A DNA stretch of 64,000 nt from Flavobacterium turcicum (lineage in GTDB: Bacteria > Bacteroidota > Bacteroidia > Flavobacteriales > Flavobacteriaceae), in NCBI RefSeq assembly GCF_011365745.1, contig NZ_JAAOBY010000002.1:124001-188000 (forward strand). The letters are read 5' to 3'. Within the stretch, counting starts at the first letter, position 1. Every line of letters begins with the position of its first letter. Shown here in pieces: positions 1 through 64,000 of the stretch. The notes below the pieces were generated by a model. The model saw only the letters and a list, made by a program, of their open reading frames with translations. It made no database searches and was not told the origin of the DNA. A program made the translations under genes and the position numbers.

Positions 1-464
1 GATACCAATGTTTTTCCTTTATTGTCCTCGATTTGCTTTACGCGAAGCAGTTTTTGTAAAATTAAATCGGTTAAGGATGCCACACGCATTTCGCGCCAAG
101 CCTCACCATAATCGTGATTTTTGGCTTCCATGAGTTCTTTGGTTAAAGAAATTTTAGCATCATACAGAGCGGTTGCTTTGGCCACTTCAAGATCGGGTTG
201 CTCTACGACTCCAAGTTCCAATTGTATTAAAGCCATTACCGCATAATTGATGATGCCGATAAATTCGCCTGTTTCATCCTCATCAATTTTTCGAGTTGTG
301 TTTTCTTGAAGACTCCTAATGCGCTGTGCTTTGATGTAAATTTGATCAGTTAGTGATGGGAGTCGTAAAATGCGCCAAGCACAACCGTAATCTTTCATTT
401 TGTTAACAAAAAGGCTGCGACATGTAGCAATCACGGCATCATATTCTTGTGAAGTATTCTTCAT
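1..464 (-). CDS. DUF1599 family protein (3' end cut by window)
   Basis: The minus-strand frame opens with ATG at 464 (MKNTSQEYDAV) and runs off the left edge, showing about 154 residues. The protein is an internal duplication: residues around 22-53 (KMKDYGCAWRILRLPSLTDQ...) recur around 115-146 (KNHDYGEAWREMRVASLTDL...), which is the tandem arrangement expected of DUF1599. The family has no firmly established reaction; I recall a link to nucleotide-modification-associated domains but cannot verify it. It is divergent from folP, a pairing I associate with Flavobacteria. A clean Bacteroidota promoter lies 31 bp upstream. Family call is confident, function is unknown. Confidence 0.85.
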   Translation of the reverse strand, partial: MKNTSQEYDAVIATCRSLFVNKMKDYGCAWRILRLPSLTDQIYIKAQRIRSLQENTTRKIDEDETGEFIGIINYAVMALIQLELGVVEQPDLEVAKATALYDAKISLTKELMEAKNHDYGEAWREMRVASLTDLILQKLLRVKQIEDNKGKTLV

Positions 465-494
465 TATTGCTGTATATTTGTATTCAATTTTTTT

Positions 495-525
495 CAAAAG
501 TAAAGAATTAAGACCGAAGTTCAAA
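495..525 (-). promoter_or_regulatory. Bacteroidota-type promoter for the DUF1599 gene
   Basis: On the minus strand, -7 box TACTTTTG (495-502, exact TAnnTTTG) and -33 box TTTG (522-525) are separated by 19 bp. The predicted start of transcription near 490 leaves a leader of about 25 nt before the ATG at 464. Confidence 0.7.
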
Positions 526-615
526 GTTCCAAAGTTGTTACACCACTCATATTAAACTTTCATCTTGCTGGTTTGGGCCTTACCACAAAAGGAATTGAAT
601 TAAAACAAGTATAAA

Positions 616-1437
616 ATGACAATTAACTGTAAAGGAAATTTAATCGATTTAAGTAGTCCGAAGGTAATGGGGGTTTTAAATATTACACCCAATTCTTTTT
701 TTGATGGTGGAAAGTATAAAGATGAAACTGCTTTTTTGACTCAGGTAGAAAAAATGCTTCAGGCAGGCGCTACTTTTATTGATGTAGGAGCTTATTCTAG
801 TAAGCCAAATGCGGAGTTTGTAACCGAGCAAGAGGAAATTGAGCGCATTGTGCCCGTAATTGAATTGATTTTAAAACATTTTCCTGACACATTATTATCG
901 ATAGATACTTTTAGGAGTGCTGTTGCAAAAGCTACTCTTGATAGCGGTGCAGCTCTTATAAATGATATTTCGGCGGGGAGTTTAGATGCTGAAATGTTTG
1001 AAGTTGTGGCTAAATACAATGTTCCTTATATCATGATGCACATGCGTGGCAATCCGCAGACGATGCAAACTTTGACAAATTATGATAATGTAGTAAAAGA
1101 TGTACTGTTTTATTTTTCTGAAAAAATAGCATTAGCACGCAGTTTTGGAATCAATGACCTCATTGTAGATCCTGGCTTTGGCTTTGCTAAAACTGTAGCT
1201 CAAAATTTTGAAATTTTCCAAAAATTAGACCATTTTCATATTCTTGAGTTGCCGTTGCTTGTTGGTATTTCTCGCAAATCGATGATATATAAAACTTTAG
1301 AAACAACCGCTCAGGAAGCCTTAAATGGTACAACAGTCTTGAATACTGTTGCGCTAACCAAAGGTGCTAAGATACTGAGAGTACATGATGTGAAAGAAGC
1401 TATGGAGTGCGTTACTTTACTTCAAAACTTGAAATAA
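616..1437 (+). CDS. folP: dihydropteroate synthase
   Basis: Cytoplasmic folate-pathway enzyme that condenses 6-hydroxymethyl-dihydropterin pyrophosphate with p-aminobenzoate. The 273 residues match the usual length of the family and its TIM-barrel motifs are visible in order: GVLNITPNSF (19-28), DVGAYSSKP (56-64), SIDT (95-98), INDIS (115-119), MHMRG (141-145), DPGFGF (185-190), ISRKS (218-222) and RVHDV (255-259). The ATG fits homologues. It stands alone on this strand, with rlmH convergent 12 bp downstream. No exact promoter match was found just upstream; a TATATTTG at 473-480 lacks a -33 partner. Confidence 0.97.
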   Translation: MTINCKGNLIDLSSPKVMGVLNITPNSFFDGGKYKDETAFLTQVEKMLQAGATFIDVGAYSSKPNAEFVTEQEEIERIVPVIELILKHFPDTLLSIDTFRSAVAKATLDSGAALINDISAGSLDAEMFEVVAKYNVPYIMMHMRGNPQTMQTLTNYDNVVKDVLFYFSEKIALARSFGINDLIVDPGFGFAKTVAQNFEIFQKLDHFHILELPLLVGISRKSMIYKTLETTAQEALNGTTVLNTVALTKGAKILRVHDVKEAMECVTLLQNLK

Positions 1438-1449
1438 TTATTAATCAAT

Positions 1450-1923
1450 TTATTGATGGTGATAGGGTTCGTTTCGCAAAATAGTAAAGCCGCGGTACAA
1501 TTGTTCGATAAAAAATAACCGGACCATTTGGTGTGAAAAAGTCATAAGCGAAAGAGAAATTTTGCCTTGTGCTTTGGCGTAAACAGTGTCGGAAAATCCG
1601 TAAGGACCGCCAATTACAAATACCAAAGTTTTTACTCCTGAATTCATTTTCTTTTGTAATTCGGCCGAGAAACCTACGCTTGAGAAATTTTTACCGTTTT
1701 CATCAAGCAGAATCAATTGGTCAGTTGTATTAATTTTTGAGAGTATTAGTTCTCCTTCTTTTTCCTTTTGTTGGCTTTCGCTAAGGTTTTTTACATTTTT
1801 GATGTCGGGAATAATTTCGAGATCAAATTTGATGTAAAACGACAACCGTTTAGTATAATCGTCAATTAAAGTTTGTAATGCCTTATTGTCGGTTTTTCCT
1901 ATTGCGATAAGCTTGATATTCAT
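1450..1923 (-). CDS. rlmH: 23S rRNA (pseudouridine1915-N3)-methyltransferase
   Basis: SPOUT-class RNA methyltransferase that methylates the pseudouridine in helix 69 of 23S rRNA. I place the start at MNIKLIAIGKT (ATG at 1921-1923), giving 157 residues, the normal length; a longer frame upstream adds seven residues without family support. The SAM-binding knot is seen as FVIGGPYGFS near residue 103-112 and the C-terminal RLFFIEQLYRGFTI...EPYHH is diagnostic. Third in a minus-strand group after a lipoprotein and a CIA30 protein; the 59-bp gap to CIA30 holds no clear promoter, so read-through is possible. Confidence 0.96.
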   Translation of the reverse strand: MNIKLIAIGKTDNKALQTLIDDYTKRLSFYIKFDLEIIPDIKNVKNLSESQQKEKEGELILSKINTTDQLILLDENGKNFSSVGFSAELQKKMNSGVKTLVFVIGGPYGFSDTVYAKAQGKISLSLMTFSHQMVRLFFIEQLYRGFTILRNEPYHHQ

Positions 1924-1982
1924 AAAAGTAATGCTTTTGGGCAAAGGTAGTCCTAATCTTGGATAAGGAAAAGTGGTTTGAA

Positions 1983-2492
1983 TTAAAATTCAAGCCAGAT
2001 TTTGTCAATGTACAATTCAAAAGTTTCGGCTACTTTGTTACCAATCAAAAAAGTAATTTCTTCGAGATTTCCGCCGGTGTAATTAGGTAAATCTAATTGT
2101 CGTCCTCTGTAAAAAGGGGGTAATTCTGCAACTGGAATTTTGATTACTTCCCAGTCTGTACCTGTAGTGAAAGTATAAGTAAAGGCGTGTTGTTCTGATC
2201 TAAACTGCTTCACACGAAATTGATATTGTTTACCATCGCCCTTTAAATGTAGAAAAACTGTAGCTTTTTGTGATATGCCGCTATGTTGACAATCTAGTTT
2301 AGTTGCGCAAAAACCGCCATTATTTTCTAGAGATACTTTACCTTTAAACAGCACGAAGTTTTTGCGTTCAATTCTCATCTCGCTGTTTGAAATGCCTCCC
2401 ATCACGGTGTCGTTTACGGTACGCCAAGTATCAAAATCTTCTTTTCGGCTTGAATCGAAAAGAATAATGGTTTCCAAAGAGTTTGTTTCCAT
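1983..2492 (-). CDS. CIA30 family protein
   Basis: 169 residues covering the CIA30 (complex I intermediate-associated protein 30) fold, with the characteristic WRTVNDTVMGGISNS (residues 23-37), F(K)G.VSLENNGGFC (49-63) and a beta-rich carbohydrate-binding-like C-terminal half. In mitochondria the family acts in complex I assembly; in bacteria the role is not established, and complex I need not be involved. No signal peptide is visible. The gene starts 3 bp after the stop of the upstream lipoprotein gene, so the two are almost certainly cotranscribed. Confidence 0.88.
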   Translation of the reverse strand: METNSLETIILFDSSRKEDFDTWRTVNDTVMGGISNSEMRIERKNFVLFKGKVSLENNGGFCATKLDCQHSGISQKATVFLHLKGDGKQYQFRVKQFRSEQHAFTYTFTTGTDWEVIKIPVAELPPFYRGRQLDLPNYTGGNLEEITFLIGNKVAETFELYIDKIWLEF

Positions 2493-2495
2493 TTT

Positions 2496-2918
2496 TTACA
2501 CTTTTGGTAATGGAGCACCGACTGCAATATCACAGCGGTGATTTTCTTGGCCATGTGGCGGATTCATTCCTGCTTCAGTGACTACAGGTGCTGGAATTGT
2601 TGCAGGCTGTGCTGCAGTATTTTGTGGTGCCGAATTTTGTGTTGCTGCAGGAGTTGGAGCTACGGGGGTGCTTAATGAGGCACCAACAGGTATATCACAA
2701 CGGTGTCCTGGCTGACCATGTGCTGGATTTGCGTCAGCGCTAGTTGACGCCACGGCTGAACTTGTTGCTGGAGTAGAATTTGGAACTTCACTTTTCATTT
2801 GGCGTCCTACCTCTGTAAAAGGAACTACAATTTTATTTGGCACAGGCTTTTGAGTTTCTTTGTTGCAAGAAGTCAATGTAAGGAGCGCAACAGCGCTATA
2901 ATAGAGCAATGATTTCAT
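2496..2918 (-). CDS. small lipoprotein with duplicated HGQ-HRCDI motif
   Basis: A 140-residue predicted lipoprotein: signal peptide MKSLLYYSAVALLTLTSC with lipid-attachment Cys18. The rest is low-complexity Ala/Pro/Thr linker carrying two copies of NPxHGQxxHRCDIxVGAxL at residues 64-82 and 119-137; the second ends three residues before the C-terminus. Each copy conserves two His and one Cys, which would suit metal or haem binding, but that is inference. I have seen this motif in hypothetical Flavobacteriaceae proteins but know of no assigned function. Expected to sit in a membrane facing the periplasm or cell surface. First gene of the lipoprotein-CIA30-(rlmH) group, with its own promoter at 2941-2970. 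Confidence 0.85.
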   Translation of the reverse strand: MKSLLYYSAVALLTLTSCNKETQKPVPNKIVVPFTEVGRQMKSEVPNSTPATSSAVASTSADANPAHGQPGHRCDIPVGASLSTPVAPTPAATQNSAPQNTAAQPATIPAPVVTEAGMNPPHGQENHRCDIAVGAPLPKV

Positions 2919-2940
2919 AATAGTTCATTCTTTAGAAACT

Positions 2941-2970
2941 CAAAGATACTTGATTATTGCTATTTGCCAA
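2941..2970 (-). promoter_or_regulatory. promoter for lipoprotein-CIA30 operon
   Basis: Minus-strand -7 TATCTTTG (2941-2948, exact) and -33 TTG (2968-2970), spacer 19 bp. Predicted leader of about 18-20 nt before the ATG at 2918. Confidence 0.7.
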
Positions 2971-3110
2971 AATAATTAGGGTAGGGTTTTGGTACTAGAA
3001 ATTTGATATTGAAAAAGTTTTTTTATCATATTTTTAATAAAGTTGCTTGTTTCCAAATTTCCTAGTCCGCAAAATATAACCTATTTTAGCAATTCAAAAA
3101 TTATCGAAAA

Positions 3111-3968
3111 ATGATCAGCGAAAAACAGTTCGAAAAAGAATTACAATTAATTATTGAAAATGCAATTCGAGAAGATGTAGGAACCGGAGATTACAGTTCA
3201 CTAGCTTGCATTCCTATTGATGCAGCAGGAAAAGCGAAGTTATTGGTAAAAGAAGATGGGATCATCGCTGGTGTAGCTTTTGCTAAAAAGGTTTTTGCAT
3301 ACGTTGATGCTGATTTGCAAGTTGAAACTTTTATCGAAGATGGGAATTTTGTAAAAAAAGGAGATGTCGTTTTTCATGTTAGTGGTAGTTCACAATCCAT
3401 CTTGAAAGCAGAGCGAGTAGTTTTAAATTCGATGCAAAGAATGTCTGCAATCGCTACAAAAACCAATCAATATGTACAATTGTTAAAAGGAACTCAAGCT
3501 AAAATTTTAGATACTCGAAAAACTACACCAGGATTTAGGGCTTGTGAAAAGTGGGCTGTAAAAATTGGTGGTGGAGAAAATCATCGATTTGCGTTGTATG
3601 ATATGGTTATGCTTAAGGATAATCATAATGATTTTGCTGGGGGAATTACGTTGGCAATTGCAAAAACCAAAGCTTACCTAGAAGCAAATAAGCTCGATCT
3701 AAAGATTATTGTAGAGGCTAGAAATTTAGCTGAAATTGAGGAAATATTAGAAAGTGAAGGTGTTTTTAGAATTCTAATTGACAACTTTAACTTTGAAGAT
3801 ACCAAAAAAGCAGTTGCGCTAATTGGAGATAAATGTCTGACAGAATCGTCCGGAAATATTAACGAAAGTACGATTAGAGCGTATGCAGAATGTGGCGTAA
3901 ATTACATTTCGTCAGGAGCATTGACACACTCTGTTTATAACATGGACTTGAGTTTAAAAGCAATATGA
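3111..3968 (+). CDS. nadC: nicotinate-nucleotide pyrophosphorylase (carboxylating)
   Basis: Quinolinate phosphoribosyltransferase of de novo NAD synthesis: converts quinolinate and PRPP to nicotinate mononucleotide, CO2 and pyrophosphate. 285 residues, normal length. Visible hallmarks are REDVGTGDYS (20-29), the LDTRKTTPG loop, GGGENHR and the KDNH segment, followed by the barrel strands ending in ESSGNINESTIRAYAECGV and YISSGALTHS. Its last codons overlap the start of the downstream YihY gene (ATGA), so the two are translationally coupled. Confidence 0.97.
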   Translation: MISEKQFEKELQLIIENAIREDVGTGDYSSLACIPIDAAGKAKLLVKEDGIIAGVAFAKKVFAYVDADLQVETFIEDGNFVKKGDVVFHVSGSSQSILKAERVVLNSMQRMSAIATKTNQYVQLLKGTQAKILDTRKTTPGFRACEKWAVKIGGGENHRFALYDMVMLKDNHNDFAGGITLAIAKTKAYLEANKLDLKIIVEARNLAEIEEILESEGVFRILIDNFNFEDTKKAVALIGDKCLTESSGNINESTIRAYAECGVNYISSGALTHSVYNMDLSLKAI

Positions 3969-4873
3969 ATCTCTTATTAGAAGATAAACTTGTTAAAATG
4001 CCTGTTATTAGGCATGTAATCTCGGGACTTCAAAAATTGAAGTTACCATGGTTACAAGGTTTGTCTTTATATGATTTGATTGTGCTCTATAGTAAAGGAA
4101 TTGTTGAAAGTGCCGTTCCCTATCATGCCAGTGCCATTGCTTTTAGTTTTTTTATGGCTTTGTTTCCGTTTGCACTTTTTATTTTGAATCTGATTCCTTT
4201 TATCCCAATTGATGGTTTTCAGGAGGATTTTTTACTATTTGTTAAAGATGGTGTTCCGCCTAATACCTATGATGCTATTTATAAAATCATTAGTGATATT
4301 TTGAATAATAGTGATTCTGGTTTGTTGTCTTCGGGTTTTATGTTATCTATTTTTTTGATGGCAAATGGTCTAAACGGAATTCTTGGTGGTTTTCAAACTT
4401 CAAGACATGTTATTGTAAAAAGGGGTTTTGTTAGGCAGTATTTGGTGGCTTTAGCAATGTCTTTGTTGTTGTCTGTTTTACTTTTGGTTACCGTAGCAAC
4501 CATTGTTGTTTTTGAAGTTTTGTTGCAAAAAACTGTATTTAGCGACCAAGTTTTACTAATTGTCGCAGGTAGATATGCCTTTGTAATTTTGATGATTTTG
4601 CTTACTACGTCGGTACTTTTTAAATTCGGAACTAAAAGAGTAGGCAATAGAGCATTTATCTCGATAGGATCTGTATTCACAACAATTTTAATTTTGATTG
4701 ATTCCTATCTTTTCGGGATTTGGGTAACCAAGTTTTCTAAGTACAATGAGTTGTATGGCTCCATTGGAACGCTTTTAATTTTGATGTTTTACATCTGGAT
4801 TAACTGTGTAATTTTGTTGTTGGGATTTGAATTGAATGCAACAGTCTCTAAGTTGCGCGCAAAAAAAGAGTAG
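3965..4873 (+). CDS. YihY/BrkB family inner-membrane protein
   Basis: 302 residues with about six membrane spans and the family signature SAVPYHASAIAFSFFMALFPFALFIL near residues 50-75, plus the later NGLNGILGGFQTSRH and YGSIGTLLILMFYIWINCVILLLGFELNA. YihY was once annotated as RNase BN, an assignment since withdrawn; the molecular role is unsettled. The gene overlaps nadC by 4 bp. A short basic tail (KLRAKKE) ends the protein on the cytoplasmic side. Confidence 0.93.
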   Translation: MNLLLEDKLVKMPVIRHVISGLQKLKLPWLQGLSLYDLIVLYSKGIVESAVPYHASAIAFSFFMALFPFALFILNLIPFIPIDGFQEDFLLFVKDGVPPNTYDAIYKIISDILNNSDSGLLSSGFMLSIFLMANGLNGILGGFQTSRHVIVKRGFVRQYLVALAMSLLLSVLLLVTVATIVVFEVLLQKTVFSDQVLLIVAGRYAFVILMILLTTSVLFKFGTKRVGNRAFISIGSVFTTILILIDSYLFGIWVTKFSKYNELYGSIGTLLILMFYIWINCVILLLGFELNATVSKLRAKKE

Positions 4874-4921
4874 TTTAAAAGGGAATAGTTTTAGTAAAAA
4901 AATAATAAAAATAAGAGTAGA

Positions 4922-5350
4922 ATGAAAAAAGTGATTACCGCAGTAGCAGTTATGATTTCAATGGCTTTTTATGGCCAAAATAATCAAGTAGTTGGTAAAT
5001 GGAAAACTATTGACGATGAAACAGGTAAGCCTAAATCTACGGTCGAAATTTATGAACGTGGTGGACTTTTGTATGGTAAAATTGTTGATATCGTAGAGGC
5101 AGATAAAAGAAAAAGCATTTGTACCTTATGTACTGGAGAAGATAAAAACAAACCAGTAATGGGTCTTGTTATCATTAAAGGTCTTAAAAAAGATGGTAAA
5201 GAATACAATGGAGGTAAAATTGTAGATCCAACAACCGGAAAGCAGTACAAATGTTTTATTGTACTTGAGGGGAATGATAAATTAAATGTACGAGGGTACA
5301 TTGGAGTATCTCTTTTTGGTCGCACTCAAACTTGGAATAGAGTTAAATAA
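4922..5350 (+). CDS. DUF2147 domain secreted protein
   Basis: 142 residues with a signal peptide (MKKVITAVAVMISMAFYG, cleavage likely before QNN). The mature part is one DUF2147 domain: VVGKWKTIDDETGKPKSTVEIYERGG, a CTLC pair near 65-68 followed by NKPVMGLVII, GGKIVDPTTGKQYKC and a closing GRTQTWNRV. DUF2147 proteins are predicted periplasmic beta-barrels of unknown role. Free-standing, 48 bp after the YihY gene; cotranscription with it is possible as no exact promoter is seen in the gap. Confidence 0.92.
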   Translation: MKKVITAVAVMISMAFYGQNNQVVGKWKTIDDETGKPKSTVEIYERGGLLYGKIVDIVEADKRKSICTLCTGEDKNKPVMGLVIIKGLKKDGKEYNGGKIVDPTTGKQYKCFIVLEGNDKLNVRGYIGVSLFGRTQTWNRVK

Positions 5351-5419
5351 ATGTCTCATTAAGATTTTGAATAAATCAAAAACGTAAAGTGAAAAGCTTT
5401 CAAAATAAAAAGATAATAC

Positions 5420-7867
5420 ATGTATTTTGTTGAAGTAATTTTGCCGCTATCTTTGGCTAAGACCTTTACGTATGCTATTTCAGAGGAAGAATATAAGTTC
5501 ATTCAAAAAGGGATGCGCTTAGCGGTTCCGTTTGGTAAAAGTAAAATTTATACAGGTTTAGCGATAGCCATGCATCAAAACGCTCCTGTTTTGTATGAAG
5601 CAAAAGAAATTCACCAAATATTAGACGAAAAACCAGTTGTTACTGAGATTCAAATACAACATTGGCAATGGATTGCATCGTATTACATGTGTGCTATTGG
5701 TGATGTGTACCGAGGTGCCATGCCAAGCGCTTTGCTATTGGAGAGTGAAACTGTTATTTCGCAGCAAACTAGCTCAATAATAGATGTTTCGCTCTTAAGT
5801 GACGATGAGTTTTTAGTATACGAGGCATTACAACAACAATCTACCTTAAAAGTTAACGATATCATTGCAATATTGAACAAGAAGAATATTTTTCCTGTCA
5901 TTCAAAAGTTGGTAGATAAAAATATTTTAGTACTTCAGGAAGAGATTCAAGAAAGTTATAAGCCCAAATTGATTCGATATGTGCGCTTGCACTCTCAATA
6001 TGTTGGCGATTTGGGTTTGGGTGTTTTGCTAAACAACTTAAAAAACGCTCAAAAACAACGAGAAATTGTGATGTCTTTTTTTCAACTTAGTGCAAGTGAA
6101 AAAAAGCCGATAACAGTAAAGAAATTAGTAGAAATAACACAATCATCAACTGCAGTTGTTAAAGCTTTAATAACAAAAGAAATATTCGAAGAGTATTTTT
6201 TAGAAACAGATCGTGTAGAATTTGGAGCTAAAAATGCCAGCGAACTAAAATTGAGTAATCAACAAGAGGAAGCGAGCTTGGCTATCAAGGCAGTTTTTGA
6301 GTCTAAAGAGGTGTGCTTGTTGCATGGTGTAACCTCAAGTGGTAAAACGGAAATCTACATTCAGCTTATTCAAGAATATTTGAATTCAGGGTTACAAACC
6401 TTGTATTTGTTGCCTGAAATTGCTTTGACTACTCAATTAGTCAGCCGGTTAAATGCTTATTTTGGTAACAAAGTGGCTGTTTATCATTCCAAATACAATA
6501 ATAATGAGCGTATTGAGGTATGGAGGCAGGTCTTGTCAAATTCAGAAAAAGCGCAAGTTGTTATTGGTGCCCGTTCTGCTTTGTTTTTACCATTTTCAAA
6601 TCTGGGTTTGGTGATAGTAGATGAAGAGCACGAACAAACATTTAAACAAGTAGATCCTGCGCCACGTTATCATGCGAGAGATGCGGCTATTGTATTGGCT
6701 CATTCTCATAAAGCAAAGGTATTACTGGGATCCGCAACACCAAGTGTCGAAACCTATTACAATGCACAATCCGGAAAGTTTGGATTAGTTGAGCTTAGTA
6801 AACGATACGGTAATGTGCAGCTGCCGGTCATTGAATTGGTTGACTTAAAAGATAAATATTTCAGAAAAAAAATGACAGGCCATTTTAGTGATGTTTTAAT
6901 TGCTGAGATGGGGCAAGCGCTCTCGTTGGGCGAACAAGTAATTTTGTTTCAAAATAGAAGGGGTTATTCACCCGTTGTAGAATGTATGACTTGTGGGCAT
7001 GTGCCTCAATGCCAACAATGTGATGTAAGTTTGACTTATCATAAAAATAAAAATCAGTTGCGCTGTCATTACTGTGGTTATACTATGGCGAAACCTACCA
7101 ATTGTCATTCGTGTTCTAGTATTGATTTGTTGACTAAAGGATTTGGTACTGAGCAAATAGAGCAGGAGTTACTTTCTATTTTACCAAATGCTAAAATAGG
7201 ACGTATGGACCAAGATACGACGAGAGGTAAGTTTGGTTTTGAACGTATTATTGATGCTTTTAAAAATAGAGAAATTGATGTTTTGGTTGGTACGCAAATG
7301 TTAGCCAAAGGATTAGATTTTGATAATGTAAGCTTAGTTGGTATTTTAAATGCTGATAATATGCTTTACCATCCAGATTTTCGTGCCTTCGAGCGTAGTT
7401 ATCAAATGATGACACAAGTGGCAGGTAGGGCAGGGCGCGCTCAAAAACAAGGCAAAGTAATTATTCAAACCTATAATGTCAATCACAATACTATTCAACA
7501 GGTTACCAGAAATGATTATGCTGCTATGTATAAAGAACAATTGTATGATCGGCAAATTTATAAGTATCCACCGTACTTTAGAATCATTAAGCTTACTTTA
7601 AAACAGCGTGATTATGATAAGTTGAAGCAAGGTTCTATGTGGTTGTATCAGGTTTTACAACAAAATTTAAATATGCCTGTTTTGGGTCCAGAAGAGCCGG
7701 CGATTAGCAGAATTCGTAACGAATATTTGCGAACTATTATGATTAAACTGCCTCAAAATGTTGGAGTTGCTTCAACAAAAAAAACTATCCAGAAAATCCT
7801 GAATAGTTTTGAAGCTGTTGCGCAATACAGAGCAATTAAAGTTTCTGTAAATGTTGATTTTTATTAA
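5420..7867 (+). CDS. priA: primosomal protein N', replication restart helicase
   Basis: Superfamily 2 3'-to-5' DNA helicase that reloads the replisome at stalled forks. 815 residues, slightly longer than the E. coli protein. The N-terminal 3' DNA-binding domain (about 1-110) is followed by Walker A GVTSSGKT (303-310), DEEH (401-404), two zinc-binding CxxC clusters near residues 521-570 (CMTCGHVPQCQQC, CHYCGY, CHSC), the GTEQIEQEL segment and helicase motif VAGRAGRAQKQG. The stop codon shares the palindrome TTAA with that of the convergent LytTR gene, so the two coding regions overlap by 4 bp. Confidence 0.97.
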   Translation: MYFVEVILPLSLAKTFTYAISEEEYKFIQKGMRLAVPFGKSKIYTGLAIAMHQNAPVLYEAKEIHQILDEKPVVTEIQIQHWQWIASYYMCAIGDVYRGAMPSALLLESETVISQQTSSIIDVSLLSDDEFLVYEALQQQSTLKVNDIIAILNKKNIFPVIQKLVDKNILVLQEEIQESYKPKLIRYVRLHSQYVGDLGLGVLLNNLKNAQKQREIVMSFFQLSASEKKPITVKKLVEITQSSTAVVKALITKEIFEEYFLETDRVEFGAKNASELKLSNQQEEASLAIKAVFESKEVCLLHGVTSSGKTEIYIQLIQEYLNSGLQTLYLLPEIALTTQLVSRLNAYFGNKVAVYHSKYNNNERIEVWRQVLSNSEKAQVVIGARSALFLPFSNLGLVIVDEEHEQTFKQVDPAPRYHARDAAIVLAHSHKAKVLLGSATPSVETYYNAQSGKFGLVELSKRYGNVQLPVIELVDLKDKYFRKKMTGHFSDVLIAEMGQALSLGEQVILFQNRRGYSPVVECMTCGHVPQCQQCDVSLTYHKNKNQLRCHYCGYTMAKPTNCHSCSSIDLLTKGFGTEQIEQELLSILPNAKIGRMDQDTTRGKFGFERIIDAFKNREIDVLVGTQMLAKGLDFDNVSLVGILNADNMLYHPDFRAFERSYQMMTQVAGRAGRAQKQGKVIIQTYNVNHNTIQQVTRNDYAAMYKEQLYDRQIYKYPPYFRIIKLTLKQRDYDKLKQGSMWLYQVLQQNLNMPVLGPEEPAISRIRNEYLRTIMIKLPQNVGVASTKKTIQKILNSFEAVAQYRAIKVSVNVDFY

Positions 7868-8559
7868 GAAAAAGATAAAGCTTTTACTAGATCTTCTTTT
7901 TTGTGGCGACTCAGAGGTATTTTTGTTGACCCTATTTCGGCAAATTTACTATTAAAACGTTCCACCTTGTCAATGTTGATGATATATGATTTGTGTACAC
8001 GTACAAACTTTTCCTTTGGTAAGTCGCTTTCAAAAGCCTTCATTGTAGATAAAACTAAATTGCTATCATCTTCAGTAACTACTTTCACATAATCTCCAAA
8101 TGCTTCAATCCATTTGATTTTTGATGTAAATATTTTTAATTTTTTAAGATTACTTTTAATGAAAATGTGATCACCTTCTTCGTCTTTGTTTTCTTTTTTA
8201 AGTAAATGAAAATCAATAGCTCTTTTAACAGACGAATTAAAACGATCGATTGCAATTGGTTTTTGCAAATAATCGGTAGCATCATAATCAAAAGCTTTCA
8301 TTGCGTATTCTGCTTTTGAGGTGATAAAAATGATCTGAGGTTTTACTTTTAAACCATCCAAAAAATCGAATCCACTAATTACTGGCATCTCAATGTCGAG
8401 AAAAATCAGATCAACATTGTGAATAGACATGCAACTACGCGCTTCAATAGCATTAGAAAAATCACCAATTAAATGTAAGCTTTGGTGATTATTAACTAAC
8501 TTTGCAATGATCATTCTTTGTATCGAACTATCATCTACAACTACACAGTTAAGTTTCAT
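7864..8559 (-). CDS. LytTR-family response regulator (orphan)
   Basis: 231 residues: receiver domain (about 1-118) with acidic pocket D9-D10, phospho-acceptor Asp55 in LIFLDIEMP, and the conserved K of FITSKAEYAM, then a LytTR DNA-binding domain (about 130-229) with HIFIKSNLKKLKIF, WIEAFGDYVKV and RVHKSYIINIDKVERF. Such proteins usually work with a membrane histidine kinase of the LytS type; none is adjacent, so the partner must lie elsewhere. Convergent with priA, overlapping it at TTAA. No exact promoter match was found upstream. Confidence 0.93.
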   Translation of the reverse strand: MKLNCVVVDDSSIQRMIIAKLVNNHQSLHLIGDFSNAIEARSCMSIHNVDLIFLDIEMPVISGFDFLDGLKVKPQIIFITSKAEYAMKAFDYDATDYLQKPIAIDRFNSSVKRAIDFHLLKKENKDEEGDHIFIKSNLKKLKIFTSKIKWIEAFGDYVKVVTEDDSNLVLSTMKAFESDLPKEKFVRVHKSYIINIDKVERFNSKFAEIGSTKIPLSRHKKEDLVKALSFS

Positions 8560-8666
8560 AATTTAGATTTTTTAAGATTTGGCACGGTAAACATAGTAAT
8601 TATTTTTTGATCTGCAACCAGTTAACCTCCTTTTTTTGTCATACGTCGAATAAAAATCAAATAAAG

Positions 8667-8696
8667 TTGCTTGTTTTAAAAAAATGATTACTTTTG
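8667..8696 (+). promoter_or_regulatory. promoter of the rpsF-rpsR-rplI operon
   Basis: -33 TTG (8667-8669), 19-bp spacer, -7 TACTTTTG (8689-8696), exact. Predicted transcription start about 8700 leaves a leader near 25 nt, too short to hold an S6:S18 leader motif. Confidence 0.75.
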
Positions 8697-8724
8697 CACC
8701 CAAATTAACAATAAATATATTTTT

Positions 8725-9066
8725 ATGAATCATTATGAAACTGTTTTCATTTTAAATCCCGTTTTATCTGAAGTTCAGGTAAAGGAAACAGTAAGCAAAT
8801 TTGAAGATTTTCTTACTAGTAGAGGTGCTGAAATGGTGTCGAAAGAAGACTGGGGTCTAAAAAAGATGGCTTACGAAATTCAAAACAAAAAAAGTGGTTT
8901 TTACCATTTGTTCGAATTTAAAGTATCTGGAGAAGTACTTCTTGCCTTCGAAACTGAATTTAGACGTGACGAAAGAGTTATGCGTTTCTTGACTGTAAGT
9001 CTTGACAAACATGCTATATCATGGGCTGAAAGAAGAAGAACTAAATTAAAATCTACAAAAGCTTAA
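8725..9066 (+). CDS. rpsF: 30S ribosomal protein S6
   Basis: 113 residues matching bS6 throughout: [60 protein letters not shown]. It binds 16S rRNA as a dimer with S18. First gene of a three-gene ribosomal operon; the rpsR start is 5 bp beyond its stop. Strongly predicted to be transcribed from the promoter at 8667-8696. Confidence 0.98.
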
Positions 9067-9071
9067 TTATC

Positions 9072-9368
9072 ATGGCAACATTACAACAATCAGCTTCAGG
9101 AAAAAAAGACGGAGATATCAGATATTTAACGCCTTTAAACATAGAAACTAACAAAACTAAGAAATACTGTCGTTTCAAAAAATCAGGTATCAAGTATGTT
9201 GATTACAAAGATGCTGATTTCTTATTGAAATTTGTAAATGAACAAGGAAAAATTCTTCCTCGTCGTTTAACAGGAACTTCTTTGAAATACCAAAGAAAAG
9301 TGTCTGTAGCTGTAAAAAGAGCACGTCACTTAGCTTTAATGCCGTACGTAGCGGATTTACTTAAATAA
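9072..9368 (+). CDS. rpsR: 30S ribosomal protein S18
   Basis: 98 residues, with an N-terminal extension of about 20 residues typical of Bacteroidota, then the bS18 core [64 protein letters not shown]. Pairs with S6 on the platform of the 30S subunit. Middle gene of the operon, followed by a 63-nt gap that folds (see 9381-9431). Confidence 0.98.
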
Positions 9369-9380
9369 TAATTAATCACA

Positions 9381-9431
9381 GTTGTTGCCTCGCTTCGAGC
9401 GGGCTAACTTCTACAATACAAGGACAACAAC
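9381..9431 (+). promoter_or_regulatory. putative RNA hairpin covering the rplI ribosome binding site
   Basis: The gap between rpsR and rplI holds two complementary arms: 9381-9390 (GTTGTTGCCT) pairs with 9421-9431 (AGGACAACAAC) through 10 base pairs with one bulged A at 9424. The right arm contains the AGG that would act as Shine-Dalgarno sequence and ends directly before the rplI ATG at 9432. Inside it a second hairpin, CGCT-TCG-AGCG (9391-9401), is seen. The pairing is read directly from the sequence; a regulatory role for L9 translation is inference. Confidence 0.5.
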
Positions 9432-9872
9432 ATGGAACTTATTTTAAAACAAGACGTTCAAAATTTAGGATTTAAAGACGATGTAGTAACTGTAAAAAAC
9501 GGTTATGGTCGTAATTACTTAATCCCACAAGGATTTGCTCAATTAGCTACTGCTTCTGCAAAGAAAGTGTTAGCTGAAAACCTAAAACAAAGAGCGCACA
9601 AAGAAGCTAAAGTGGTTGCAGATGCAAAAGCACTTGGTGAAGCTTTGAAAGCTATTGAAATTAAAATTTCTGCAAAAGCAGGTGGAGAAAAATTATTCGG
9701 TTCAATTACTAACAGTGACATCGCTGAAGCGTTGGCTAAAGGTGGTCAGTCGGTTGATAGAAAATTCATCACTAGTGGAATTGTAAAACGTACTGGTAAA
9801 TATACTGCTAGTGTACGTTTACACAGAGATGTTATAGTTGAATTAGACTATGAAATTGTTGCAGAAAAATAA
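9432..9872 (+). CDS. rplI: 50S ribosomal protein L9
   Basis: 146 residues with the bL9 N-terminal domain (MELILKQDVQNLGFKDDVVTVKNGYGRNYLIPQGFA), the connecting helix rich in Ala, Lys and Glu, and the C-terminal domain with GGEKLFGSIT and RTGKYTASVRLHRDVIVELDYEIV. L9 extends from the base of the L1 stalk. Last gene of the ribosomal operon, followed by a strong terminator. Its start lies immediately after a predicted hairpin, so its translation may be controlled separately from S6 and S18. Confidence 0.98.
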   Translation: MELILKQDVQNLGFKDDVVTVKNGYGRNYLIPQGFAQLATASAKKVLAENLKQRAHKEAKVVADAKALGEALKAIEIKISAKAGGEKLFGSITNSDIAEALAKGGQSVDRKFITSGIVKRTGKYTASVRLHRDVIVELDYEIVAEK

Positions 9873-9903
9873 CATTGTGTTAGTATTTTGTTAATAAATT
9901 ACT

Positions 9904-9932
9904 AAAATCACTCTTCGGAGTGATTTTTTTTT
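9904..9932 (+). terminator. intrinsic terminator of the ribosomal operon
   Basis: Perfect 10-bp stem AAAATCACTC/GAGTGATTTT around a UUCG tetraloop (9914-9917), continuing into a run of T to 9932. Confidence 0.9.
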
Positions 9933-9970
9933 GCCTAATTTCGCGCCATAAACAATACATACTCAAACAA

Positions 9971-12900
9971 ATGAAAAAAATTATCACATTACTACTTATC
10001 TTTTGTAGTTCGATCACCATGATCAGTCAAACTACAACGTCTAGTATTAAAGGAATTGTAAAAAGTACGTCAGGCGAGACACTACCGTCGGCTACAATTT
10101 TGGCAATTCACACTCCTACAGGTTCTAAATATTCAGGAGTTTCAAATATCGATGGGCGATATAATATGCTAAACATGCGTATTGGTGGACCTTACAAAAT
10201 CACCATATCCTTTGTTGGTTACAAATCTCAAGAATTTAATGAAGTGTACCTAGAACTTGGTAAAGCTTTGATTTTGGATGCTGAATTGTCAGACGAAAGT
10301 ATGCAATTGAGCGAGGTGAAAGTTACAGGAGCTAAAAACAAAGTGTTTGGTAACGGTAGAACAGGTGCTGAAACTACAATTGGTAGAAAAGAATTGTCAG
10401 CTTTGCCAACAATTTCTAGATCTGCAGAAGATTTCACCCGTTTAGAGCCATCAGCAAGTGGAGGATCTTTCGGTGGGCGTAATGATCAATACAATAGTTA
10501 CTCTTTGAACGGAGCGGTGTTTAACAACCCGTTTGGTTTAGATGCAGCTACACCTGGTGGGCAAACAGGTTCTCAACCTATCTCATTAGATGCAATTGAT
10601 CAAATTCAAGTAGCTACTGCTCCTTATGATGTTACTTTATCTGGTTTTACAGGAGCATCTGTAAATGCAGTTACTAAATCAGGTACTAATGAATTTCACG
10701 GAACTGCTTACGCTTTTTTTAGAAATCAAGATCTTACAGGAGGACGAATTAAGGGTCAAGATATTTTTGTTCCTTCGCTAGAGCAAACTCAGGCAGGTTT
10801 TAGCATCGGTGGACCAATTGTAAAAGACAAACTTTTCTTTTTTGCCAATTTTGAAATTGACCAAAGAAGTGATTTGGGGTCTAATTTCGTTGCCAATAAT
10901 GGTGATGGAGTTACTGGAGTGAATGAATCAAGAGTTTTAGAATCTGATTTGATTGCAGTTTCAACTGCTTTAAGTAATTTAGGTTATAATACTGGAGCAT
11001 ATCAAGGCTTCAAGCACAATTCAAATTCTAATAAAGGAATTTTTAAATTAGATTGGAATATCAATGACAACAATAAATTAGCAGTTATTTACAATTTTTT
11101 AGATGCTAGTAAAGATAAACCAGCACATCCATCAGCTTTAGGATTTAGAGGACCGGATGCAAATACACTTCAATTTGAAAAATCAGGTTACCAAATTAAC
11201 AATGAGTTAAGTTCTTTTTTAGTAGAGCTTAATTCAAAAGTGAGTGAAACTGTGTCTAACAAATTACAAGCTGGATACACAACATTTAATGATTTCAGAA
11301 ACCCTTTTTCGACACCAGCACCAGTAATTAATATTCAAAGTAATGGATCTAATTATATTATCGCAGGACACGAGCCTTTTTCTATCAATAATACTTTAAG
11401 TCAAAAGGTTTTGCAAATTACAAATAATTTAAATTATACTTTAGGAACACATGCACTTACCTTTGGTGGTTCGTTTGAAAAGTACCAATTTGAAAACTCA
11501 TTTAATCTTGCTGGTTATGATAATTTTGGTAATCCAAATGGTTATGCTGGAACTTTCTTTTCTCCGTACTTCAGTGTACAAGATTTTTTAACAGATGCTG
11601 CTAAACCATTTGCAAGTAGTATTATTGCACAAAATTTACTTTACGCGCAAAACACAGCTGCAACAAAAAACACTTTTGCTGTTGGTGCTGATAACGGCTG
11701 GAAATTAGCGGAATTAAATGTAGGTCAAGCTGCATTCTATGTGCAAGATGATTGGAATATTACTGAGAATTTTAAATTCACGTATGGTATTAGAGTTGAT
11801 AAGCCATTGTATTTTAATACGTCAGATTTGATTCAGAAATATATTGATACGCAAAATGGAGCTACAAGAAACAATAACACTTTGTATTACAATCCAACAA
11901 CTAAAATGAATGAGCAATTAATCTCAACTACGTTACCTACTGCTGAATTGTTGTGGTCTCCTAGATTTGGTTTTAATTGGGATGTAAAAGGTGATAAAAC
12001 AACACAATTGCGTGGAGGTTCTGGAATTTTTACAGGAAAACTTCCTTTCGTTTGGTTAGGAAATCAAGTAAGTGGTGCTGATGATGGTTTCTTCCAAATT
12101 ATGGATAAAGACTTTAAGTGGCCACAAGTATGGAGAAGTAGTTTAGGTTTGGATCACCGTTTCAAAAATAATTATATTGCTACACTTGATGTTGCTTACA
12201 ATAAAGATATTAATGGGGTACACGTTCAAAACTGGGGATTAAGAACTCCATCAGGTACTTTGGCAGGTGTAGATAATCGTTTAATCTACAATGCTTCAGA
12301 TAAAGGTGCTAACAATGCTTATGTAATGACCAATTCTAGTAAAGGTTATGTTTTGAACTCTTCTGTAAAGTTGCAAAAAACATTTGATAACGGAGTATTC
12401 GCTAGTTTAGCTTACAACTACCTAGTTGCCAAAGATGTGAACTCTATCGAAGCTGAAATTACAGGTGATGCGTTTGCATTTAATCCTGCTTTAGGAAATG
12501 TAAACAATGCTGTTTTATCAAATTCTAAATATGGAGATACACACCGTTTTATTGGTGTAGGTTCAAAAAAATGGAAATACGGTTCTAATGATGCATGGGC
12601 TACAACAATTTCAACTTTCTTTGAATATGCTCAAGGAGGTCGTTTCAATTACATTTATGGTGGTGATGTTAATAATGACGGATCAGGAACGAATGACTTA
12701 ATTTACGTTCCAACAACAGCTGAAATTGGTACAATGGCATTCAGTGCTCCTGGTCAAGGTGCTGCATTTGATGCATTTATTAGTCAAGATAAGTATTTGA
12801 GTGGTAGAAGAGGGCAATACGCAGAGCGTTATGGAGCTTTAGCACCTTGGAGAGGAAAATGGGATATGAAATTAATTCAAGATTTTAATTTTAAACCATC

Positions 12901-13147
12901 TTCTAGTTCAAATAAAACAAATACAATTCAGTTTAGTGTTGACATCTTAAATGTTGGAAATTTAATTAATTCTGATTGGGGATTGGTACAAGTTCCTACA
13001 AGTATCCAACCTATTGGAGTTAGCGTTAATCAAACTACAAAAGTACCTACTTATACTTTTAACGGAACGCAAACAAAAACATTCAATTACGATGCTAGCT
13101 TATTGTCAAGATGGCAAGCACAATTCGGATTAAGATATATTTTTTAG
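9971..13147 (+). CDS. TonB-dependent receptor, Oar-like
   Basis: Large outer-membrane beta-barrel of 1058 residues from the ATG at 9971 (MKKIITLLLIFCSS signal peptide, mature end near SQTTTSS); an in-frame extension to 9920 is not needed. After the signal comes a carboxypeptidase-regulatory-like domain (about 25-110: SSIKGIVKS, GVSNIDGRYNM), a plug domain with SAEDFTRLEPSASGGSFGGRNDQYNSYSLNG and SVNAVTKSGTNEFHG, and a barrel ending WQAQFGLRYIF with terminal Phe. The plug resembles Oar/OmpA-related receptors rather than SusC, and no susD neighbour exists. Substrate unknown. A -7-like TAATTTCG (9936-9943, one mismatch) directly follows the preceding terminator and may be its promoter. Has its own terminator. 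Confidence 0.93.
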   Translation: MKKIITLLLIFCSSITMISQTTTSSIKGIVKSTSGETLPSATILAIHTPTGSKYSGVSNIDGRYNMLNMRIGGPYKITISFVGYKSQEFNEVYLELGKALILDAELSDESMQLSEVKVTGAKNKVFGNGRTGAETTIGRKELSALPTISRSAEDFTRLEPSASGGSFGGRNDQYNSYSLNGAVFNNPFGLDAATPGGQTGSQPISLDAIDQIQVATAPYDVTLSGFTGASVNAVTKSGTNEFHGTAYAFFRNQDLTGGRIKGQDIFVPSLEQTQAGFSIGGPIVKDKLFFFANFEIDQRSDLGSNFVANNGDGVTGVNESRVLESDLIAVSTALSNLGYNTGAYQGFKHNSNSNKGIFKLDWNINDNNKLAVIYNFLDASKDKPAHPSALGFRGPDANTLQFEKSGYQINNELSSFLVELNSKVSETVSNKLQAGYTTFNDFRNPFSTPAPVINIQSNGSNYIIAGHEPFSINNTLSQKVLQITNNLNYTLGTHALTFGGSFEKYQFENSFNLAGYDNFGNPNGYAGTFFSPYFSVQDFLTDAAKPFASSIIAQNLLYAQNTAATKNTFAVGADNGWKLAELNVGQAAFYVQDDWNITENFKFTYGIRVDKPLYFNTSDLIQKYIDTQNGATRNNNTLYYNPTTKMNEQLISTTLPTAELLWSPRFGFNWDVKGDKTTQLRGGSGIFTGKLPFVWLGNQVSGADDGFFQIMDKDFKWPQVWRSSLGLDHRFKNNYIATLDVAYNKDINGVHVQNWGLRTPSGTLAGVDNRLIYNASDKGANNAYVMTNSSKGYVLNSSVKLQKTFDNGVFASLAYNYLVAKDVNSIEAEITGDAFAFNPALGNVNNAVLSNSKYGDTHRFIGVGSKKWKYGSNDAWATTISTFFEYAQGGRFNYIYGGDVNNDGSGTNDLIYVPTTAEIGTMAFSAPGQGAAFDAFISQDKYLSGRRGQYAERYGALAPWRGKWDMKLIQDFNFKPSSSSNKTNTIQFSVDILNVGNLINSDWGLVQVPTSIQPIGVSVNQTTKVPTYTFNGTQTKTFNYDASLLSRWQAQFGLRYIF

Positions 13148-13165
13148 TAGATACTCTAATGTACC

Positions 13166-13199
13166 AAAAAAGCCTTCTTGAAAAAGAAGGCTTTTTTGG
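13166..13199 (+). terminator. intrinsic terminator after the TonB-dependent receptor
   Basis: 14-bp perfect stem AAAAAAGCCTTCTT/AAGAAGGCTTTTTT (13166-13179 and 13184-13197) with GAAA loop; the T-rich arm serves as the tail. Confidence 0.88.
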
Positions 13200-13210
13200 T
13201 TTTAAAATTA

Positions 13211-13218
13211 TAAATTTG
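13211..13218 (+). promoter_or_regulatory. probable -7 box for the DUF6495 gene
   Basis: TAAATTTG followed by C, an exact TAnnTTTG. No TTG at the ideal distance (nearest at 13196-13198, 12 bp), so only half a promoter is supported. Leader would be about 54 nt. Confidence 0.4.
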
Positions 13219-13275
13219 CACCCATTTTTATTTTAATCAAAGTCCACAACAGGACCAATAGCAATTATACATTTC

Positions 13276-13749
13276 ATGAAATATTCAAGACTTACAAAAG
13301 AGCAATTTGAAGAATTAACGCAAGAGTTTACTAATTTTTTAGCAACCCAAGCAATTGATAAAGCGGAATGGGATAAAATTAAATTAGAAAAACCTGAAGT
13401 AGCAGAGCAAGAATTAGATGTTTTCTCTGATTTGATTTGGGAAGGCGTTTTGTCTAGAGCAACTTTTTTAGAGCATTTTTCTAAAAATCATATTTTTCTT
13501 TTTGAATGTTTTGATACGCACGTACAATCAATTGTCTTAAAATCATTAGTTCCCGATGTTGATTTTCTAACTCGTGAAGGTTTACAATGGTTGAGTGATA
13601 ATATGTTTACAGAAACTATTGAAATGAAAGTAGGTAAAAAAGAATTCACAGAAGAGCGAAATTCATCAATTTTTCAATTAATACAACAAGGAGCCTTTTT
13701 GAGCGACGGTCAGTTATACCAACAAATAAACTCAATTATCAAATCCTAA
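13276..13749 (+). CDS. DUF6495 family protein
   Basis: 157-residue acidic soluble protein beginning MKYSRLTKEQFEELTQEFTNFLA, with KPEVAEQELDVFSDLIWEGVLSRATFLEHFS in the middle and a largely helical C-terminal half. No signal peptide, membrane segment or catalytic motif is visible. I recognise it as a conserved hypothetical of Flavobacteriaceae (DUF6495), often placed beside ligA; its function is unknown. The gap to ligA is about 75 bp and the two may be cotranscribed. Confidence 0.85.
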   Translation: MKYSRLTKEQFEELTQEFTNFLATQAIDKAEWDKIKLEKPEVAEQELDVFSDLIWEGVLSRATFLEHFSKNHIFLFECFDTHVQSIVLKSLVPDVDFLTREGLQWLSDNMFTETIEMKVGKKEFTEERNSSIFQLIQQGAFLSDGQLYQQINSIIKS

Positions 13750-13770
13750 TTTAGTTGTTTTTTGGTTTAA

Positions 13771-15825
<2,055 letters not shown>

Positions 15826-15829
15826 AATA

Positions 15830-16543
15830 ATGCTGATATCGTTTAAGAAACCTTATTTTTCGGTTGAGAATATTCTTATTTTTTTACTTTTTTCTTTTTC
15901 ATTAGTAGCTGTAGTTGCTGAGTGGAGAGAAAATCATCTTTTTACTGTGGTATTCAAACCAATTGTAGCCGTTTTATTGATTGTCCTTTATTGGTTATCA
16001 TCAAAACGAAGGGATCCTATTTTTTTTGCTTGTTGCTTCTTTTTACTTTGTACAAGTATAATGATGATGAATACCTCGATGTTGTTTGTAATTTTAGGAG
16101 TAATTTCGATTGTGACTTTTCGAATATTATTGATTGTTTTGATTTTAAAGCTACAAAATTTTAAAAAAATAGGAATTACGCTTTTGGCTATTGTTCCATT
16201 TCTCTGTATTTTTTCGTACCTATTATTTAATTCAGAAGGATTGCCATTAAATAGTCATACTGTAATTATGATTCAGAATGTAATTGTAGCGGTAGCATTA
16301 GGCATCATTGTATCTTTATACATCAATCAGTCATTGAGTAATAATACAGTTTGGTTATATATTTTTGGATTATTGTATGCTTCCCTTTATTTTTTATTGC
16401 TAATTGAAAAATGTTTTTTAGCAAGGTTTCCGTTATCACATTTTGAGCCTTTAATCATGATGCTTCACGTAAGTTGTTATTATGCTTTTTACAAGTATGC
16501 ACTTGATATGGAAGATAAATCAGAATTTGGAACACTGTTGTAA
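15830..16543 (+). CDS. polytopic membrane protein, possibly YhhN-like
   Basis: 237 residues with about seven or eight hydrophobic spans separated by very short loops and no large soluble part. It begins 4 bp after the ligA stop, so it is probably cotranscribed with ligA. The topology and the early FKPIVAVLLIVLYWL segment recall the YhhN/lysoplasmalogenase family, but the match is weak from sequence alone and I would not assign an activity. Ends at a strong terminator shared with the convergent nucleotidase gene. Confidence 0.75.
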   Translation: MLISFKKPYFSVENILIFLLFSFSLVAVVAEWRENHLFTVVFKPIVAVLLIVLYWLSSKRRDPIFFACCFFLLCTSIMMMNTSMLFVILGVISIVTFRILLIVLILKLQNFKKIGITLLAIVPFLCIFSYLLFNSEGLPLNSHTVIMIQNVIVAVALGIIVSLYINQSLSNNTVWLYIFGLLYASLYFLLLIEKCFLARFPLSHFEPLIMMLHVSCYYAFYKYALDMEDKSEFGTLL

Positions 16544-16544
16544 A

Positions 16545-16580
16545 AAAAAAGAATCGATTACATTTAATCGATTCTTTTTT
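16545..16580. terminator. bidirectional intrinsic terminator
   Basis: Stem GAATCGATTA/TAATCGATTC (16551-16560 and 16565-16574) with CATT loop, flanked by A-tract on the left and T-tract on the right, so it can act for both the membrane-protein gene (+) and the metallophosphatase gene (-). Confidence 0.88.
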
Positions 16581-16614
16581 TATTCAGTAAATCCAATTTT
16601 TAGTTGAAGGAGTT

Positions 16615-17526
16615 TTATACAATTATAGTTTTGCCATCAACGGCTTTAGCCTTCTCATTATCTAAATAAAAGTCAATGCGCCCTACATTTATGCCGTAGC
16701 AACCTACTTGGTTGACAAGTACATCTTGACCAGCTTTGTTTTTTAAAACTGTTGGCTTGTCTAGAAAAGTATGTGTGTGACCACCAATAATTAAATCAAT
16801 ATCTTGAGTAAGTTCGGCTAATTTTATATCAGAGATTTTATTAGGTTCGTCTCTGTATTTGTATCCTAAATGCGAAAGGCAAATTACAATATCACATTTT
16901 TGTTCTTTTTTCAAAATGCGCACCATATCCTGGGCAATTTCTAGCGGGTCATTATACACTGTTTCTTTTGATAAGTTTTTATCAACTAAACCAGCCAATT
17001 CTATTCCAAGTCCAAAAACTCCCACCTTGATACCATCTTTGTTAAATACTTTGAATGGTTTTACAAAACCGTCCATCACAGTATTTTTAAAATCGTAATT
17101 AGCACATAAAAAATCGAATTTTGCATGTGGCAATTGTGCGCGTAAACCATCAATTCCATTATCAAAATCGTGATTACCAATAGCAGATGCATCGTATTGC
17201 ATCATACTCATTAATTTGAATTCCAATTCGCCTCCGTAATAATTAAAATACGGAGTTCCTTGAAAAATATCTCCTGCATCAAGCAAAAGTACATTTGGAT
17301 TTTCTTTACGTACCGTTTCAATTAATGCAGCTCGGCGCGCCACACCGCCCATATTAGCGTTTCTCGGATGGTCAGCAGGAAATGGATCAATGTAACTGTG
17401 CACGTCATTTGTGTGTAAAATCGTCAAATGTTTTGTTTTTGAAGTTCCAAAACTGCTTAATGATACTCCTAAACCAAGTAATGCAGACCCGGCAGCGGTT
17501 TTTTCTATAAACTCTCTTCTTTTCAT
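16615..17526 (-). CDS. metallophosphatase, catalytic half of a split 5'-nucleotidase
   Basis: 303 residues. N-terminus MKRREFIEKTAAGSALLGLG looks like a twin-arginine signal (RREF plus hydrophobic stretch), pointing to export in folded form. The mature protein is a UshA-type calcineurin-like phosphoesterase: HTNDVHS (38-44, metal ligands D41 and H43), DAGDIFQG (83-90), GNHDFDNG (117-124), SHLGYK and GGHTHTF (about 252-258). The C-terminal substrate-specificity domain of UshA is absent and is encoded by the next gene upstream (17675-18454). Likely hydrolyses nucleotides or related phosphomonoesters in the periplasm; substrate is inference. Confidence 0.93.
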   Translation of the reverse strand: MKRREFIEKTAAGSALLGLGVSLSSFGTSKTKHLTILHTNDVHSYIDPFPADHPRNANMGGVARRAALIETVRKENPNVLLLDAGDIFQGTPYFNYYGGELEFKLMSMMQYDASAIGNHDFDNGIDGLRAQLPHAKFDFLCANYDFKNTVMDGFVKPFKVFNKDGIKVGVFGLGIELAGLVDKNLSKETVYNDPLEIAQDMVRILKKEQKCDIVICLSHLGYKYRDEPNKISDIKLAELTQDIDLIIGGHTHTFLDKPTVLKNKAGQDVLVNQVGCYGINVGRIDFYLDNEKAKAVDGKTIIV

Positions 17527-17674
17527 GTGTATACTTTTTTATTAAAAGCAGGAGCAATATTTTAAAACTTAAAATACTGATCCTTATTTTGTTATCGCCA
17601 AACAGAAAATCCTAATCGGTGCAGATCTATTTTGCTATTATTTTTCTCTGATAAATTCTTTTTAAAACTATGTT

Positions 17675-18454
17675 TTATTCCTCTGTGATACGAATATCGT
17701 TGGGAACCGCAATAGTATCAACATCTTTGAAATAATCAATTAAGATGTTGCGTAATTTGTATTCTAAATCAAATTTTTGAATACCTTTTTTGAAAAAGTT
17801 CATGTTATCGCCACCATTGGCTAGATAATCGTTGGTACCAACGTAGTAAATAGTTTCGTTTTGAACTGGTTTTCCTCGTATCACAATGTTTTTAGCAAAT
17901 TTATTTTTGTCAATTGTAAATGTAATTCCTGCTAAAGGGTGTGGTTTTTTTTCGGCAATAAAGAAATTTACCATTTCAATAATTTGCTCTCCTTTTAGTG
18001 CAATTACTACTAGACTATTTTCGAAAGGCATAATTTCAAAAGCTGTTCGAGCCGTTACATTTCCTTTTGGAAGAATAGAACGAATACCACCACTATTAAG
18101 CAAACAAATGTCTATACTTTTTTTGTCTCTTAATTGAAATGCTTTCGTACCATATTGCAATGTTATATCGGCCATTAAATTTCCGATTTTGGTTTGCCAT
18201 TTCCCATTACTTTTGTCCAGAGTTTCAGGACAAATTGCCAAAACATTATCTAAGTCTTTATTGATGTGTTCTCTGTAAGGTGCTACAAAGTTTTCAATTG
18301 CAGCAACTTGTGAATTGGTGTTGGTAATTGGAACTTTTTTTCCCTCAATTTTTGTAATGTAATATTTTTGACTGCTGCAAGATGCAATACAAATAAGTGT
18401 TAAGAATATAACAAAAAGTTTCAAAACATCGTTATACTTTTTTAAATTTACCAT
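17675..18454 (-). CDS. 5'-nucleotidase C-terminal domain lipoprotein
   Basis: 259 residues: lipoprotein signal ending IASC (Cys26), then a single 5'_nucleotid_C domain. Visible signatures are IGNLMADITLQYG, DICLLNSGGIRSILPKGNVTARTAFEIMPFENSLVVIALKG and TNDYLANGGDNMNFF, the parts of UshA that bind the nucleoside. The catalytic domain is missing here and sits in the downstream gene 148 bp away, same strand. The obvious model is two exported proteins that reconstitute one nucleotidase, one anchored by lipid. No exact promoter was found. Confidence 0.92.
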   Translation of the reverse strand: MVNLKKYNDVLKLFVIFLTLICIASCSSQKYYITKIEGKKVPITNTNSQVAAIENFVAPYREHINKDLDNVLAICPETLDKSNGKWQTKIGNLMADITLQYGTKAFQLRDKKSIDICLLNSGGIRSILPKGNVTARTAFEIMPFENSLVVIALKGEQIIEMVNFFIAEKKPHPLAGITFTIDKNKFAKNIVIRGKPVQNETIYYVGTNDYLANGGDNMNFFKKGIQKFDLEYKLRNILIDYFKDVDTIAVPNDIRITEE

Positions 18455-18475
18455 TTTAAATGCGACTTTATTAAT

Positions 18476-18483
18476 TAAATTTG
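18476..18483 (+). promoter_or_regulatory. probable -7 box for the DUF6913-dapA operon
   Basis: TAAATTTG, exact; the -33 position at 18454-18457 is TTTT rather than TTTG. It lies 18 bp before the ATG at 18502, giving a leader of about 14 nt. Confidence 0.5.
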
Positions 18484-18501
18484 TAATCAGGTAAAAGTAC
18501 T

Positions 18502-19020
18502 ATGTTTTTAAATTATATAAAGCGTTTTTTGGTAAAAAAATCATTAAATTACGGTTGGGATAATTTAAAAACAAATGTTGTAAATAACCGTGTGCAAACA
18601 GTTGGGATACTAGCAGATGCTCAAAGTAAAGATTATCACGATGACTTATTGAACCAAATTTTGACACACGGAATTAAAGTAGAAAACTGTTCTTTTTTGG
18701 TTTTTAATTCAGAGAAAAGGAATGAATTTACAGACAAGTACAGTCATTTTGGTTCTAAAGATTTCGGTTGGAGTGGTGCAATTAATGAGAAATTTATAAC
18801 TGATTTTTGTAATACAGATTTTGATTTGTTAGTTAATTTTTTCGACGAGGCGAATCCCTTTTTGATGAAAGTAGCACAACAGTCAAAAGCAGGATTTAAA
18901 GTAGGTTTTGATACTATAGACGAACGATTGAATCATTTTTTACTACAAACCCCAGACACAAAGCCTAAGGTTTTTGTTGACGAGTTATTCAAATATCTAA
19001 AAATACTAAACAAAATATAA
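18502..19020 (+). CDS. DUF6913 family protein
   Basis: 172 residues, cytosolic, starting [23 protein letters not shown], with a Rossmann-like alternation ([54 protein letters not shown]). I recognise it as a conserved hypothetical of Flavobacteria (DUF6913) placed before dapA. It ends 10 bp before dapA, so it is part of that operon; whether it works with lysine or cell-wall synthesis is unknown. Confidence 0.82.
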
Positions 19021-19030
19021 ATATAAGATC

Positions 19031-19918
19031 ATGCAGGCATTAATAGGAACCGGAGTAGCCTTAATCACTCCATTTAAAAAAGATTTTTCAATCGATATAG
19101 AAGCTTTGAAAAGAATTGTTCAATTCTCTATCGATGGAGGAATTGAATATTTAGTAGTTTTAGGTACAACTGCCGAAAATGCCACTCTCTCTCAAGAAGA
19201 AAAAGAGGTAGTAATTCAAACTGTTATTGAGGCGAATAAAGGCATTTTACCTTTAGTTTTGGGAGTAGGCGGAAATAATACTGCAAAAGTAGTGGAGGAG
19301 TTGAAAACTAGAGACTTATCAGCCTTCACAGCTATTTTATCGGTGTCTCCTTATTACAATAAACCAACACAAGAAGGAATTTACCAACATTTTAAGGCGG
19401 TTGCGCAAGCATCACCAATTCCTGTAATTTTATATAATGTTCCTGGTAGGACTTCAAGTAATGTGTTGCCTGCAACTGTGGTTCGATTAGCAAATGAGTT
19501 TAGCAATGTAGTTGCAATTAAGGAAGCAGCGGGAGATCTAGTTCAAGCGATGCAATTAATTAAAGATGTACCTAAAGACTTCTTGGTGATTTCTGGGGAT
19601 GACATGATTGCTTTGCCAATGGTTTTGGCAGGAGGAGCCGGGGTTATTTCAGTGATAGGGCAGGGTTTTCCAAAAGAATTTTCTGAGATGATTCGTTTGG
19701 GGCTTAATCGTAAAGTAGATGAAGCTTTTAAAACGCAATACCTTTTAGCTGAAAGTATTGATATGATCTTTGAACAAGGAAATCCAGCTGGGATTAAAGA
19801 AATTTTTAGTGTACTAGGTTTAACCGAAAATACGGTACGTTTACCTTTAGTTACTGTAAATGATGATTTGTCTAGTAGAATTGCTGCTTTTGTGGGGAAA
19901 CTTTCAAAAATTAGCTAA
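19031..19918 (+). CDS. dapA: 4-hydroxy-tetrahydrodipicolinate synthase
   Basis: Condenses pyruvate with aspartate semialdehyde, the first committed step to diaminopimelate and lysine. 295 residues, class I aldolase barrel. Schiff-base Lys164 is in [11 protein letters not shown], Tyr135 in ILYNVPGRT, and the pyruvate-binding loop reads GTTAENATL (45-53), the Bacteroidota form of GTTGESATL. Downstream of DUF6913 in one operon; a separate promoter for bamD follows. Confidence 0.97.
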
Positions 19919-19950
19919 ATAAAGACGCTTTTTTTAAATAAAAAATATAT

Positions 19951-19981
19951 TTTGCAGTCGCTAAATTAATAACTAAATTTG
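19951..19981 (+). promoter_or_regulatory. promoter of the bamD operon
   Basis: -33 TTTG (19951-19954), 19-bp spacer, -7 TAAATTTG (19974-19981), both exact. Transcription from about 19986 would give a 60-nt leader that includes a small hairpin GCCGA/TCGGC beginning at 19981. Confidence 0.78.
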
Positions 19982-20046
19982 CCGACGAAACTTCGGCGTG
20001 ATTCTGTAAGTAGTTTCAGCTTGCAAATCATGAAATAAGTAAGAAA

Positions 20047-20841
20047 ATGAAAAAAATAATATCGCTTTTTATTGTAGTTGTCCTGTTTTGCTCTTGTAAT
20101 GAGTATCAAAAAGCCTTAAAATCAGAAGATGTGGCTGTTAAATTTGATTTAGCAACTAAAATGTATGATGCTGGTAAATACAATAAAGCCATCCGACTTT
20201 TTGAGCAAATAGCACCTTCGTATCGCGGAAAACCTCAAGCAGAAAAGTTGTTTTACATGTTCTCTCAGTCGTATTTTAAAACCAAACAATATTATTTGGC
20301 AGGATATCAGTTTGAAAGTTTTGTTTCAGGTTATCCAAAAAGTGAAAAACTAGAGGAAGCAGCCTTCCTTGGAGCTAAGAGTTATTCAATGTTATCTCCC
20401 GTGTATAGTTTGGATCAAACGGAGACCAACAAATCGCTTGATAAATTGCAAACTTTTATTGATGCTTATCCTAATTCAACTTATTTAGCAGAAGCGAATG
20501 CTATAGTACAGACTTTAAGTGGTAAAATTCAAAAAAAGGTTTACGAAAATGCTAAAGGTTATCATACCGTGACAGAGTATAAAGCTGCCATCGTAGCTTT
20601 AGATAATTTCGTTGCTGATTATCCAGGTACACCTTACAAAGAAGATGCTTTGTTTTACAAGTTTGATTCAGCCTACCAATTGGCAATAAACAGTATTCCA
20701 TCTAAAATGGAAGAACGTTTAAATGCGGCTAAGGTAGCACAGTCAAGTTTGATGAAGTTCAACGCAGAAACAAAATATAAAAAAGAGGCAGCAGCAATGT
20801 TGGCTCGAATAGAAAAAGATTTACAAAAATTTACTAAATAA
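20047..20841 (+). CDS. bamD: outer membrane assembly lipoprotein BamD
   Basis: Essential partner of BamA in folding outer-membrane proteins. 264 residues: signal MKKIISLFIVVVLFCSC with lipid Cys17, then tetratricopeptide-like repeats (AVKFDLATKMYDAGKYNKAIRLFEQIAPSY, FYMFSQSYFKTKQYYLAGYQFESFVSGYPKSEKLEEAAFLGAKSY, LDKLQTFIDAYPNSTYLAEA). The pattern of five TPRs matches YfiO/BamD. First gene of a run with rpoZ, coaBC, DUF4835 and recN. Confidence 0.95.
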   Translation: MKKIISLFIVVVLFCSCNEYQKALKSEDVAVKFDLATKMYDAGKYNKAIRLFEQIAPSYRGKPQAEKLFYMFSQSYFKTKQYYLAGYQFESFVSGYPKSEKLEEAAFLGAKSYSMLSPVYSLDQTETNKSLDKLQTFIDAYPNSTYLAEANAIVQTLSGKIQKKVYENAKGYHTVTEYKAAIVALDNFVADYPGTPYKEDALFYKFDSAYQLAINSIPSKMEERLNAAKVAQSSLMKFNAETKYKKEAAAMLARIEKDLQKFTK

Positions 20842-20849
20842 ATAAAGTC

Positions 20850-21167
20850 ATGGATTTAAAAAAGACGAATGCTCCAGTAAATACAATAACTTATAACAAA
20901 ACAGTTATTGAAGAACCTACTGGTAATGTGTATGAAGCGATAACCATTATGGCTAAAAGAGCAAATCAAATCAACTCTGAAATCAAAAAAGAATTGACAG
21001 AGAAATTAGAAGAGTTTGCCACATACAATGATAGTCTTGAAGAAGTTTTTGAAAATAAAGAACAAATCGAGGTGTCTAAATTTTACGAGAAATTACCAAA
21101 ACCACATGCATTAGCAGTTCAAGAGTGGTTAGATGGAAAAATCTACCACAGAGATTCAAACAAATAA
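20850..21167 (+). CDS. rpoZ: RNA polymerase omega subunit (Rpb6-like)
   Basis: 105 residues starting 8 bp after bamD. The core NVYEAITIMAKRANQINSEIKKELTEKLEEF corresponds to the omega/Rpb6 helix pair that embraces the beta-prime C-terminus; the length and position between bamD and coaBC are typical for Bacteroidota. Identification rests on this short conserved segment and on the neighbourhood. Confidence 0.88.
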   Translation: MDLKKTNAPVNTITYNKTVIEEPTGNVYEAITIMAKRANQINSEIKKELTEKLEEFATYNDSLEEVFENKEQIEVSKFYEKLPKPHALAVQEWLDGKIYHRDSNK

Positions 21168-21176
21168 TAGCATACT

Positions 21177-22388
21177 ATGTCAGTTTTAAACGGGAAGAAA
21201 ATTCTACTAGGAATTTCTGGTGGAATTGCAGCCTATAAAACAGCGTCATTAGTTCGACTTTTCATAAAAGCAGGTGCACATGTCCAAGTGATAATGACAC
21301 CTGCTTCTAAGGATTTTGTAACGCCGCTTACCTTATCTACGCTTTCTAAAAATCCAGTTCACTCAAGTTTTTACAATCAAGACGACGAGAATGAAAAATG
21401 GAACAATCACGTAGAATTAGCACTTTGGGCTGATTTTATGGTTATTGCTCCAGCAACAGCCAACACTTTATCGAAAATGACACACGGCACCTGTGATAAT
21501 TTACTTATTGCAGCCTATTTGTCGGCTAAATGTCCGGTTTATTTTGCGCCAGCTATGGATTTAGATATGTACAAGCATCCATCCACTGTTGCTAGTTTTC
21601 AAGCTTTAAGTAGTTTTGGTAATATGATGATTCCTGCAGAAACAGGTGAGTTAGCAAGTGGTTTGTCTGGCGAAGGCAGAATGGCAGAGCCGGAAAATAT
21701 TATCGCTTTTATAGAAGCTGATTTAGAGGGTAAATTGCCTTTGAAAGGTAAAAAAATTCTAATTACTGCTGGCCCGACATACGAAGCGATTGATCCCGTA
21801 CGTTTTATAGGTAATTACTCGTCGGGTAAAATGGGTTTTGATATAGCACAAGTTGCCGCTGATTTAGGTGCTTCGGTTACCTTAGTCACAGGTCCTACGC
21901 ATTTAAAAATTAATCATTCGTTAATTCAAGTTGTACCTGTTGTGGCTGCAGAACAAATGTACCATGCATGTCACGAATTTTATAATGATGTTGATGTAGC
22001 TATTGCTGCTGCCGCTGTGGCAGATTATAAGCCTAAGTACAAGGCTGATCAGAAAATTAAAAAAGCATCTGATGATTTCACAATTGAGCTAGAAAAAACA
22101 AAAGATATTTTAGCCTCATTTGGAGCTCATAAAAAACAGCAATTTTTGATTGGTTTTGCTTTAGAAACCGAAAATGAAATTGAGAATGCAAAATTGAAAA
22201 TTCAGAAAAAAAACCTAGATTTGATTGTTTTAAACTCCTTACAAGATGACGGTGCAGGATTTGGTACACCAACTAACAAAATTACTTTCATTGATAAGAA
22301 TTTTGTCATTGAACCAATGCCGTTAAAATCTAAGGAGGCAGTTGCTACCGATATTGTAGCAAAAGTTTTAGAACATTTTGATTCGTAG
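21177..22388 (+). CDS. coaBC: bifunctional phosphopantothenoylcysteine decarboxylase/synthetase
   Basis: Coenzyme A synthesis: the CoaB half joins cysteine to phosphopantothenate and the CoaC half decarboxylates the product using FMN. 403 residues. CoaC part (1-185): GKKILLGISGGIAAYKTASLVR, APATANTLSKMTHGTCDNLL, PAMDLDMYKHP. CoaB part (190-400): KILITAGPTYEAIDPVRFIGNYSSGKMG, IAAAAVADYKP, the KKK/KTKDIL loop and IGFALETEN. coaE, the last enzyme of the pathway, lies 5 kb downstream on the same strand. Confidence 0.97.
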   Translation: MSVLNGKKILLGISGGIAAYKTASLVRLFIKAGAHVQVIMTPASKDFVTPLTLSTLSKNPVHSSFYNQDDENEKWNNHVELALWADFMVIAPATANTLSKMTHGTCDNLLIAAYLSAKCPVYFAPAMDLDMYKHPSTVASFQALSSFGNMMIPAETGELASGLSGEGRMAEPENIIAFIEADLEGKLPLKGKKILITAGPTYEAIDPVRFIGNYSSGKMGFDIAQVAADLGASVTLVTGPTHLKINHSLIQVVPVVAAEQMYHACHEFYNDVDVAIAAAAVADYKPKYKADQKIKKASDDFTIELEKTKDILASFGAHKKQQFLIGFALETENEIENAKLKIQKKNLDLIVLNSLQDDGAGFGTPTNKITFIDKNFVIEPMPLKSKEAVATDIVAKVLEHFDS

Positions 22389-22453
22389 TTAGAGTGCAGT
22401 TAATATGCTATTATCCTAAAAAAGTCGAGTCAAACAAATACTAAAAGTTAAAG

Positions 22454-23338
22454 ATGAAGAAATTATATGCTTTTTTACTCCTTTTTATTTGTGGATACGG
22501 ACAAGCACAGCAGCTTAACTGTACCGTTACTGTTGATTCACAGCGTTTGAGTGCAACGAATCAGCAGGTTTTTAAAACCTTACAAACATCAATAACAGAG
22601 TTTGTTAACAAAACCGATTGGACAGGCAAAGCTTTAAAACAGTCCGAAAAGATTAATTGTTCCATGTACATTACGATCAATTCTAATAGTTCTGATCAAT
22701 TTTCAGCTTCTATTCAGGTACAATCCTCTCGTCCAATTTATAATTCTACTTATGCTTCTCCAGTTTTAAATTACAACGATAAAGATTTTAGTTTTAGGTA
22801 CGTTGAATTTGAAAATCTATTTTTTAACCCAGCTTCGTACGATTCTAATTTAGTTTCTGTTTTAGCTTTTTATAGTTATATGATTTTGGGCCTAGATGCT
22901 GACACTTTTGTAGCTAATTCTGGTTCAAATAGTTTTGAGATTGCTCAAAACATTGCAACCGTGGCACAGCAGGGTGGTGCTAAAGGGTGGAGTCAAGCAG
23001 ATGGAAATCAAACGCGTTTCTTTTTAATAAATGATTTACTTTCGCCACCATTCCAGCCAATTAGGCAAGCAATGTATGATTACCACACCGCTCTGGATGT
23101 AATGAGTCAGGATGGAAGGAGCGCGAAAGATAACGTAAAAACAGCGCTGATAAATCTTTCCAAATTAAATACATCAAGGCCTAATGCTTTTTTGTCAAGA
23201 GTTTTTTTTGACGCTAAGTCTGATGAAATAGTTTCCATTTTTTCAGGAGGACCATCTGTACCTACCGCAGATTTGGTTGATGGATTGAATAAAATTTCGC
23301 CTTTAAACTCTAGTAAGTGGGCTATGATGACTTTTTAA
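22454..23338 (+). CDS. DUF4835 secreted protein (PorD-like)
   Basis: 294 residues with signal peptide MKKLYAFLLLFICGYGQA, then a DUF4835 domain (QLNCTVTVDSQRLSATNQQVFKTLQTSITEFVNKTDWTG, RFFLINDLLSPPFQPIRQAMYDYHTALDVMSQD). Its place between coaBC and recN is conserved in Bacteroidota. Some annotation schemes name this family the type IX secretion protein PorD; I recall this but cannot check it, and direct evidence for a T9SS role is not visible here. Predicted periplasmic. Confidence 0.85.
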   Translation: MKKLYAFLLLFICGYGQAQQLNCTVTVDSQRLSATNQQVFKTLQTSITEFVNKTDWTGKALKQSEKINCSMYITINSNSSDQFSASIQVQSSRPIYNSTYASPVLNYNDKDFSFRYVEFENLFFNPASYDSNLVSVLAFYSYMILGLDADTFVANSGSNSFEIAQNIATVAQQGGAKGWSQADGNQTRFFLINDLLSPPFQPIRQAMYDYHTALDVMSQDGRSAKDNVKTALINLSKLNTSRPNAFLSRVFFDAKSDEIVSIFSGGPSVPTADLVDGLNKISPLNSSKWAMMTF

Positions 23339-23391
23339 TCCCTAAAAAAAATCCTCTTTTACTGCCAATTATCTATTAATAAATCAAACTA

Positions 23392-25044
23392 ATGATTACG
23401 TCACTTTCGATAAAAAATTACGCTTTAATAGAAAAACTTTCAATAGATTTTTCATCTGGATTTTCTATAATTACAGGAGAGACTGGCGCTGGAAAGTCGA
23501 TAATTTTGGGTGCTCTAGGATTGGTTCTTGGTAAAAGAGCTGACTTGAGTTCTCTAAAAAATAAAGAAGAAAAATGTGTAATTGAAGCACAGTTTGAAAT
23601 TAGCAAATACAATCTTCGTCCGTTTTTTGAGGCGAACGATCTGGATTACGAAGATGAGACTATTATCCGACGTGAAATTTTACCATCGGGTAAGTCAAGA
23701 GCCTTTATAAATGACAGTCCAGCGAATTTACAAGAGTTGCAGGATTTGAGTGTTTTTCTTTTAGACATTCACTCACAGCAACAAACTCAAGAATTATCTG
23801 ATGAAGGAGTACAGTTTGCAATTATTGATGCAATTGCTTCCAACAATGAAACTATTTCAGAATATCAATCCTTGTTAAAAAAATTCAAATCAGATCAATC
23901 TAAATTGAATGCGCTACTTAAAAAACAAGCTGAATCTAAAAAAGAACAAGATTACAATACCTTTTTGCTGCAAGAATTGCAGGCTGCCAAACTAAAAGCT
24001 GGTGAGCAAGAAGTTTTAGAGACAGAATTTGAAAAATTAAATAATGTTGAAATCATCAAAGAGTCTCTTCAAAGAGCTTTGTCAATTTCGAACGAAGAGC
24101 AAATTGGAGTTTTACATAATTTGAATGAAATTAAAGCTTCTCTTCAAAAAATTGCTTCTTTTTCTGAAGAGTATAACTTGTTATTAGATCGCATTACAAG
24201 TTTAGCTATTGAGTTTAATGATATTTCTGCTGAAATGAATCGCAATGCGGAAAAGTTGATTGATGATCCAGAACAACTTAACTTATTAAGTCAAAAATTA
24301 CAATTGATTTTCTCTTTACAGAAAAAACACCAAGTAGCAACTGTAGAAGAGTTGTTGGCTATCCAAACTGGATTAGAGAATGCTGTACTGGAGTTAGGAA
24401 CAATGGAACAGGATATTGCAATCTTAACTGCTTCGTTGTCTTCTCATACAGAGCAATTAGATACTATGGCCGAAGTGATTCGTAAAAATAGACAAGTCGC
24501 TATTCCGGTCTTGACAGAGCAATTGATTACTATTTTAGCATCTTTGGGTATGCCCAACGTTCGCTTTGACATTCAAGTATTGCCATCAAAAGTATATCAT
24601 ACTAATGGTAAAGATGAACTTCAATTTTTGTTTTCGGCAAACAAAGGAACTGATTTCGGGATTTTGAAAAAGGTAGCCTCTGGTGGTGAAATGTCTCGAA
24701 TAATGTTGGCCGTAAAAGCTATTTTGGCACAGTATTCAAAACTACCTACTTTAATTTTTGACGAAATTGATACTGGAGTTTCAGGTGAAATCGCTATCAG
24801 AATGGGTGAAATTATGAAGCAAATGAGTCAACAGATGCAAATATTTGCGATTACGCATTTACCGCAAATTGCAGCCAAAGGAAATGCGCATTTCAAAGTG
24901 TTAAAATCAACTGTAGGAGAAGATACGCAATCGGAATTGAGATTGCTGTCTGCTGAAGATAGAGTAGTGGAAATCGCTCAAATGTTGTCTGGAACTGTAG
25001 TCTCTGACTCTGCCTTAAATCATGCAAAAGCCTTGTTGAACTAA
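23392..25044 (+). CDS. recN: DNA repair protein RecN
   Basis: SMC-like ATPase that holds broken DNA ends in recombinational repair. 550 residues: Walker A GETGAGKS (29-36), short central coiled coil (about 150-380, rich in Glu, Lys, Gln), ABC signature VASGGEMSRIMLAVKA and Walker B TLIFDEIDTGVSGEIA followed by FAITHLPQIAAKGNAHFKV. Complete. The promoter of fabV overlaps its last codons. Confidence 0.96.
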   Translation: MITSLSIKNYALIEKLSIDFSSGFSIITGETGAGKSIILGALGLVLGKRADLSSLKNKEEKCVIEAQFEISKYNLRPFFEANDLDYEDETIIRREILPSGKSRAFINDSPANLQELQDLSVFLLDIHSQQQTQELSDEGVQFAIIDAIASNNETISEYQSLLKKFKSDQSKLNALLKKQAESKKEQDYNTFLLQELQAAKLKAGEQEVLETEFEKLNNVEIIKESLQRALSISNEEQIGVLHNLNEIKASLQKIASFSEEYNLLLDRITSLAIEFNDISAEMNRNAEKLIDDPEQLNLLSQKLQLIFSLQKKHQVATVEELLAIQTGLENAVLELGTMEQDIAILTASLSSHTEQLDTMAEVIRKNRQVAIPVLTEQLITILASLGMPNVRFDIQVLPSKVYHTNGKDELQFLFSANKGTDFGILKKVASGGEMSRIMLAVKAILAQYSKLPTLIFDEIDTGVSGEIAIRMGEIMKQMSQQMQIFAITHLPQIAAKGNAHFKVLKSTVGEDTQSELRLLSAEDRVVEIAQMLSGTVVSDSALNHAKALLN

Positions 25045-25062
25045 TTTTTTAAATTATATTTG
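25033..25062 (+). promoter_or_regulatory. promoter of fabV
   Basis: -33 TTG (25033-25035) inside the last codons of recN, 19-bp spacer, -7 TATATTTG (25055-25062), exact. Predicted leader about 75 nt. Confidence 0.72.
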
Positions 25063-25140
25063 TCTGCGTTTTGAATTGTAATTACAACTACAAATGCACA
25101 AAAAAAAACTAAAACTGTACATAAACGAATAAGCAAGAAT

Positions 25141-26331
25141 ATGATTATTGAACCAAGAATGAGAGGATTTATTTGCACAACATCTCACCCAGCGGGATGC
25201 GAGCAAAATGTAAAAAATCAAATTGAATATATTAAATCAAAAGGCAGTATTGATGGTGCTAAAAAAGTATTGGTAATTGGAGCTTCTACTGGATTTGGTT
25301 TAGCCTCAAGAATTACTAGTGCTTTTGGATCTGATGCTGCTACTATTGGTGTGTTTTTTGAAAAAGCACCAGCAGAAGGAAAAACAGCTTCGCCAGGATG
25401 GTACAATTCTGCAGCTTTTGAGGCAGAAGCACACAAAGCAGGTTTATATGCTAAAAGTATCAACGGAGATGCTTTTTCAAATGAAATCAAACAACAAACT
25501 ATTGATTTAATCAAAGCCGACTTGGGTCAGGTTGATTTAATAATCTACAGTTTGGCGAGTCCAGTGCGTTTGCACCCTGTAACTGGTGTTTTGCACCGTT
25601 CGGTTTTAAAGCCAATTGGTGATACTTTTACCAACAAAACAGTTGATTTTCACTCGGGAAAAGTTTCTGAAATTTCAATTGCTCCATGTAATGATGATGA
25701 TATTCAAAATACAGTAGCCGTAATGGGTGGTGAAGATTGGGCGATGTGGATTGACGCTTTAAAAGAAGCTAATTTGCTTGCTCCGGGAGCTACAACTGTT
25801 GCTTATTCATACATTGGACCAGCATTGACAGAGGCTGTTTACAGAAAAGGAACTATCGGTCGTGCCAAAGATCACCTAGAAGCAACTGCTTTTGAAATTA
25901 CAAATAGCTTAGCTGATTTGAATGGAAAAGCATTTGTATCTGTAAATAAGGCATTGGTAACTCAAGCGAGTTCTGCTATTCCAGTTATTCCTTTGTACAT
26001 TTCATTGTTATACAAAATCATGAAGCAAGAAGGAATTCATGAAGGATGTATCGAGCAAATTCAACGTTTGTACGAAGAGCGTTTGTACACTAATGGTGAA
26101 GTTCCTGTTGATGAAAGCGGTAGAATTAGAATTGACGATTTAGAGATGCGTGCCGATGTTCAAGAAAAGGTTGCATTACTTTGGGATCAAGCTGTTACTG
26201 AAAATGTTGCTGAAATAGGTGATCTTGAAGGATACAGAAAAGACTTTTATAACTTATTCGGATTTGACGTAGCTGGTGTTGATTATAAAGCAGAGGCTAA
26301 TGAAATGATGGGAATTGAAAGCATTGCTTAA
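25141..26331 (+). CDS. fabV: trans-2-enoyl-ACP/CoA reductase (FabV type)
   Basis: NADH-dependent reductase for the last step of each fatty-acid elongation cycle; the FabV type is naturally insensitive or less sensitive to triclosan than FabI. 396 residues, as usual. Hallmarks: MIIEPRMRGFICTTSHPAGCEQNV at the start, the Rossmann loop LVIGASTGFGLASRI, IYSLASPVR, and the catalytic TyrX8Lys region VAYSYIGPALTEAVYRKGTIGRAKDHLE. Own promoter and terminator, so monocistronic. Whether a FabI also exists cannot be told from this window. Confidence 0.96.
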   Translation: MIIEPRMRGFICTTSHPAGCEQNVKNQIEYIKSKGSIDGAKKVLVIGASTGFGLASRITSAFGSDAATIGVFFEKAPAEGKTASPGWYNSAAFEAEAHKAGLYAKSINGDAFSNEIKQQTIDLIKADLGQVDLIIYSLASPVRLHPVTGVLHRSVLKPIGDTFTNKTVDFHSGKVSEISIAPCNDDDIQNTVAVMGGEDWAMWIDALKEANLLAPGATTVAYSYIGPALTEAVYRKGTIGRAKDHLEATAFEITNSLADLNGKAFVSVNKALVTQASSAIPVIPLYISLLYKIMKQEGIHEGCIEQIQRLYEERLYTNGEVPVDESGRIRIDDLEMRADVQEKVALLWDQAVTENVAEIGDLEGYRKDFYNLFGFDVAGVDYKAEANEMMGIESIA

Positions 26332-26352
26332 TTCAAAATCATAAAATTATAT

Positions 26353-26386
26353 AAAAAACCATCGCTGAAAAGTTGATGGTTTTTTT
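26353..26386 (+). terminator. intrinsic terminator of fabV
   Basis: Stem AAAAACCATC/GATGGTTTTT (26354-26363 and 26375-26384) with an 11-nt loop and T tail. Confidence 0.8.
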
Positions 26387-26397
26387 ATGGATTAGAG

Positions 26398-26405
26398 TAT
26401 CTTTG
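26398..26405 (+). promoter_or_regulatory. probable -7 box for glycosyltransferase-coaE
   Basis: TATCTTTG, exact match; the nearest TTG (26373-26375) gives a 22-bp spacer and overlaps the preceding terminator. Leader about 45 nt. Confidence 0.5.
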
Positions 26406-26454
26406 TTAAAATTTTTTGAATCAAAAAAGTGTTGTAAAACCACCATTTTCCATT

Positions 26455-27453
26455 ATGTTATTTTCCTTAATTATTCCAGTATACAATAGGCCAGACGAAG
26501 TTGATGAATTATTAGAAAGCCTATCAAAAACGACCTATACCGAACTGTTTGAAATTGTTTTAATTGAAGATGGATCGACCATTAGGTGTCAAGATGTAGC
26601 CAGTAAGTATGGCGATCGATTGGATATTTGTTATTATTACAAAGAAAACTCAGGACCGGGTGATTCTCGAAACTATGGAATGGATAAAGCCCGTGGTGAT
26701 TATTTTATCATTTTTGACTCTGATTGTATTATTCCAGCCGATTATTTGAATAATGTAGCTAGTGCTTTAGAGAAGAATTATGTAGACTGTTTTGGTGGTC
26801 CAGATCGTGCTTTGGATAGTTTTTCAGATATTCAAAAGGCAATAAATTTTGCCATGACCTCTTTTTTGACAACTGGCGGTATTCGTGGTGGATCTGAAAA
26901 GATAGATAAATTTCAGCCTCGTAGTTTCAATATGGGATTGTCACGGAAAGCCTTTCAAGCTTCAAAAGGCTTTGGGAACATTCATCCAGGCGAAGATCCA
27001 GATTTATCCATTCGCTTGTGGAATTTAGGATTCGAAACCAAATTGTTTCCAGATGCATTTGTGTATCACAAACGCCGAATCGATTGGGATAAATTCTCAG
27101 TTCAAGTAACCAAGTTTGGTAAAGCAAGGCCTATTTTAAATAGTTGGTATCCACAGCACAACAAATTAACTTTTTTCTTTCCAACTGTATTTATCGTTGG
27201 TTTAGTAATAGCTGTTTTAGCAGTATTTTGCAATTTTGATTATTTTTTACAGTTGTATTTCTTGTATTTCGCAATACTTTTTGGAACGGCAACCTACCAA
27301 ACCAAAAGCTTAAAAATTGGCTATTTATCGCTTGTCGCTGTGTGGAAACAATTTTATGGTTACGGTACTGGTTTTTTACAATCGTACATTAAAGTAATTG
27401 TTTTAAAACAAAAACCCCAAGTAGCATTTCCAGAGTTATTTTTTAAAAAATAA
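26455..27453 (+). CDS. family 2 glycosyltransferase with membrane tail
   Basis: 333 residues from the ATG at 26455 (MLFSLIIPVYNRPDEV); an upstream in-frame TTG at 26416 adds 13 residues outside the fold. GT-A domain with SLIIPVYN, EIVLIEDGS, SGPGDSRNYGMDKARGDYFIIFDSDC (DSD in the place of DxD), GGPDRALDSFSDIQ, and the acceptor-side GEDPDLSIRLW. The last 90 residues hold two to three hydrophobic spans, so it is membrane-bound with a cytoplasmic catalytic domain. Sugar donor and product unknown. coaE follows after 1 bp, so the two are cotranscribed. Confidence 0.93.
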   Translation: MLFSLIIPVYNRPDEVDELLESLSKTTYTELFEIVLIEDGSTIRCQDVASKYGDRLDICYYYKENSGPGDSRNYGMDKARGDYFIIFDSDCIIPADYLNNVASALEKNYVDCFGGPDRALDSFSDIQKAINFAMTSFLTTGGIRGGSEKIDKFQPRSFNMGLSRKAFQASKGFGNIHPGEDPDLSIRLWNLGFETKLFPDAFVYHKRRIDWDKFSVQVTKFGKARPILNSWYPQHNKLTFFFPTVFIVGLVIAVLAVFCNFDYFLQLYFLYFAILFGTATYQTKSLKIGYLSLVAVWKQFYGYGTGFLQSYIKVIVLKQKPQVAFPELFFKK

Positions 27454-27454
27454 T

Positions 27455-28051
27455 ATGACAAAAATTATCGGGTTAACTGGAGGTATTGGTAGCGGAAAAT
27501 CTACTATTGCTACTTATTTTAAAGAGGCTGGTGTTCCTATTTATTTAGCCGATGACGCAGGCAAGAAAGTAATGCAGAATCCTGACATTATAGCCGCTGT
27601 AGCAGATGTTTTTGGTAGCGGTGTTGTTGAAAATGGTATAATTAACAGACAAAAATTAGCTTCTATTGTCTTTAATGAATCTCAACAATTGCAAAAATTG
27701 AATAGAATTGTTCATCCTGCAGTGAAAAAACATTTTGACAATTGGTTGCTGGAGCAAAAACATTTTCCATATGTACTTTATGAAGCTGCCATTTTATTTG
27801 AAAGTGGAAAATATAAAGAATGTGATTGCGTTATAACTGTAATTGCAAGCACAGAGGCCCGAATAGCAAGGGTTATGCAACGAGACCAAACTTCTAGAGA
27901 GCTTGTTTTGCAAAGAATGAATTCACAATGGACTGATGGTCAGCGAATTCCTTTAAGCGATTTTGTTATTGAAAATGATGATTTAGAATTAGCTAAAGCA
28001 CAAGTTACTAAAATTCTTAAAATTTTAGAGATTAAACAAAAACAACCCTAG
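27455..28051 (+). CDS. coaE: dephospho-CoA kinase
   Basis: Last step of coenzyme A synthesis: phosphorylates the 3'-OH of dephospho-CoA. 198 residues with P-loop GGIGSGKST (9-17), DDAGKKVM, the VHPAVKKHFDNW segment and the lid region CVITVIASTEARIARVMQRD...R...QW. One base separates it from the glycosyltransferase stop codon. Confidence 0.95.
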   Translation: MTKIIGLTGGIGSGKSTIATYFKEAGVPIYLADDAGKKVMQNPDIIAAVADVFGSGVVENGIINRQKLASIVFNESQQLQKLNRIVHPAVKKHFDNWLLEQKHFPYVLYEAAILFESGKYKECDCVITVIASTEARIARVMQRDQTSRELVLQRMNSQWTDGQRIPLSDFVIENDDLELAKAQVTKILKILEIKQKQP

Positions 28052-28097
28052 GTGTTAATGTTTGGTTAATCTATCATTTAATATATTGTTAAAATAC

Positions 28098-28105
28098 TAA
28101 ATTTG
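28098..28105 (+). promoter_or_regulatory. -7 box abutting the histidine kinase start
   Basis: TAAATTTG, exact, ending 5 bp before the ATG at 28111. Transcription would start at or next to the start codon. No convincing -33 element was found. Confidence 0.4.
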
Positions 28106-28110
28106 TTTCG

Positions 28111-29694
28111 ATGAATAAACTTTTCTTTAGACTGCTTGTATTGTTAATGAGTTTGTCCCTAATTGGGATAATTCTTGTACAAGTATATTGGTTTAACAAT
28201 TCTTTTGAAAATAACAATGAGCAATTCAAGTTTCATGTGAACCAAGTGATTGGCAATGTTGCCGAAAAGATTCAGAAACAAGAAGCTTATAATTTTTACG
28301 ATAAGATAAATCATTACAAGGATAGTACAGGTAAGGTGCCAAAGAGAGATGATATCTTGGAATTTTACTATGTTCAAAAAAATCCTCGTACCAAAAAAAC
28401 GATTATTTATTCGAACAGTATCATATCTGAAGATTACAATATTTCACCGTCGTTCTTTGATAAAAAATACAACAATGATAAATTCAAAAGCTTTAGCTCC
28501 AAAAGGGTAACAGAGGTTTATGATGATAATTCAATCGATAATTCGGGGTTGAGCCAAAGTATGATTCCTGATATTAAAATTGAAAAGTCAGGGAATTTGA
28601 ATGTTTTAGACAATGCTTCATTTGAGATTTTTTACAAAGATTTTGCTTCTGTTTTGCCAATTCAGGAGCGAGTTTCGAAGGAAACGCTTAGTAAATTAAT
28701 CAAAAAAGAACTGGCAGAATCTGGTGTCAATACCAAATTTGAGTTTAGTGTATACAATAATAATATTGCTACAGCTGTTAAATCTAATGATTTTAAATAC
28801 AATAAAGAGGCAACATATTCTATTCCTATTTTTACGGATAACGAGGGCAATAGTAAATACCAATTACTAGTTACTTTTCCGCAGAAAAAGAAGTTTTTAT
28901 TGTCAGAATTGGTTAGTATCACGATACTTTCAATTGTTTTTACATTAATCATCTTGATCGCTTACACTAGTGCACTGAATCAGTTAATTAGACAACGTCA
29001 GATATCGGAAATAAAGAACGACTTTATCAATAATATGACGCATGAGTTCAAAACACCAATTGCTACCATTAACCTAGCTCTTGATGCAATAAGGAACCCA
29101 AAAATAATTGAGGATAAGGAAAAAGTGCTTCGATATTTGCAAATGATTAAGGACGAAAACAAGCGCATGCACGCCCAAGTTGAAAATGTCTTGCGAATAT
29201 CTAAATTAGAGAAGAAAGAGCTAGATATTACAAAGGATTCAAACAATATTCATGATATAATAGAGGATGCTATAGATCATGTGAATTTAATACTGGAAGA
29301 TAGAGGAGGTAAAGTACAATGTTATTTTAAAGCCGTAAGAACAACGGTTCTAATAAATGATGTTCATTTTACCAATGTGATCGTGAATATCTTAGAAAAT
29401 GCGATAAAGTATTCTCCTAACGCACCTGAAATAGATATTTATACTGAAAATATCAAAGATGTTATTATTATAAAAGTTAGAGATAGAGGTTTAGGAATGA
29501 GTAAAATAGCTCAAAAACGAGTTTTTGAAAAATTTTATAGAGAACATACTGGAGACATCCACAATGTAAAAGGGCACGGTTTAGGTCTTGCTTATGTAAA
29601 AAGAATTGTTGACGACCATAACGGTCAAGTTTATGTAGAAAGTGAAAAGGGAAAAGGAAGTACCTTCATAATAAAATTACCATTAATAAATTAG
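28111..29694 (+). CDS. sensor histidine kinase
   Basis: 527 residues. One membrane span at the N-terminus (about 7-30), a periplasmic sensor domain of about 230 residues with no recognised fold, a second span (about 268-290), then HisKA with His311 in NNMTHEFKTPIATINLALDAI and an HATPase_c domain (NILENAIKYSPNAPEIDI, VRDRGLGMSKIAQKRVFEKFYR, VKGHGLGLAYVKRIVDDHNGQVYVESEKGKGSTF). It autophosphorylates and hands the phosphate to the response regulator that begins 3 bp downstream. Signal unknown. Confidence 0.96.
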   Translation: MNKLFFRLLVLLMSLSLIGIILVQVYWFNNSFENNNEQFKFHVNQVIGNVAEKIQKQEAYNFYDKINHYKDSTGKVPKRDDILEFYYVQKNPRTKKTIIYSNSIISEDYNISPSFFDKKYNNDKFKSFSSKRVTEVYDDNSIDNSGLSQSMIPDIKIEKSGNLNVLDNASFEIFYKDFASVLPIQERVSKETLSKLIKKELAESGVNTKFEFSVYNNNIATAVKSNDFKYNKEATYSIPIFTDNEGNSKYQLLVTFPQKKKFLLSELVSITILSIVFTLIILIAYTSALNQLIRQRQISEIKNDFINNMTHEFKTPIATINLALDAIRNPKIIEDKEKVLRYLQMIKDENKRMHAQVENVLRISKLEKKELDITKDSNNIHDIIEDAIDHVNLILEDRGGKVQCYFKAVRTTVLINDVHFTNVIVNILENAIKYSPNAPEIDIYTENIKDVIIIKVRDRGLGMSKIAQKRVFEKFYREHTGDIHNVKGHGLGLAYVKRIVDDHNGQVYVESEKGKGSTFIIKLPLIN

Positions 29695-29697
29695 AAT

Positions 29698-30414
29698 ATG
29701 GAAAATGTAAATAAAAAAATACTTTTAGTAGAAGACGATCTTAATTTTGGAGCTGTCTTGAAAGATTATTTGATGCTAAATGATTTTGATGTGACTTTAG
29801 CTAAAAATGGTATGGAAGGATTTGAAAAATTCAAAAAAGATACCTATGACCTCTGCATTTTAGATGTCATGATGCCTTACAAAGATGGATATACACTAGC
29901 AAAAGAAATCAGAGAAAAAAATAATGATGTTCCTATCATCTTTTTAACTGCTAAATCCATGAAGGAGGACGTGTTAAAAGGTTACAAAGCAGGAGCTGAT
30001 GATTACTTAAATAAACCATTTGACTCTGAGGTTTTGTTAATGAAAATTAAAGCCATCATTCAAAGAAAATCATCTGACACCAAAGCTGAACAAGTGCAGT
30101 TTGAATTTAATGTTGGTAAATTTCATTTGAACTCTAAACTACGTTTTTTAACGTACAAAGATGAGGAGCCAATAAAACTTTCTCCAAAAGAAAATGAGTT
30201 GCTTAAAATGCTTATTTTGCATGAAAATGATTTAATGCCAAGAGAATTAGCATTAACTAAAATTTGGAGAGATGATAATTATTTCACATCAAGAAGTATG
30301 GATGTGTATATTGCAAAGTTACGCAAGTACTTAAAATTAGATGAGGATGTTGAAATTTTAAACATTCACGGTGAAGGCTTCAGATTAGTTGTAAAAAACA
30401 AAGTAGCTCAATAA
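29698..30414 (+). CDS. OmpR-family response regulator
   Basis: 238 residues: receiver domain with E12-D13-D14, phospho-acceptor Asp56 in LCILDVMMPYKDGY and FLTAKSMKEDVLKGYKAGADDYLNKPF, then a winged-helix Trans_reg_C domain (about 130-235) with KLSPKENELLKMLILHENDLMPRELAL and RSMDVYIAKLRKYL...NIHGEGFRL. Forms a two-component pair with the kinase 3 bp upstream. Target genes unknown. Ends at a strong terminator. Confidence 0.96.
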   Translation: MENVNKKILLVEDDLNFGAVLKDYLMLNDFDVTLAKNGMEGFEKFKKDTYDLCILDVMMPYKDGYTLAKEIREKNNDVPIIFLTAKSMKEDVLKGYKAGADDYLNKPFDSEVLLMKIKAIIQRKSSDTKAEQVQFEFNVGKFHLNSKLRFLTYKDEEPIKLSPKENELLKMLILHENDLMPRELALTKIWRDDNYFTSRSMDVYIAKLRKYLKLDEDVEILNIHGEGFRLVVKNKVAQ

Positions 30415-30431
30415 TTACTGTTAAAAATAGT

Positions 30432-30472
30432 AAAAAAAATGCCCTAAGATTTATTTCTTAGGGCATTTTTTT
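30432..30472. terminator. bidirectional intrinsic terminator
   Basis: Stem ATGCCCTAAGA/TCTTAGGGCAT (30439-30449 and 30456-30466) with TTTATT-type loop, A-tract left, T-tract right; serves the two-component operon and the convergent thioesterase gene, whose stop codon lies within the T-tract. Confidence 0.88.
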
Positions 30473-31211
30473 ATTTCCAGTTGAGTTGCAAAGCAAAGCA
30501 CGTTTTTCCTTCTGTGGTAATGTTAAAAAGGCTCTCGTAATCATCTTCTTGTTTTAAAATTTCTACTTGATCTTGAAGTGATAATTCCTTTAAAAAATTC
30601 ATTTCAATACTTTGTAATTGTTGTTTTAATAGTAAAGGTGCCGCAGTGTAATCAAGGCACCATTCTAAGTATTTTACATTGTTCACGTGGTTTACAATAT
30701 CCAAATCTGACATGTACACTGTTTTATCGGCAATTTTGCTTGTGGCAGTACTTACATTTACTTTGCTAAATCCGTTTGCGGTAGCCTTTTTTTCAGGATA
30801 AAGTTCAAAGTGATCGTATGGCAAAGCCAATGCTTCAGGACGTCTTTTTTGGGTGTTGAATACAGCCCAAAAGGTTTCGGCGCCCACAATTTTTTTTCCG
30901 TTCAAATGCATCTCTAAGGCACGAACGGAACGCGAATTTTCTAATGAATTGATCCATGTTGTAACCGTTACAGTATCGCCCCATTTTGGAAGTTCTGCTA
31001 TTTCAACGCGCATGCGGCTTAAAACCCAAGCTTGGTGAAACTCCTGCATGTCATAAAAACTAATACCACCAAGTTCAGAATGGGCAGCTGCAGTAAGCTG
31101 TAACATATTACATAAATCTGTATATTTTAAAAAGCCATTGGGCGCACATTGTGTAAAATTAATATCCCATTGTTTGGTGATAATGGAATTGAAATTAGGG
31201 GAAATAGGCAT
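30471..31211 (-). CDS. acyl-ACP thioesterase
   Basis: 246 residues with two tandem hot-dog folds, the acyl-ACP thioesterase architecture (FatA/FatB-like; PF01643). N-terminal hot dog: FTQCAPNGFLKYTDLCNMLQLTAAAHSELGG and WVLSRMRVEIAELPKWGDTVTVTTW; C-terminal hot dog with the catalytic-type YMSDLDIVNHVNNVKYLEWCLD (Asn and His). Releases free fatty acids from acyl carrier protein in the cytoplasm. Last gene of a long minus-strand series, 30 bp after miaA. Confidence 0.9.
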   Translation of the reverse strand: MPISPNFNSIITKQWDINFTQCAPNGFLKYTDLCNMLQLTAAAHSELGGISFYDMQEFHQAWVLSRMRVEIAELPKWGDTVTVTTWINSLENSRSVRALEMHLNGKKIVGAETFWAVFNTQKRRPEALALPYDHFELYPEKKATANGFSKVNVSTATSKIADKTVYMSDLDIVNHVNNVKYLEWCLDYTAAPLLLKQQLQSIEMNFLKELSLQDQVEILKQEDDYESLFNITTEGKTCFALQLNWK

Positions 31212-31241
31212 GTATTTAAGTATGAATTATGATTTAATGAA

Positions 31242-32159
31242 TTATTTGTACTTTCTAATGTAATCTATAATGGTTGTGTACGGCGTCTCAAAGTCAAACC
31301 ATTTGGTGTTTTCATTTCTTTTAAACCAAGTTAATTGACGTTTAGAAAAACGTCGCGTGTTTTTCTTTATTTCTTCGATGGCAAATTCTAATGAAAACTC
31401 TTTATCAAAAAAGCTAAACAATTCTCTGTATCCTACCGTTTGTAAAGCGTTTAGTTCTTTATTGGGATATAAAGTTTTGGCTTCGTTTAGCAAGCCTTCG
31501 TTCATCATAATATCTACACGCTGATTGATTCTGTTATAGATTATCTTTCGGTCAGCTTCTAAACCGATTAATATAGGAGTGAAGTCTCGGTTGTTTTTTT
31601 TCTGGTTCAAGAAAGAGGAATACGGTTTTCCCGTTCCCAGGCATACTTCTACAAAACGCATCATGCGCTGCGGATTTTGTAAAGTTTGCGGATTTTCTGT
31701 GGTTAGGGTTTTGTAATAGGTTAGATCAAGTTGTTCTAGTTTTTGTTGTAAATATCCAATTCCCAATTTTTCGTATTGTGAATTTATTTGAATACGCAAT
31801 TCAGGATCAATTTCAGGAAATTCATCAAAGCCTTTTAGGATTGCATCAACGTATAAGCCTGAGCCGCCTACTAAAATTACGAAATCATTACTTTGAAATA
31901 GTTCGTTAAGTTTAGCAATGGCTTCTTTTTCGAAATCTCCTACTGTATAATTTTCAAAAATAGACTTGTTTTGAATAAAATGGTGTTTGGCTGCAGCCAA
32001 TTCAGCTAGGCTTGGAACGGCGGTACCAATGGTCATTTCTTTAAAAAATTGTCGGCTGTCGCATGACACGATTTCGCAATTAAAGTGGTTTGCCAAGACA
32101 ATGCTAAGGGAAGTTTTCCCGATAGCTGTAGGACCGACGATAGTGATTAGGTATTTCAT
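31242..32159 (-). CDS. miaA: tRNA dimethylallyltransferase
   Basis: Adds an isopentenyl group to A37 of tRNAs that read codons beginning with U. 305 residues from ATG at 32157-32159 (MKYLITIVGP); a longer in-frame start adds 11 residues that lie in a folded intergenic repeat and are not family sequence. P-loop GPTAIGKT (9-16), SCDSRQFFKEM, GGSGLYVDAIL, QNPQRMMRFVEV and the C-terminal NTRRFSKRQLTWFKRN are all present. Confidence 0.96.
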   Translation of the reverse strand: MKYLITIVGPTAIGKTSLSIVLANHFNCEIVSCDSRQFFKEMTIGTAVPSLAELAAAKHHFIQNKSIFENYTVGDFEKEAIAKLNELFQSNDFVILVGGSGLYVDAILKGFDEFPEIDPELRIQINSQYEKLGIGYLQQKLEQLDLTYYKTLTTENPQTLQNPQRMMRFVEVCLGTGKPYSSFLNQKKNNRDFTPILIGLEADRKIIYNRINQRVDIMMNEGLLNEAKTLYPNKELNALQTVGYRELFSFFDKEFSLEFAIEEIKKNTRRFSKRQLTWFKRNENTKWFDFETPYTTIIDYIRKYK

Positions 32160-32166
32160 ATTTTTT

Positions 32167-32305
32167 AGCCCAGATGGCAACGTAAACCCCACAGTGATTG
32201 AAGTTTGTTTTTCTTGGTGTAAAAGAGCGACCGTAGGAAGCTCCTTTTATGCCTTAGAAAAACAACTGAAGTCACGAGGAGTTGCTGTGAACAGCTGGAT
32301 TGGCT
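32167..32305 (+). repeat. nested-hairpin intergenic element A
   Basis: A 139-nt stretch between the ion-channel gene and miaA folds into nested arms: AGCC/GGCT plus CAG/CTG at the ends (32167-32173 with 32295-32305), a long middle stem (32202-32217 with 32252-32267, nearly complete complementarity), and an inner stem AAAAGAGC/GCTCCTTTT (32221-32228 with 32240-32248). Its left block AGCCCAGATGGCAACG and right block GAGCGACCGT..GGAAG recur, diverged, at 62154-62225. I associate such elements with Flavobacterium intergenic repeats but cannot name a family. Confidence 0.6.
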
Positions 32306-32319
32306 TCAAGGTTAATAAA

Positions 32320-33150
32320 TTATAATTCGGTTCCGCAATGGAAACAATATTTAGCGTTAAACTCATGTCCGTCTGTTCCGCAGGTGGCACATGGATTTAT
32401 TTTTTCGGCTTTTAATTTTTTTCGATGACTATTAGCAAACTCTGCCGATACGATTCCGGTTGGGACTGCAATTATTCCGTAACCCATAATCATAACTGCA
32501 GATGCGATGGTTTGGCCAAGAGGTGTAATGGGTGAAATATCACCGTATCCTACTGTTGTGAGCGTGACAATTGTCCAGTAAATGCTGATGGGAATACTTG
32601 TGAAGCCGCCTTCTTTGCCCTCGACTACATACATGACAGATCCAATGATGACACTACTAATGAGCATGAAGTAAATAAATATGAGTATTTTACCACGGCT
32701 GGCTAACAAAGCTTCTTTAAGATGCGTAGATTGTGATGAAAATTGAGGGTGTTTTAAAATTTTAAATAAGCGAAGCAATCGCAGTGCTCTTACCACAGTT
32801 AGTACACTCGTACCTACATAAAATAACGAAAAGTACATGGGTAAAGTCGCGATTAAGTCAATAACACCATAAAAACTAAAAATATAAGTAAGTGGTTTTT
32901 TGATTGAAATAATGCGTAACAGGTACTCTAAAGTAAAAAAAACAGTAATTATCCACTCCAAAAGCAACAGTGTTGTATGATATTTTGTATCGATTTCTTT
33001 GACTGTTTCTAGCATTACTATAACTACGCTTGCAAGAATGACAAGTAATAAAACCAAATCAAATAGTCGCCCAGCGGCTGTATTAGTGCCGTAGATTATG
33101 ATATTTGTTTGTTGTCTGAACGTGTCAAATTTTGATTTGAATCGCTGCAT
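32320..33150 (-). CDS. voltage-gated-type potassium channel with zinc-ribbon tail
   Basis: 276 residues: six membrane segments S1-S6, an S4-like arginine helix (VRALRLLRLFKILKH), a pore loop with K+ selectivity filter TTVGYGDIS (about 196-204) and S6 ending in AVPTGIVSAEF. The cytoplasmic tail closes with a four-Cys motif CATCG...CFHCG (about 253-273), a zinc-ribbon-like end that many Bacteroidota ion-transporter homologues carry. Forms tetramers in the inner membrane; gating signal unknown. 18 bp downstream of the exonuclease/GIY-YIG gene. Confidence 0.94.
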   Translation of the reverse strand: MQRFKSKFDTFRQQTNIIIYGTNTAAGRLFDLVLLLVILASVVIVMLETVKEIDTKYHTTLLLLEWIITVFFTLEYLLRIISIKKPLTYIFSFYGVIDLIATLPMYFSLFYVGTSVLTVVRALRLLRLFKILKHPQFSSQSTHLKEALLASRGKILIFIYFMLISSVIIGSVMYVVEGKEGGFTSIPISIYWTIVTLTTVGYGDISPITPLGQTIASAVMIMGYGIIAVPTGIVSAEFANSHRKKLKAEKINPCATCGTDGHEFNAKYCFHCGTEL

Positions 33151-33168
33151 AGTAGCTAATATGGTTAT

Positions 33169-34530
33169 CTAGAGATGAACTATTTTTAACGTCTTGTTTT
33201 TTCGGATGTGTCCTTGAATAATATTTTTCACATCGCGATTATTTTGCATGGGGATAATGATGTTTCTTAGGATTTCAACATTGTTTATTTGGTAGTTTAA
33301 ATCATAAAAAGCATACCCTTTGTAAATTCCGTTTTCAATTAATACCGCTGAGCGTTCGCTTATAGTTCGGCCTTTGTCAATTAAAATCATGTTTTGATTG
33401 TCAAAACTATTTTTGTCGATAAAAGCTTGCACTCTTGTATTGTACTCTTCAGGAGTTATTTCGCCTACACAAGCTCCATCACATTCTTTAATGGTGTATT
33501 GAAAACAATTTGTTTTACTAGCGTACAAGCCCGTTAGTTTTTGGCATAAATTGTAATGAGATGTGATTCTGAATAAGGCATTTTTTCCTTCTTGGATAGA
33601 AGTAAAAGACGTGATTTCTTTTTTACGACCATCCGCTTTTTGAAGTTTTAAGTTCAAATATCCCTTCTCATTTTTTTCTACATACAAAGCCAATTGAAAA
33701 ATACTTTTGCGTTGTGCCCTGTTGTATATGGGTTTGTTGACTTTGATTTCCTCGCTTTCTTTTAATAAAGCGATTAGTTCACTACCCGTTTCTTCATAAG
33801 TTACAGTGTAAACATCAGCTTGAATTTTTTTGCATTTTTTTGTAGTTCCAGTAAAATGTTGGTTGATTCTTTTTTTGATGTTTCGGCTTTTACCAATGTA
33901 AATCAGATTTCCTTTCTCATTATGAATGTAGTAAACACCGGTCTTTGATGGTAAACTTGACACAATGTCTAAGAGTTTGGGAGCAATGCCTTTTTGTACT
34001 TCTAGTTTGATGAAATCTTTTACGATTTCTTTTTCTAAATCTTTTTCTAAAAGAATTTTAAACAGTTTAACGGTAGCTAATGCGTCTCCGCTTGCACGGT
34101 GCCTGTCGGCCATAGGAATGCCAAGTGCACGTACCAACTTCCCTAAACTATGTGATGGTTGTTCTGGTAATAATTTCTGTGATAGAGCAACGGTACAAAG
34201 TGTTTTGGCTTCAAAATCATAGCCTAATCTGCGGAACTCTGTTCTCAGGATTCTATAATCAAAAGAAGCATTGTGCGCCACAATTACGCAACCCTCTGTA
34301 ATTTCAATTATCCGTTTGGCTACCTCAAAAAATTTGGGTGCTGAAGTAAGCATAGCATTATTGATACCAGTAAGTTTTACAACAAACGGCTGTATGGGAA
34401 TTTCAGGATTGACCAAGCTTATGAATTGATCTACTATTTCATGTCCATCAAATTTATAGATGGCAATTTCAGTGATTCCTTCTTCGTTAAATTGTCCTCC
34501 TGTGGTTTCTATGTCGAGTATTGCGTACAA
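33169..34530 (-). CDS. DnaQ-type exonuclease fused to GIY-YIG nuclease domain
   Basis: 453 residues. Residues 1-165 form a DEDDh 3'-5' exonuclease: D6 and E8 in DIETTG, HNASFDYRIL with D91, and H144/D149 in DRHRASGDA. Residues about 193-275 form a UvrC/Cho-type GIY-YIG domain: TGVYYIHNEKGNLIYIGKSRNIKKR and the metal Glu in ETGSELIALLKE. The remaining 180 residues are of the type found after GIY-YIG in Cho-like proteins, with CDGACVG. Translation starts at TTG (34528-34530); a stop lies a few codons upstream, and no ATG fits. Probably a repair nuclease; substrate unproven. Short tandem repeats lie just upstream. Confidence 0.93.
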   Translation of the reverse strand: MYAILDIETTGGQFNEEGITEIAIYKFDGHEIVDQFISLVNPEIPIQPFVVKLTGINNAMLTSAPKFFEVAKRIIEITEGCVIVAHNASFDYRILRTEFRRLGYDFEAKTLCTVALSQKLLPEQPSHSLGKLVRALGIPMADRHRASGDALATVKLFKILLEKDLEKEIVKDFIKLEVQKGIAPKLLDIVSSLPSKTGVYYIHNEKGNLIYIGKSRNIKKRINQHFTGTTKKCKKIQADVYTVTYEETGSELIALLKESEEIKVNKPIYNRAQRKSIFQLALYVEKNEKGYLNLKLQKADGRKKEITSFTSIQEGKNALFRITSHYNLCQKLTGLYASKTNCFQYTIKECDGACVGEITPEEYNTRVQAFIDKNSFDNQNMILIDKGRTISERSAVLIENGIYKGYAFYDLNYQINNVEILRNIIIPMQNNRDVKNIIQGHIRKNKTLKIVHL

Positions 34531-34534
34531 AATA

Positions 34535-34566
34535 AGTATTCAGTGTTCAGTTTTTAGTATTCAGTT
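34535..34566. repeat. short tandem repeat array (ATTCAGT-type)
   Basis: AGTATTCAGTGTTCAGT, then AGTATTCAGTTTCT: the unit ATTCAGT/GTTCAGT is iterated three times in the gap between the YggS gene and the exonuclease gene. One of three different low-complexity arrays in neighbouring gaps. Confidence 0.6.
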
Positions 34567-34597
34567 TCTAACAGCATTATCGACTTTGAAATTGAAA

Positions 34598-35260
34598 TTA
34601 ATTTCTCCCCCCAAAGATACTACTTCCTATTCTAACCATAGTACTACCACATTCAATCGCAAGTTGATAGTCACCGGACATTCCCATTGAGAGGGTCTCG
34701 AGCTGGCAGTTTGAAATTGTTAAAGCTTTCGTTTTTTCGAAAATTGTTTTCAATTGCGTGAACTCTTTCTTGATTTGATCTTTGTTGTCAGTAAAAGTTG
34801 CCATTCCCATTAATCCAACGATTCTAATGTTTTTCAGATCTTCAAATTCATTTGAGGAAAGGAGGGAAGTCAGTTCAGCTTCATCAAGACCAAATTTACT
34901 TTCTTCTTCGGCGATATAAATTTGTAATAAACAATCAATAATACGGTTGTTTTTCAACGCTTGTTTATTGATTTCTTGTAATAGTTTTAAGCTATCTACA
35001 CCATGAATCAAGCTTACAAACGGCGCCATAAATTTTACTTTATTGGTTTGCACGTGACCAATCATGTGCCATTGAATGTCTTTGGGCATTTGTTCCCATT
35101 TATCGGCCATTTCTTGGATTTTGTTTTCTCCAAAAATGCGTTGACCCGCTTCATAGGCTTGAATCAAATCGGATACAGGTTTCGTTTTTGAAACTGCAAC
35201 TAAAGTAACGTGGTCCGGCAAGGATTCTTTTATGCTTTGTAAATTATTTGTGATAGACAT
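34598..35260 (-). CDS. YggS-family PLP-binding protein
   Basis: 220 residues from ATG at 35258-35260 (MSITNNLQSI). Single alanine-racemase-like barrel binding pyridoxal phosphate, with PLP lysine K25 in VAVSKTKPV, FGENKIQEM, WHMIGHVQTNKVKF, IHGVDSLKLL and the phosphate-binding LSMGMSGDYQLAIECGSTMVRIGSSIFG at the C-terminus. Members maintain PLP homeostasis and have no known catalytic reaction. 22 bp after the DUF1015 gene, so they are cotranscribed. Confidence 0.94.
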   Translation of the reverse strand: MSITNNLQSIKESLPDHVTLVAVSKTKPVSDLIQAYEAGQRIFGENKIQEMADKWEQMPKDIQWHMIGHVQTNKVKFMAPFVSLIHGVDSLKLLQEINKQALKNNRIIDCLLQIYIAEEESKFGLDEAELTSLLSSNEFEDLKNIRIVGLMGMATFTDNKDQIKKEFTQLKTIFEKTKALTISNCQLETLSMGMSGDYQLAIECGSTMVRIGSSIFGGRN

Positions 35261-35282
35261 GGTTTTGTTTTTATGTATTAAC

Positions 35283-36506
35283 CTAATCAAATTCGTAAAC
35301 GACCAATCCGCTTCTGAATTTGGGTTCGATATATGTGCTTTTCGGTGGCATTATCAAATTAGCATCTGCTAAGGCTTTGATTTCGCTAATATTGGAAGGG
35401 AAAAGAAAGAATCCTAACTCAAATTCGCCTTGATCTATTTTATTTTTTAACTCTAAAACGGCCTGTTTTCCTGAAAGGTAGTCAATTCGTTCGTCATTAC
35501 GCAAATCTTCAATACCTAAAATAGGCAACAATATTGTAGTGTATAAAATTTGAGCATCTAATGAATCCAATGGACTTTCAAAGTTTAGATTTTCAGATTT
35601 TAAAGTCAAACTGTAAAACTCCTCTTCAAGATACATTCCAAATTGATGTTTTTGAATCGGTTGAAATGGTTGTTGCGCTCTATTTTCGATTGTGAAATGA
35701 GCACTAACTTGATGTAAAAATTCAGCTTTGGTCAAGCCATTCAAATCTTTGATTAATCGATTGAACTCGTATATTTTGACATTATTTTCAGAAATTAAAT
35801 AACTCAAAATGTGGTTTGTCGTCGTGTTTTCAGGATTATCATTTTCCGCAGCAAGCATTCTCATGGCTTCTGTTCGATGATGACCATCGGCAATGTACAA
35901 GCTTTCTGTTTGAGCGAATATTTTTTGCAACCAACTTATTTCTAATGCGTCATCAATTTTCCAGAGATAGTGAATTTCTTTTTTGGTCGTTGAAAATTCA
36001 AAATCGGCTAATTTTTGGGTACAATTAAAAATCCAATTTTCGATGGTTTTGTTGTCAGGGTAGGTCATTAAAACCGGCTCTGTATTGAAGGCGGCGTGTT
36101 TCATGTACTCCTTAAGCAATTGCACTCTAAACGCAATAATATCTTCGTGCTTTTTGATGTGATCTTCGCAATAATCCGCTACGCTTGTTCCTGCAATAAT
36201 TCCAGTAAAGGATTGCGTTTTGTTGACAATTTTATGAATGTATAGTGCTGGTTTTTTATCTTTTACCAAGATGAGTTCATTTTTGAAATCTTGGTATTTT
36301 TGATGTACTTGTCGGTATCTTTTTTCGAAAGAAACACTTTCTTGATTGGTGTAAGCGGGTTTTAGAATGTGTAAAAAAGAAAGCGGATTAAAATCTAGTT
36401 GTGCAGCAAGCTCTGCATTGACATATTCCTCGTAGGACCTGCACGTTACAAGGCAAACTTTATCACGAGTAGGGCGCACCGCTTGAAAAGGAATTATTTT
36501 TGCCAT
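35283..36506 (-). CDS. DUF1015 family protein
   Basis: 407 residues from ATG at 36504-36506 (MAKIIPFQAVRPTRDK). Whole-length DUF1015 (COG4198) protein with VCLVTCRSYEEY, NPLSFLHILKPAY, RVQLLKEYMKH and the signature LYIADGHHRTEAMRML near residue 214, then CP-like FFLFPSNISEIKALADANLIMPPKSTYIEPKFRSGLVVYEF. In many bacteria the family sits with serA/serC; that context is absent here, where the neighbours are YggS and a 3-hydroxyacyl-CoA dehydrogenase. The DGHHR motif recalls ParB/sulfiredoxin-like folds. Function not established. Confidence 0.92.
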   Translation of the reverse strand: MAKIIPFQAVRPTRDKVCLVTCRSYEEYVNAELAAQLDFNPLSFLHILKPAYTNQESVSFEKRYRQVHQKYQDFKNELILVKDKKPALYIHKIVNKTQSFTGIIAGTSVADYCEDHIKKHEDIIAFRVQLLKEYMKHAAFNTEPVLMTYPDNKTIENWIFNCTQKLADFEFSTTKKEIHYLWKIDDALEISWLQKIFAQTESLYIADGHHRTEAMRMLAAENDNPENTTTNHILSYLISENNVKIYEFNRLIKDLNGLTKAEFLHQVSAHFTIENRAQQPFQPIQKHQFGMYLEEEFYSLTLKSENLNFESPLDSLDAQILYTTILLPILGIEDLRNDERIDYLSGKQAVLELKNKIDQGEFELGFFLFPSNISEIKALADANLIMPPKSTYIEPKFRSGLVVYEFD

Positions 36507-36510
36507 AATT

Positions 36511-36581
36511 AAGTCAAAAGTCAAAGGTCAAAAGTCAAAAGTTCAAGGTTGACAGAAGTTTACCTTGATACTTTTGACTTT
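36511..36581. repeat. GTCAAAA tandem array ending in a 19-bp hairpin
   Basis: Between the dehydrogenase gene and DUF1015, AAGTCAAA-type units repeat four times (36511-36540). The last unit runs into an almost perfect inverted repeat: 36531-36549 pairs with 36562-36581 with one extra base in the right arm, loop of 12 nt. Its position could allow a terminator or processing site on the minus strand. Confidence 0.6.
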
Positions 36582-36595
36582 CAATATTTATGACA

Positions 36596-37483
36596 TTAAA
36601 TAAATTGTTTAGATATTTTTTCCGCTTTTTTGCTTTCAGAATAATCATAGAAACCTTCACCTGATTTTATTCCTAATTTTCCGGCGCGAACCATGTTTAC
36701 AAGTAATGGACAAGGCGCATATTTTGGATTTTTGAATCCGTCGTACATTACATTTAAAATTGCCAAACACACATCAAGACCAATAAAATCAGCAAGTTGT
36801 AGCGGTCCCATGGGTTGTCCCATTCCTAGTTTCATCACCGTGTCAATTTCATACACACCAGCAACTTTATTGTACAAAGTCTCAATAGCTTCATTGATCA
36901 TTGGCATTAAAATTCTGTTGGCAACAAATCCAGGGTAGTCATTTACTTCAACAGGAGTTTTTCCTAATTTTTCAGAAAGGCTCATGATGGTTTTTGTAAC
37001 TTCATCGCTAGTGTTGTACCCGCGAATGATTTCCACCAATTTCATAATTGGCACCGGATTCATAAAGTGCATGCCTATTACACGCTCTGGGTGCGCTACA
37101 ACAGCACCGATTTGTGTGATAGAAATAGACGATGTATTGGTAGCCAAGATAGTATCGTGAGAACATAGTTTATTCAACTTCTCAAAAATGCTCAGTTTTA
37201 AAGCTACGTTTTCAGTCGCCGCTTCAACAACTAAATCAACGCCAACAACTCCATCTTCGATGTCATTGTAAGTAATAATGTTGGTAATTGTTTTTGTTTT
37301 ATCTTCTTCGGTGATAGTACCTTTAGCAATCATTCGATCTAAATTAGCGGCAATAGTTGCCATTCCTTTATCTAATGATTTTTCAGAAACATCTATTAAT
37401 TTTACGGTAAAACCACTTTGCGCAAAGGTATGTGCTATTCCATTACCCATTGTTCCTGCACCAATTACGGCTATTGTTTTCAT
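36596..37483 (-). CDS. 3-hydroxybutyryl-CoA/3-hydroxyacyl-CoA dehydrogenase
   Basis: 295 residues, NAD-dependent. Rossmann domain VIGAGTMGNGIAHTFAQSGF (5-24), catalytic-site sequence ATNTSSISIT and MHFMNPVPIMKLVEI (His), and 3HCDH C-terminal domain from NDYPGFVANRILMPMINEAI to SGEGFYDYSE. The length is that of single-function enzymes such as PaaH or Hbd, not the FadB fusion. Acts in fatty-acid or aromatic-acid breakdown in the cytoplasm; specific pathway cannot be fixed from the neighbours. Confidence 0.94.
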   Translation of the reverse strand: MKTIAVIGAGTMGNGIAHTFAQSGFTVKLIDVSEKSLDKGMATIAANLDRMIAKGTITEEDKTKTITNIITYNDIEDGVVGVDLVVEAATENVALKLSIFEKLNKLCSHDTILATNTSSISITQIGAVVAHPERVIGMHFMNPVPIMKLVEIIRGYNTSDEVTKTIMSLSEKLGKTPVEVNDYPGFVANRILMPMINEAIETLYNKVAGVYEIDTVMKLGMGQPMGPLQLADFIGLDVCLAILNVMYDGFKNPKYAPCPLLVNMVRAGKLGIKSGEGFYDYSESKKAEKISKQFI

Positions 37484-37488
37484 ATTTT

Positions 37489-37521
37489 GAGTTTAAAGTT
37501 TAAAAGTTTAAAGTTTAAAGT
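37489..37521. repeat. GTTTAAA tandem array
   Basis: The unit AGTTTAA(A) is repeated about five times directly upstream of the dehydrogenase start codon (37483), inside the 81-bp gap to the oxidoreductase gene. Unit sequence differs from the arrays at 34535 and 36511 but the style and position are alike. Confidence 0.65.
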
Positions 37522-37564
37522 TATTATGAGTAACTGAAAACGGTAAACTTGAAAGTAGTTATAT

Positions 37565-38530
37565 TTATTTTTTAAAGCAGTCAATGATTTGATACGCTAC
37601 TCGCAGCGCTTCTGTTGCTTGATTTAAGGTTACAGTAGGAGTGGTGTTGTTGGTAATGGCATCTGCAAACGATTCTAATTCATCAAGAATGGCATTATTT
37701 TGCTCGACTTCAGGATTCGAAAAGTAAATTTGTTTTTTTACTCCTTCAGCATTTTGCAAGATCATATCAAAATCGCCTGGAACTTCTGGAGCATCTTTCA
37801 TTTTAACGACTTCACATTTTTTTTCTAGGAAATCAACGGAGATGTAAGCGTCTTTTTGGAAAAAGCGTGATTTGCGCATGTTTTTCATCGAAATTCGGCT
37901 TGCGGTCAAGTTAGCAACGCAACCATTCTCAAATTCAATTCTGGCATTGGCAATATCAGGAGTGTCAGAAATAACAGAAACTCCGCTCGCACTTATATTT
38001 TTTACTTTAGATTGTACTACGCTTAAAATAGCATCAATATCATGAATCATTAAATCTAAAACAACAGGAACATCGGTTCCACGAGGATTAAATTCTGCTA
38101 AACGATGTGCTTCAATAAACATTGGGTTTTCGATCATATTTTTGGTCGCAATGAACGCAGGGTTAAAGCGCTCCACATGTCCAACTTGCCCTTTTACATT
38201 GTATTCATTTGCCAAAGCGATAATTTCTTCGGCTTCTTCAACAGTGTTTGAAATTGGTTTTTCAATAAAAACATGCTTTCCTGACTTGATTGCGACTTTG
38301 GCACATTTGTAATGCGAAAGAGTAGGAGTAACAATGTCAATTACATCTACAGCATGTATTAAAGTAGCGATAGTGCTAAAATGTTTGTAACCAAATTCTT
38401 TAGCTACTTTTTCAGCATTTTCTTGATTGGGGTCGTAAAAACCAACTAATTCATATTTTTCAGATTGTTGTAATAAACGCAAATGTATTTTTCCTAGATG
38501 ACCCGCACCTAATACTCCAATTTTTAGCAT
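37565..38530 (-). CDS. Gfo/Idh/MocA-family oxidoreductase
   Basis: 321 residues. N-terminal NAD(P)-binding fold IGVLGAGHLGKIHLRLLQQS (4-23), IDIVTPTLSHYKCAKVAIKSGKHVFIEKPISNT with the catalytic-loop EKP, and a C-terminal substrate domain starting VGHVERFNPAF. Homologous Bacteroidota genes sit beside 3-hydroxyacyl-CoA dehydrogenases, as here. Members act on sugars or related compounds; substrate unknown. Likely first gene of the minus-strand series, with a promoter at 38547-38577. Confidence 0.94.
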   Translation of the reverse strand: MLKIGVLGAGHLGKIHLRLLQQSEKYELVGFYDPNQENAEKVAKEFGYKHFSTIATLIHAVDVIDIVTPTLSHYKCAKVAIKSGKHVFIEKPISNTVEEAEEIIALANEYNVKGQVGHVERFNPAFIATKNMIENPMFIEAHRLAEFNPRGTDVPVVLDLMIHDIDAILSVVQSKVKNISASGVSVISDTPDIANARIEFENGCVANLTASRISMKNMRKSRFFQKDAYISVDFLEKKCEVVKMKDAPEVPGDFDMILQNAEGVKKQIYFSNPEVEQNNAILDELESFADAITNNTTPTVTLNQATEALRVAYQIIDCFKK

Positions 38531-38546
38531 AACGATGTAATTTTTA

Positions 38547-38577
38547 CAAAAATAGCAATAATATGATTAAAATTCAA
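38547..38577 (-). promoter_or_regulatory. promoter of the oxidoreductase-led series
   Basis: Minus-strand -7 TATTTTTG (38547-38554, exact) and -33 TTG (38575-38577) with 20-bp spacer. Leader only about 12 nt. Confidence 0.65.
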
Positions 38578-38686
38578 TTTAAAAAAGTCCAATTTCAGGC
38601 TATAATTGCAAGGATTGTTTTTGCAAATTGCCATTTGCTTTTTGGCATTTTTCCCTCTATTTTTACCAAAATAAAACTACCCCATT

Positions 38687-39328
38687 TTGAGAGATACAGC
38701 CAAACATCAAGGACTTCGAAATCAACTAACAAGCATTTTAGAGCAAAAAGGGATTGTAGATAAAAATGTACTTGATGCGATTAAAAAGATACCAAGACAC
38801 TTGTTTTTAGATTCTAGTTTTGAGGATTACGCATACCAAGACAAGGCTTTTCCTATTGGGGCGGGGCAAACTATTTCGCAACCCTACACGGTAGCTTTTC
38901 AATCGCAATTGTTAGAAGTTAAAAAAGAAGATAAAATCTTAGAAATTGGTACTGGCTCGGGATATCAAACGGCTGTTTTGTGTACCATGGGAGCTAAAGT
39001 ATATAGCGTAGAACGACAAAAAGAGTTGTTTAAAAAGACATCTAATTTTTTTCCGAAATTGCATATTAGACCCAAGCATCTTTCTTTTGGTGATGGTTAC
39101 AAAGGTTTACCAAACTATGCGCCATTTGATAGTATTATTGTCACTGCGGGTGCTCCTTTTATCCCGCAGCCGTTAATGGCTCAGTTAAAAATTGGAGGTC
39201 GATTGGTAATTCCGCTTGGCGAAGACGTTCAAATCATGACGTTACTTATTCGTAAAAACGAAACCCAATTTGAAAAACACGAATTTGGTGAATTTCGATT
39301 TGTACCGCTTTTGGAAGATAAAAATTAA
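38687..39328 (+). CDS. pcm: protein-L-isoaspartate O-methyltransferase
   Basis: Repairs isoaspartyl residues in aged proteins using SAM. 213 residues. The start is TTG at 38687: the sequence RDTAKHQGLRNQLTSILEQKGI that follows matches the usual N-terminus, an in-frame stop lies 13 bp upstream, and no ATG precedes it. Motifs: IPRHLFLD, AYQDKAFPIGAGQTISQPYTVA, and SAM site EIGTGSGYQTAVL. Divergent from the oxidoreductase gene. Confidence 0.94.
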   Translation: MRDTAKHQGLRNQLTSILEQKGIVDKNVLDAIKKIPRHLFLDSSFEDYAYQDKAFPIGAGQTISQPYTVAFQSQLLEVKKEDKILEIGTGSGYQTAVLCTMGAKVYSVERQKELFKKTSNFFPKLHIRPKHLSFGDGYKGLPNYAPFDSIIVTAGAPFIPQPLMAQLKIGGRLVIPLGEDVQIMTLLIRKNETQFEKHEFGEFRFVPLLEDKN

Positions 39329-39395
39329 GTAAGATATCGGGTATTCTGAGGTTAATCTCTTTTTTATTATTAGATTTTCAGCTTCTATTTCAATT

Positions 39396-40367
39396 TCATT
39401 CGATTGAAGTAGTTAAACCATATCGTTTCAAAATGTTTTTCTGTTCATTAATCACAGCGATATAATTTTCTTCTTCGCTTGAATTTGTTGTGTTTAATAA
39501 GGTTTGAATAATCGGTAAAAGTGTATAACCATTCAGTAAGAATAAATAATTTGTTACTAGGCACGCCATTTTTTCAATTTCAACATCAAAAACAGACAGC
39601 CTTCTTAACTTTTGATAGGTTTGTACAGCAAAAATCATAGGATGAAGCTCATTTTTTTGGCTTTCGAACCATGTGAAAAAGCTTTCCAATTCCTTGTTTG
39701 ATTCATTTGTCTGATTTTCAATTGCATCTGATGAAATTCCGCGAATTAACAATTGATAAAGGGTATGTAATTCTTTAGGACTGATAACTGTATTGTTTTG
39801 AGCAAGGTCACGAAGGTAGGCGAGTGCTTCGTGCTGATTAATGACTTCAAGGTGTTCGCGCATGCTTTTACCTGAAATCGTGTGGCCTTTGTTGATAATC
39901 AAATCTGTTTCCTCAAGACTCATGCTGTTGCCTGCAGCACGATTACTTTCATGAGTGAGTTCTATTTCTAAAGCTTTGGAGATGCGGTATCGGTCAAAGT
40001 GACTAATTGTACTCAAGTCATTTTTCAAAGAAGTAACTTCATCTAATAATCGTAAAAGGATTTTTGAAGGCTCGAACTTTTTTGGTTTAGTAATTACTTG
40101 TAATTCCTGCTGAGCGAGTTGTAAGGCTTGCATTGCCCATTCTTCGTTATTGATTTCGTTTAGGATTTTATCTTTAAGCCAAAGTATCACAATTTTTTCA
40201 ATATCTATTTCAAGTAATTGAGCTAGTTTGACTAATTGGTCTCTTGTAGGCTTACGGTTTCCGGTTTCAAATTTGCTAATTAAAGCCTGATCAATGCCTA
40301 ATAATTGCGCTACTTCTCGAGTTTTCAAACCTTTTTGTTCGCGCGCTGATTTAAGCATTTGGTGCAT
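39396..40367 (-). CDS. XRE-type HTH regulator with degenerate Fic domain
   Basis: 323 residues. Residues 4-58 form an XRE/Cro helix-turn-helix (LKSAREQKGLKTREVAQLLGID, ISKFETGNRKPTRDQL). Residues about 95-300 align without gaps to Fic proteins: SMSLEETDLIINKGHTISGKSMREHLEVINQHEA (148-181) and LHPMIFAV (241-248) up to LFLLNGY (275-281). Yet the catalytic HPFx[DE]GN[GK]R is replaced by SVFDVEIEK (258-266), losing His, Asp/Glu, Gly, Asn and Arg, and the inhibitory SxxxEGN reads SNRAAGN (141-147) with Ala for Glu. AMP transfer is therefore unlikely; a DNA-binding regulator that keeps the Fic fold as sensor or dimer domain is my inference. A palindrome lies 31 bp upstream. Confidence 0.85.
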   Translation of the reverse strand: MHQMLKSAREQKGLKTREVAQLLGIDQALISKFETGNRKPTRDQLVKLAQLLEIDIEKIVILWLKDKILNEINNEEWAMQALQLAQQELQVITKPKKFEPSKILLRLLDEVTSLKNDLSTISHFDRYRISKALEIELTHESNRAAGNSMSLEETDLIINKGHTISGKSMREHLEVINQHEALAYLRDLAQNNTVISPKELHTLYQLLIRGISSDAIENQTNESNKELESFFTWFESQKNELHPMIFAVQTYQKLRRLSVFDVEIEKMACLVTNYLFLLNGYTLLPIIQTLLNTTNSSEEENYIAVINEQKNILKRYGLTTSIE

Positions 40368-40397
40368 ATAATTGAAATGTTTTTGCGAGTCTTGACG

Positions 40398-40425
40398 ATT
40401 TAAGTCATCAATTGAGTTCTTAAAT
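40398..40425. promoter_or_regulatory. 28-bp palindrome, operator candidate
   Basis: ATTTAAG-TCAT-CAATTG-AGTT-CTTAAAT: 7-bp outer arms, a 6-bp centre and 22 of 28 positions symmetric around one axis. It lies 31 bp before the start codon of the XRE-pseudo-Fic gene, where an autoregulatory operator would be expected. Binding is inference. Confidence 0.45.
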
Positions 40426-40448
40426 TAATGCAAATCAAAGGGAACTAC

Positions 40449-40904
40449 TTAGAACGATTTTTTGATTCGTTCTAAGTCGCGTTTGGTATCTTGTTCTTTT
40501 AATGATTCGCGTTTATCGTAGGTTTTCTTTCCTTTACAAAGGCCAATTTGTAGTTTAGCCAAGCCTTTTTCATTGGTAAACAATTTTAAAGGAACAATGG
40601 TTAAACCTTTGGCTTGTACGCTTTTTAGTAAACCTTTTAATTCTTTCCTTTTTAAAAGTAATTTTCTTTCACTTCTGGATTTATGATTGAATTGATTACC
40701 AAAAGCATACTCTTCAATATAGGTATTGATTGCAAAAAGCTCAGCATTGCTGTTAAACTCACAAAAGCTTTCTGTAATATTGGCTTTGCCCAAACGAATA
40801 GATTTAATTTCAGTACCTGCTAATACAATTCCAGCAGTGTAGGTATCGAGAATTTCATAATCGAATTTCGCTCTTTTGTTGAATATGTTTATTGTTTTTA
40901 CCAT
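40449..40904 (-). CDS. smpB: SsrA (tmRNA)-binding protein
   Basis: Partner of tmRNA in rescue of stalled ribosomes. 151 residues from [47 protein letters not shown]; a longer start adds three residues. The central [11 protein letters not shown] and the basic tail [23 protein letters not shown] are diagnostic. The ssrA gene itself is not in this window. A -7 box ends 6 bp before the ATG, suggesting an mRNA with nearly no leader. Confidence 0.97.
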
Positions 40905-40910
40905 AGGTGA

Positions 40911-40943
40911 CAAAGGTAATAAAATTTAAAATGGTTTTGTCAA
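40911..40943 (-). promoter_or_regulatory. promoter abutting the smpB start
   Basis: Minus-strand -7 TACCTTTG (40911-40918, exact); TTG at 40941-40943 gives a 22-bp spacer, slightly long. Predicted transcription start is within about 3 nt of the ATG at 40904. Confidence 0.5.
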
Positions 40944-40944
40944 A

Positions 40945-41430
40945 TTAAGGTAATTTGAGTAGTTGGTAACTAATGGTGTCACCAATAATTGTTACTATAT
41001 AGAGGTTTCCAAAGGTGGTATCTTCAATATCGTTAAATACTTGTTGGTTTATTATCTTATTGACAAAGTCTGGAGTGGTATTGCTATGACCTACAATCAG
41101 TACTTTTCTACCTAAAGTTATTTTTTTAAACGCCTTTAAATCAATTTTTTGAGGATCATAAAGCTGTATTTCAATTTTATCGGCAGTAGCAATTGGAGTC
41201 GCTGTTTGCTGAGTTCTTTTGTAATTAGTGCTGTAAATTTGGTCAAAATCAATTGATTCAAAAATAGCTTTCCATTTTTGTGCTCGTTGCATTCCTAACT
41301 CTGATAAATTTGGATCTTTAGAGTTGTCTACTTTTTCGGCATGTCTAATAAAATAATAAGTAGTGCTTTTTTGTTGACTAAAACTAAGTTGCCATGCCAT
41401 TAATAGGAATAAAATCAGTTTTGTTTTCAT
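40945..41430 (-). CDS. secreted histidine phosphatase family protein
   Basis: 161 residues from ATG at 41428-41430: signal peptide MKTKLILFLLMAWQLSFS, then a phosphoglycerate-mutase-like domain with FIRHAEKVDNSKDPNLSELGMQRA (phospho-His in RHAEK), IYSTNYKRTQQTATPIA and the second catalytic His in VLIVGHSNTTP. Small SixA-like size. Likely periplasmic; substrate unknown. Divergent from the VF530 gene. Confidence 0.92.
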   Translation of the reverse strand: MKTKLILFLLMAWQLSFSQQKSTTYYFIRHAEKVDNSKDPNLSELGMQRAQKWKAIFESIDFDQIYSTNYKRTQQTATPIATADKIEIQLYDPQKIDLKAFKKITLGRKVLIVGHSNTTPDFVNKIINQQVFNDIEDTTFGNLYIVTIIGDTISYQLLKLP

Positions 41431-41443
41431 GATCAATTGTATT

Positions 41444-41472
41444 TTGCTTCGGTTGAAAATTAGTTATCTTTG
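41444..41472 (+). promoter_or_regulatory. promoter abutting the VF530 gene start
   Basis: -33 TTG (41444-41446), 18-bp spacer, -7 TATCTTTG (41465-41472, exact). The box ends 4 bp before the ATG at 41477, so the transcript is probably leaderless. Confidence 0.65.
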
Positions 41473-41476
41473 CATT

Positions 41477-41707
41477 ATGCAAAATTCTACATCAAAAGAC
41501 CCACTTCACGGTATTACCCTAAAATCTATTGTAGAGCAATTGGTTGCTTATTATGGGTTTGATACTTTAGGAGAATTGGTCAAAATTAAATGTTTTAGAG
41601 ACAACCCAAGTGTAAAATCAAGCCTTACTTTTTTGCGTAAAACCGATTGGGCACGTCAGCAAGTTGAGGAGTTGTATGTAAAAACTATTCCAAAATTCTC
41701 AAAGTAA
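41477..41707 (+). CDS. VF530 (DUF2132) family protein
   Basis: 76 residues from the ATG at 41477 (MQNSTSKDPLHGITLKSIVEQLVAYYGF); a longer frame begins inside the promoter and cannot be the start. Small all-helical domain with KIKCFRDNPSVKSSLTFLRKTDWARQQVEELYV, the VF530 signature. The family has a known fold resembling DNA-binding modules but no established role. Its promoter sits immediately before the ATG. Confidence 0.92.
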   Translation: MQNSTSKDPLHGITLKSIVEQLVAYYGFDTLGELVKIKCFRDNPSVKSSLTFLRKTDWARQQVEELYVKTIPKFSK

Positions 41708-41712
41708 TTCCA

Positions 41713-42264
41713 TTACTTAATTCGGTAAGAAAGCATTATGCCACCTCTATAAGGAAGCCATTCACCACTTTTGTTGTATTTTTTGGCCTCATCCACACGT
41801 TCACCTGTACTTACTAAATACCCTTTGTAAAAACCCTGATGGTTTCCGCCACCTAAAAAGAAATCCAAAACAAAGCGTTCTTTAATTCTCTTTTGGTAGC
41901 CAATTGTTGCCCCGGCCATGTATCCCACACCTTTTTCATAATTATCCGTTTTCCAGTAGTTCCATTTTTGAAAATTATACACGGTTCCACCTAAGTGAAC
42001 GCCAGCATAAAAACCATTAAATTTTTCCTTGAAGTGATAACGGTATTCTGGGATAAACATATAGAATTGCGCTGGATTTCCATTGATAGATTTCCACATA
42101 GATGCGGTAATATCAAACTGAAAAGTTGATTTTTCACCAATGCTGGTTTCAATCCCAACATTTGGTACGGTTAGCAAGGTAGTTATCGCATTGGCTTTTA
42201 CATAGGTTTGTGCTTGAGCGAAAGTGCTAATTAAAAGGAGACTGAAGTAAATTAGTTTTTTCAT
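41713..42264 (-). CDS. DUF3575 family outer-membrane protein
   Basis: 183 residues from ATG at 42262-42264: signal peptide MKKLIYFSLLLISTFAQAQ, then amphipathic beta strands (VKANAITTLLTVPNVGIETSIGEKSTFQFD, FIPEYRYHFKEKFNGFYAGVHLGG, GYMAGATIGYQKRIKERFVLDFFLGGG) ending ...LSYRIK. The pattern suits a small eight-strand barrel. DUF3575 members are otherwise uncharacterised. Convergent with VF530, 5 bp apart. Confidence 0.9.
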   Translation of the reverse strand: MKKLIYFSLLLISTFAQAQTYVKANAITTLLTVPNVGIETSIGEKSTFQFDITASMWKSINGNPAQFYMFIPEYRYHFKEKFNGFYAGVHLGGTVYNFQKWNYWKTDNYEKGVGYMAGATIGYQKRIKERFVLDFFLGGGNHQGFYKGYLVSTGERVDEAKKYNKSGEWLPYRGGIMLSYRIK

Positions 42265-42313
42265 AATTATCGAATTACTACCAACGGTATTCAAATTGTA
42301 AAATGGTTTGGAG

Positions 42314-42321
42314 CAAATTTA
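42314..42321 (-). promoter_or_regulatory. probable -7 box for the DUF3575 gene
   Basis: Minus-strand TAAATTTG, exact; nearest TTG (42337-42339) gives a 15-bp spacer, so the -33 half is doubtful. Leader about 45 nt. Confidence 0.4.
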
Positions 42322-42380
42322 GAATATAATAGGTACCAAATAGGTATTGTGGTTTAAAAATCACTTTTAAAGTGATTGTT

Positions 42381-42929
42381 TTATTTTTTTAAAATCGAAT
42401 AAATAACACTATCCCAAAAGCGACCGTCAAAAAATTCATTTTCTCGCAAATGACCTTCTTTAATAAATCCGTTTTTCTCTAGTACTTTTGCGGAAGCATA
42501 ATTTTCTGGATCGATAATGGCTTCAATGGAATGCAAGTTCATCTCGTCCCATCCATATTTCACAACTTTTTGTACTGCCTCTGTAATAATTCCTTTGCCG
42601 TGATGTTCAGGTAATAACATGTACCCAATTTCGGCTCTGTAACTCTCAGGTTTAATTCTGTAATGTCCAATAATACCAATCATTTTCGGGTTGTCTTGAA
42701 ATGATATAGCCCAATTTATTCCTAAGTTGGCATCAATGTTATCATTGATTGTTTTGATATGTTCAAGGGCTTGTTCAGTAGTATGTAAAAGTGGTCGTGG
42801 AATAAATTCCATTGTTTGAGGATTGGAACGTAGCGCAAGTAATTCGGCAGCATCGTTATTATCTAAACGTCTCAAAACCAATCGCTCTGTTTTTAAAATA
42901 GGGAATGGAGAAAAATTAATTACCATCAT
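42381..42929 (-). CDS. GNAT acetyltransferase, RimJ/RimL-like
   Basis: 182 residues: ILKTERLVLRRLDNNDAAELLALR at the N-terminus, then IGIIGHYRIKPESYRAEIGYMLLPEHHGKGIITEAVQKVVKYGWDEMNLHSIEAIIDPENYASAKVLEKNGFIKEG, the acetyl-CoA fold with Q/HGKGI loop. Acceptor may be a ribosomal protein N-terminus or another amine; not determinable. Two adjacent ATG codons (42927-42929 and 42924-42926) could start it. 12 bp after the epimerase gene, so cotranscribed. Confidence 0.92.
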   Translation of the reverse strand: MMVINFSPFPILKTERLVLRRLDNNDAAELLALRSNPQTMEFIPRPLLHTTEQALEHIKTINDNIDANLGINWAISFQDNPKMIGIIGHYRIKPESYRAEIGYMLLPEHHGKGIITEAVQKVVKYGWDEMNLHSIEAIIDPENYASAKVLEKNGFIKEGHLRENEFFDGRFWDSVIYSILKK

Positions 42930-42941
42930 GCGGATGAAGAT

Positions 42942-43793
42942 TTAAAGTATTTCAATTTGATATTGTGCCGTAAAAGATTGATTTGCATTAAGTTTTTGCA
43001 TTCCTTCTTTTTCAAACAAATTACCATTTGCAGTTTGAGTATCAGAATAACCATACCAAGGTTCAATGCAAATAAAAGGAGCGTTAGTTTTTGTCCAAAT
43101 CCCCAAATTGGGAAAACCAGCAAATTTTACTTTTAAAAGTGGTTTTTCTCGATGGAGAATGGTCAGCTCCTTAGATTCAATAGATTTAAAAATCAAAGCA
43201 TCGTGTGCAAACAAATCATAATCTAATGCTACTTTTTTGTTATTTGAAGCAAGAACTTTGGTTTGATCAGATACTAAATCGTTGGCGAGAATAAAATATT
43301 TCAAAGTTTCTTCTTTTTCGAATACTAAACTATAATCATTAAAATTATCTGCTAAAGCAAATGCAGGATGTGCACCTATTGCAAACGGCATCGAATGCTC
43401 ACCGTTATTACTCACTTTGTAATCAACAAAAATTGAAGCATCTTGAAGTGTGTAGCTCACCTGCAATTCAAAATGGAATGGGTAAACTGCTAAAGTTTTT
43501 GCATCGGCTTGCAAAGAAAAAGTAACTGCTGTTTTTGACGATTGTACGATATCAAAAGGCATATCTCTTGCAAAACCATGACGTGTTAATTGGTATTGTT
43601 GCTCATTAAAATTGTAGGTGTTGTTTTTTAAAGTTCCAACAATTGGGAATAAAATAGGAGCGTGCTTTCCCCAAATAGCTGGGTCACCTCCCCACATGTA
43701 TTCTTTTTTCTCAGAGTTTGTAATCGAAAATAATTCGGCTCCAAGCTGCTTGATTTGAACGGTAAGTTTTGAATTTTGTAGCGTTGTAATCAC
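42942..43793 (-). CDS. aldose 1-epimerase family protein
   Basis: 283 residues of a galactose-mutarotase-like beta-sandwich: LGAELFSITNSEKKEYMWGGDPAIWGKHAPILFPIVG, QLTRHGFARDMPF with the conserved His, AIGAHPAFAL and ICIEPWYGYSD. Closer to the LacX/YeaD-like branch than to GalM. Start codon is GTG (43791-43793); no in-frame ATG lies just upstream. Interconverts sugar anomers or sugar-phosphate anomers; substrate unknown. Operon with the GNAT gene. Confidence 0.92.
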   Translation of the reverse strand: MITTLQNSKLTVQIKQLGAELFSITNSEKKEYMWGGDPAIWGKHAPILFPIVGTLKNNTYNFNEQQYQLTRHGFARDMPFDIVQSSKTAVTFSLQADAKTLAVYPFHFELQVSYTLQDASIFVDYKVSNNGEHSMPFAIGAHPAFALADNFNDYSLVFEKEETLKYFILANDLVSDQTKVLASNNKKVALDYDLFAHDALIFKSIESKELTILHREKPLLKVKFAGFPNLGIWTKTNAPFICIEPWYGYSDTQTANGNLFEKEGMQKLNANQSFTAQYQIEIL

Positions 43794-43955
43794 GTTAGTT
43801 GATTTAAAATGAGAATTTGCAATAGTGTAAAAGTATTTATAAAATATCTAATAGTTGCTTGAAGCACTTTTTTTATTCATGCAGCTGGTAATGATTGTGT
43901 TTTTAAGGCTTAAATTCCTCTTTTTTTATTTAATTTGTATAAAAAATTATAAACA

Positions 43956-46226
43956 ATGAAAAACTTAAAATTAGGATTTCTACTACCAGTTGCTTTACTG
44001 TCTGTAGGAGTTCATACTTTGTCAGCGCAGCAGGCTCCTGCAAATGGAGCAGTAGCACCGATTTCAAAGTATGATTATCATGATGCTTTTGCACCTCATT
44101 TTTACTCGAAAAACGGAACAAATACTCGTTCTGCAAGTGGTCAACCTGGAGCCGAATATTGGCAAAACAGCGCCGATTACAAATTGACGGCTAAATTAGA
44201 TGAGCAAAAAAATGAAATTACCGGTACGGGAATTATCACCTATACCAATAATAGTCCGGATAAATTGGGCTTTTTATGGATGAATTTGGATCAAAATTTA
44301 TTCAAAGCTGATTCTCGTGGAAATGCCGTTGTGCCCTTAACAGGAAGTAGAAATGGTGCTCAAGGACAAGTTTTTGACGGAGGTCACAAAATTAAATCGG
44401 TTAAAATTCTTAGCACTAATAAAGGAGTAACAACCGAGTCAGTAGCTAAGTATGTAATCACTGATACTAGAATGCAAGTTTTTTTACCTCAAGCTTTGAG
44501 TGCAAAAGGTGGCGTTGTAAAAGTAAAAATTGAATTTTCATTTGTTGCGCCTTTTGAGGGATCAGATAGAATGGGAGTTTTGGAAACTAAAAACGGAAAA
44601 ATCTTCACAATTGCTCAATGGTACCCACGTATGTGTGTGTACGATGATGTGCGCGGCTGGAATACTAACCCGTACTTGGGAGCTTCTGAGTTTTACCTAG
44701 AATATGGTGACTTTGATGTAAGTATTACTGCCCCATCAAACCACATAGTTGTGGCTTCGGGAGAATTGGTAAACACAACTGCTGTTTATTCTGCGGCGGA
44801 ACAAGCTCGTTTGGCACAAGCAAAACAAAGCGATAAAACGGTTATCATTCGATCTGCTTCAGAGGTTGAGGCGCTCGCTAAATCAGCAACTTCAGCTACC
44901 AAAACGTGGAATTATAAAATCAAAAATTCACGAGATTTTTCATGGTCTTCTTCTGCGGCTTTTGTTTTAGATGCTGCAAAAATCAATTTGCCAAGCGGTA
45001 AAAAATCGTTAGCAATGTCAGTGTATCCTATCGAAAGTGCTGGTGATGCAGCTTGGGGACGCTCTACAGAATATACCAAGGCTTCTATTGAAAATTACTC
45101 AAAAAGATGGTATGAATATCCTTATCCTGCTGCAATTAACGTCGCTGGAAATGAGGGTGGAATGGAATATCCAGGAATTGTATTTTGTAGTTGGGAGTCT
45201 AAAGGTGCCGACTTATGGGGAGTTACTGATCACGAGTTCGGACACATTTGGTTCCCAATGATCGTAGGTTCTAACGAACGTTTGTTTGCTTGGATGGATG
45301 AAGGTTTTAATACATTCATCAATTCATTAAGTTCACTTGATTTTAACAATGGTGAGTATAAAGAGCCAAAAGCCGACATGCACCAGAGAGCTGAAACGTA
45401 TACAAGCCCGAATTTAGAAACTATCATGAGTTCTCCTGACAATATGAAGGAACGTAATATTGGTTTATTAGCGTACTCTAAACCAAGTTCTGGATTGGTA
45501 ATTTTGAGAGAACAAGTTCTAGGACCTGAACGATTTGACTTGGCTTTGAAAACATATATTGAGCGTTGGGCTTTTAAACACCCACAACCAGATGATTTCT
45601 TCAGAACAATTGAAAATGTTGCTGGAGAAGATTTAAGTTGGTTTTGGAGAGGTTGGTTTCAATACAACTGGCGTTTAGATCAAGGTATAAATAATGTGAA
45701 ATACGTTAAAAATGATCCTAAACTAGGTGCGGTAATTACCATTGAAAACTTCGAAAAAATGGCTATGCCAGTAGCCTTAGATGTAAAAACTAAAGCTGGA
45801 AAAGTTACACGTGTGAATTTACCAGTTGAAATTTGGCAACGTAACAAAGCATGGTCTTTCAAACACAATTCAACTGAAGAAATTGAAAGTATTACTCTAG
45901 ATCCAGACCACGTTTTACCAGACAGCAATACTAAAAACAATACTTGGACAGCAACAGCTGGAACTCTTGAAAAAGATGTGATTTTGGATGGATATTTAGG
46001 AACTTATTCTACAAAAATGGCTCCGCTTAAAATCACTTTCACAGAGAAAAATGGCGTTTTGAATGCATTGATTACAGGTTATCCAAGTTTTAGTGTAGAG
46101 CCAATTGGTAAAAACAAGTTTGAATCTAAACTGGCAGGATTGACTTTTGAATTCAACGATAGTTTAAATGGTTTCGAAATGTTGGTTCCAGATGGACAAA
46201 AAATCCCTTTCACCAAGGAAAAATAA
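43956..46226 (+). CDS. M1 family metallopeptidase
   Basis: 756 residues, secreted (signal peptide [26 protein letters not shown]). Aminopeptidase-N-like: N-terminal beta domain, exopeptidase-type GGMEYP (about 401-406, the GxMEN equivalent) and zinc site HEFGH (426-430) followed by a downstream Glu in DEGFNTF. The C-terminal part after residue 620 is a beta-rich extension. No T9SS sorting domain is visible at the C-terminus, so it is probably periplasmic. Followed by a terminator shared with the convergent agmatine deiminase gene. Confidence 0.94.
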
Positions 46227-46246
46227 AATTAGGATTGTTTTTAAAC

Positions 46247-46280
46247 AAAATAGGCTGCCCGAAAAGGCAGCCTATTTTTA
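46247..46280. terminator. bidirectional intrinsic terminator
   Basis: 13-bp perfect stem AAAATAGGCTGCC/GGCAGCCTATTTT (46247-46259 and 46266-46278), loop CGAAAA, T tail; serves the M1 peptidase gene and the convergent agmatine deiminase gene. Confidence 0.9.
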
Positions 46281-46296
46281 TTTAGAATTTTAATTG

Positions 46297-47337
46297 TTAC
46301 TTGGGTATTTGTTGACTTAAGCAGTGCAAAGTTCCAAATCCCCAAATGAAATCAGTAGCACTGATTCCTATAACTTCTCTGTCAGGAAAGCATTCTGATA
46401 AAATATTCAATGCAATTCGGTCATTACTGTCATTAAATGTAGGTACCAAAACGCAGTTGTTCAAAATTAAAAAATTTGCATAACTAGCGGGTAATTGCAG
46501 TCCGTCAAAAAGTACTTTTTTAGGCATTGGCAAAGCTACAATTACTGGCGATTTACCATTTTCTAGTTTTGCATTTTGCAAGCGCTTTAAATTGTCTTGT
46601 AGGGCATGGTAATTTTTATCTTCTGGATTTGTCTCTACAATAGTCACAATGGTATCTTCGTTGACAAAGCGGCACAAATCATCAATATGGCCGTGCGTAT
46701 CATCTCCTACGATTCCGTCTCCAAGCCAAATGACATTGGTCACTCCCAAATATTCTTTAAACACGGCTTCGTAATCTTCTTTTGTGAAACCAGCATTTCG
46801 CACTTGAATATCTGGATGCAATAAACATTCTTCAGAAGTTAACAAAGTACCTCGACCGTTTACATCAATCGCACCGCCTTCTACAATGACAGGTTTTCCT
46901 TTGTATACCACTTGCGTTAGCGGTAAGCCAAGATGAGTGGCTACTTTTTCAGGAACCAATTTATCTAGCTGTATGTTTTTGTATTTGGCCCAACCGTTGA
47001 AATTAAAGTTTAAAGCTTCTCTTGCAGAACCATTATATACGATAATTGGTCCTGAGTCACGCATCCAACTGCGATTGGTTTTGTATAGAATATAGGATAC
47101 CGAGTCGGCTGAAACATGCGCCATTTCTAGTATTGATGTTACTTTTTCTTGTTGGTTCTCATCGGCTACAACCAAATAAACGGTTTCAAAAGCGGCTACT
47201 TTTTTAATAAATTCAACAAATGCCCACTGAACGGCTTCGTATTTTCCAGGCCAATCTTTTCCGTTGTGTGGAAAACAAAGTAACATTCCTTGTTGTTTTT
47301 CCCACTCTGCAGGAAATCGTCTTGTATTTGTAGTCAT
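46297..47337 (-). CDS. agmatine deiminase
   Basis: Converts agmatine to N-carbamoylputrescine and ammonia (AguA type). 346 residues from ATG at 47335-47337 (MTTNTRRFPAEWEKQQGMLLCFPHNGKDWPG). Catalytic features: TNRSWMRDSGPI, GGAIDVNGRGTLLTSEECLL, DDTHGHIDDLCRF and the nucleophile Cys339 in GTLHCLSQQ. The enzyme for the next step is at 49118-50005, same strand, separated by one oppositely oriented gene. A TATATTTG -7 box lies at 47363-47370. Confidence 0.95.
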   Translation of the reverse strand: MTTNTRRFPAEWEKQQGMLLCFPHNGKDWPGKYEAVQWAFVEFIKKVAAFETVYLVVADENQQEKVTSILEMAHVSADSVSYILYKTNRSWMRDSGPIIVYNGSAREALNFNFNGWAKYKNIQLDKLVPEKVATHLGLPLTQVVYKGKPVIVEGGAIDVNGRGTLLTSEECLLHPDIQVRNAGFTKEDYEAVFKEYLGVTNVIWLGDGIVGDDTHGHIDDLCRFVNEDTIVTIVETNPEDKNYHALQDNLKRLQNAKLENGKSPVIVALPMPKKVLFDGLQLPASYANFLILNNCVLVPTFNDSNDRIALNILSECFPDREVIGISATDFIWGFGTLHCLSQQIPK

Positions 47338-47362
47338 AAAGAAGTTATTATTTGAAAGATTG

Positions 47363-47370
47363 CAAATATA
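47363..47370 (-). promoter_or_regulatory. probable -7 box for agmatine deiminase
   Basis: Minus-strand TATATTTG, exact, 26 bp before the start codon; no TTG at the expected -33 distance. Confidence 0.45.
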
Positions 47371-47489
47371 AACATTCAACTTCATTCTCGAAAACTATGT
47401 ATTGACTGATTTTATATTTGAAATGAACCTTGATTGTTTTGGTAATAATTATATAATGTTGTGTTAATTTCAAAAATACAGTTGCGTGT

Positions 47490-47497
47490 TAGTTTTG
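47490..47497 (+). promoter_or_regulatory. probable -7 box for the propeller lipoprotein
   Basis: TAGTTTTG, exact, 24 bp before the ATG at 47521; -33 position reads TTT instead of TTG. Confidence 0.45.
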
Positions 47498-47520
47498 GCA
47501 AAAACAAAAAACACACAATT

Positions 47521-49041
47521 ATGAAAAAACAATTTATGATGTTCTTGGTTGCCGGTGCCGTATTGGTAGGTTGCGAGAAAGATTCGAATGCAAATCAAGA
47601 ACCCGAGTTAATCGTTAATGAAAATGCTGCAAGTTTTAAAGAAATTGGTTCGCTTGCCATAGGAGGAACGGGTGCTGCTGAAATTAGTGCCTATGATGAA
47701 GTTGGTAAAAAATTATTTACAGTAAATAACAGCAACACCAATCAAATTGATGTAATTGATTTATCAGATCCTACTAGTCCTAAAAAATTAGCTGTGATTG
47801 ATTTATCTGTTTATAATGGAGCATCAAATAGTGTGGCTGTTTATGATGGCAAATTAGCGGTTGCATTAGAATCTACTGTTAACAAACAAGCAAATGGAAA
47901 AGTAGTTGTTTTTAAAACGACTGATTATAGCTTGATTAAAGAAATAACTGTGGGTGCATTACCTGATATGTTAACCTTTTCGCCTGACGGGAAATTTATT
48001 ATGACAGCCAATGAAGGAGAGCCAAATGCAGACTATTCAGTAGATCCTGATGGAACTATTTCGATTATTGATGTAAATAATAACTATGCTGTTACTACTT
48101 TGAATTTTTCGGGATTCGAAAATCAATTAACAGCTTTGAAAGCAAAAGGATTTCGAATTTCTAAAAAAGCAAAATCTTTTGCAGCAGATATTGAGCCTGA
48201 ATATATTACTATCTCTGAAGATTCTAAAACGGCTTGGATCACTTTACAAGAAAACAATGGAGTAGCTAAAGTCGATTTGACTAACAAAACCATAACGGCT
48301 CTTTTTGGATTAGGTTATAAAGATTTCAACAGCGTTGAAAATGGTATTGACGTTAGTGATAGAGACAATGCAATTGCCTTCACTCCATGGAAATTAAAAG
48401 GATTGTTCATGCCAGATGCAATTGCCAGTTATATGGTAAACGGAACTACTTATTTTGTAACAGCAAATGAGGGAGACGCTAGAGAATATGGTGCCTATAG
48501 TGATGTTGCACGATTGAAACCCTTGTCATTAGATCCAACTGCTTTTCCTGATGCAGTAACTTTAAAAACCGATCCTAAAATGGGACGTTTGAATTTAGTT
48601 GCTACCGAAGGTGATACTGAAGATGACGGTGATTTGGATGAATTAATTAGTTTTGGAGCGCGTTCTTTTACCATCTGGAACGGAAATACAGGCGCTTTGG
48701 TTTTTGATAGCAAAAATGATTTAGATAAACGTTCTCAAGATTTTGGAACCTATGACGATGCACGTAGTGATGATAAAGGTTCAGAACCAGAAGCTGTTGT
48801 AGTGGCAAAAATGGGGAATAAAAATATTTTATTTGTTGGCTTAGAACGAACAGATACTGTAATGGTTTATGACATTACTAACCCAGCACTTCCACAATAT
48901 TTGCAAAGTTTTAAAACTGGCGATGCACCTGAAGGATTACTTTTTATACCACCATCAAAAAGTCCTACTAAAAGAAGTTTACTCGTTGTAAGTAGCGAAG
49001 GAGATGGAGTAGTGAAATTTTTCCAACCGGATTTGAATTAA
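47521..49041 (+). CDS. choice-of-anchor I family beta-propeller lipoprotein
   Basis: 506 residues from the ATG at 47521: lipoprotein signal MKKQFMMFLVAGAVLVGC (Cys18). Mature part is a seven-bladed-type propeller: LFTVNNSNTNQIDVIDLSDPTSPKKL, MLTFSPDGKFIMTANEGEPNADYSVDPDGTISIID, EYITISEDSKTAWITLQENNGVAKVDL, YFVTANEGDAREYG and SDDKGSEPEAVVVAKMGNKNILFVGLERTDTVMVYDI. This matches choice-of-anchor I proteins, which are related to alkaline-phosphatase-like propellers; activity here is unproven. Sits between the two agmatine-pathway genes on the opposite strand. Confidence 0.9.
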   Translation: MKKQFMMFLVAGAVLVGCEKDSNANQEPELIVNENAASFKEIGSLAIGGTGAAEISAYDEVGKKLFTVNNSNTNQIDVIDLSDPTSPKKLAVIDLSVYNGASNSVAVYDGKLAVALESTVNKQANGKVVVFKTTDYSLIKEITVGALPDMLTFSPDGKFIMTANEGEPNADYSVDPDGTISIIDVNNNYAVTTLNFSGFENQLTALKAKGFRISKKAKSFAADIEPEYITISEDSKTAWITLQENNGVAKVDLTNKTITALFGLGYKDFNSVENGIDVSDRDNAIAFTPWKLKGLFMPDAIASYMVNGTTYFVTANEGDAREYGAYSDVARLKPLSLDPTAFPDAVTLKTDPKMGRLNLVATEGDTEDDGDLDELISFGARSFTIWNGNTGALVFDSKNDLDKRSQDFGTYDDARSDDKGSEPEAVVVAKMGNKNILFVGLERTDTVMVYDITNPALPQYLQSFKTGDAPEGLLFIPPSKSPTKRSLLVVSSEGDGVVKFFQPDLN

Positions 49042-49059
49042 ATAGAGTCATTATTTAAA

Positions 49060-49105
49060 ACAAACAAGCCTGCTGATTTTGAAATTAGCAGGCTTGTCTT
49101 GTTTT
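49060..49105. terminator. bidirectional intrinsic terminator
   Basis: 11-bp stem ACAAGCCTGCT/AGCAGGCTTGT (49064-49074 and 49087-49097) with T-rich right flank; lies between the convergent propeller and amidohydrolase genes. Confidence 0.82.
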
Positions 49106-49117
49106 TACGATATAAAT

Positions 49118-50005
49118 TTAGTCGATGGCTCTTTTTGTGATATCACCAAAAGCATCAATACGTCGGTCTCTAAAAAATGGCCAGTTTTGACGCACATTTT
49201 CTTGTAAGTCAAGATCAACTTCGGCAATTAATATTTCTTCTTGATCGTGTGAGGCTTGTGCTAAAATTTCTCCTTGAGGTCCGGCAATAAAAGAAGATCC
49301 CCAGAATTGAATTCCAGCTGTGTCAGGTAAATATTGCTCTAAACCAATACGGTTAGCTGCTGCTACGTACACACCATTTGCTACTGCGTGCCCTTTCATT
49401 ACGGTCATCCAAGCATTGTGTTGGTTTTCACCATATTGCTCTTTTTCTTGCGGGTGCCATCCAATTGCGGTAGGATAAAACAATACTTCAGCACCTTTCA
49501 AAGCAGTCAAACGAGCTGCTTCAGGATACCATTGATCCCAACAAATTAAAGTTCCAATATTTCCTTTTTTGGTTGGATTGTTTTTAAATCCTAAATCACC
49601 TGGTGTGAAATAAAATTTTTCGTAAAAAGCAGGATCGTCTGGAATATGCATTTTGCGGTACAATCCAGCTTCTGTCCCGTCAGTATCAATAATGTAGGCA
49701 CTGTTATGATAAATACCCGCCATTCTTTTTTCAAAAAAAGGAACAATAATAACCACTCCTAGTTCTTTTGCTAAAGCACTAAAAGCAGTAAAAGAAGTGC
49801 TGTACAAAGGCTCTGCAATCGAAAAATTTTCAACATCTTCGCTTTGGCAAAAGTAATGACTGCTGTATAACTCAGGCAAAGAGATAACTTCAGCCCCTTG
49901 TTGTGCGGCATCGCGAACCCAACTGATGCATTTCTTCAAGTTGTTTTCGGCAACATCATTCAAATTCAACTGAATAACCGCTATTTTGTATTTTTTATTT
50001 GACAT
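49118..50005 (-). CDS. N-carbamoylputrescine amidohydrolase
   Basis: Nitrilase-superfamily enzyme (AguB type) that turns N-carbamoylputrescine into putrescine, CO2 and ammonia. 295 residues with catalytic triad Glu45 (LPELYSS), Lys118 (YRKMHIPDDPAFYEKFYFTPGD) and Cys155 (GTLICWDQWYPEAARL). The long IPDDP...FTPGD segment and WHPQEK are typical of AguB rather than other amidases. Works after agmatine deiminase (46297-47337); together they give the agmatine route to putrescine. Confidence 0.95.
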   Translation of the reverse strand: MSNKKYKIAVIQLNLNDVAENNLKKCISWVRDAAQQGAEVISLPELYSSHYFCQSEDVENFSIAEPLYSTSFTAFSALAKELGVVIIVPFFEKRMAGIYHNSAYIIDTDGTEAGLYRKMHIPDDPAFYEKFYFTPGDLGFKNNPTKKGNIGTLICWDQWYPEAARLTALKGAEVLFYPTAIGWHPQEKEQYGENQHNAWMTVMKGHAVANGVYVAAANRIGLEQYLPDTAGIQFWGSSFIAGPQGEILAQASHDQEEILIAEVDLDLQENVRQNWPFFRDRRIDAFGDITKRAID

Positions 50006-50024
50006 GCTTTCTAATTTTAGACTG

Positions 50025-50032
50025 CAAAAATA
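50025..50032 (-). promoter_or_regulatory. probable -7 box for the amidohydrolase gene
   Basis: Minus-strand TATTTTTG, exact, 20 bp before the ATG at 50005; no clear -33 partner. Confidence 0.45.
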
Positions 50033-50139
50033 GTGAATTTTAGAAAGAGTAAAAAATAGGGTATTAGCGAATTTGTTTTTAGAAAGCCTCGCTTTTTCAT
50101 AGCAACCCTTTTTTTGGCAATTTTATTAGCACAATACCA

Positions 50140-52845
50140 CTAGATTTTGATCAATTTCCCGGTTTGAGTCTCGCCTTTAGCGGTAATAAGCTTATAAATA
50201 TATACGCCAGATGTGAAATTAATAAGCGTGATTTCCGAGGATTTTGAACTAATTGGATTGGTTTGCATTAATTGTCCGCTACTATTAAAAAGTTGTAATT
50301 CGCCAGTGCCTTCGGATTTAGCTTCAATTAAAAGTTTGTTGTCTTTTTGGACCAAGGTTGGAGTAACCAAAAATAACTGTTCAAAGTAATAATTAGTCTC
50401 GAATACGGATGAGTCGAATACAGTTCCATCAATTAAAGTTAATCTTATAAAGTAGCGATTAATACCAATTTCGGGATTGTCATCTGTTACGGTAATTGTT
50501 TTTGAATTGATGTTTAAGATTGTATTTATTGAAGTTTCTTGATTATTTTTTGTTTTAAGTATTTCTATTTTTTTTATCTGAAAAAGACTAAAAAGACTAG
50601 CGCTTATTTTAATTTGATTTTCTGATTCAATTTCAGCTAGAGTCGACTCAAAATAACAATCTGTATTTGGTCTTGTTACTACAGTTGATTCACTTTTGAT
50701 GCCTTCAATTCCTTTAAAAACGGGTGCTACCGTATAATTTGTGGCATCGGTAAAGGTGTAAGTATTAGTTGTTATTTGCTCTTTAAATTGTAAGCTGCTG
50801 TTGCGTAATGTATAAATATTGAAAGCGGTCACAGCTGGTGGAGTAGACCAAGTAATCTCGGTAATTCCATTACAAACCAATGTTGTGGTAACATTTAAGT
50901 CGTACGATAAAATAAAGGAATCACTCAGATATTCTCGTTCGTTAATCTTCATTTTTAGTTTAGCTTGCTCAAAAAGAGGTTGAGCTGGTGCGTACAAATA
51001 GCGTTGATTTTGTATGTCGATATTATTTTGAATCGGTGTCCATGATAATCCGTCATCGAAGCTAATGGACAATGTTCCGTTTGTATTTGTTTGATTGGTT
51101 TTCCATTTAAAAGGAGAAGGATTTTTTCCATCAAATGGGAAATTATCATTGCGTTTTGGATACAACCATTCAAAGGTATCGGCTGATTCATAATCATAAA
51201 CAATACTGTAATTTTGAAAATCATTTTGTAAAAGCTGACTTTTTACTGTTAAAGTATAAGTTTGCTCCTGAGGATTTGCTAATTCAATTTGTTCGATTGT
51301 ATTGAGATGGTCCGGCGCCTTAGTTGCAGGAGCTGCTGGATTTGCTGCATTAAGTACCCAAGGTAATTCATTTTCTGTAGTTGAATTTAAAGATAAATCG
51401 AGGTCATTTACCAAACAAAAGGTACTATTGGCAGGCGCTTCGGGATCAGTCCAAACTAATGATATTTTTAGATTTTTTGCGGAGGCAGGCAATTCTATTT
51501 GATGGGTGTTAGTTTGCATGGATCCAATTTTCCCCAAGATAATCCGATTTTCATTTATAGTATTCAAACATTTTGTAGCATTTATATTCCCGAAACCGTA
51601 GGTAAAATCAGGACCTTTATTACCTAAATCTTTAGCACTGTTTATTAAAATGGCTTTGGCAGTATCATTACGTAGCGGCAGTTTGTTTTTTGCAGTATGC
51701 AGTTCGTTCATCAATGCGATAACTCCAGTAGTAATGGCTGCGCTATTTGATGTACCTTCTGTACTGTAGGCTACTATTTCGGGTTTAATTCGACCATCAT
51801 TAGCAGGTCCTTTTGACGAAAAAGGCATTATTTGTTCATTAGTATCTACACAACCAACTACAATACTATTTTTAGAGTTTTTGAAGTTACCTGTAATGGT
51901 TTTGTAGCCCTCAGTTCCTCTGTTTCCTGCCGAAAATACATGGTTTAAGCTGGTGTTTTCAAATGAATTTTTGTCGTAAGCGTTTGCTAGTAGACCATAA
52001 AAATTTTCGATAGTTGTTCCATACGAATGATTTTGGACGGTTACACCTTGTAAGGAATTAATTGGATCAGGAAAAAGAGAATTAAAATTGGAGGATTGTA
52101 ATTTAGCCTTTGGCGCGACACCTTTGCCTAATGCTGAGCTGTTGCCTAATCCAGCAGCTATAGTTGCCATAGCAGTTGCATGAGCACCTACTTGTGCTGA
52201 CTCTGAGCTGGAGGTAATGTATTTTCCGAGAAGGTCAATATCGGCGGTATCAAACAAATCATCTTTAATGGAAATAATTTGAGTGGCGCCATCAACGAGT
52301 GGAAATTTTTCTGAAAGCCCGTTTATTTGATTTACGGTTAAATTTTGATCTCTAATTTTAGATTCAAGGGTGGGAGTAAAGGATTCTGTTGTAATAGATA
52401 ATACAAAAGGTAATGGTAAAATATGCTCTTGTATTGTTTGTAAATCTGTGCGTAACATGATCATATCACCAACAATTTTGTGTGCTATTTGCAACTTGTT
52501 TAATGTGGCTTGAAGTAAGTTGGTATTAGATGTTGAGAGATTGAAATTGTTTTTTCTATTTTTTTTAAGGGTTTGTTCCGGGAGTTTCCAATCGTTGTTA
52601 ACCCGATAAATTTGTTCCTTAAATTTTTCCGATGGTTCGTTCGAAACAGGAATAATACAAAATTGCGAGTCTAATTGCTTTATTATTTTATACTTGTTAG
52701 TCAATGCATTAGAAACAGTAGTTAGAAAATAGGTTGAAGGTTTCTTTTGGTCTGTTGTAGTAAGCAAATGTTTCCATCGATCTGTTTTTTGCGAAAAAGA
52801 TATCAAAGGAATAAAGAGTAGTGCTATAATGATTTTGAAATTCAT
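50140..52845 (-). CDS. S8 subtilisin-like peptidase with T9SS sorting domain
   Basis: 901 residues from ATG at 52843-52845 (signal peptide MNFKIIIALLFIPLISFSQ). After a propeptide-like region, the S8 domain has a probable catalytic Asp195 in ISIKDDLFD, His222 in GAHATAMATIAAG, oxyanion Asn308 in FSAGNRG and Ser366 in GTSNSAA. The Asp motif lacks the usual D[ST]G, as in other Bacteroidota members. Beta domains follow, and the last 80 residues form a type A T9SS sorting domain (SSGQLMQT, INFTSGVYIYKLITAKGETQTGKLIKI). Secreted through the outer membrane and released or surface-bound; substrate unknown. Confidence 0.93.
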   Translation of the reverse strand: MNFKIIIALLFIPLISFSQKTDRWKHLLTTTDQKKPSTYFLTTVSNALTNKYKIIKQLDSQFCIIPVSNEPSEKFKEQIYRVNNDWKLPEQTLKKNRKNNFNLSTSNTNLLQATLNKLQIAHKIVGDMIMLRTDLQTIQEHILPLPFVLSITTESFTPTLESKIRDQNLTVNQINGLSEKFPLVDGATQIISIKDDLFDTADIDLLGKYITSSSESAQVGAHATAMATIAAGLGNSSALGKGVAPKAKLQSSNFNSLFPDPINSLQGVTVQNHSYGTTIENFYGLLANAYDKNSFENTSLNHVFSAGNRGTEGYKTITGNFKNSKNSIVVGCVDTNEQIMPFSSKGPANDGRIKPEIVAYSTEGTSNSAAITTGVIALMNELHTAKNKLPLRNDTAKAILINSAKDLGNKGPDFTYGFGNINATKCLNTINENRIILGKIGSMQTNTHQIELPASAKNLKISLVWTDPEAPANSTFCLVNDLDLSLNSTTENELPWVLNAANPAAPATKAPDHLNTIEQIELANPQEQTYTLTVKSQLLQNDFQNYSIVYDYESADTFEWLYPKRNDNFPFDGKNPSPFKWKTNQTNTNGTLSISFDDGLSWTPIQNNIDIQNQRYLYAPAQPLFEQAKLKMKINEREYLSDSFILSYDLNVTTTLVCNGITEITWSTPPAVTAFNIYTLRNSSLQFKEQITTNTYTFTDATNYTVAPVFKGIEGIKSESTVVTRPNTDCYFESTLAEIESENQIKISASLFSLFQIKKIEILKTKNNQETSINTILNINSKTITVTDDNPEIGINRYFIRLTLIDGTVFDSSVFETNYYFEQLFLVTPTLVQKDNKLLIEAKSEGTGELQLFNSSGQLMQTNPISSKSSEITLINFTSGVYIYKLITAKGETQTGKLIKI

Positions 52846-53387
52846 GTAATAAAGTATTTTGAATGCTATTTTTAGTTGGATTAAAATATATTGCACTTTT
52901 TTATTTTCTGATAATTTATTTGTAAGAATTTGTTATTTCGGACCATTTTGAAACTATTATATAAGTCTTTTTTTGATTTTAACAACTTACAAAAATTATG
53001 TTAAAATATATAAAATTATTCCTCTTAGTACTTATTTTTTTAACTAAATTGATTTTTTACTTTTTTTCAAATATAAAAAATAATTTCTAATTTTTCTTTT
53101 CATTTCATTAGTAAAAAATAATTGAATGTTATTTTATTACTCAATTTTAGATGATATTGTTTTTATTTAACAATAAAATTATCGTATTGACAAACGGCCT
53201 TTTGTTTTTAATTTGTTCTTGATTGTCTTTTTTTAAAACATTTGTTACAAATATAACTTTTTTAGTTAAATTTGTTATTTTAATAAAAATATGATTTTCG
53301 TACAAATTTAATTGTCTATTTTCGGCTTTTTGATTTTGCAAAGTGCTTCAAAAAAAACAATTAACTTTTCTTAAAATTAACCAAACG
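52846..53387. other. 542-bp AT-rich gap between divergent protease genes
   Basis: No credible gene. The stretch is visibly richer in A and T than its surroundings, with long T and A runs. It holds divergent -7 boxes: TAAATTTG on plus (53267-53274), and TATATTTG on minus at 53068-53075 and 53248-53255. A 64-codon minus frame (53147-53341) is only an open stretch of low complexity. Most likely a promoter-bearing regulatory spacer. Confidence 0.6.
53242..53274 (+). promoter_or_regulatory. promoter candidate for the M57 peptidase
   Basis: -33 TTG (53242-53244), 22-bp spacer, -7 TAAATTTG (53267-53274). A nearer but imperfect alternative is TATTTTCG at 53317-53324. Confidence 0.4.
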
Positions 53388-54218
53388 ATGAAAAAAATTA
53401 AAAGAATTTTAATGTTGTCTTGTGCAGTTTTGGCTTTTGTAGCTTGTACTAAAGATGACGAAACTACTGCTGTAAAAGCAGATGCAACTAAGGTAACACC
53501 AGAGATCTTAGCTAAACTTAGTTCGCTTTCATTCAACAATAAAGATGTGAAAGTTGTAAAGCATGTAAACCAAAATGGTGTTACAGAAGATGCGTTTTTA
53601 ATAGAAGGTGATATCATTATGACCAAAGCGCAAATTAATAGTATGGATTTGCATGGTGGTATTACCACAGAACAATACAGAACCAATAACCTTGTGTCTG
53701 GACCAAGAACAATTCGTGTTGTTGGTTTATCAGGAACTGGTGCATCGGCGCTTAGTGCAAACATGCGTTCTGGATTACAAGCGGCAATTAACCGCTACAA
53801 TAACTTGAACCTGACTTTAAAATTCTCTTTAACTTTCAGTTCTAGTACTACCGGTGCAAACATTGTAGTACGTAGAGCTGCAGGTGGTGCAGGAGGAGTA
53901 GCAGGATTCCCATCAGGAGGAAACCCATTCAATACAGTGACTTTGTACTCTGGTATGGATACGTATTCAGTTGGTGTAAACTCGCATGTAGCTGCTCACG
54001 AAATCGGACATTGTATTGGTTTGCGTCACACAGATTGGTTTAGCCGTCAAAGTTGTGGAGAAAACACTAATGAGGGGACTTCAGGCGTAGGTGCTGTGCT
54101 TATTCCGGGAACTCCGTCAGGATATGATCCTACTTCATACATGAGAGCTTGTTTTAGTTCAAGTGACACAGGTGTATTTAATACTAACGATGTTACTGCT
54201 TTAAATTATTTATACTAG
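53388..54218 (+). CDS. M57-type metallopeptidase lipoprotein (HEIGH)
   Basis: 276 residues from the ATG at 53388: lipoprotein signal ending LAFVAC (Cys20). The C-terminal half has a metzincin-type zinc site HEIGHCIGLRH (204-214), then a Cys-containing segment (SRQSCGENTNEG) and SYMRACFSSSDTGVFNTNDVTALNYLY. Fits the 'dual-action HEIGH metallopeptidase' (M57) family of Bacteroidota. Probably displayed on a membrane; substrate unknown. Divergent from the S8 peptidase across the AT-rich gap. Confidence 0.92.
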   Translation: MKKIKRILMLSCAVLAFVACTKDDETTAVKADATKVTPEILAKLSSLSFNNKDVKVVKHVNQNGVTEDAFLIEGDIIMTKAQINSMDLHGGITTEQYRTNNLVSGPRTIRVVGLSGTGASALSANMRSGLQAAINRYNNLNLTLKFSLTFSSSTTGANIVVRRAAGGAGGVAGFPSGGNPFNTVTLYSGMDTYSVGVNSHVAAHEIGHCIGLRHTDWFSRQSCGENTNEGTSGVGAVLIPGTPSGYDPTSYMRACFSSSDTGVFNTNDVTALNYLY

Positions 54219-54248
54219 ATAATTCTTCGAAGCACTTTGCAATAATTA

Positions 54249-54285
54249 AAAAAGGCTGTTTCTCTCACGGGAAATAGCCTTTTTT
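54249..54285 (+). terminator. intrinsic terminator of the M57 gene
   Basis: 11-bp stem (54254-54264 and 54269-54279, with G-T pairs) GGCTGTTTCTC/GGGAAATAGCC, loop TCAC, followed by T6. Confidence 0.85.
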
Positions 54286-54431
54286 ATTTTGAATATAATT
54301 CTTTGTAACAGTTTGTTTAATTTGATAAATAGGTATTGGGATGTGATTTGGAACAAGGCTAATTCATTCTTCCTGTTTAAGAAGTCTAAAACATGTTTCG
54401 TATTTATTTTTGTAAATAACTAGTATTACTA

Positions 54432-54461
54432 TTGCCCAGTTAATTAATTATGATATTTTTG
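54432..54461 (+). promoter_or_regulatory. promoter of the adhesin-SprF operon
   Basis: -33 TTG (54432-54434), 19-bp spacer, -7 TATTTTTG (54454-54461), exact. Leader about 21 nt before the ATG at 54487. Confidence 0.72.
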
Positions 54462-54486
54462 TGAGAAAATTATATATTTTGTTTTC

Positions 54487-57400
54487 ATGCAAAAAAATAC
54501 TCTTCTGTTCCGATGGTATGTGCTATTGGGACTCTTTTTTGGAATTAATTCGTTACTTGCCAAAACGATATACCCTAACATTGAGATTAAGGAATTTGCT
54601 CCCACTGTAGACTTTAATTTTAATAACAATAGTAGTTGTTCTGAAACCCCAATTACATTCAACCCAACTGTGAGCGGTAATGCTCCTTATACCTATCTTT
54701 GGGACTTCGGAGATGGAAAAACATCTTCAGACAGCAATCCGACTCATACTTTTACGGCTTTAGGTTGCGGTATCCAAACCTTTATTGTCAAATTAACAGT
54801 TAAAGACAAGAATGGGGAGGAAAGCATAGTTAGTAAACCTGTTTTGGTACAACAAAAACCCGATCTGAAATTTGTAAACAGAATGGCAGGTTCCAACTTG
54901 GTTTTTGAACGTTGCGGAGATAATAATTCCAGTTTAAGTTACACCATTGATGTTGGAAATGAATCGGCGTCAACTTCATGTGTTACTTCTTATAATATTG
55001 ATTGGGGAGATGGTAGAACAGAGACCAATGTTGTTTTTCCTAGACAGCATACTTATGAAAAGTTAGGCTCTTTTAATATGGTAATTACGGCAGTAGGTGC
55101 CAGTGGCTGTAATAACCGTGTTTCATATATTGTAAAAAATTCAAATAACCCGATTGGAGCCTTAATTGCTCCGGGAAATACGACCAATTTTTGTCTACCT
55201 GTGGCACCAATGAATTTTGCAATTGGGTCTTGGGCTCTCAATCCTTCAGATACAAAATATCAGGTAAATTATGGAGATGGAACTATTGTAAATTACACTC
55301 AAGCACAATTAGAGAGCTCGATTTATTACAACAAGGCTAATCCAGCAGCTTCTCAAAATTTTCCAATTCCACATACCTTTACTAGATTCAATTGCCCAAA
55401 CGGAAATACTGTTGCTTTAATTATTTCTACCTCATGCGGGAGCACTTATTTAACAGCTGGTCCTATTATTATTTTAGATGTTCCTGTGGTTGATTTTAAC
55501 GTGAATCGCGTTAATTGTGTAGGTAGATCAGTGTTTTTCAATAATAACACTATTGCAGGTTACACTAATGACTGTAGTACTTTTAATGTTTATACTTGGG
55601 ATTTTGGAGATGGTAGTCCTGTTTCAAGAGCAGTTAATCCATCACATATTTATAACAATCCAGGATCTTATACAATAACTATGTTTGCCCAAACGCCGTG
55701 CGGAATTGGAAGAACAGTTACCAGAACAATTTGTGTAGAACCAGTATTGCAACCTAGTTTTACCTATTCAAAACCATGTGCGAATTCAAATACTCAAATC
55801 ACCAATACAACAGATGTACGACAAAGTTGTGGAACAGAAACGTACATTTGGGAGGTAATAAATTATTTTGAAGGTTTTTGTGGTAAAAAGCCAGAACAAT
55901 GGTTTTTTGCTAATGGTACCGGACGTAATTCAAAGGATCCAGTAATTAATTTTGTAACTCCAGGAACTTATTATTTACGCCTTACCACTATAAATTCTTG
56001 TGGTGTAGAAAGAGTTAATGTACAGATTATAGAAGTTAAAACACCACCAAAAATCACTTTAAATCCAATATCCGATTTTTGTAATTCGGCTACTATCCAA
56101 CCTGTTGGTAATGTGTTAGATGGTTGTGCACCACAATCAGAGTTGACTTACTTATGGAGTTTTCCAGGCGGAACACCATCAACATCAACACTTTTGAATC
56201 CGGGTTCTATTACTTATTCAGTTAGTGGAAATTACCAAGCTACTTTTAGTGTAACCAATAGTTGTGGTACCACATCTGCAACACGAAATTTTTCAGTAAA
56301 TACGGTTCTTTCGCCAATTATTAGCCCAAAATCTGAATCAATTTGTAGTGGTTCTTCATTTTTAGTTCGTCCTACATCTAATGGTATTGATAATGTTCCT
56401 GCAAATACGACTTATACTTGGACTAATCCGGTTGTTTCGCCTGCAGGAGCAGTAAGTGGTGCTGTCGGACAGTTTTCTCCCGTTAGCGCCATTGGTCAAA
56501 CATTAGTAAATAACACGAACACTCCTGCCACAGTTACCTATACCATCAACCCAACGGCAGGAAGTTGCCCTGGGCCAGCCTTTACAATTACTGTTGTGGT
56601 AAACCCCTTGATTAAAGTAGTAGAAACGAATAAAAAATCAAGTTGTTTTGGTGCAAATGATGCTTCGTTGAGTATTGTAGTTTCTGGAGGAATTCCATTT
56701 GCAACGGGCAGTCCATATCAGTTTTCTTGGTCAGGTCCTGACGGATTTTCTGCCAATACCAGCTCAATCCTCAATTTAAAACCCGGATTGTATACATTAA
56801 GAGTTATTGATAATGGTAATTGTCCATTTGTCAAATCATATCTGGTAGAAGAGCCAGGTAAGTTTCAGTTTGGAGCCTCAAAAGTAGATATCAGTTGTTT
56901 TAATAAAAACGACGGAACGATTGACCTCAATGTGATAGGAGGTAATTTGCCTTATACCTATGAATGGACCAAAGATGGGGTTTCATTTTCTACAACTGAA
57001 GATCTTAGAAATCTACAAGAGGGTATTTATAAGGTCACGATCAAAGAAGCTAATAATTGCGATATTTTAACAGGTACCTATGTGGTAATAAATCCGCCAT
57101 TACTTGAGGTAAAATTAGAAAGTAAGGTAGATATTTTATGTTATGGTTTTAGTACGGGTGAAATAAATGTTACACCTAGTGGTGGACGAGCAGTTGAAAC
57201 CACTCCTGGAAATTTTAATTACCGTTACAATTGGTCAGGTCCAAATGGGTTTAGCAGCAGCAATAAAAACCTAAGAAATGTTCCTGCTGGTACTTATAAT
57301 TTAGTGGTTACAGATAATTCAAATTGTACAGCAAATTTACAAGTGATTCTTACCCAAAACGATGAAATTGCACTTGAGTTTACCAAAACCGAAATAGCAT

Positions 57401-58845
57401 GTTACAATGACGCGAATGCATCTATTACAATTACCAATATTAAAGGTGGAATTCCTTTTGCAACAGGAGCGCCGTACCAAGTACAATGGAGTAATTTAGG
57501 AACAGGTTTGGTTCAGAATAATTTATCAGCAGGAACGTATTTAATTACCGTGACGGATGCCTTAAATTGTTCGAAGATTTTCCCAGTAATCATTGACAAT
57601 GCACCAGTATTTACAATCAATCCTGATGTTAAAAACATCTCGTGTTTTGGGGCTAAGAATGCTTACATTCGTTTGAATTTAGTTGGTGGATTGACTCCTG
57701 TAAAATTAGTATGGGATGATGACTCAACTGCTGGAATTGAGCGAAATAATATAGGGCCTGGCCGCTATACTGTTACGATTACAGATGCTAAAATGTGTCA
57801 AATTAAAAGAACTTTTATAATTAATGAGCCTTTGAAACTAGAATTGAAAGCTGACGTAACTAATACATTAAGCTGTTCAAATGCCAATACTGGAGCTATC
57901 AATTTGGTAGTAACAGGTGGCGCGCAGCCGTTTAAATACTTATGGTCAAATGGTGCAACTACTGAAGATTTACAAAATTTACCTCCTGATAACTATACTG
58001 TAATTGTTACCGATGCAAATGGTTGCACGGAGACTCAATCATGGAAAATAACACGTTTTGATCAATTAACTCCTACTGTTGAGGTGCTTACGGATTATAA
58101 TTGTGAAACTAAATTTGTAAAACAAACGTTTGTGGGTAAAGTAAAAGGAGGAATACCGCCCTATACTTTGAGTTGGTCTGATGGTATTGTTTCTGGAAGC
58201 AACAACGAGATTATGAATACCAACAATAATGGTTTGATCATTTTTAGTGTAACGGATAGTTTTGGTTGTAGCGCAGCCATTAATTTTAATGTTGCTACGC
58301 CAGTTCTAGGAACTCCAAATTTTGAAACAAGTTCGTATGGCAACGATGTTTACCAGCTTTATTCCATTCATGATCCTGTTCAATTTTCCAATTTAGCTAC
58401 TGGCGATTTCACTAGTATTTCTTGGGATTTTGGAGATGGAAATTTCTCTGATCAAGCGAGTCCGCAGCATATTTATACAAAGCCTGGAACCTACACAATT
58501 AAACAAACTGTAAATTATCCTTTTGGATGTCAATATGTAAATACCAAAACACTACTTGTGCAAAAAGGCTATAGTGTAGTCATGCCTAATGCCTTTACAC
58601 CAAATGGTGACGGAGTAAATGATTCATTTGCGCCCGTGTTTTTAGGTTTTATTGAGATGACATTAGATGTTTATGATAGCTGGGGAAGTATCGTTTATAC
58701 TGAAAAGGGCCAAACACTTAGCGGTTGGAACGGGAAAGTAAAAGATTTAGATGCAGAAAACGGAAATTATTATTTCAAACTTTCAGCAACTACTTTTTAC
58801 AATAAAACAGTTGTCGAAGAAGGCGCATTCACATTAATTAAATAA
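54487..58845 (+). CDS. giant PKD/SprB-repeat adhesin, T9SS type B cargo
   Basis: 1452 residues, exported. PKD domains occur early (WDFGDGKTSSDSNPTHTF near residue 78, DWGDGRTETN, WDFGDGSPVSRAVNPSHIY) and late (WDFGDGNFSDQASPQHIY near 1315). Between about 715 and 1280 lie at least six SprB-type repeats, each opening with a Cys motif (SCFGANDAS, SCFNKNDGT, LCYGFSTGE, ACYNDANAS, SCFGAKNAY, SCSNANTGA) and closing with a second Cys (NGNC, ANNC, NSNC, ALNC); a seventh is degenerate. The end is a gliding-type CHU_C sorting domain: PNAFTPNGDGVNDSF ... YDSWG ... GWNGK ... GNYYFKLSA. Probable surface adhesin; the SprF-like gene follows after 16 bp. Confidence 0.92.
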   Translation: MQKNTLLFRWYVLLGLFFGINSLLAKTIYPNIEIKEFAPTVDFNFNNNSSCSETPITFNPTVSGNAPYTYLWDFGDGKTSSDSNPTHTFTALGCGIQTFIVKLTVKDKNGEESIVSKPVLVQQKPDLKFVNRMAGSNLVFERCGDNNSSLSYTIDVGNESASTSCVTSYNIDWGDGRTETNVVFPRQHTYEKLGSFNMVITAVGASGCNNRVSYIVKNSNNPIGALIAPGNTTNFCLPVAPMNFAIGSWALNPSDTKYQVNYGDGTIVNYTQAQLESSIYYNKANPAASQNFPIPHTFTRFNCPNGNTVALIISTSCGSTYLTAGPIIILDVPVVDFNVNRVNCVGRSVFFNNNTIAGYTNDCSTFNVYTWDFGDGSPVSRAVNPSHIYNNPGSYTITMFAQTPCGIGRTVTRTICVEPVLQPSFTYSKPCANSNTQITNTTDVRQSCGTETYIWEVINYFEGFCGKKPEQWFFANGTGRNSKDPVINFVTPGTYYLRLTTINSCGVERVNVQIIEVKTPPKITLNPISDFCNSATIQPVGNVLDGCAPQSELTYLWSFPGGTPSTSTLLNPGSITYSVSGNYQATFSVTNSCGTTSATRNFSVNTVLSPIISPKSESICSGSSFLVRPTSNGIDNVPANTTYTWTNPVVSPAGAVSGAVGQFSPVSAIGQTLVNNTNTPATVTYTINPTAGSCPGPAFTITVVVNPLIKVVETNKKSSCFGANDASLSIVVSGGIPFATGSPYQFSWSGPDGFSANTSSILNLKPGLYTLRVIDNGNCPFVKSYLVEEPGKFQFGASKVDISCFNKNDGTIDLNVIGGNLPYTYEWTKDGVSFSTTEDLRNLQEGIYKVTIKEANNCDILTGTYVVINPPLLEVKLESKVDILCYGFSTGEINVTPSGGRAVETTPGNFNYRYNWSGPNGFSSSNKNLRNVPAGTYNLVVTDNSNCTANLQVILTQNDEIALEFTKTEIACYNDANASITITNIKGGIPFATGAPYQVQWSNLGTGLVQNNLSAGTYLITVTDALNCSKIFPVIIDNAPVFTINPDVKNISCFGAKNAYIRLNLVGGLTPVKLVWDDDSTAGIERNNIGPGRYTVTITDAKMCQIKRTFIINEPLKLELKADVTNTLSCSNANTGAINLVVTGGAQPFKYLWSNGATTEDLQNLPPDNYTVIVTDANGCTETQSWKITRFDQLTPTVEVLTDYNCETKFVKQTFVGKVKGGIPPYTLSWSDGIVSGSNNEIMNTNNNGLIIFSVTDSFGCSAAINFNVATPVLGTPNFETSSYGNDVYQLYSIHDPVQFSNLATGDFTSISWDFGDGNFSDQASPQHIYTKPGTYTIKQTVNYPFGCQYVNTKTLLVQKGYSVVMPNAFTPNGDGVNDSFAPVFLGFIEMTLDVYDSWGSIVYTEKGQTLSGWNGKVKDLDAENGNYYFKLSATTFYNKTVVEEGAFTLIK

Positions 58846-58861
58846 AGAAAAGCATTGTAGA

Positions 58862-59866
58862 ATGAATTTTAAATTTTTTATTACCACTGTTATTACTGCT
58901 TGCTTTTTTGCGACAAGTACTGCACAAGATCCTGTTTTCACACAATATTTTTTGGTTCCTGAAACACTAAATCCCGGTTTTACAGGTTTTATGGAAACAA
59001 CTTACACGGGTATAATTCACCGTGAACAATGGCCTGATTTGGCTTTAAAAATTGATACAGATTATGCTTTTTTAAATACTTGGAATGAAGAAATGAGTTC
59101 TGGTTTTGGAATTAGCATTTTGAATCAAAGAGAAAATGCCAGTAATTACACGTTCACGCAACTGAATGCCAACTATGCTTATCGTGTCCAAATTAGTGAT
59201 AATTGGCAATTTCGACCAGCTATAGAGGCAGGTTTTGGCTTTAAATCATTTGCATTTCAAAACTTACTTCTTGAAGATCAAATTAATATTAGAACAGGAA
59301 TTATCAATGCTAGTTCGATTGATCCTTTGCTTAGAAACGAGAAAATCAGCTTTTTTGATGTAAGTGCAGGAATGGTTTTTAATACCGATGGTATGTGGAT
59401 TGGTTTATCAATGAAACATTTAAACAAGCCAAATATTGCGCTTACTCAAGATGGAAATTTACCTTTGAACACATTTTTTTCATTGAGTGCAGGATATGAA
59501 TTTTTATTAGCCAATTACATTGATGTTAAATTCTTTCCATACGAAACAAAGTTGTTTTTGACGTCTAATTACATGCAACAAGGTCGCTACAATCGAGTTG
59601 ATTTAGGAGCCTCTTTATTGTTTGAAAAAATGTTTTTTGGTGCCACTGCAGTGACCAATCCTGCTAAAAATGGTTTGAATAGTCAATTGCTAACTTCTGT
59701 CAATTTATTTACAGGCTTGCAATACGATCATTTAAGATTGGGCTTGGCTTATGATTTAAATACTTCAAAAATTGGTAAAACAGGCGGAATTTATGAGTTA
59801 TCCTTAACCTATCAATTTAATCTGGATAAAAAGTGTTTTGGTTGTCCCAATTATACCAGACGTTAG
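58862..59866 (+). CDS. PorP/SprF family T9SS membrane protein
   Basis: 334 residues: signal peptide MNFKFFITTVITACFFATSTA, then the family opening QDPVFTQYFLVPETLNPGFTGF and an outer-membrane barrel with GFGISILNQRENASNYTFTQLNANYAYRVQISDNWQFRPAIEAGFGFKSF and the terminal YDHLRLGLAYDLNTSKIGKTGGIYELSLTYQFNL. SprF-type proteins are needed for export or surface attachment of the type B cargo encoded beside them, here the adhesin 16 bp upstream, so the two form a secretion pair. Confidence 0.95.
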   Translation: MNFKFFITTVITACFFATSTAQDPVFTQYFLVPETLNPGFTGFMETTYTGIIHREQWPDLALKIDTDYAFLNTWNEEMSSGFGISILNQRENASNYTFTQLNANYAYRVQISDNWQFRPAIEAGFGFKSFAFQNLLLEDQINIRTGIINASSIDPLLRNEKISFFDVSAGMVFNTDGMWIGLSMKHLNKPNIALTQDGNLPLNTFFSLSAGYEFLLANYIDVKFFPYETKLFLTSNYMQQGRYNRVDLGASLLFEKMFFGATAVTNPAKNGLNSQLLTSVNLFTGLQYDHLRLGLAYDLNTSKIGKTGGIYELSLTYQFNLDKKCFGCPNYTRR

Positions 59867-60008
59867 GATTATATAGTTCTAGCGCTTTGCGAGGTTGGTA
59901 TAAGAGATTCGAGATTATGGATTAAAGACAAAATTTCAAATACAAAACTATATTTTAATTCATCCTAAATTCCCAGTATTGCTAAACGCCTTTAATTTGC
60001 TGTACTTT

Positions 60009-60398
60009 TTACAAATAATTTTTCGTTATCAAATACATTGGCAACATTATACTCAGTATTATAAAAATTAAACCAAAAAGTCTGTCAGCAAAAAAATCTA
60101 CATTTCCATTATAAAATAGTTCACGCTTTGGAATTTTCGGATCTCTTTTTTTTCTTGCCCAAAATGCGATTAATAATATTCTGTATAAGAGAAGAGAATA
60201 TAATGGACAAAACCAAATAAGTGCAAAGTTTGGTTTTCCATTTTCGGCTGATTCTAAGTTTAAGATTGCCAAAATTCCGCAAAATATGCAAACACATAAA
60301 ATTATTAAAAATGTTTGTCTTTCGCGTAATGCTTTTCGGCTTTTGAAAAAAATTGCTGGAATTAATATCAAACCAATAAAAGAGAAATCTTCGAGCAT
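60009..60398 (-). CDS. small membrane protein, hypothetical
   Basis: 129 residues with three to four hydrophobic spans (SFIGLILIPAIFF, FLIILCVCIFCGILAIL, FALIWFCPLYSLLLYRILLIAF, LFGLIFIILSIMLPMYLI) and a basic middle loop WARKKRDPKIPKRE. I do not recognise a family. The hydrophobic pattern and codon structure support a real gene. No promoter was identified; it has no close neighbour on the strand. Confidence 0.65.
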   Translation of the reverse strand: MLEDFSFIGLILIPAIFFKSRKALRERQTFLIILCVCIFCGILAILNLESAENGKPNFALIWFCPLYSLLLYRILLIAFWARKKRDPKIPKRELFYNGNVDFFADRLFGLIFIILSIMLPMYLITKNYL

Positions 60399-60572
60399 GT
60401 TTTTAGGTTTGTATTCTTTTCAGCGCAATCTTGGTAGTAAAACATATTATTACTTTTCATTTCTGATGAAAAAAGAATCTTTAGGTGGCTAAGTATTTCG
60501 ATTTAAGTCTTTTAACTAGAATATTTTTTTTTTGATTAGCTTGCGCTAAAGCTTGGGCTTTGGTCTATTATT

Positions 60573-60827
60573 TTACTCTGAATCTTGTTCACCAACTTCT
60601 TCAATTTGATCTAGTATATTGGTTTGATTGGGTGAAATGTAGTTTTTTATTTCTGTGGGAGTATCTTTTTTAAATAGTAAATCTAAAGCATTATAAAGTT
60701 TTAAAAGTACGTCTCGATCTTCTTTCGCAATGGCTACGGAGTTGTTAAAATCAAAAACATAGTTGTTCGAGTTTCGAACTTCAACTTTAATGGTTTTGGG
60801 TGTGATTTTAAATTTTACAATATCCAT
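60573..60827 (-). CDS. small acidic hypothetical protein
   Basis: 84 residues, cytosolic, MDIVKFKITPKTIKVEVRNSNNYVFDFNNSVAIAKEDRDVLLKLYNALDLLF, with an acidic tail ending VGEQDSE. Amino-acid composition is that of a folded small protein, not of an antisense shadow, but no family is recognised. Confidence 0.5.
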   Translation of the reverse strand: MDIVKFKITPKTIKVEVRNSNNYVFDFNNSVAIAKEDRDVLLKLYNALDLLFKKDTPTEIKNYISPNQTNILDQIEEVGEQDSE

Positions 60828-61017
60828 AATACTATATTTTTAACGCTGATTCTCTTTTATATCTCGCTTATTTAGCAAGTGTTGTATTTTTATTTGATAC
60901 TTCAAAACTACTAGAAATTTCTATAAATACAATAATCAAAAGAGGGTCTTTTTGAATAATCTTTTGTTGTATTCGAAAATAATCTTTTGAATTTTTATAT
61001 CGACTAAAATTGCTTTC

Positions 61018-61047
61018 AAAAAAAAAATCAGTCCGAAGACTGATTTT
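61018..61047 (-). terminator. intrinsic terminator of the DUF808 gene
   Basis: Perfect 10-bp stem (61024-61033 and 61038-61047) that reads AAAATCAGTC-UUCG-GACTGATTTT on the minus strand and is followed there by further T. UUCG tetraloop as in the ribosomal operon. Confidence 0.88.
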
Positions 61048-61071
61048 GTAATCCGTGTATAAAGCGAACAC

Positions 61072-61947
61072 TTAATGTGCTTTCTTACCAAAAATTTTCT
61101 TTGCTAACATTACTACGATCAAAACGGCTATTCCAAATCCTAAACCGTAAGCGAATTCCATTACAAATGCAGGAAGTGGTGTTTCAATATGGTGCAAAAA
61201 TGGAATGTAGTGTGCAAATATGCCTCCTGCTACCAAAAGTAAAGCGATCGTACCAATTACAGATAAAGATTTGATGATTAGCGGTAATGCTTTGACTAAT
61301 ACTGTTCCGAATTTGTAAGTGAAACTTTTTTCATTGGGGTTCAATTGAATTAGTTTTAAACCTGCTTCGTCCATACGAACAATTAGCGCCACAATACCAT
61401 AAACACCAACTGTTGCCAATAATGCAATGATTGACACTACTGTAATTTGTTTTGCAATAGGTTCACCAAGTACGGTACCAAGTGCAATGATTACTATTTC
61501 GACTGAGAGAATAAAATCAGTGATAATAGCCGATTTGATTTTTTCTTTTTCAAATGCGAGTATTTGCTCTTCGGTCAATTCTGCGGTAGTAATTTCTGTT
61601 TTTTCGTGTTCGTGCGGGAAAAAAAATTCGTAGATTTTTTCGGCTCCTTCATATGCCAAATACAAACCTCCCAATACCAAAATTACAGTTACCGCTGTTG
61701 GTAAAAAATAACTGAGCACAAATGCAATGGGTAAAATTATTACTTTGTTCAAGAGAGATCCTTTCGAAATGGCCCAAAGTACTGGTAATTCTCTGTTGGA
61801 AACGAAACCTGATGCTTTTTCAGCATTTACGGCCAAGTCATCGCCTAAAATTCCTGCTGTTTTTTTTGCAGCTACTTTGCTCATTACAGCCACATCATCC
61901 ATCATTGCTGCGATATCATCTAATAATGCGAAAAATCCTGATGCCAT
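61072..61947 (-). CDS. DUF808 (YedI-like) membrane protein
   Basis: 291 residues opening with the family signature MASGFFALLDDIAAMMDDVAVMSKVAAKKTAGILGDDLAVNAEKASGF, then about six membrane spans with an intervening FFPHEHEKTEITTAELTEEQILAFEKEKIKSAIITDFILSVEI loop. DUF808 proteins are inner-membrane proteins of unknown function. Monocistronic, with its terminator just downstream. Confidence 0.94.
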   Translation of the reverse strand: MASGFFALLDDIAAMMDDVAVMSKVAAKKTAGILGDDLAVNAEKASGFVSNRELPVLWAISKGSLLNKVIILPIAFVLSYFLPTAVTVILVLGGLYLAYEGAEKIYEFFFPHEHEKTEITTAELTEEQILAFEKEKIKSAIITDFILSVEIVIIALGTVLGEPIAKQITVVSIIALLATVGVYGIVALIVRMDEAGLKLIQLNPNEKSFTYKFGTVLVKALPLIIKSLSVIGTIALLLVAGGIFAHYIPFLHHIETPLPAFVMEFAYGLGFGIAVLIVVMLAKKIFGKKAH

Positions 61948-62153
61948 AGTTCTAGTTTTTAGTAGGGCTTACACGAACTTCTTACCCGTAGTAGCCACCC
62001 TTTTGATTGTTTTGTGGTGCGAAGCTAAAACTTTTTTGCTTTAAAAAAAAGTATTAACGTTATGCTTTGTAGCAGTTTTATTCAATATTTGATGCCTTTG
62101 TTCTGAAGGGTTACGCAAATGTAAGCGACTGCTGAAAAATAGTTGTCGATTAT

Positions 62154-62225
62154 AGCCCTGATCGTAGCGGTATCCACGGAGCGTAGCGTAGTGATTTAGC
62201 GTAGAGCAGGAGCAACCGTGATTGG
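62154..62225 (+). repeat. intergenic repeat element B
   Basis: Left block AGCCCTGATCGTAGCGG shares 15 of 22 positions with the left block of element A (32167 on); right block GAGCAACCGT..TTGGAAG matches GAGCGACCGT..GGAAG of A. Between them lies a variable part with repeated GCGTAG. CCTG (62157-62160) can pair with CAGG (62207-62210). Same orientation as element A relative to the window. Confidence 0.5.
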
Positions 62226-62243
62226 AAGATAAGTTGGTGCTGC

Positions 62244-62277
62244 AAAAAAAATGCATCAGATTGTACTGATGCATTTT
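62244..62277 (-). terminator. intrinsic terminator of the right-edge gene
   Basis: Perfect 12-bp stem AAAATGCATCAG/CTGATGCATTTT (62248-62259 and 62266-62277); on the minus strand it runs into T8. It lies about 135 bp beyond the stop of the T9SS cargo gene. Confidence 0.85.
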
Positions 62278-62409
62278 GTTATCAATGGACTTAAATAGCT
62301 ATGCTGTTTTTTGCAATTATGAAACCAATTCTGTTTGATTCCTGAATACCAATTTGCCATCAAAGGCATCGATAAGAACAATGGTGTCGTTTATTGTTTT
62401 TAATTGAAA

Positions 62410-64000
62410 TTACTGGAATAAAATCTTTTTACTAACAGTAGTATTATCTTTAAATTGTAGTTTTATAATATAAATGCCTTTTGCATGATTTGACAGCAAA
62501 AGTTTAAAAATATTGTTTTGATTTGGATTGTTTTGAGTCATTAAAACTTTGCCTGCTATATCGATTAATTTAATACTCGATACTTCACTAAGATCATCTG
62601 TGATAATATTTACCTCATCATTCGCAGGATTTGGATATAATGTGATTAATTTAGAATCAGTCTTAAAATCATTAATGCCTAGCGTTTTTGTTGTAAATTG
62701 ATATTTGTTAGAGTAAAGTTTGTTTCCGTTAAATGTGGCCACCAATCTATAATAGTAGGTTTGATTTGGTAATAAATTAGTTGATGGGGATGTTATAGTG
62801 GTAGTATTATATCCAAATGCATAGTTAGGCGAACCACTAATTGTTGAACCGTAGCTTTCTGTTAGTCCATATTCAAATTGAATATCGTCGAGCAATTTTC
62901 CATAAGCATTGATAAGTCCAACGAAATTGAAGCCAGAGTTCGTCTCGATTATTGGATTAGGAATTATAATGACATTACCGGAAGTATTAAAAACATTTTC
63001 TTTGCTATAAATGACATCAGGTCCATTTAATGCTTTAATTCTAAAATAATAATTCAGATTTGGGTCTAGATTGCTAATTGTAGCACTTACATAATTTGAA
63101 GTGTTTACAGGTATCTGATTAATAGCAGTTGCGATAGATTTTTCATAATTTATGGTTCCATATTCAAAAACTATGTTAGTAATATTTTTACTATAACTGC
63201 TTATGTAGGCTTGCAAAGTAGCATTATTTCCATTAATATCAGGATTGTATAAATTGATTGCATATTCTGCTTTTGTTTTAAATGATTTTACTGAACTGTA
63301 AACGTTTTGCCCTTTATGTTCTGCCTTAATTCTGATGTAATATGTGGTTTTTGGAAATAAATTTGTCAAATCGCCGTTAATATTTTGATTGGTATTCCCA
63401 ATGACAGTAGTACTTAGTGGTAAAGTACTAAATTCAGAAAATTCATTTTTGGTGGCATATTGAAACTCAATATTAGAAATTTCATTTTCATTAGATTTTA
63501 TGTTTCCTGATACTTGTGCGGTATTTGATGAATAGTTGTAAATATCATTTATTGATAATACCAAATCAGGAAGTGTTGTAAAGCTCAATATTTGACTAGA
63601 ATAATCGAGGTTGTTGTAAGTTCCTACTAGTTTATAGTAATATGTTGTATTTGGAGTTAAATCAGTTAGTGATGAAGATATATCCAAAGAAGTATCAAAT
63701 GTTACTGAATTAAGATTTGTATTTTTAACATTCGTTAGGGCTAAATTTGTTCCATATTCAAATCTTATATTTTGTAATGTTCCATCGTTCGAGGCAGCAT
63801 TACCAGAAATAGTTGCTCCTTTGTTTGTTAGATTAAGAGCGGGATAAACATTTATTGCAAATGGATTAAATGAAATAGCGCTTTTTAAAAGTTTACCATT
63901 ACTACTACTTACATAGAGATCTTTTTGCACTATGGCCATATCATTAGATGGTGAGCCATACGAGTTGATTAGTGTTATATTTTCCCAATTGGCGCCTCCG
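62410..64000 (-). CDS. FnIII-like repeat protein with T9SS type A sorting domain (5' end cut)
   Basis: About 530 residues are visible; the frame stays open to the right edge (GGANWENITLINSYGSPSNDMAIVQKDLYVSS...), so the true N-terminus is outside and the Met at 63937-63939 is internal. The first part resembles propeller/sortilin-type repeats (GGANWENIT). Four to five fibronectin-III-like modules follow, each with IxFEYGT and NxxYYxRxxA signatures (LTPNTTYYYKLVGTY, LFPKTTYYIRIKAEH, LDPNLNYYFRIKALN, LLPNQTYYYRLVATF). The end is a type A sorting domain (LYPNPANDEVNIITDDLSEVSSIKLIDIAGKVL ... GIYIIKLQFKDNTTVSKKILFQ). Secreted or surface protein of unknown role. Confidence 0.88.
   Translation of the reverse strand, partial: GGANWENITLINSYGSPSNDMAIVQKDLYVSSSNGKLLKSAISFNPFAINVYPALNLTNKGATISGNAASNDGTLQNIRFEYGTNLALTNVKNTNLNSVTFDTSLDISSSLTDLTPNTTYYYKLVGTYNNLDYSSQILSFTTLPDLVLSINDIYNYSSNTAQVSGNIKSNENEISNIEFQYATKNEFSEFSTLPLSTTVIGNTNQNINGDLTNLFPKTTYYIRIKAEHKGQNVYSSVKSFKTKAEYAINLYNPDINGNNATLQAYISSYSKNITNIVFEYGTINYEKSIATAINQIPVNTSNYVSATISNLDPNLNYYFRIKALNGPDVIYSKENVFNTSGNVIIIPNPIIETNSGFNFVGLINAYGKLLDDIQFEYGLTESYGSTISGSPNYAFGYNTTTITSPSTNLLPNQTYYYRLVATFNGNKLYSNKYQFTTKTLGINDFKTDSKLITLYPNPANDEVNIITDDLSEVSSIKLIDIAGKVLMTQNNPNQNNIFKLLLSNHAKGIYIIKLQFKDNTTVSKKILFQ

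Follow-up and report, generated by a model that had tools for sequence, protein, structure and literature searches.

A catalytically degenerate XRE-Fic protein and a conserved promoter element between smpB and pcm in Flavobacterium

The window analyzed here, 64,000 nucleotides of the Flavobacterium turcicum contig NZ_JAAOBY010000002.1, contains a gene on the minus strand (39396-40367) whose 323-residue product joins an N-terminal XRE domain to a Fic domain that, judged by alignment with its relatives, is without the residues needed for AMP transfer. The gene and its catalytic degeneracy were established from the ORF, from domain searches and from the relatives' alignment. The explanation that we favor, with a confidence that goes no further than an even balance, is that smpB and pcm enclose a one-gene, self-repressing XRE-Fic locus in which the Fic enzyme has been disarmed in the lineage of the window copy.

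The XRE-Fic protein and its Fic homology

The XRE domain occupies residues 1-62 (40182-40367, minus strand), as delimited by Pfam and the family alignment. The first-pass annotation of this gene had described the N-terminal HTH as intact, and this is borne out: HTH_3 is detected at residues 5-58 (E 6e-12) with 45.8 bits against a curated cut-off of 23, and within the recognition region IDQALISKFE several columns do not vary across the 75 family rows. A helical linker follows (residues 63-125, 39993-40181, minus strand), and Fic-less relatives stop at about the position of this linker.

The degenerate Fic domain was located by homology searches at residues 126-286 (39510-39992, minus strand). 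As the same annotation had stated, the catalytic motif HPFx[DE]GN[GK]R is replaced by SVFDVEIEK (residues 258-266, 39570-39596, minus strand), and the inhibitory motif SxxxEGN is replaced by SNRAAGN (residues 141-147, 39927-39947, minus strand), with Ala at the Glu position; both replacements are confirmed in the ORF and in the alignment of relatives. The protein therefore has neither the signature of an active AMPylase, HPFx[DE]GN[GK]R with its catalytic His, nor that of a class II Fic protein, (S/T)xxxEGN with its inhibitory Glu. An alignment to ordinary Fic proteins without gaps had also been reported, and this does not hold, since a flap of about 16 residues near 214-222 is absent in comparison with intact relatives (lost-flap site at residues 212-222, 39702-39734, minus strand). 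By sequence comparison, the catalytic His, the GNGR anion hole, the second Arg, the flap and the inhibitory Glu are all gone.

Sequence searches identify this domain as a real Fic homologue. FICD was reached by phmmer from the window copy at 2.9e-5, and a 75-row family profile reached it at 7e-46; among profile matches of the Fic domain FICD ranks first (solved structures 4u04 and 6i7g). The Pfam Fic model does not report the window copy, and reports all five of the Fic-bearing relatives scanned (L003, L043, L015, L145 and L094). Two structure models are weak (pLDDT 50 and 52), with Fic proteins as their best Foldseek matches (TM 0.24-0.46); for a low-confidence model of residues 96-323, the 31 best Foldseek matches are all Fic proteins, two of them at E <0.001. 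Structural detail from either model was rejected, as both are too weak to be read beyond a Fic-like match. FICD/HYPE differs from the window copy in having a TPR domain (PMC12409994), no HTH, and activity as both an AMPylase and a deAMPylase.

Genomic context and distribution

The upstream neighbor of the XRE-Fic gene is smpB (40449-40913, minus strand), and the convergent neighbor is pcm (38687-39328, plus strand), encoding a protein L-isoaspartate methyltransferase; both names were read from the sequence. With these two genes as its neighbors, the XRE-Fic gene has no separate antitoxin gene adjoining it, as a type II toxin-antitoxin system would. At the 3' end of smpB, a perfect 11-bp inverted repeat with a 9-nt loop (40447-40477) overlaps the stop codon and is kept in F. 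erciyesense; it is perhaps the smpB terminator.

A 98% identical relative in named contigs is from F. erciyesense, and within its own genome the window protein has one match only. Across the genus, a match reaching 1e-10 is found in 274 of 398 Flavobacterium genomes. In the first closed loci with a neighbor, 82 of 87 proteins are full length. In an enlarged set of 108 full-length and seven Fic-less loci, smpB and/or pcm adjoin the gene in 113 of 115 cases, and both do in 105, an smpB or pcm neighbor being the entry condition for all loci except L143 and L145. At the family level, 249 genomes from 235 genera were searched with an intact relative, and 11 of them, that of F. turcicum included, match it at 1e-30; outside the F. 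turcicum genome, only one match, from one other genus, begins near the N-terminus. When 14 genomes of the genus without a match were queried with SmpB, pcm was found near smpB in the fetched flank in seven and within about 100 bp in five. Given these empty smpB-pcm sites, the XRE-Fic gene can be absent.

Two loci have additional coding sequence. In L070 (1998-4433, genome G397), the XRE-Fic frame extends to 812 residues; Pfam matches (E up to 0.01) are confined to the HTH and Fic domains, with none in the last 460 or so residues, and no pcm turned up in the flank retrieved for this locus. In L089 (3095-4441), XRE-Fic and pcm are separated by a 448-residue reading frame, with a GGTSAGMAILGG stretch reminiscent of S51-type peptidases.

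Intact, degenerate and Fic-less forms

Alignment of homologues, which the first-pass annotation had proposed as a check on the loss of HPFxDGNGR, recovers an intact Fic motif in 63 of the 108 full-length orthologues, with the inhibitory Glu in 62 of these and Asp in one; most of these intact relatives carry HPFIDGNGR. Because intact relatives exist, the window copy is a derived form. The other 45 orthologues are degenerate, and seven further loci encode a protein of 119-122 residues that ends where the Fic part would start. An account of the origin of these Fic-less forms from an N-terminal tree was rejected, as that tree is poorly resolved and joins long branches.

Among the degenerate proteins, 29 form a dead group of 330-335 residues with a common flap deletion and an altered motif, in which P, F, Q and A are invariant, G is present in 26 and N in 28. 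Partly degraded copies (L005, L008, L049 and L062) are scattered over the tree, and the locus of the relative L146 (G125) is split, the HTH and the Fic domain each having its own reading frame. To judge from these forms, the gene seems to have lost its active parts on several occasions, in most cases behind a control site that is nearly unchanged.

The conservation of the altered motif itself in the 29 dead relatives could be taken to mean that the protein is changed and not dead, its pocket having acquired new chemistry or retained nucleotide binding. There is a parallel in Fic2 of Campylobacter fetus, which is described as still toxic; its core motif is degenerate and an inhibitory motif is lacking (PMC5651007). 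However, that protein, which has antitoxins in trans, keeps the catalytic His and requires it for toxicity (PMC5651007), and this His is lost in the window copy, where even the GN of the catalytic motif is missing and K and C occupy the positions of the two Arg residues. We consider a changed pocket a very improbable account of the window protein.

The 66 rows that keep the catalytic His all have the second Arg (66/66), and their inhibitory position holds Glu in 65 cases and Asp in one. The 42 rows from which His is gone comprise six with Glu, five with Asp and 31 with neither. All of the Glu and Asp rows in this second set have kept the Arg; where His and Arg are both lost, neither Glu nor Asp is found (31/31), and these rows are the window copy, its sister and the dead group of 29. 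It had been argued from the window copy that the inhibitory Glu is lost only where no activity is left to restrain; this holds as a pattern in the His-bearing rows, but the 31 losses amount to two groups. The Fisher p value of 3e-21 for the association of His and Glu ignores relatedness and is not counted as evidence, and a tree-controlled test of whether His goes before Glu has three to four usable pairs, too few to reach significance. On the gene tree, a single tree with long branches, the fewest changes are seven for His, five for Glu (Asp counted as lost) and two for the flap. A three-step order of His, Glu and Arg was also considered and rejected, the five apparent Glu-before-Arg rows all being Glu-to-Asp changes; since Glu and Arg are lost together in the 31 rows, only the statement that His is lost first stands. 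The second Arg is taken, from work on FICD, to be the partner of the inhibitory Glu. In CccR, Ser and Glu are described as contacting an Arg (PMC9755527).

Selection on the two domains

In comparison with the 63 active rows, the window copy has a median identity of 73% (50-79) in the HTH (residues 1-62) and of 42% (37-47) in the Fic part (residues 126-286), against medians of 81% and 84%, respectively, among the active rows themselves. Identity to the active rows has thus fallen much further in the Fic part than in the HTH, which is itself somewhat short of the level seen among active rows. A claim that the HTH is as conserved as among the active rows had rested on single pairs, and was rejected on the medians over all 63 rows.

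For the Fic part, dN/dS is 0.03-0.19 in eight chosen pairs of the dead group and 0.02-0.06 in eight chosen active pairs, with some dS values above 1 in both sets, and it is 0.11 in the one partly degraded pair. By these ratios, the dead group of 29 is clearly under purifying selection, and therefore disarmed versions can be kept. The window copy and its sister gene differ at seven sites, one synonymous and six nonsynonymous, four of the latter in residues 1-75; with only seven differences, this pair says nothing on present selection.

A serious alternative, if on balance a doubtful one, is that the window copy is a decaying allele in which catalysis has been lost and the constraint on the Fic part is gone, with the frame not yet broken. 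The preponderance of nonsynonymous differences from the sister, more than half of them near the N-terminus, would fit such a decay, as would the slightly lowered identity of the HTH, the long stem branch of the window copy in the gene tree (below), the scattered, partly degraded copies and the relative split into two frames; the Fic-less forms and the empty smpB-pcm sites further show that the Fic part, and indeed the whole gene, is dispensable. Against decay, the frame, the HTH and the control element are intact in both species despite the strongly diverged Fic part, and selection clearly maintains the separate dead group.

History of the window copy

In a tree of SmpB and Pcm (105 rows, quick method), the window copy and its sister fall within a 20-row clade that includes 16 active and two partly degraded members, with SH-aLRT values of 93, 88 and 87 along the way. 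The first Fic gene tree joined the same two copies to the dead group (support 95/89), with a long window stem of 1.38 per column. A gene tree that holds the window copy with the active clade, as suggested by the neighbor tree, has a higher likelihood (lnL +7.49, p-AU 0.79); membership of the window copy in the 335-residue dead group was rejected on this constraint, and long-branch attraction is the likelier cause of the grouping. Given the higher likelihood of the active-clade tree and the placement by neighboring genes, the window copy was probably disarmed independently of the 29.

Monophyly of the 27 main dead rows is also rejected by the SmpB and Pcm alignment (p-AU 0.022, for a group chosen after the tree had been seen), which suggests allele exchange at the locus. 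A recent gene transfer between the window lineage and F. erciyesense, suspected from the few synonymous changes, is unsupported, because the neighboring stretch 40600-42800 is equally similar. In a comparison with L057, that stretch is near-identical (mostly 100%) and pcm is about 95% identical, so that the divergence between the two species is mosaic.

The promoter element

Comparison of upstream regions across orthologues yields a putative operator, TGACTTAAATCGTCAAGAC (TGAC-N7-GTC-NN-GAC), at 40389-40407 on the minus strand. The core TGAC-N7-GTC is present within 70 bp before the start in 108 of the 114 orthologues examined, the window included. By class, it is found in 61/62 active, 43/43 degenerate, 2/2 window-type and 2/7 Fic-less loci, and hence in 106/107 Fic-bearing loci with usable upstream sequence. 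The form with three half-sites is present in 54/62 active, 41/43 degenerate and 2/2 window-type loci (97/107 Fic-bearing loci), in 0/7 Fic-less loci and in 0 of 22800 mononucleotide shuffles. The element lies 30-48 bp upstream of the start codon.

The pattern TGACN7GTCWWGAC has two matches in the genome of F. turcicum (control 0), one at this promoter and one inside a coding gene. In 20 other genomes, three of which have no match, TGACTN6GTCWWGAC has 18 matches against five for the reversed control; by coordinates, 17 of the 18 lie directly before the orthologue, and one is inside a coding frame. The two-half-site pattern is about as frequent in the F. turcicum genome as its reversed control (seven matches vs four), and of its five other sites there, four lie within genes and one runs across a stop codon, with the next reading frame beginning 93 bp further on. 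This search of the F. turcicum genome covered exact matches and, at the patterns searched, did not find the element at another promoter, the site across the stop codon aside. A wider regulon was sought with TGACTNWWWNNGTCA in six genomes and rejected, with 34 matches (sites on both strands counted twice) against 27 for the reversed control; among 11 matches whose context was inspected, one recurrent match is the coding stretch VDLKSQYE.

The sequence TAnnTTTG lies inside the palindrome of the element in 75 of 114 loci, the window not being among them. It is given as the -7 consensus for Bacteroides fragilis, and as present in an F. johnsoniae promoter (PMC2483708). Where the element contains this Bacteroidetes -7 box, binding would block the promoter. 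The window element has no perfect TAnnTTTG, and TTTG occurs upstream of the corresponding box at distances of 31 and 36 bp. The usual spacing of TTTG is -33, and the window positions are off that spacing.

Autoregulation had previously been proposed on the basis of a different site, a 28-bp palindrome at 40398-40425. This palindrome exists, with 11 of 14 pairs, but it is not kept in the sister, the best 28-mer of F. erciyesense having 8 of 14 pairs, and it was rejected as the operator on that ground. At 28 bp, 19 of 2000 mononucleotide shuffles score at least as high; for the best palindrome at any length, the figure is 37 of 500. It shares only the smpB-side part of the conserved element (40398-40407), which is the gene-side end of the palindrome; between F. 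erciyesense and the window, the smpB-side half of the palindrome stretch has mostly diverged and the gene-side part is identical. The proposal of autoregulation itself finds support in the conserved element. The protein most likely binds 40389-40407 and represses its own gene, considering that the element is conserved and that there is a precedent in CccR of Yersinia pseudotuberculosis, which is described as repressing its own promoter via palindromic sites as a dimer (PMC9755527). The XRE-Fic protein may bind TGAC-N7-GTC(-NN-GAC) as a dimer or as a higher oligomer.

The element could also be read as the start of a leader peptide (ATG ACT AAA TTT GTC ...) and not as an operator, since an A precedes 97 of 108 elements and makes an ATG. 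In the window, however, this frame ends after two codons (ATG ACT TAA). GTC, which is part of the search pattern, is kept with its third base in 106/107 Fic-bearing loci, the codon after it varies (AAG, TTG or ATG), and the phase to the gene start is scattered (40/42/26). The leader peptide was rejected on this frame and substitution pattern, and is barely credible; an N-terminal peptide was rejected on the same phases and because only 14 of 108 elements are in frame and open.

Comparison with known Fic systems

CccR resembles the window copy in combining a Fic domain and an HTH in one protein. It is a secreted effector and toxin with a C-terminal HTH and a Fic domain active on FtsZ, whereas the window copy has an N-terminal XRE domain and has lost the active Fic motif by which a CccR-type protein would be recognized. 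CbFic2 of Coxiella burnetii is likewise a Fic protein with an HTH; it belongs to class II, and its oligomeric state and activity are altered by DNA binding, for which its authors used random DNA and consider non-specific binding (PMC10628234). It differs in being an active enzyme and in having a C-terminal HTH.

The order of HTH and then Fic is also found on a Bacteroides finegoldii plasmid (NZ_OY725926.1), whose Fic protein carries SNRIEGN and HPFIDGNGRTSR; there the HTH and Fic genes are separate, the motif is active and a second Fic gene lies downstream. This locus (L204, 2501-4141), with its HTH gene, intact class II Fic gene and second Fic gene, also has HicB and HicA annotated nearby.

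A defense function has been described for SoFic, a Fic protein presented as an anti-phage toxin (PMC12249575). SoFic and the PDC-S04 defense proteins are, like the locus studied here, single-gene class II Fic systems, and L003, the one active relative tested, matches the PADLOC models SoFic and PDC-S04 at 3e-35 and 3e-29, respectively. The window copy, which is without the catalytic motif, matches PDC-S04 only weakly (4e-6). The matches of L003 would be compatible with a protective role for dead alleles, which might restrain active Fic proteins (incoming alleles, or plasmid or phage toxins) via mixed dimers or via repression at a shared operator. Active and dead alleles do have almost the same control element, the neighboring genes reject one clade for the 27 dead rows, as allele exchange predicts, and one C. 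fetus Fic protein is described as neutralizing another (PMC5651007). However, the genome of F. turcicum holds a single match to the window protein, and incongruent trees have other causes too. Protection is rated as improbable.

Proposed explanation and implications

The preferred explanation is a self-repressing locus whose Fic enzyme was disarmed in the window lineage; that enzyme probably descends from a class II Fic AMPylase restrained by its own Glu and by autorepression. The dead Fic fold might have been kept as an aid to oligomerization, or else for binding a ligand or partner. The third half-site goes together with a Fic domain, whether intact or degenerate, an association compatible with a role in oligomerization; the Fic-less loci that provide the comparison are few (seven) and partly related, and five of the seven are without the whole element. 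It counts against the explanation that a regulator with its own promoter as the only detected target has no obvious output. The imperfect -7 box of the window and the spacing of its TTTG also weigh against it.

A broader reading, tentative and somewhat unlikely, is that a fixed Flavobacterium locus holds interchangeable, self-repressing Fic alleles that have been repeatedly disarmed, His being lost first and Glu and its Arg partner afterwards, with the operator and the HTH kept; selection would then favor disarmed alleles for a regulatory role or for the protection they give against active ones. If this is true, the third half-site would point to cooperative DNA binding driven by the Fic fold, whether or not that fold is still active.

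A description of the locus was not found in the open-access literature, where few of the queries paired Flavobacterium with Fic. The locus differs from the known systems in its N-terminal XRE domain, in having lost catalysis but not the promoter element, and in the range of states that it shows across relatives. Pseudoenzymes are usually met singly. At this one syntenic locus, the forms run from intact through half-disarmed and fully disarmed to domain-less, the promoter element being nearly identical among those that bear a Fic domain. They make up a natural series for studying the conversion of an enzyme into a regulator. Such a series allows a direct test of whether the safety lock, the inhibitory Glu, is lost only after the catalyst, and of why a dead Fic domain is kept.
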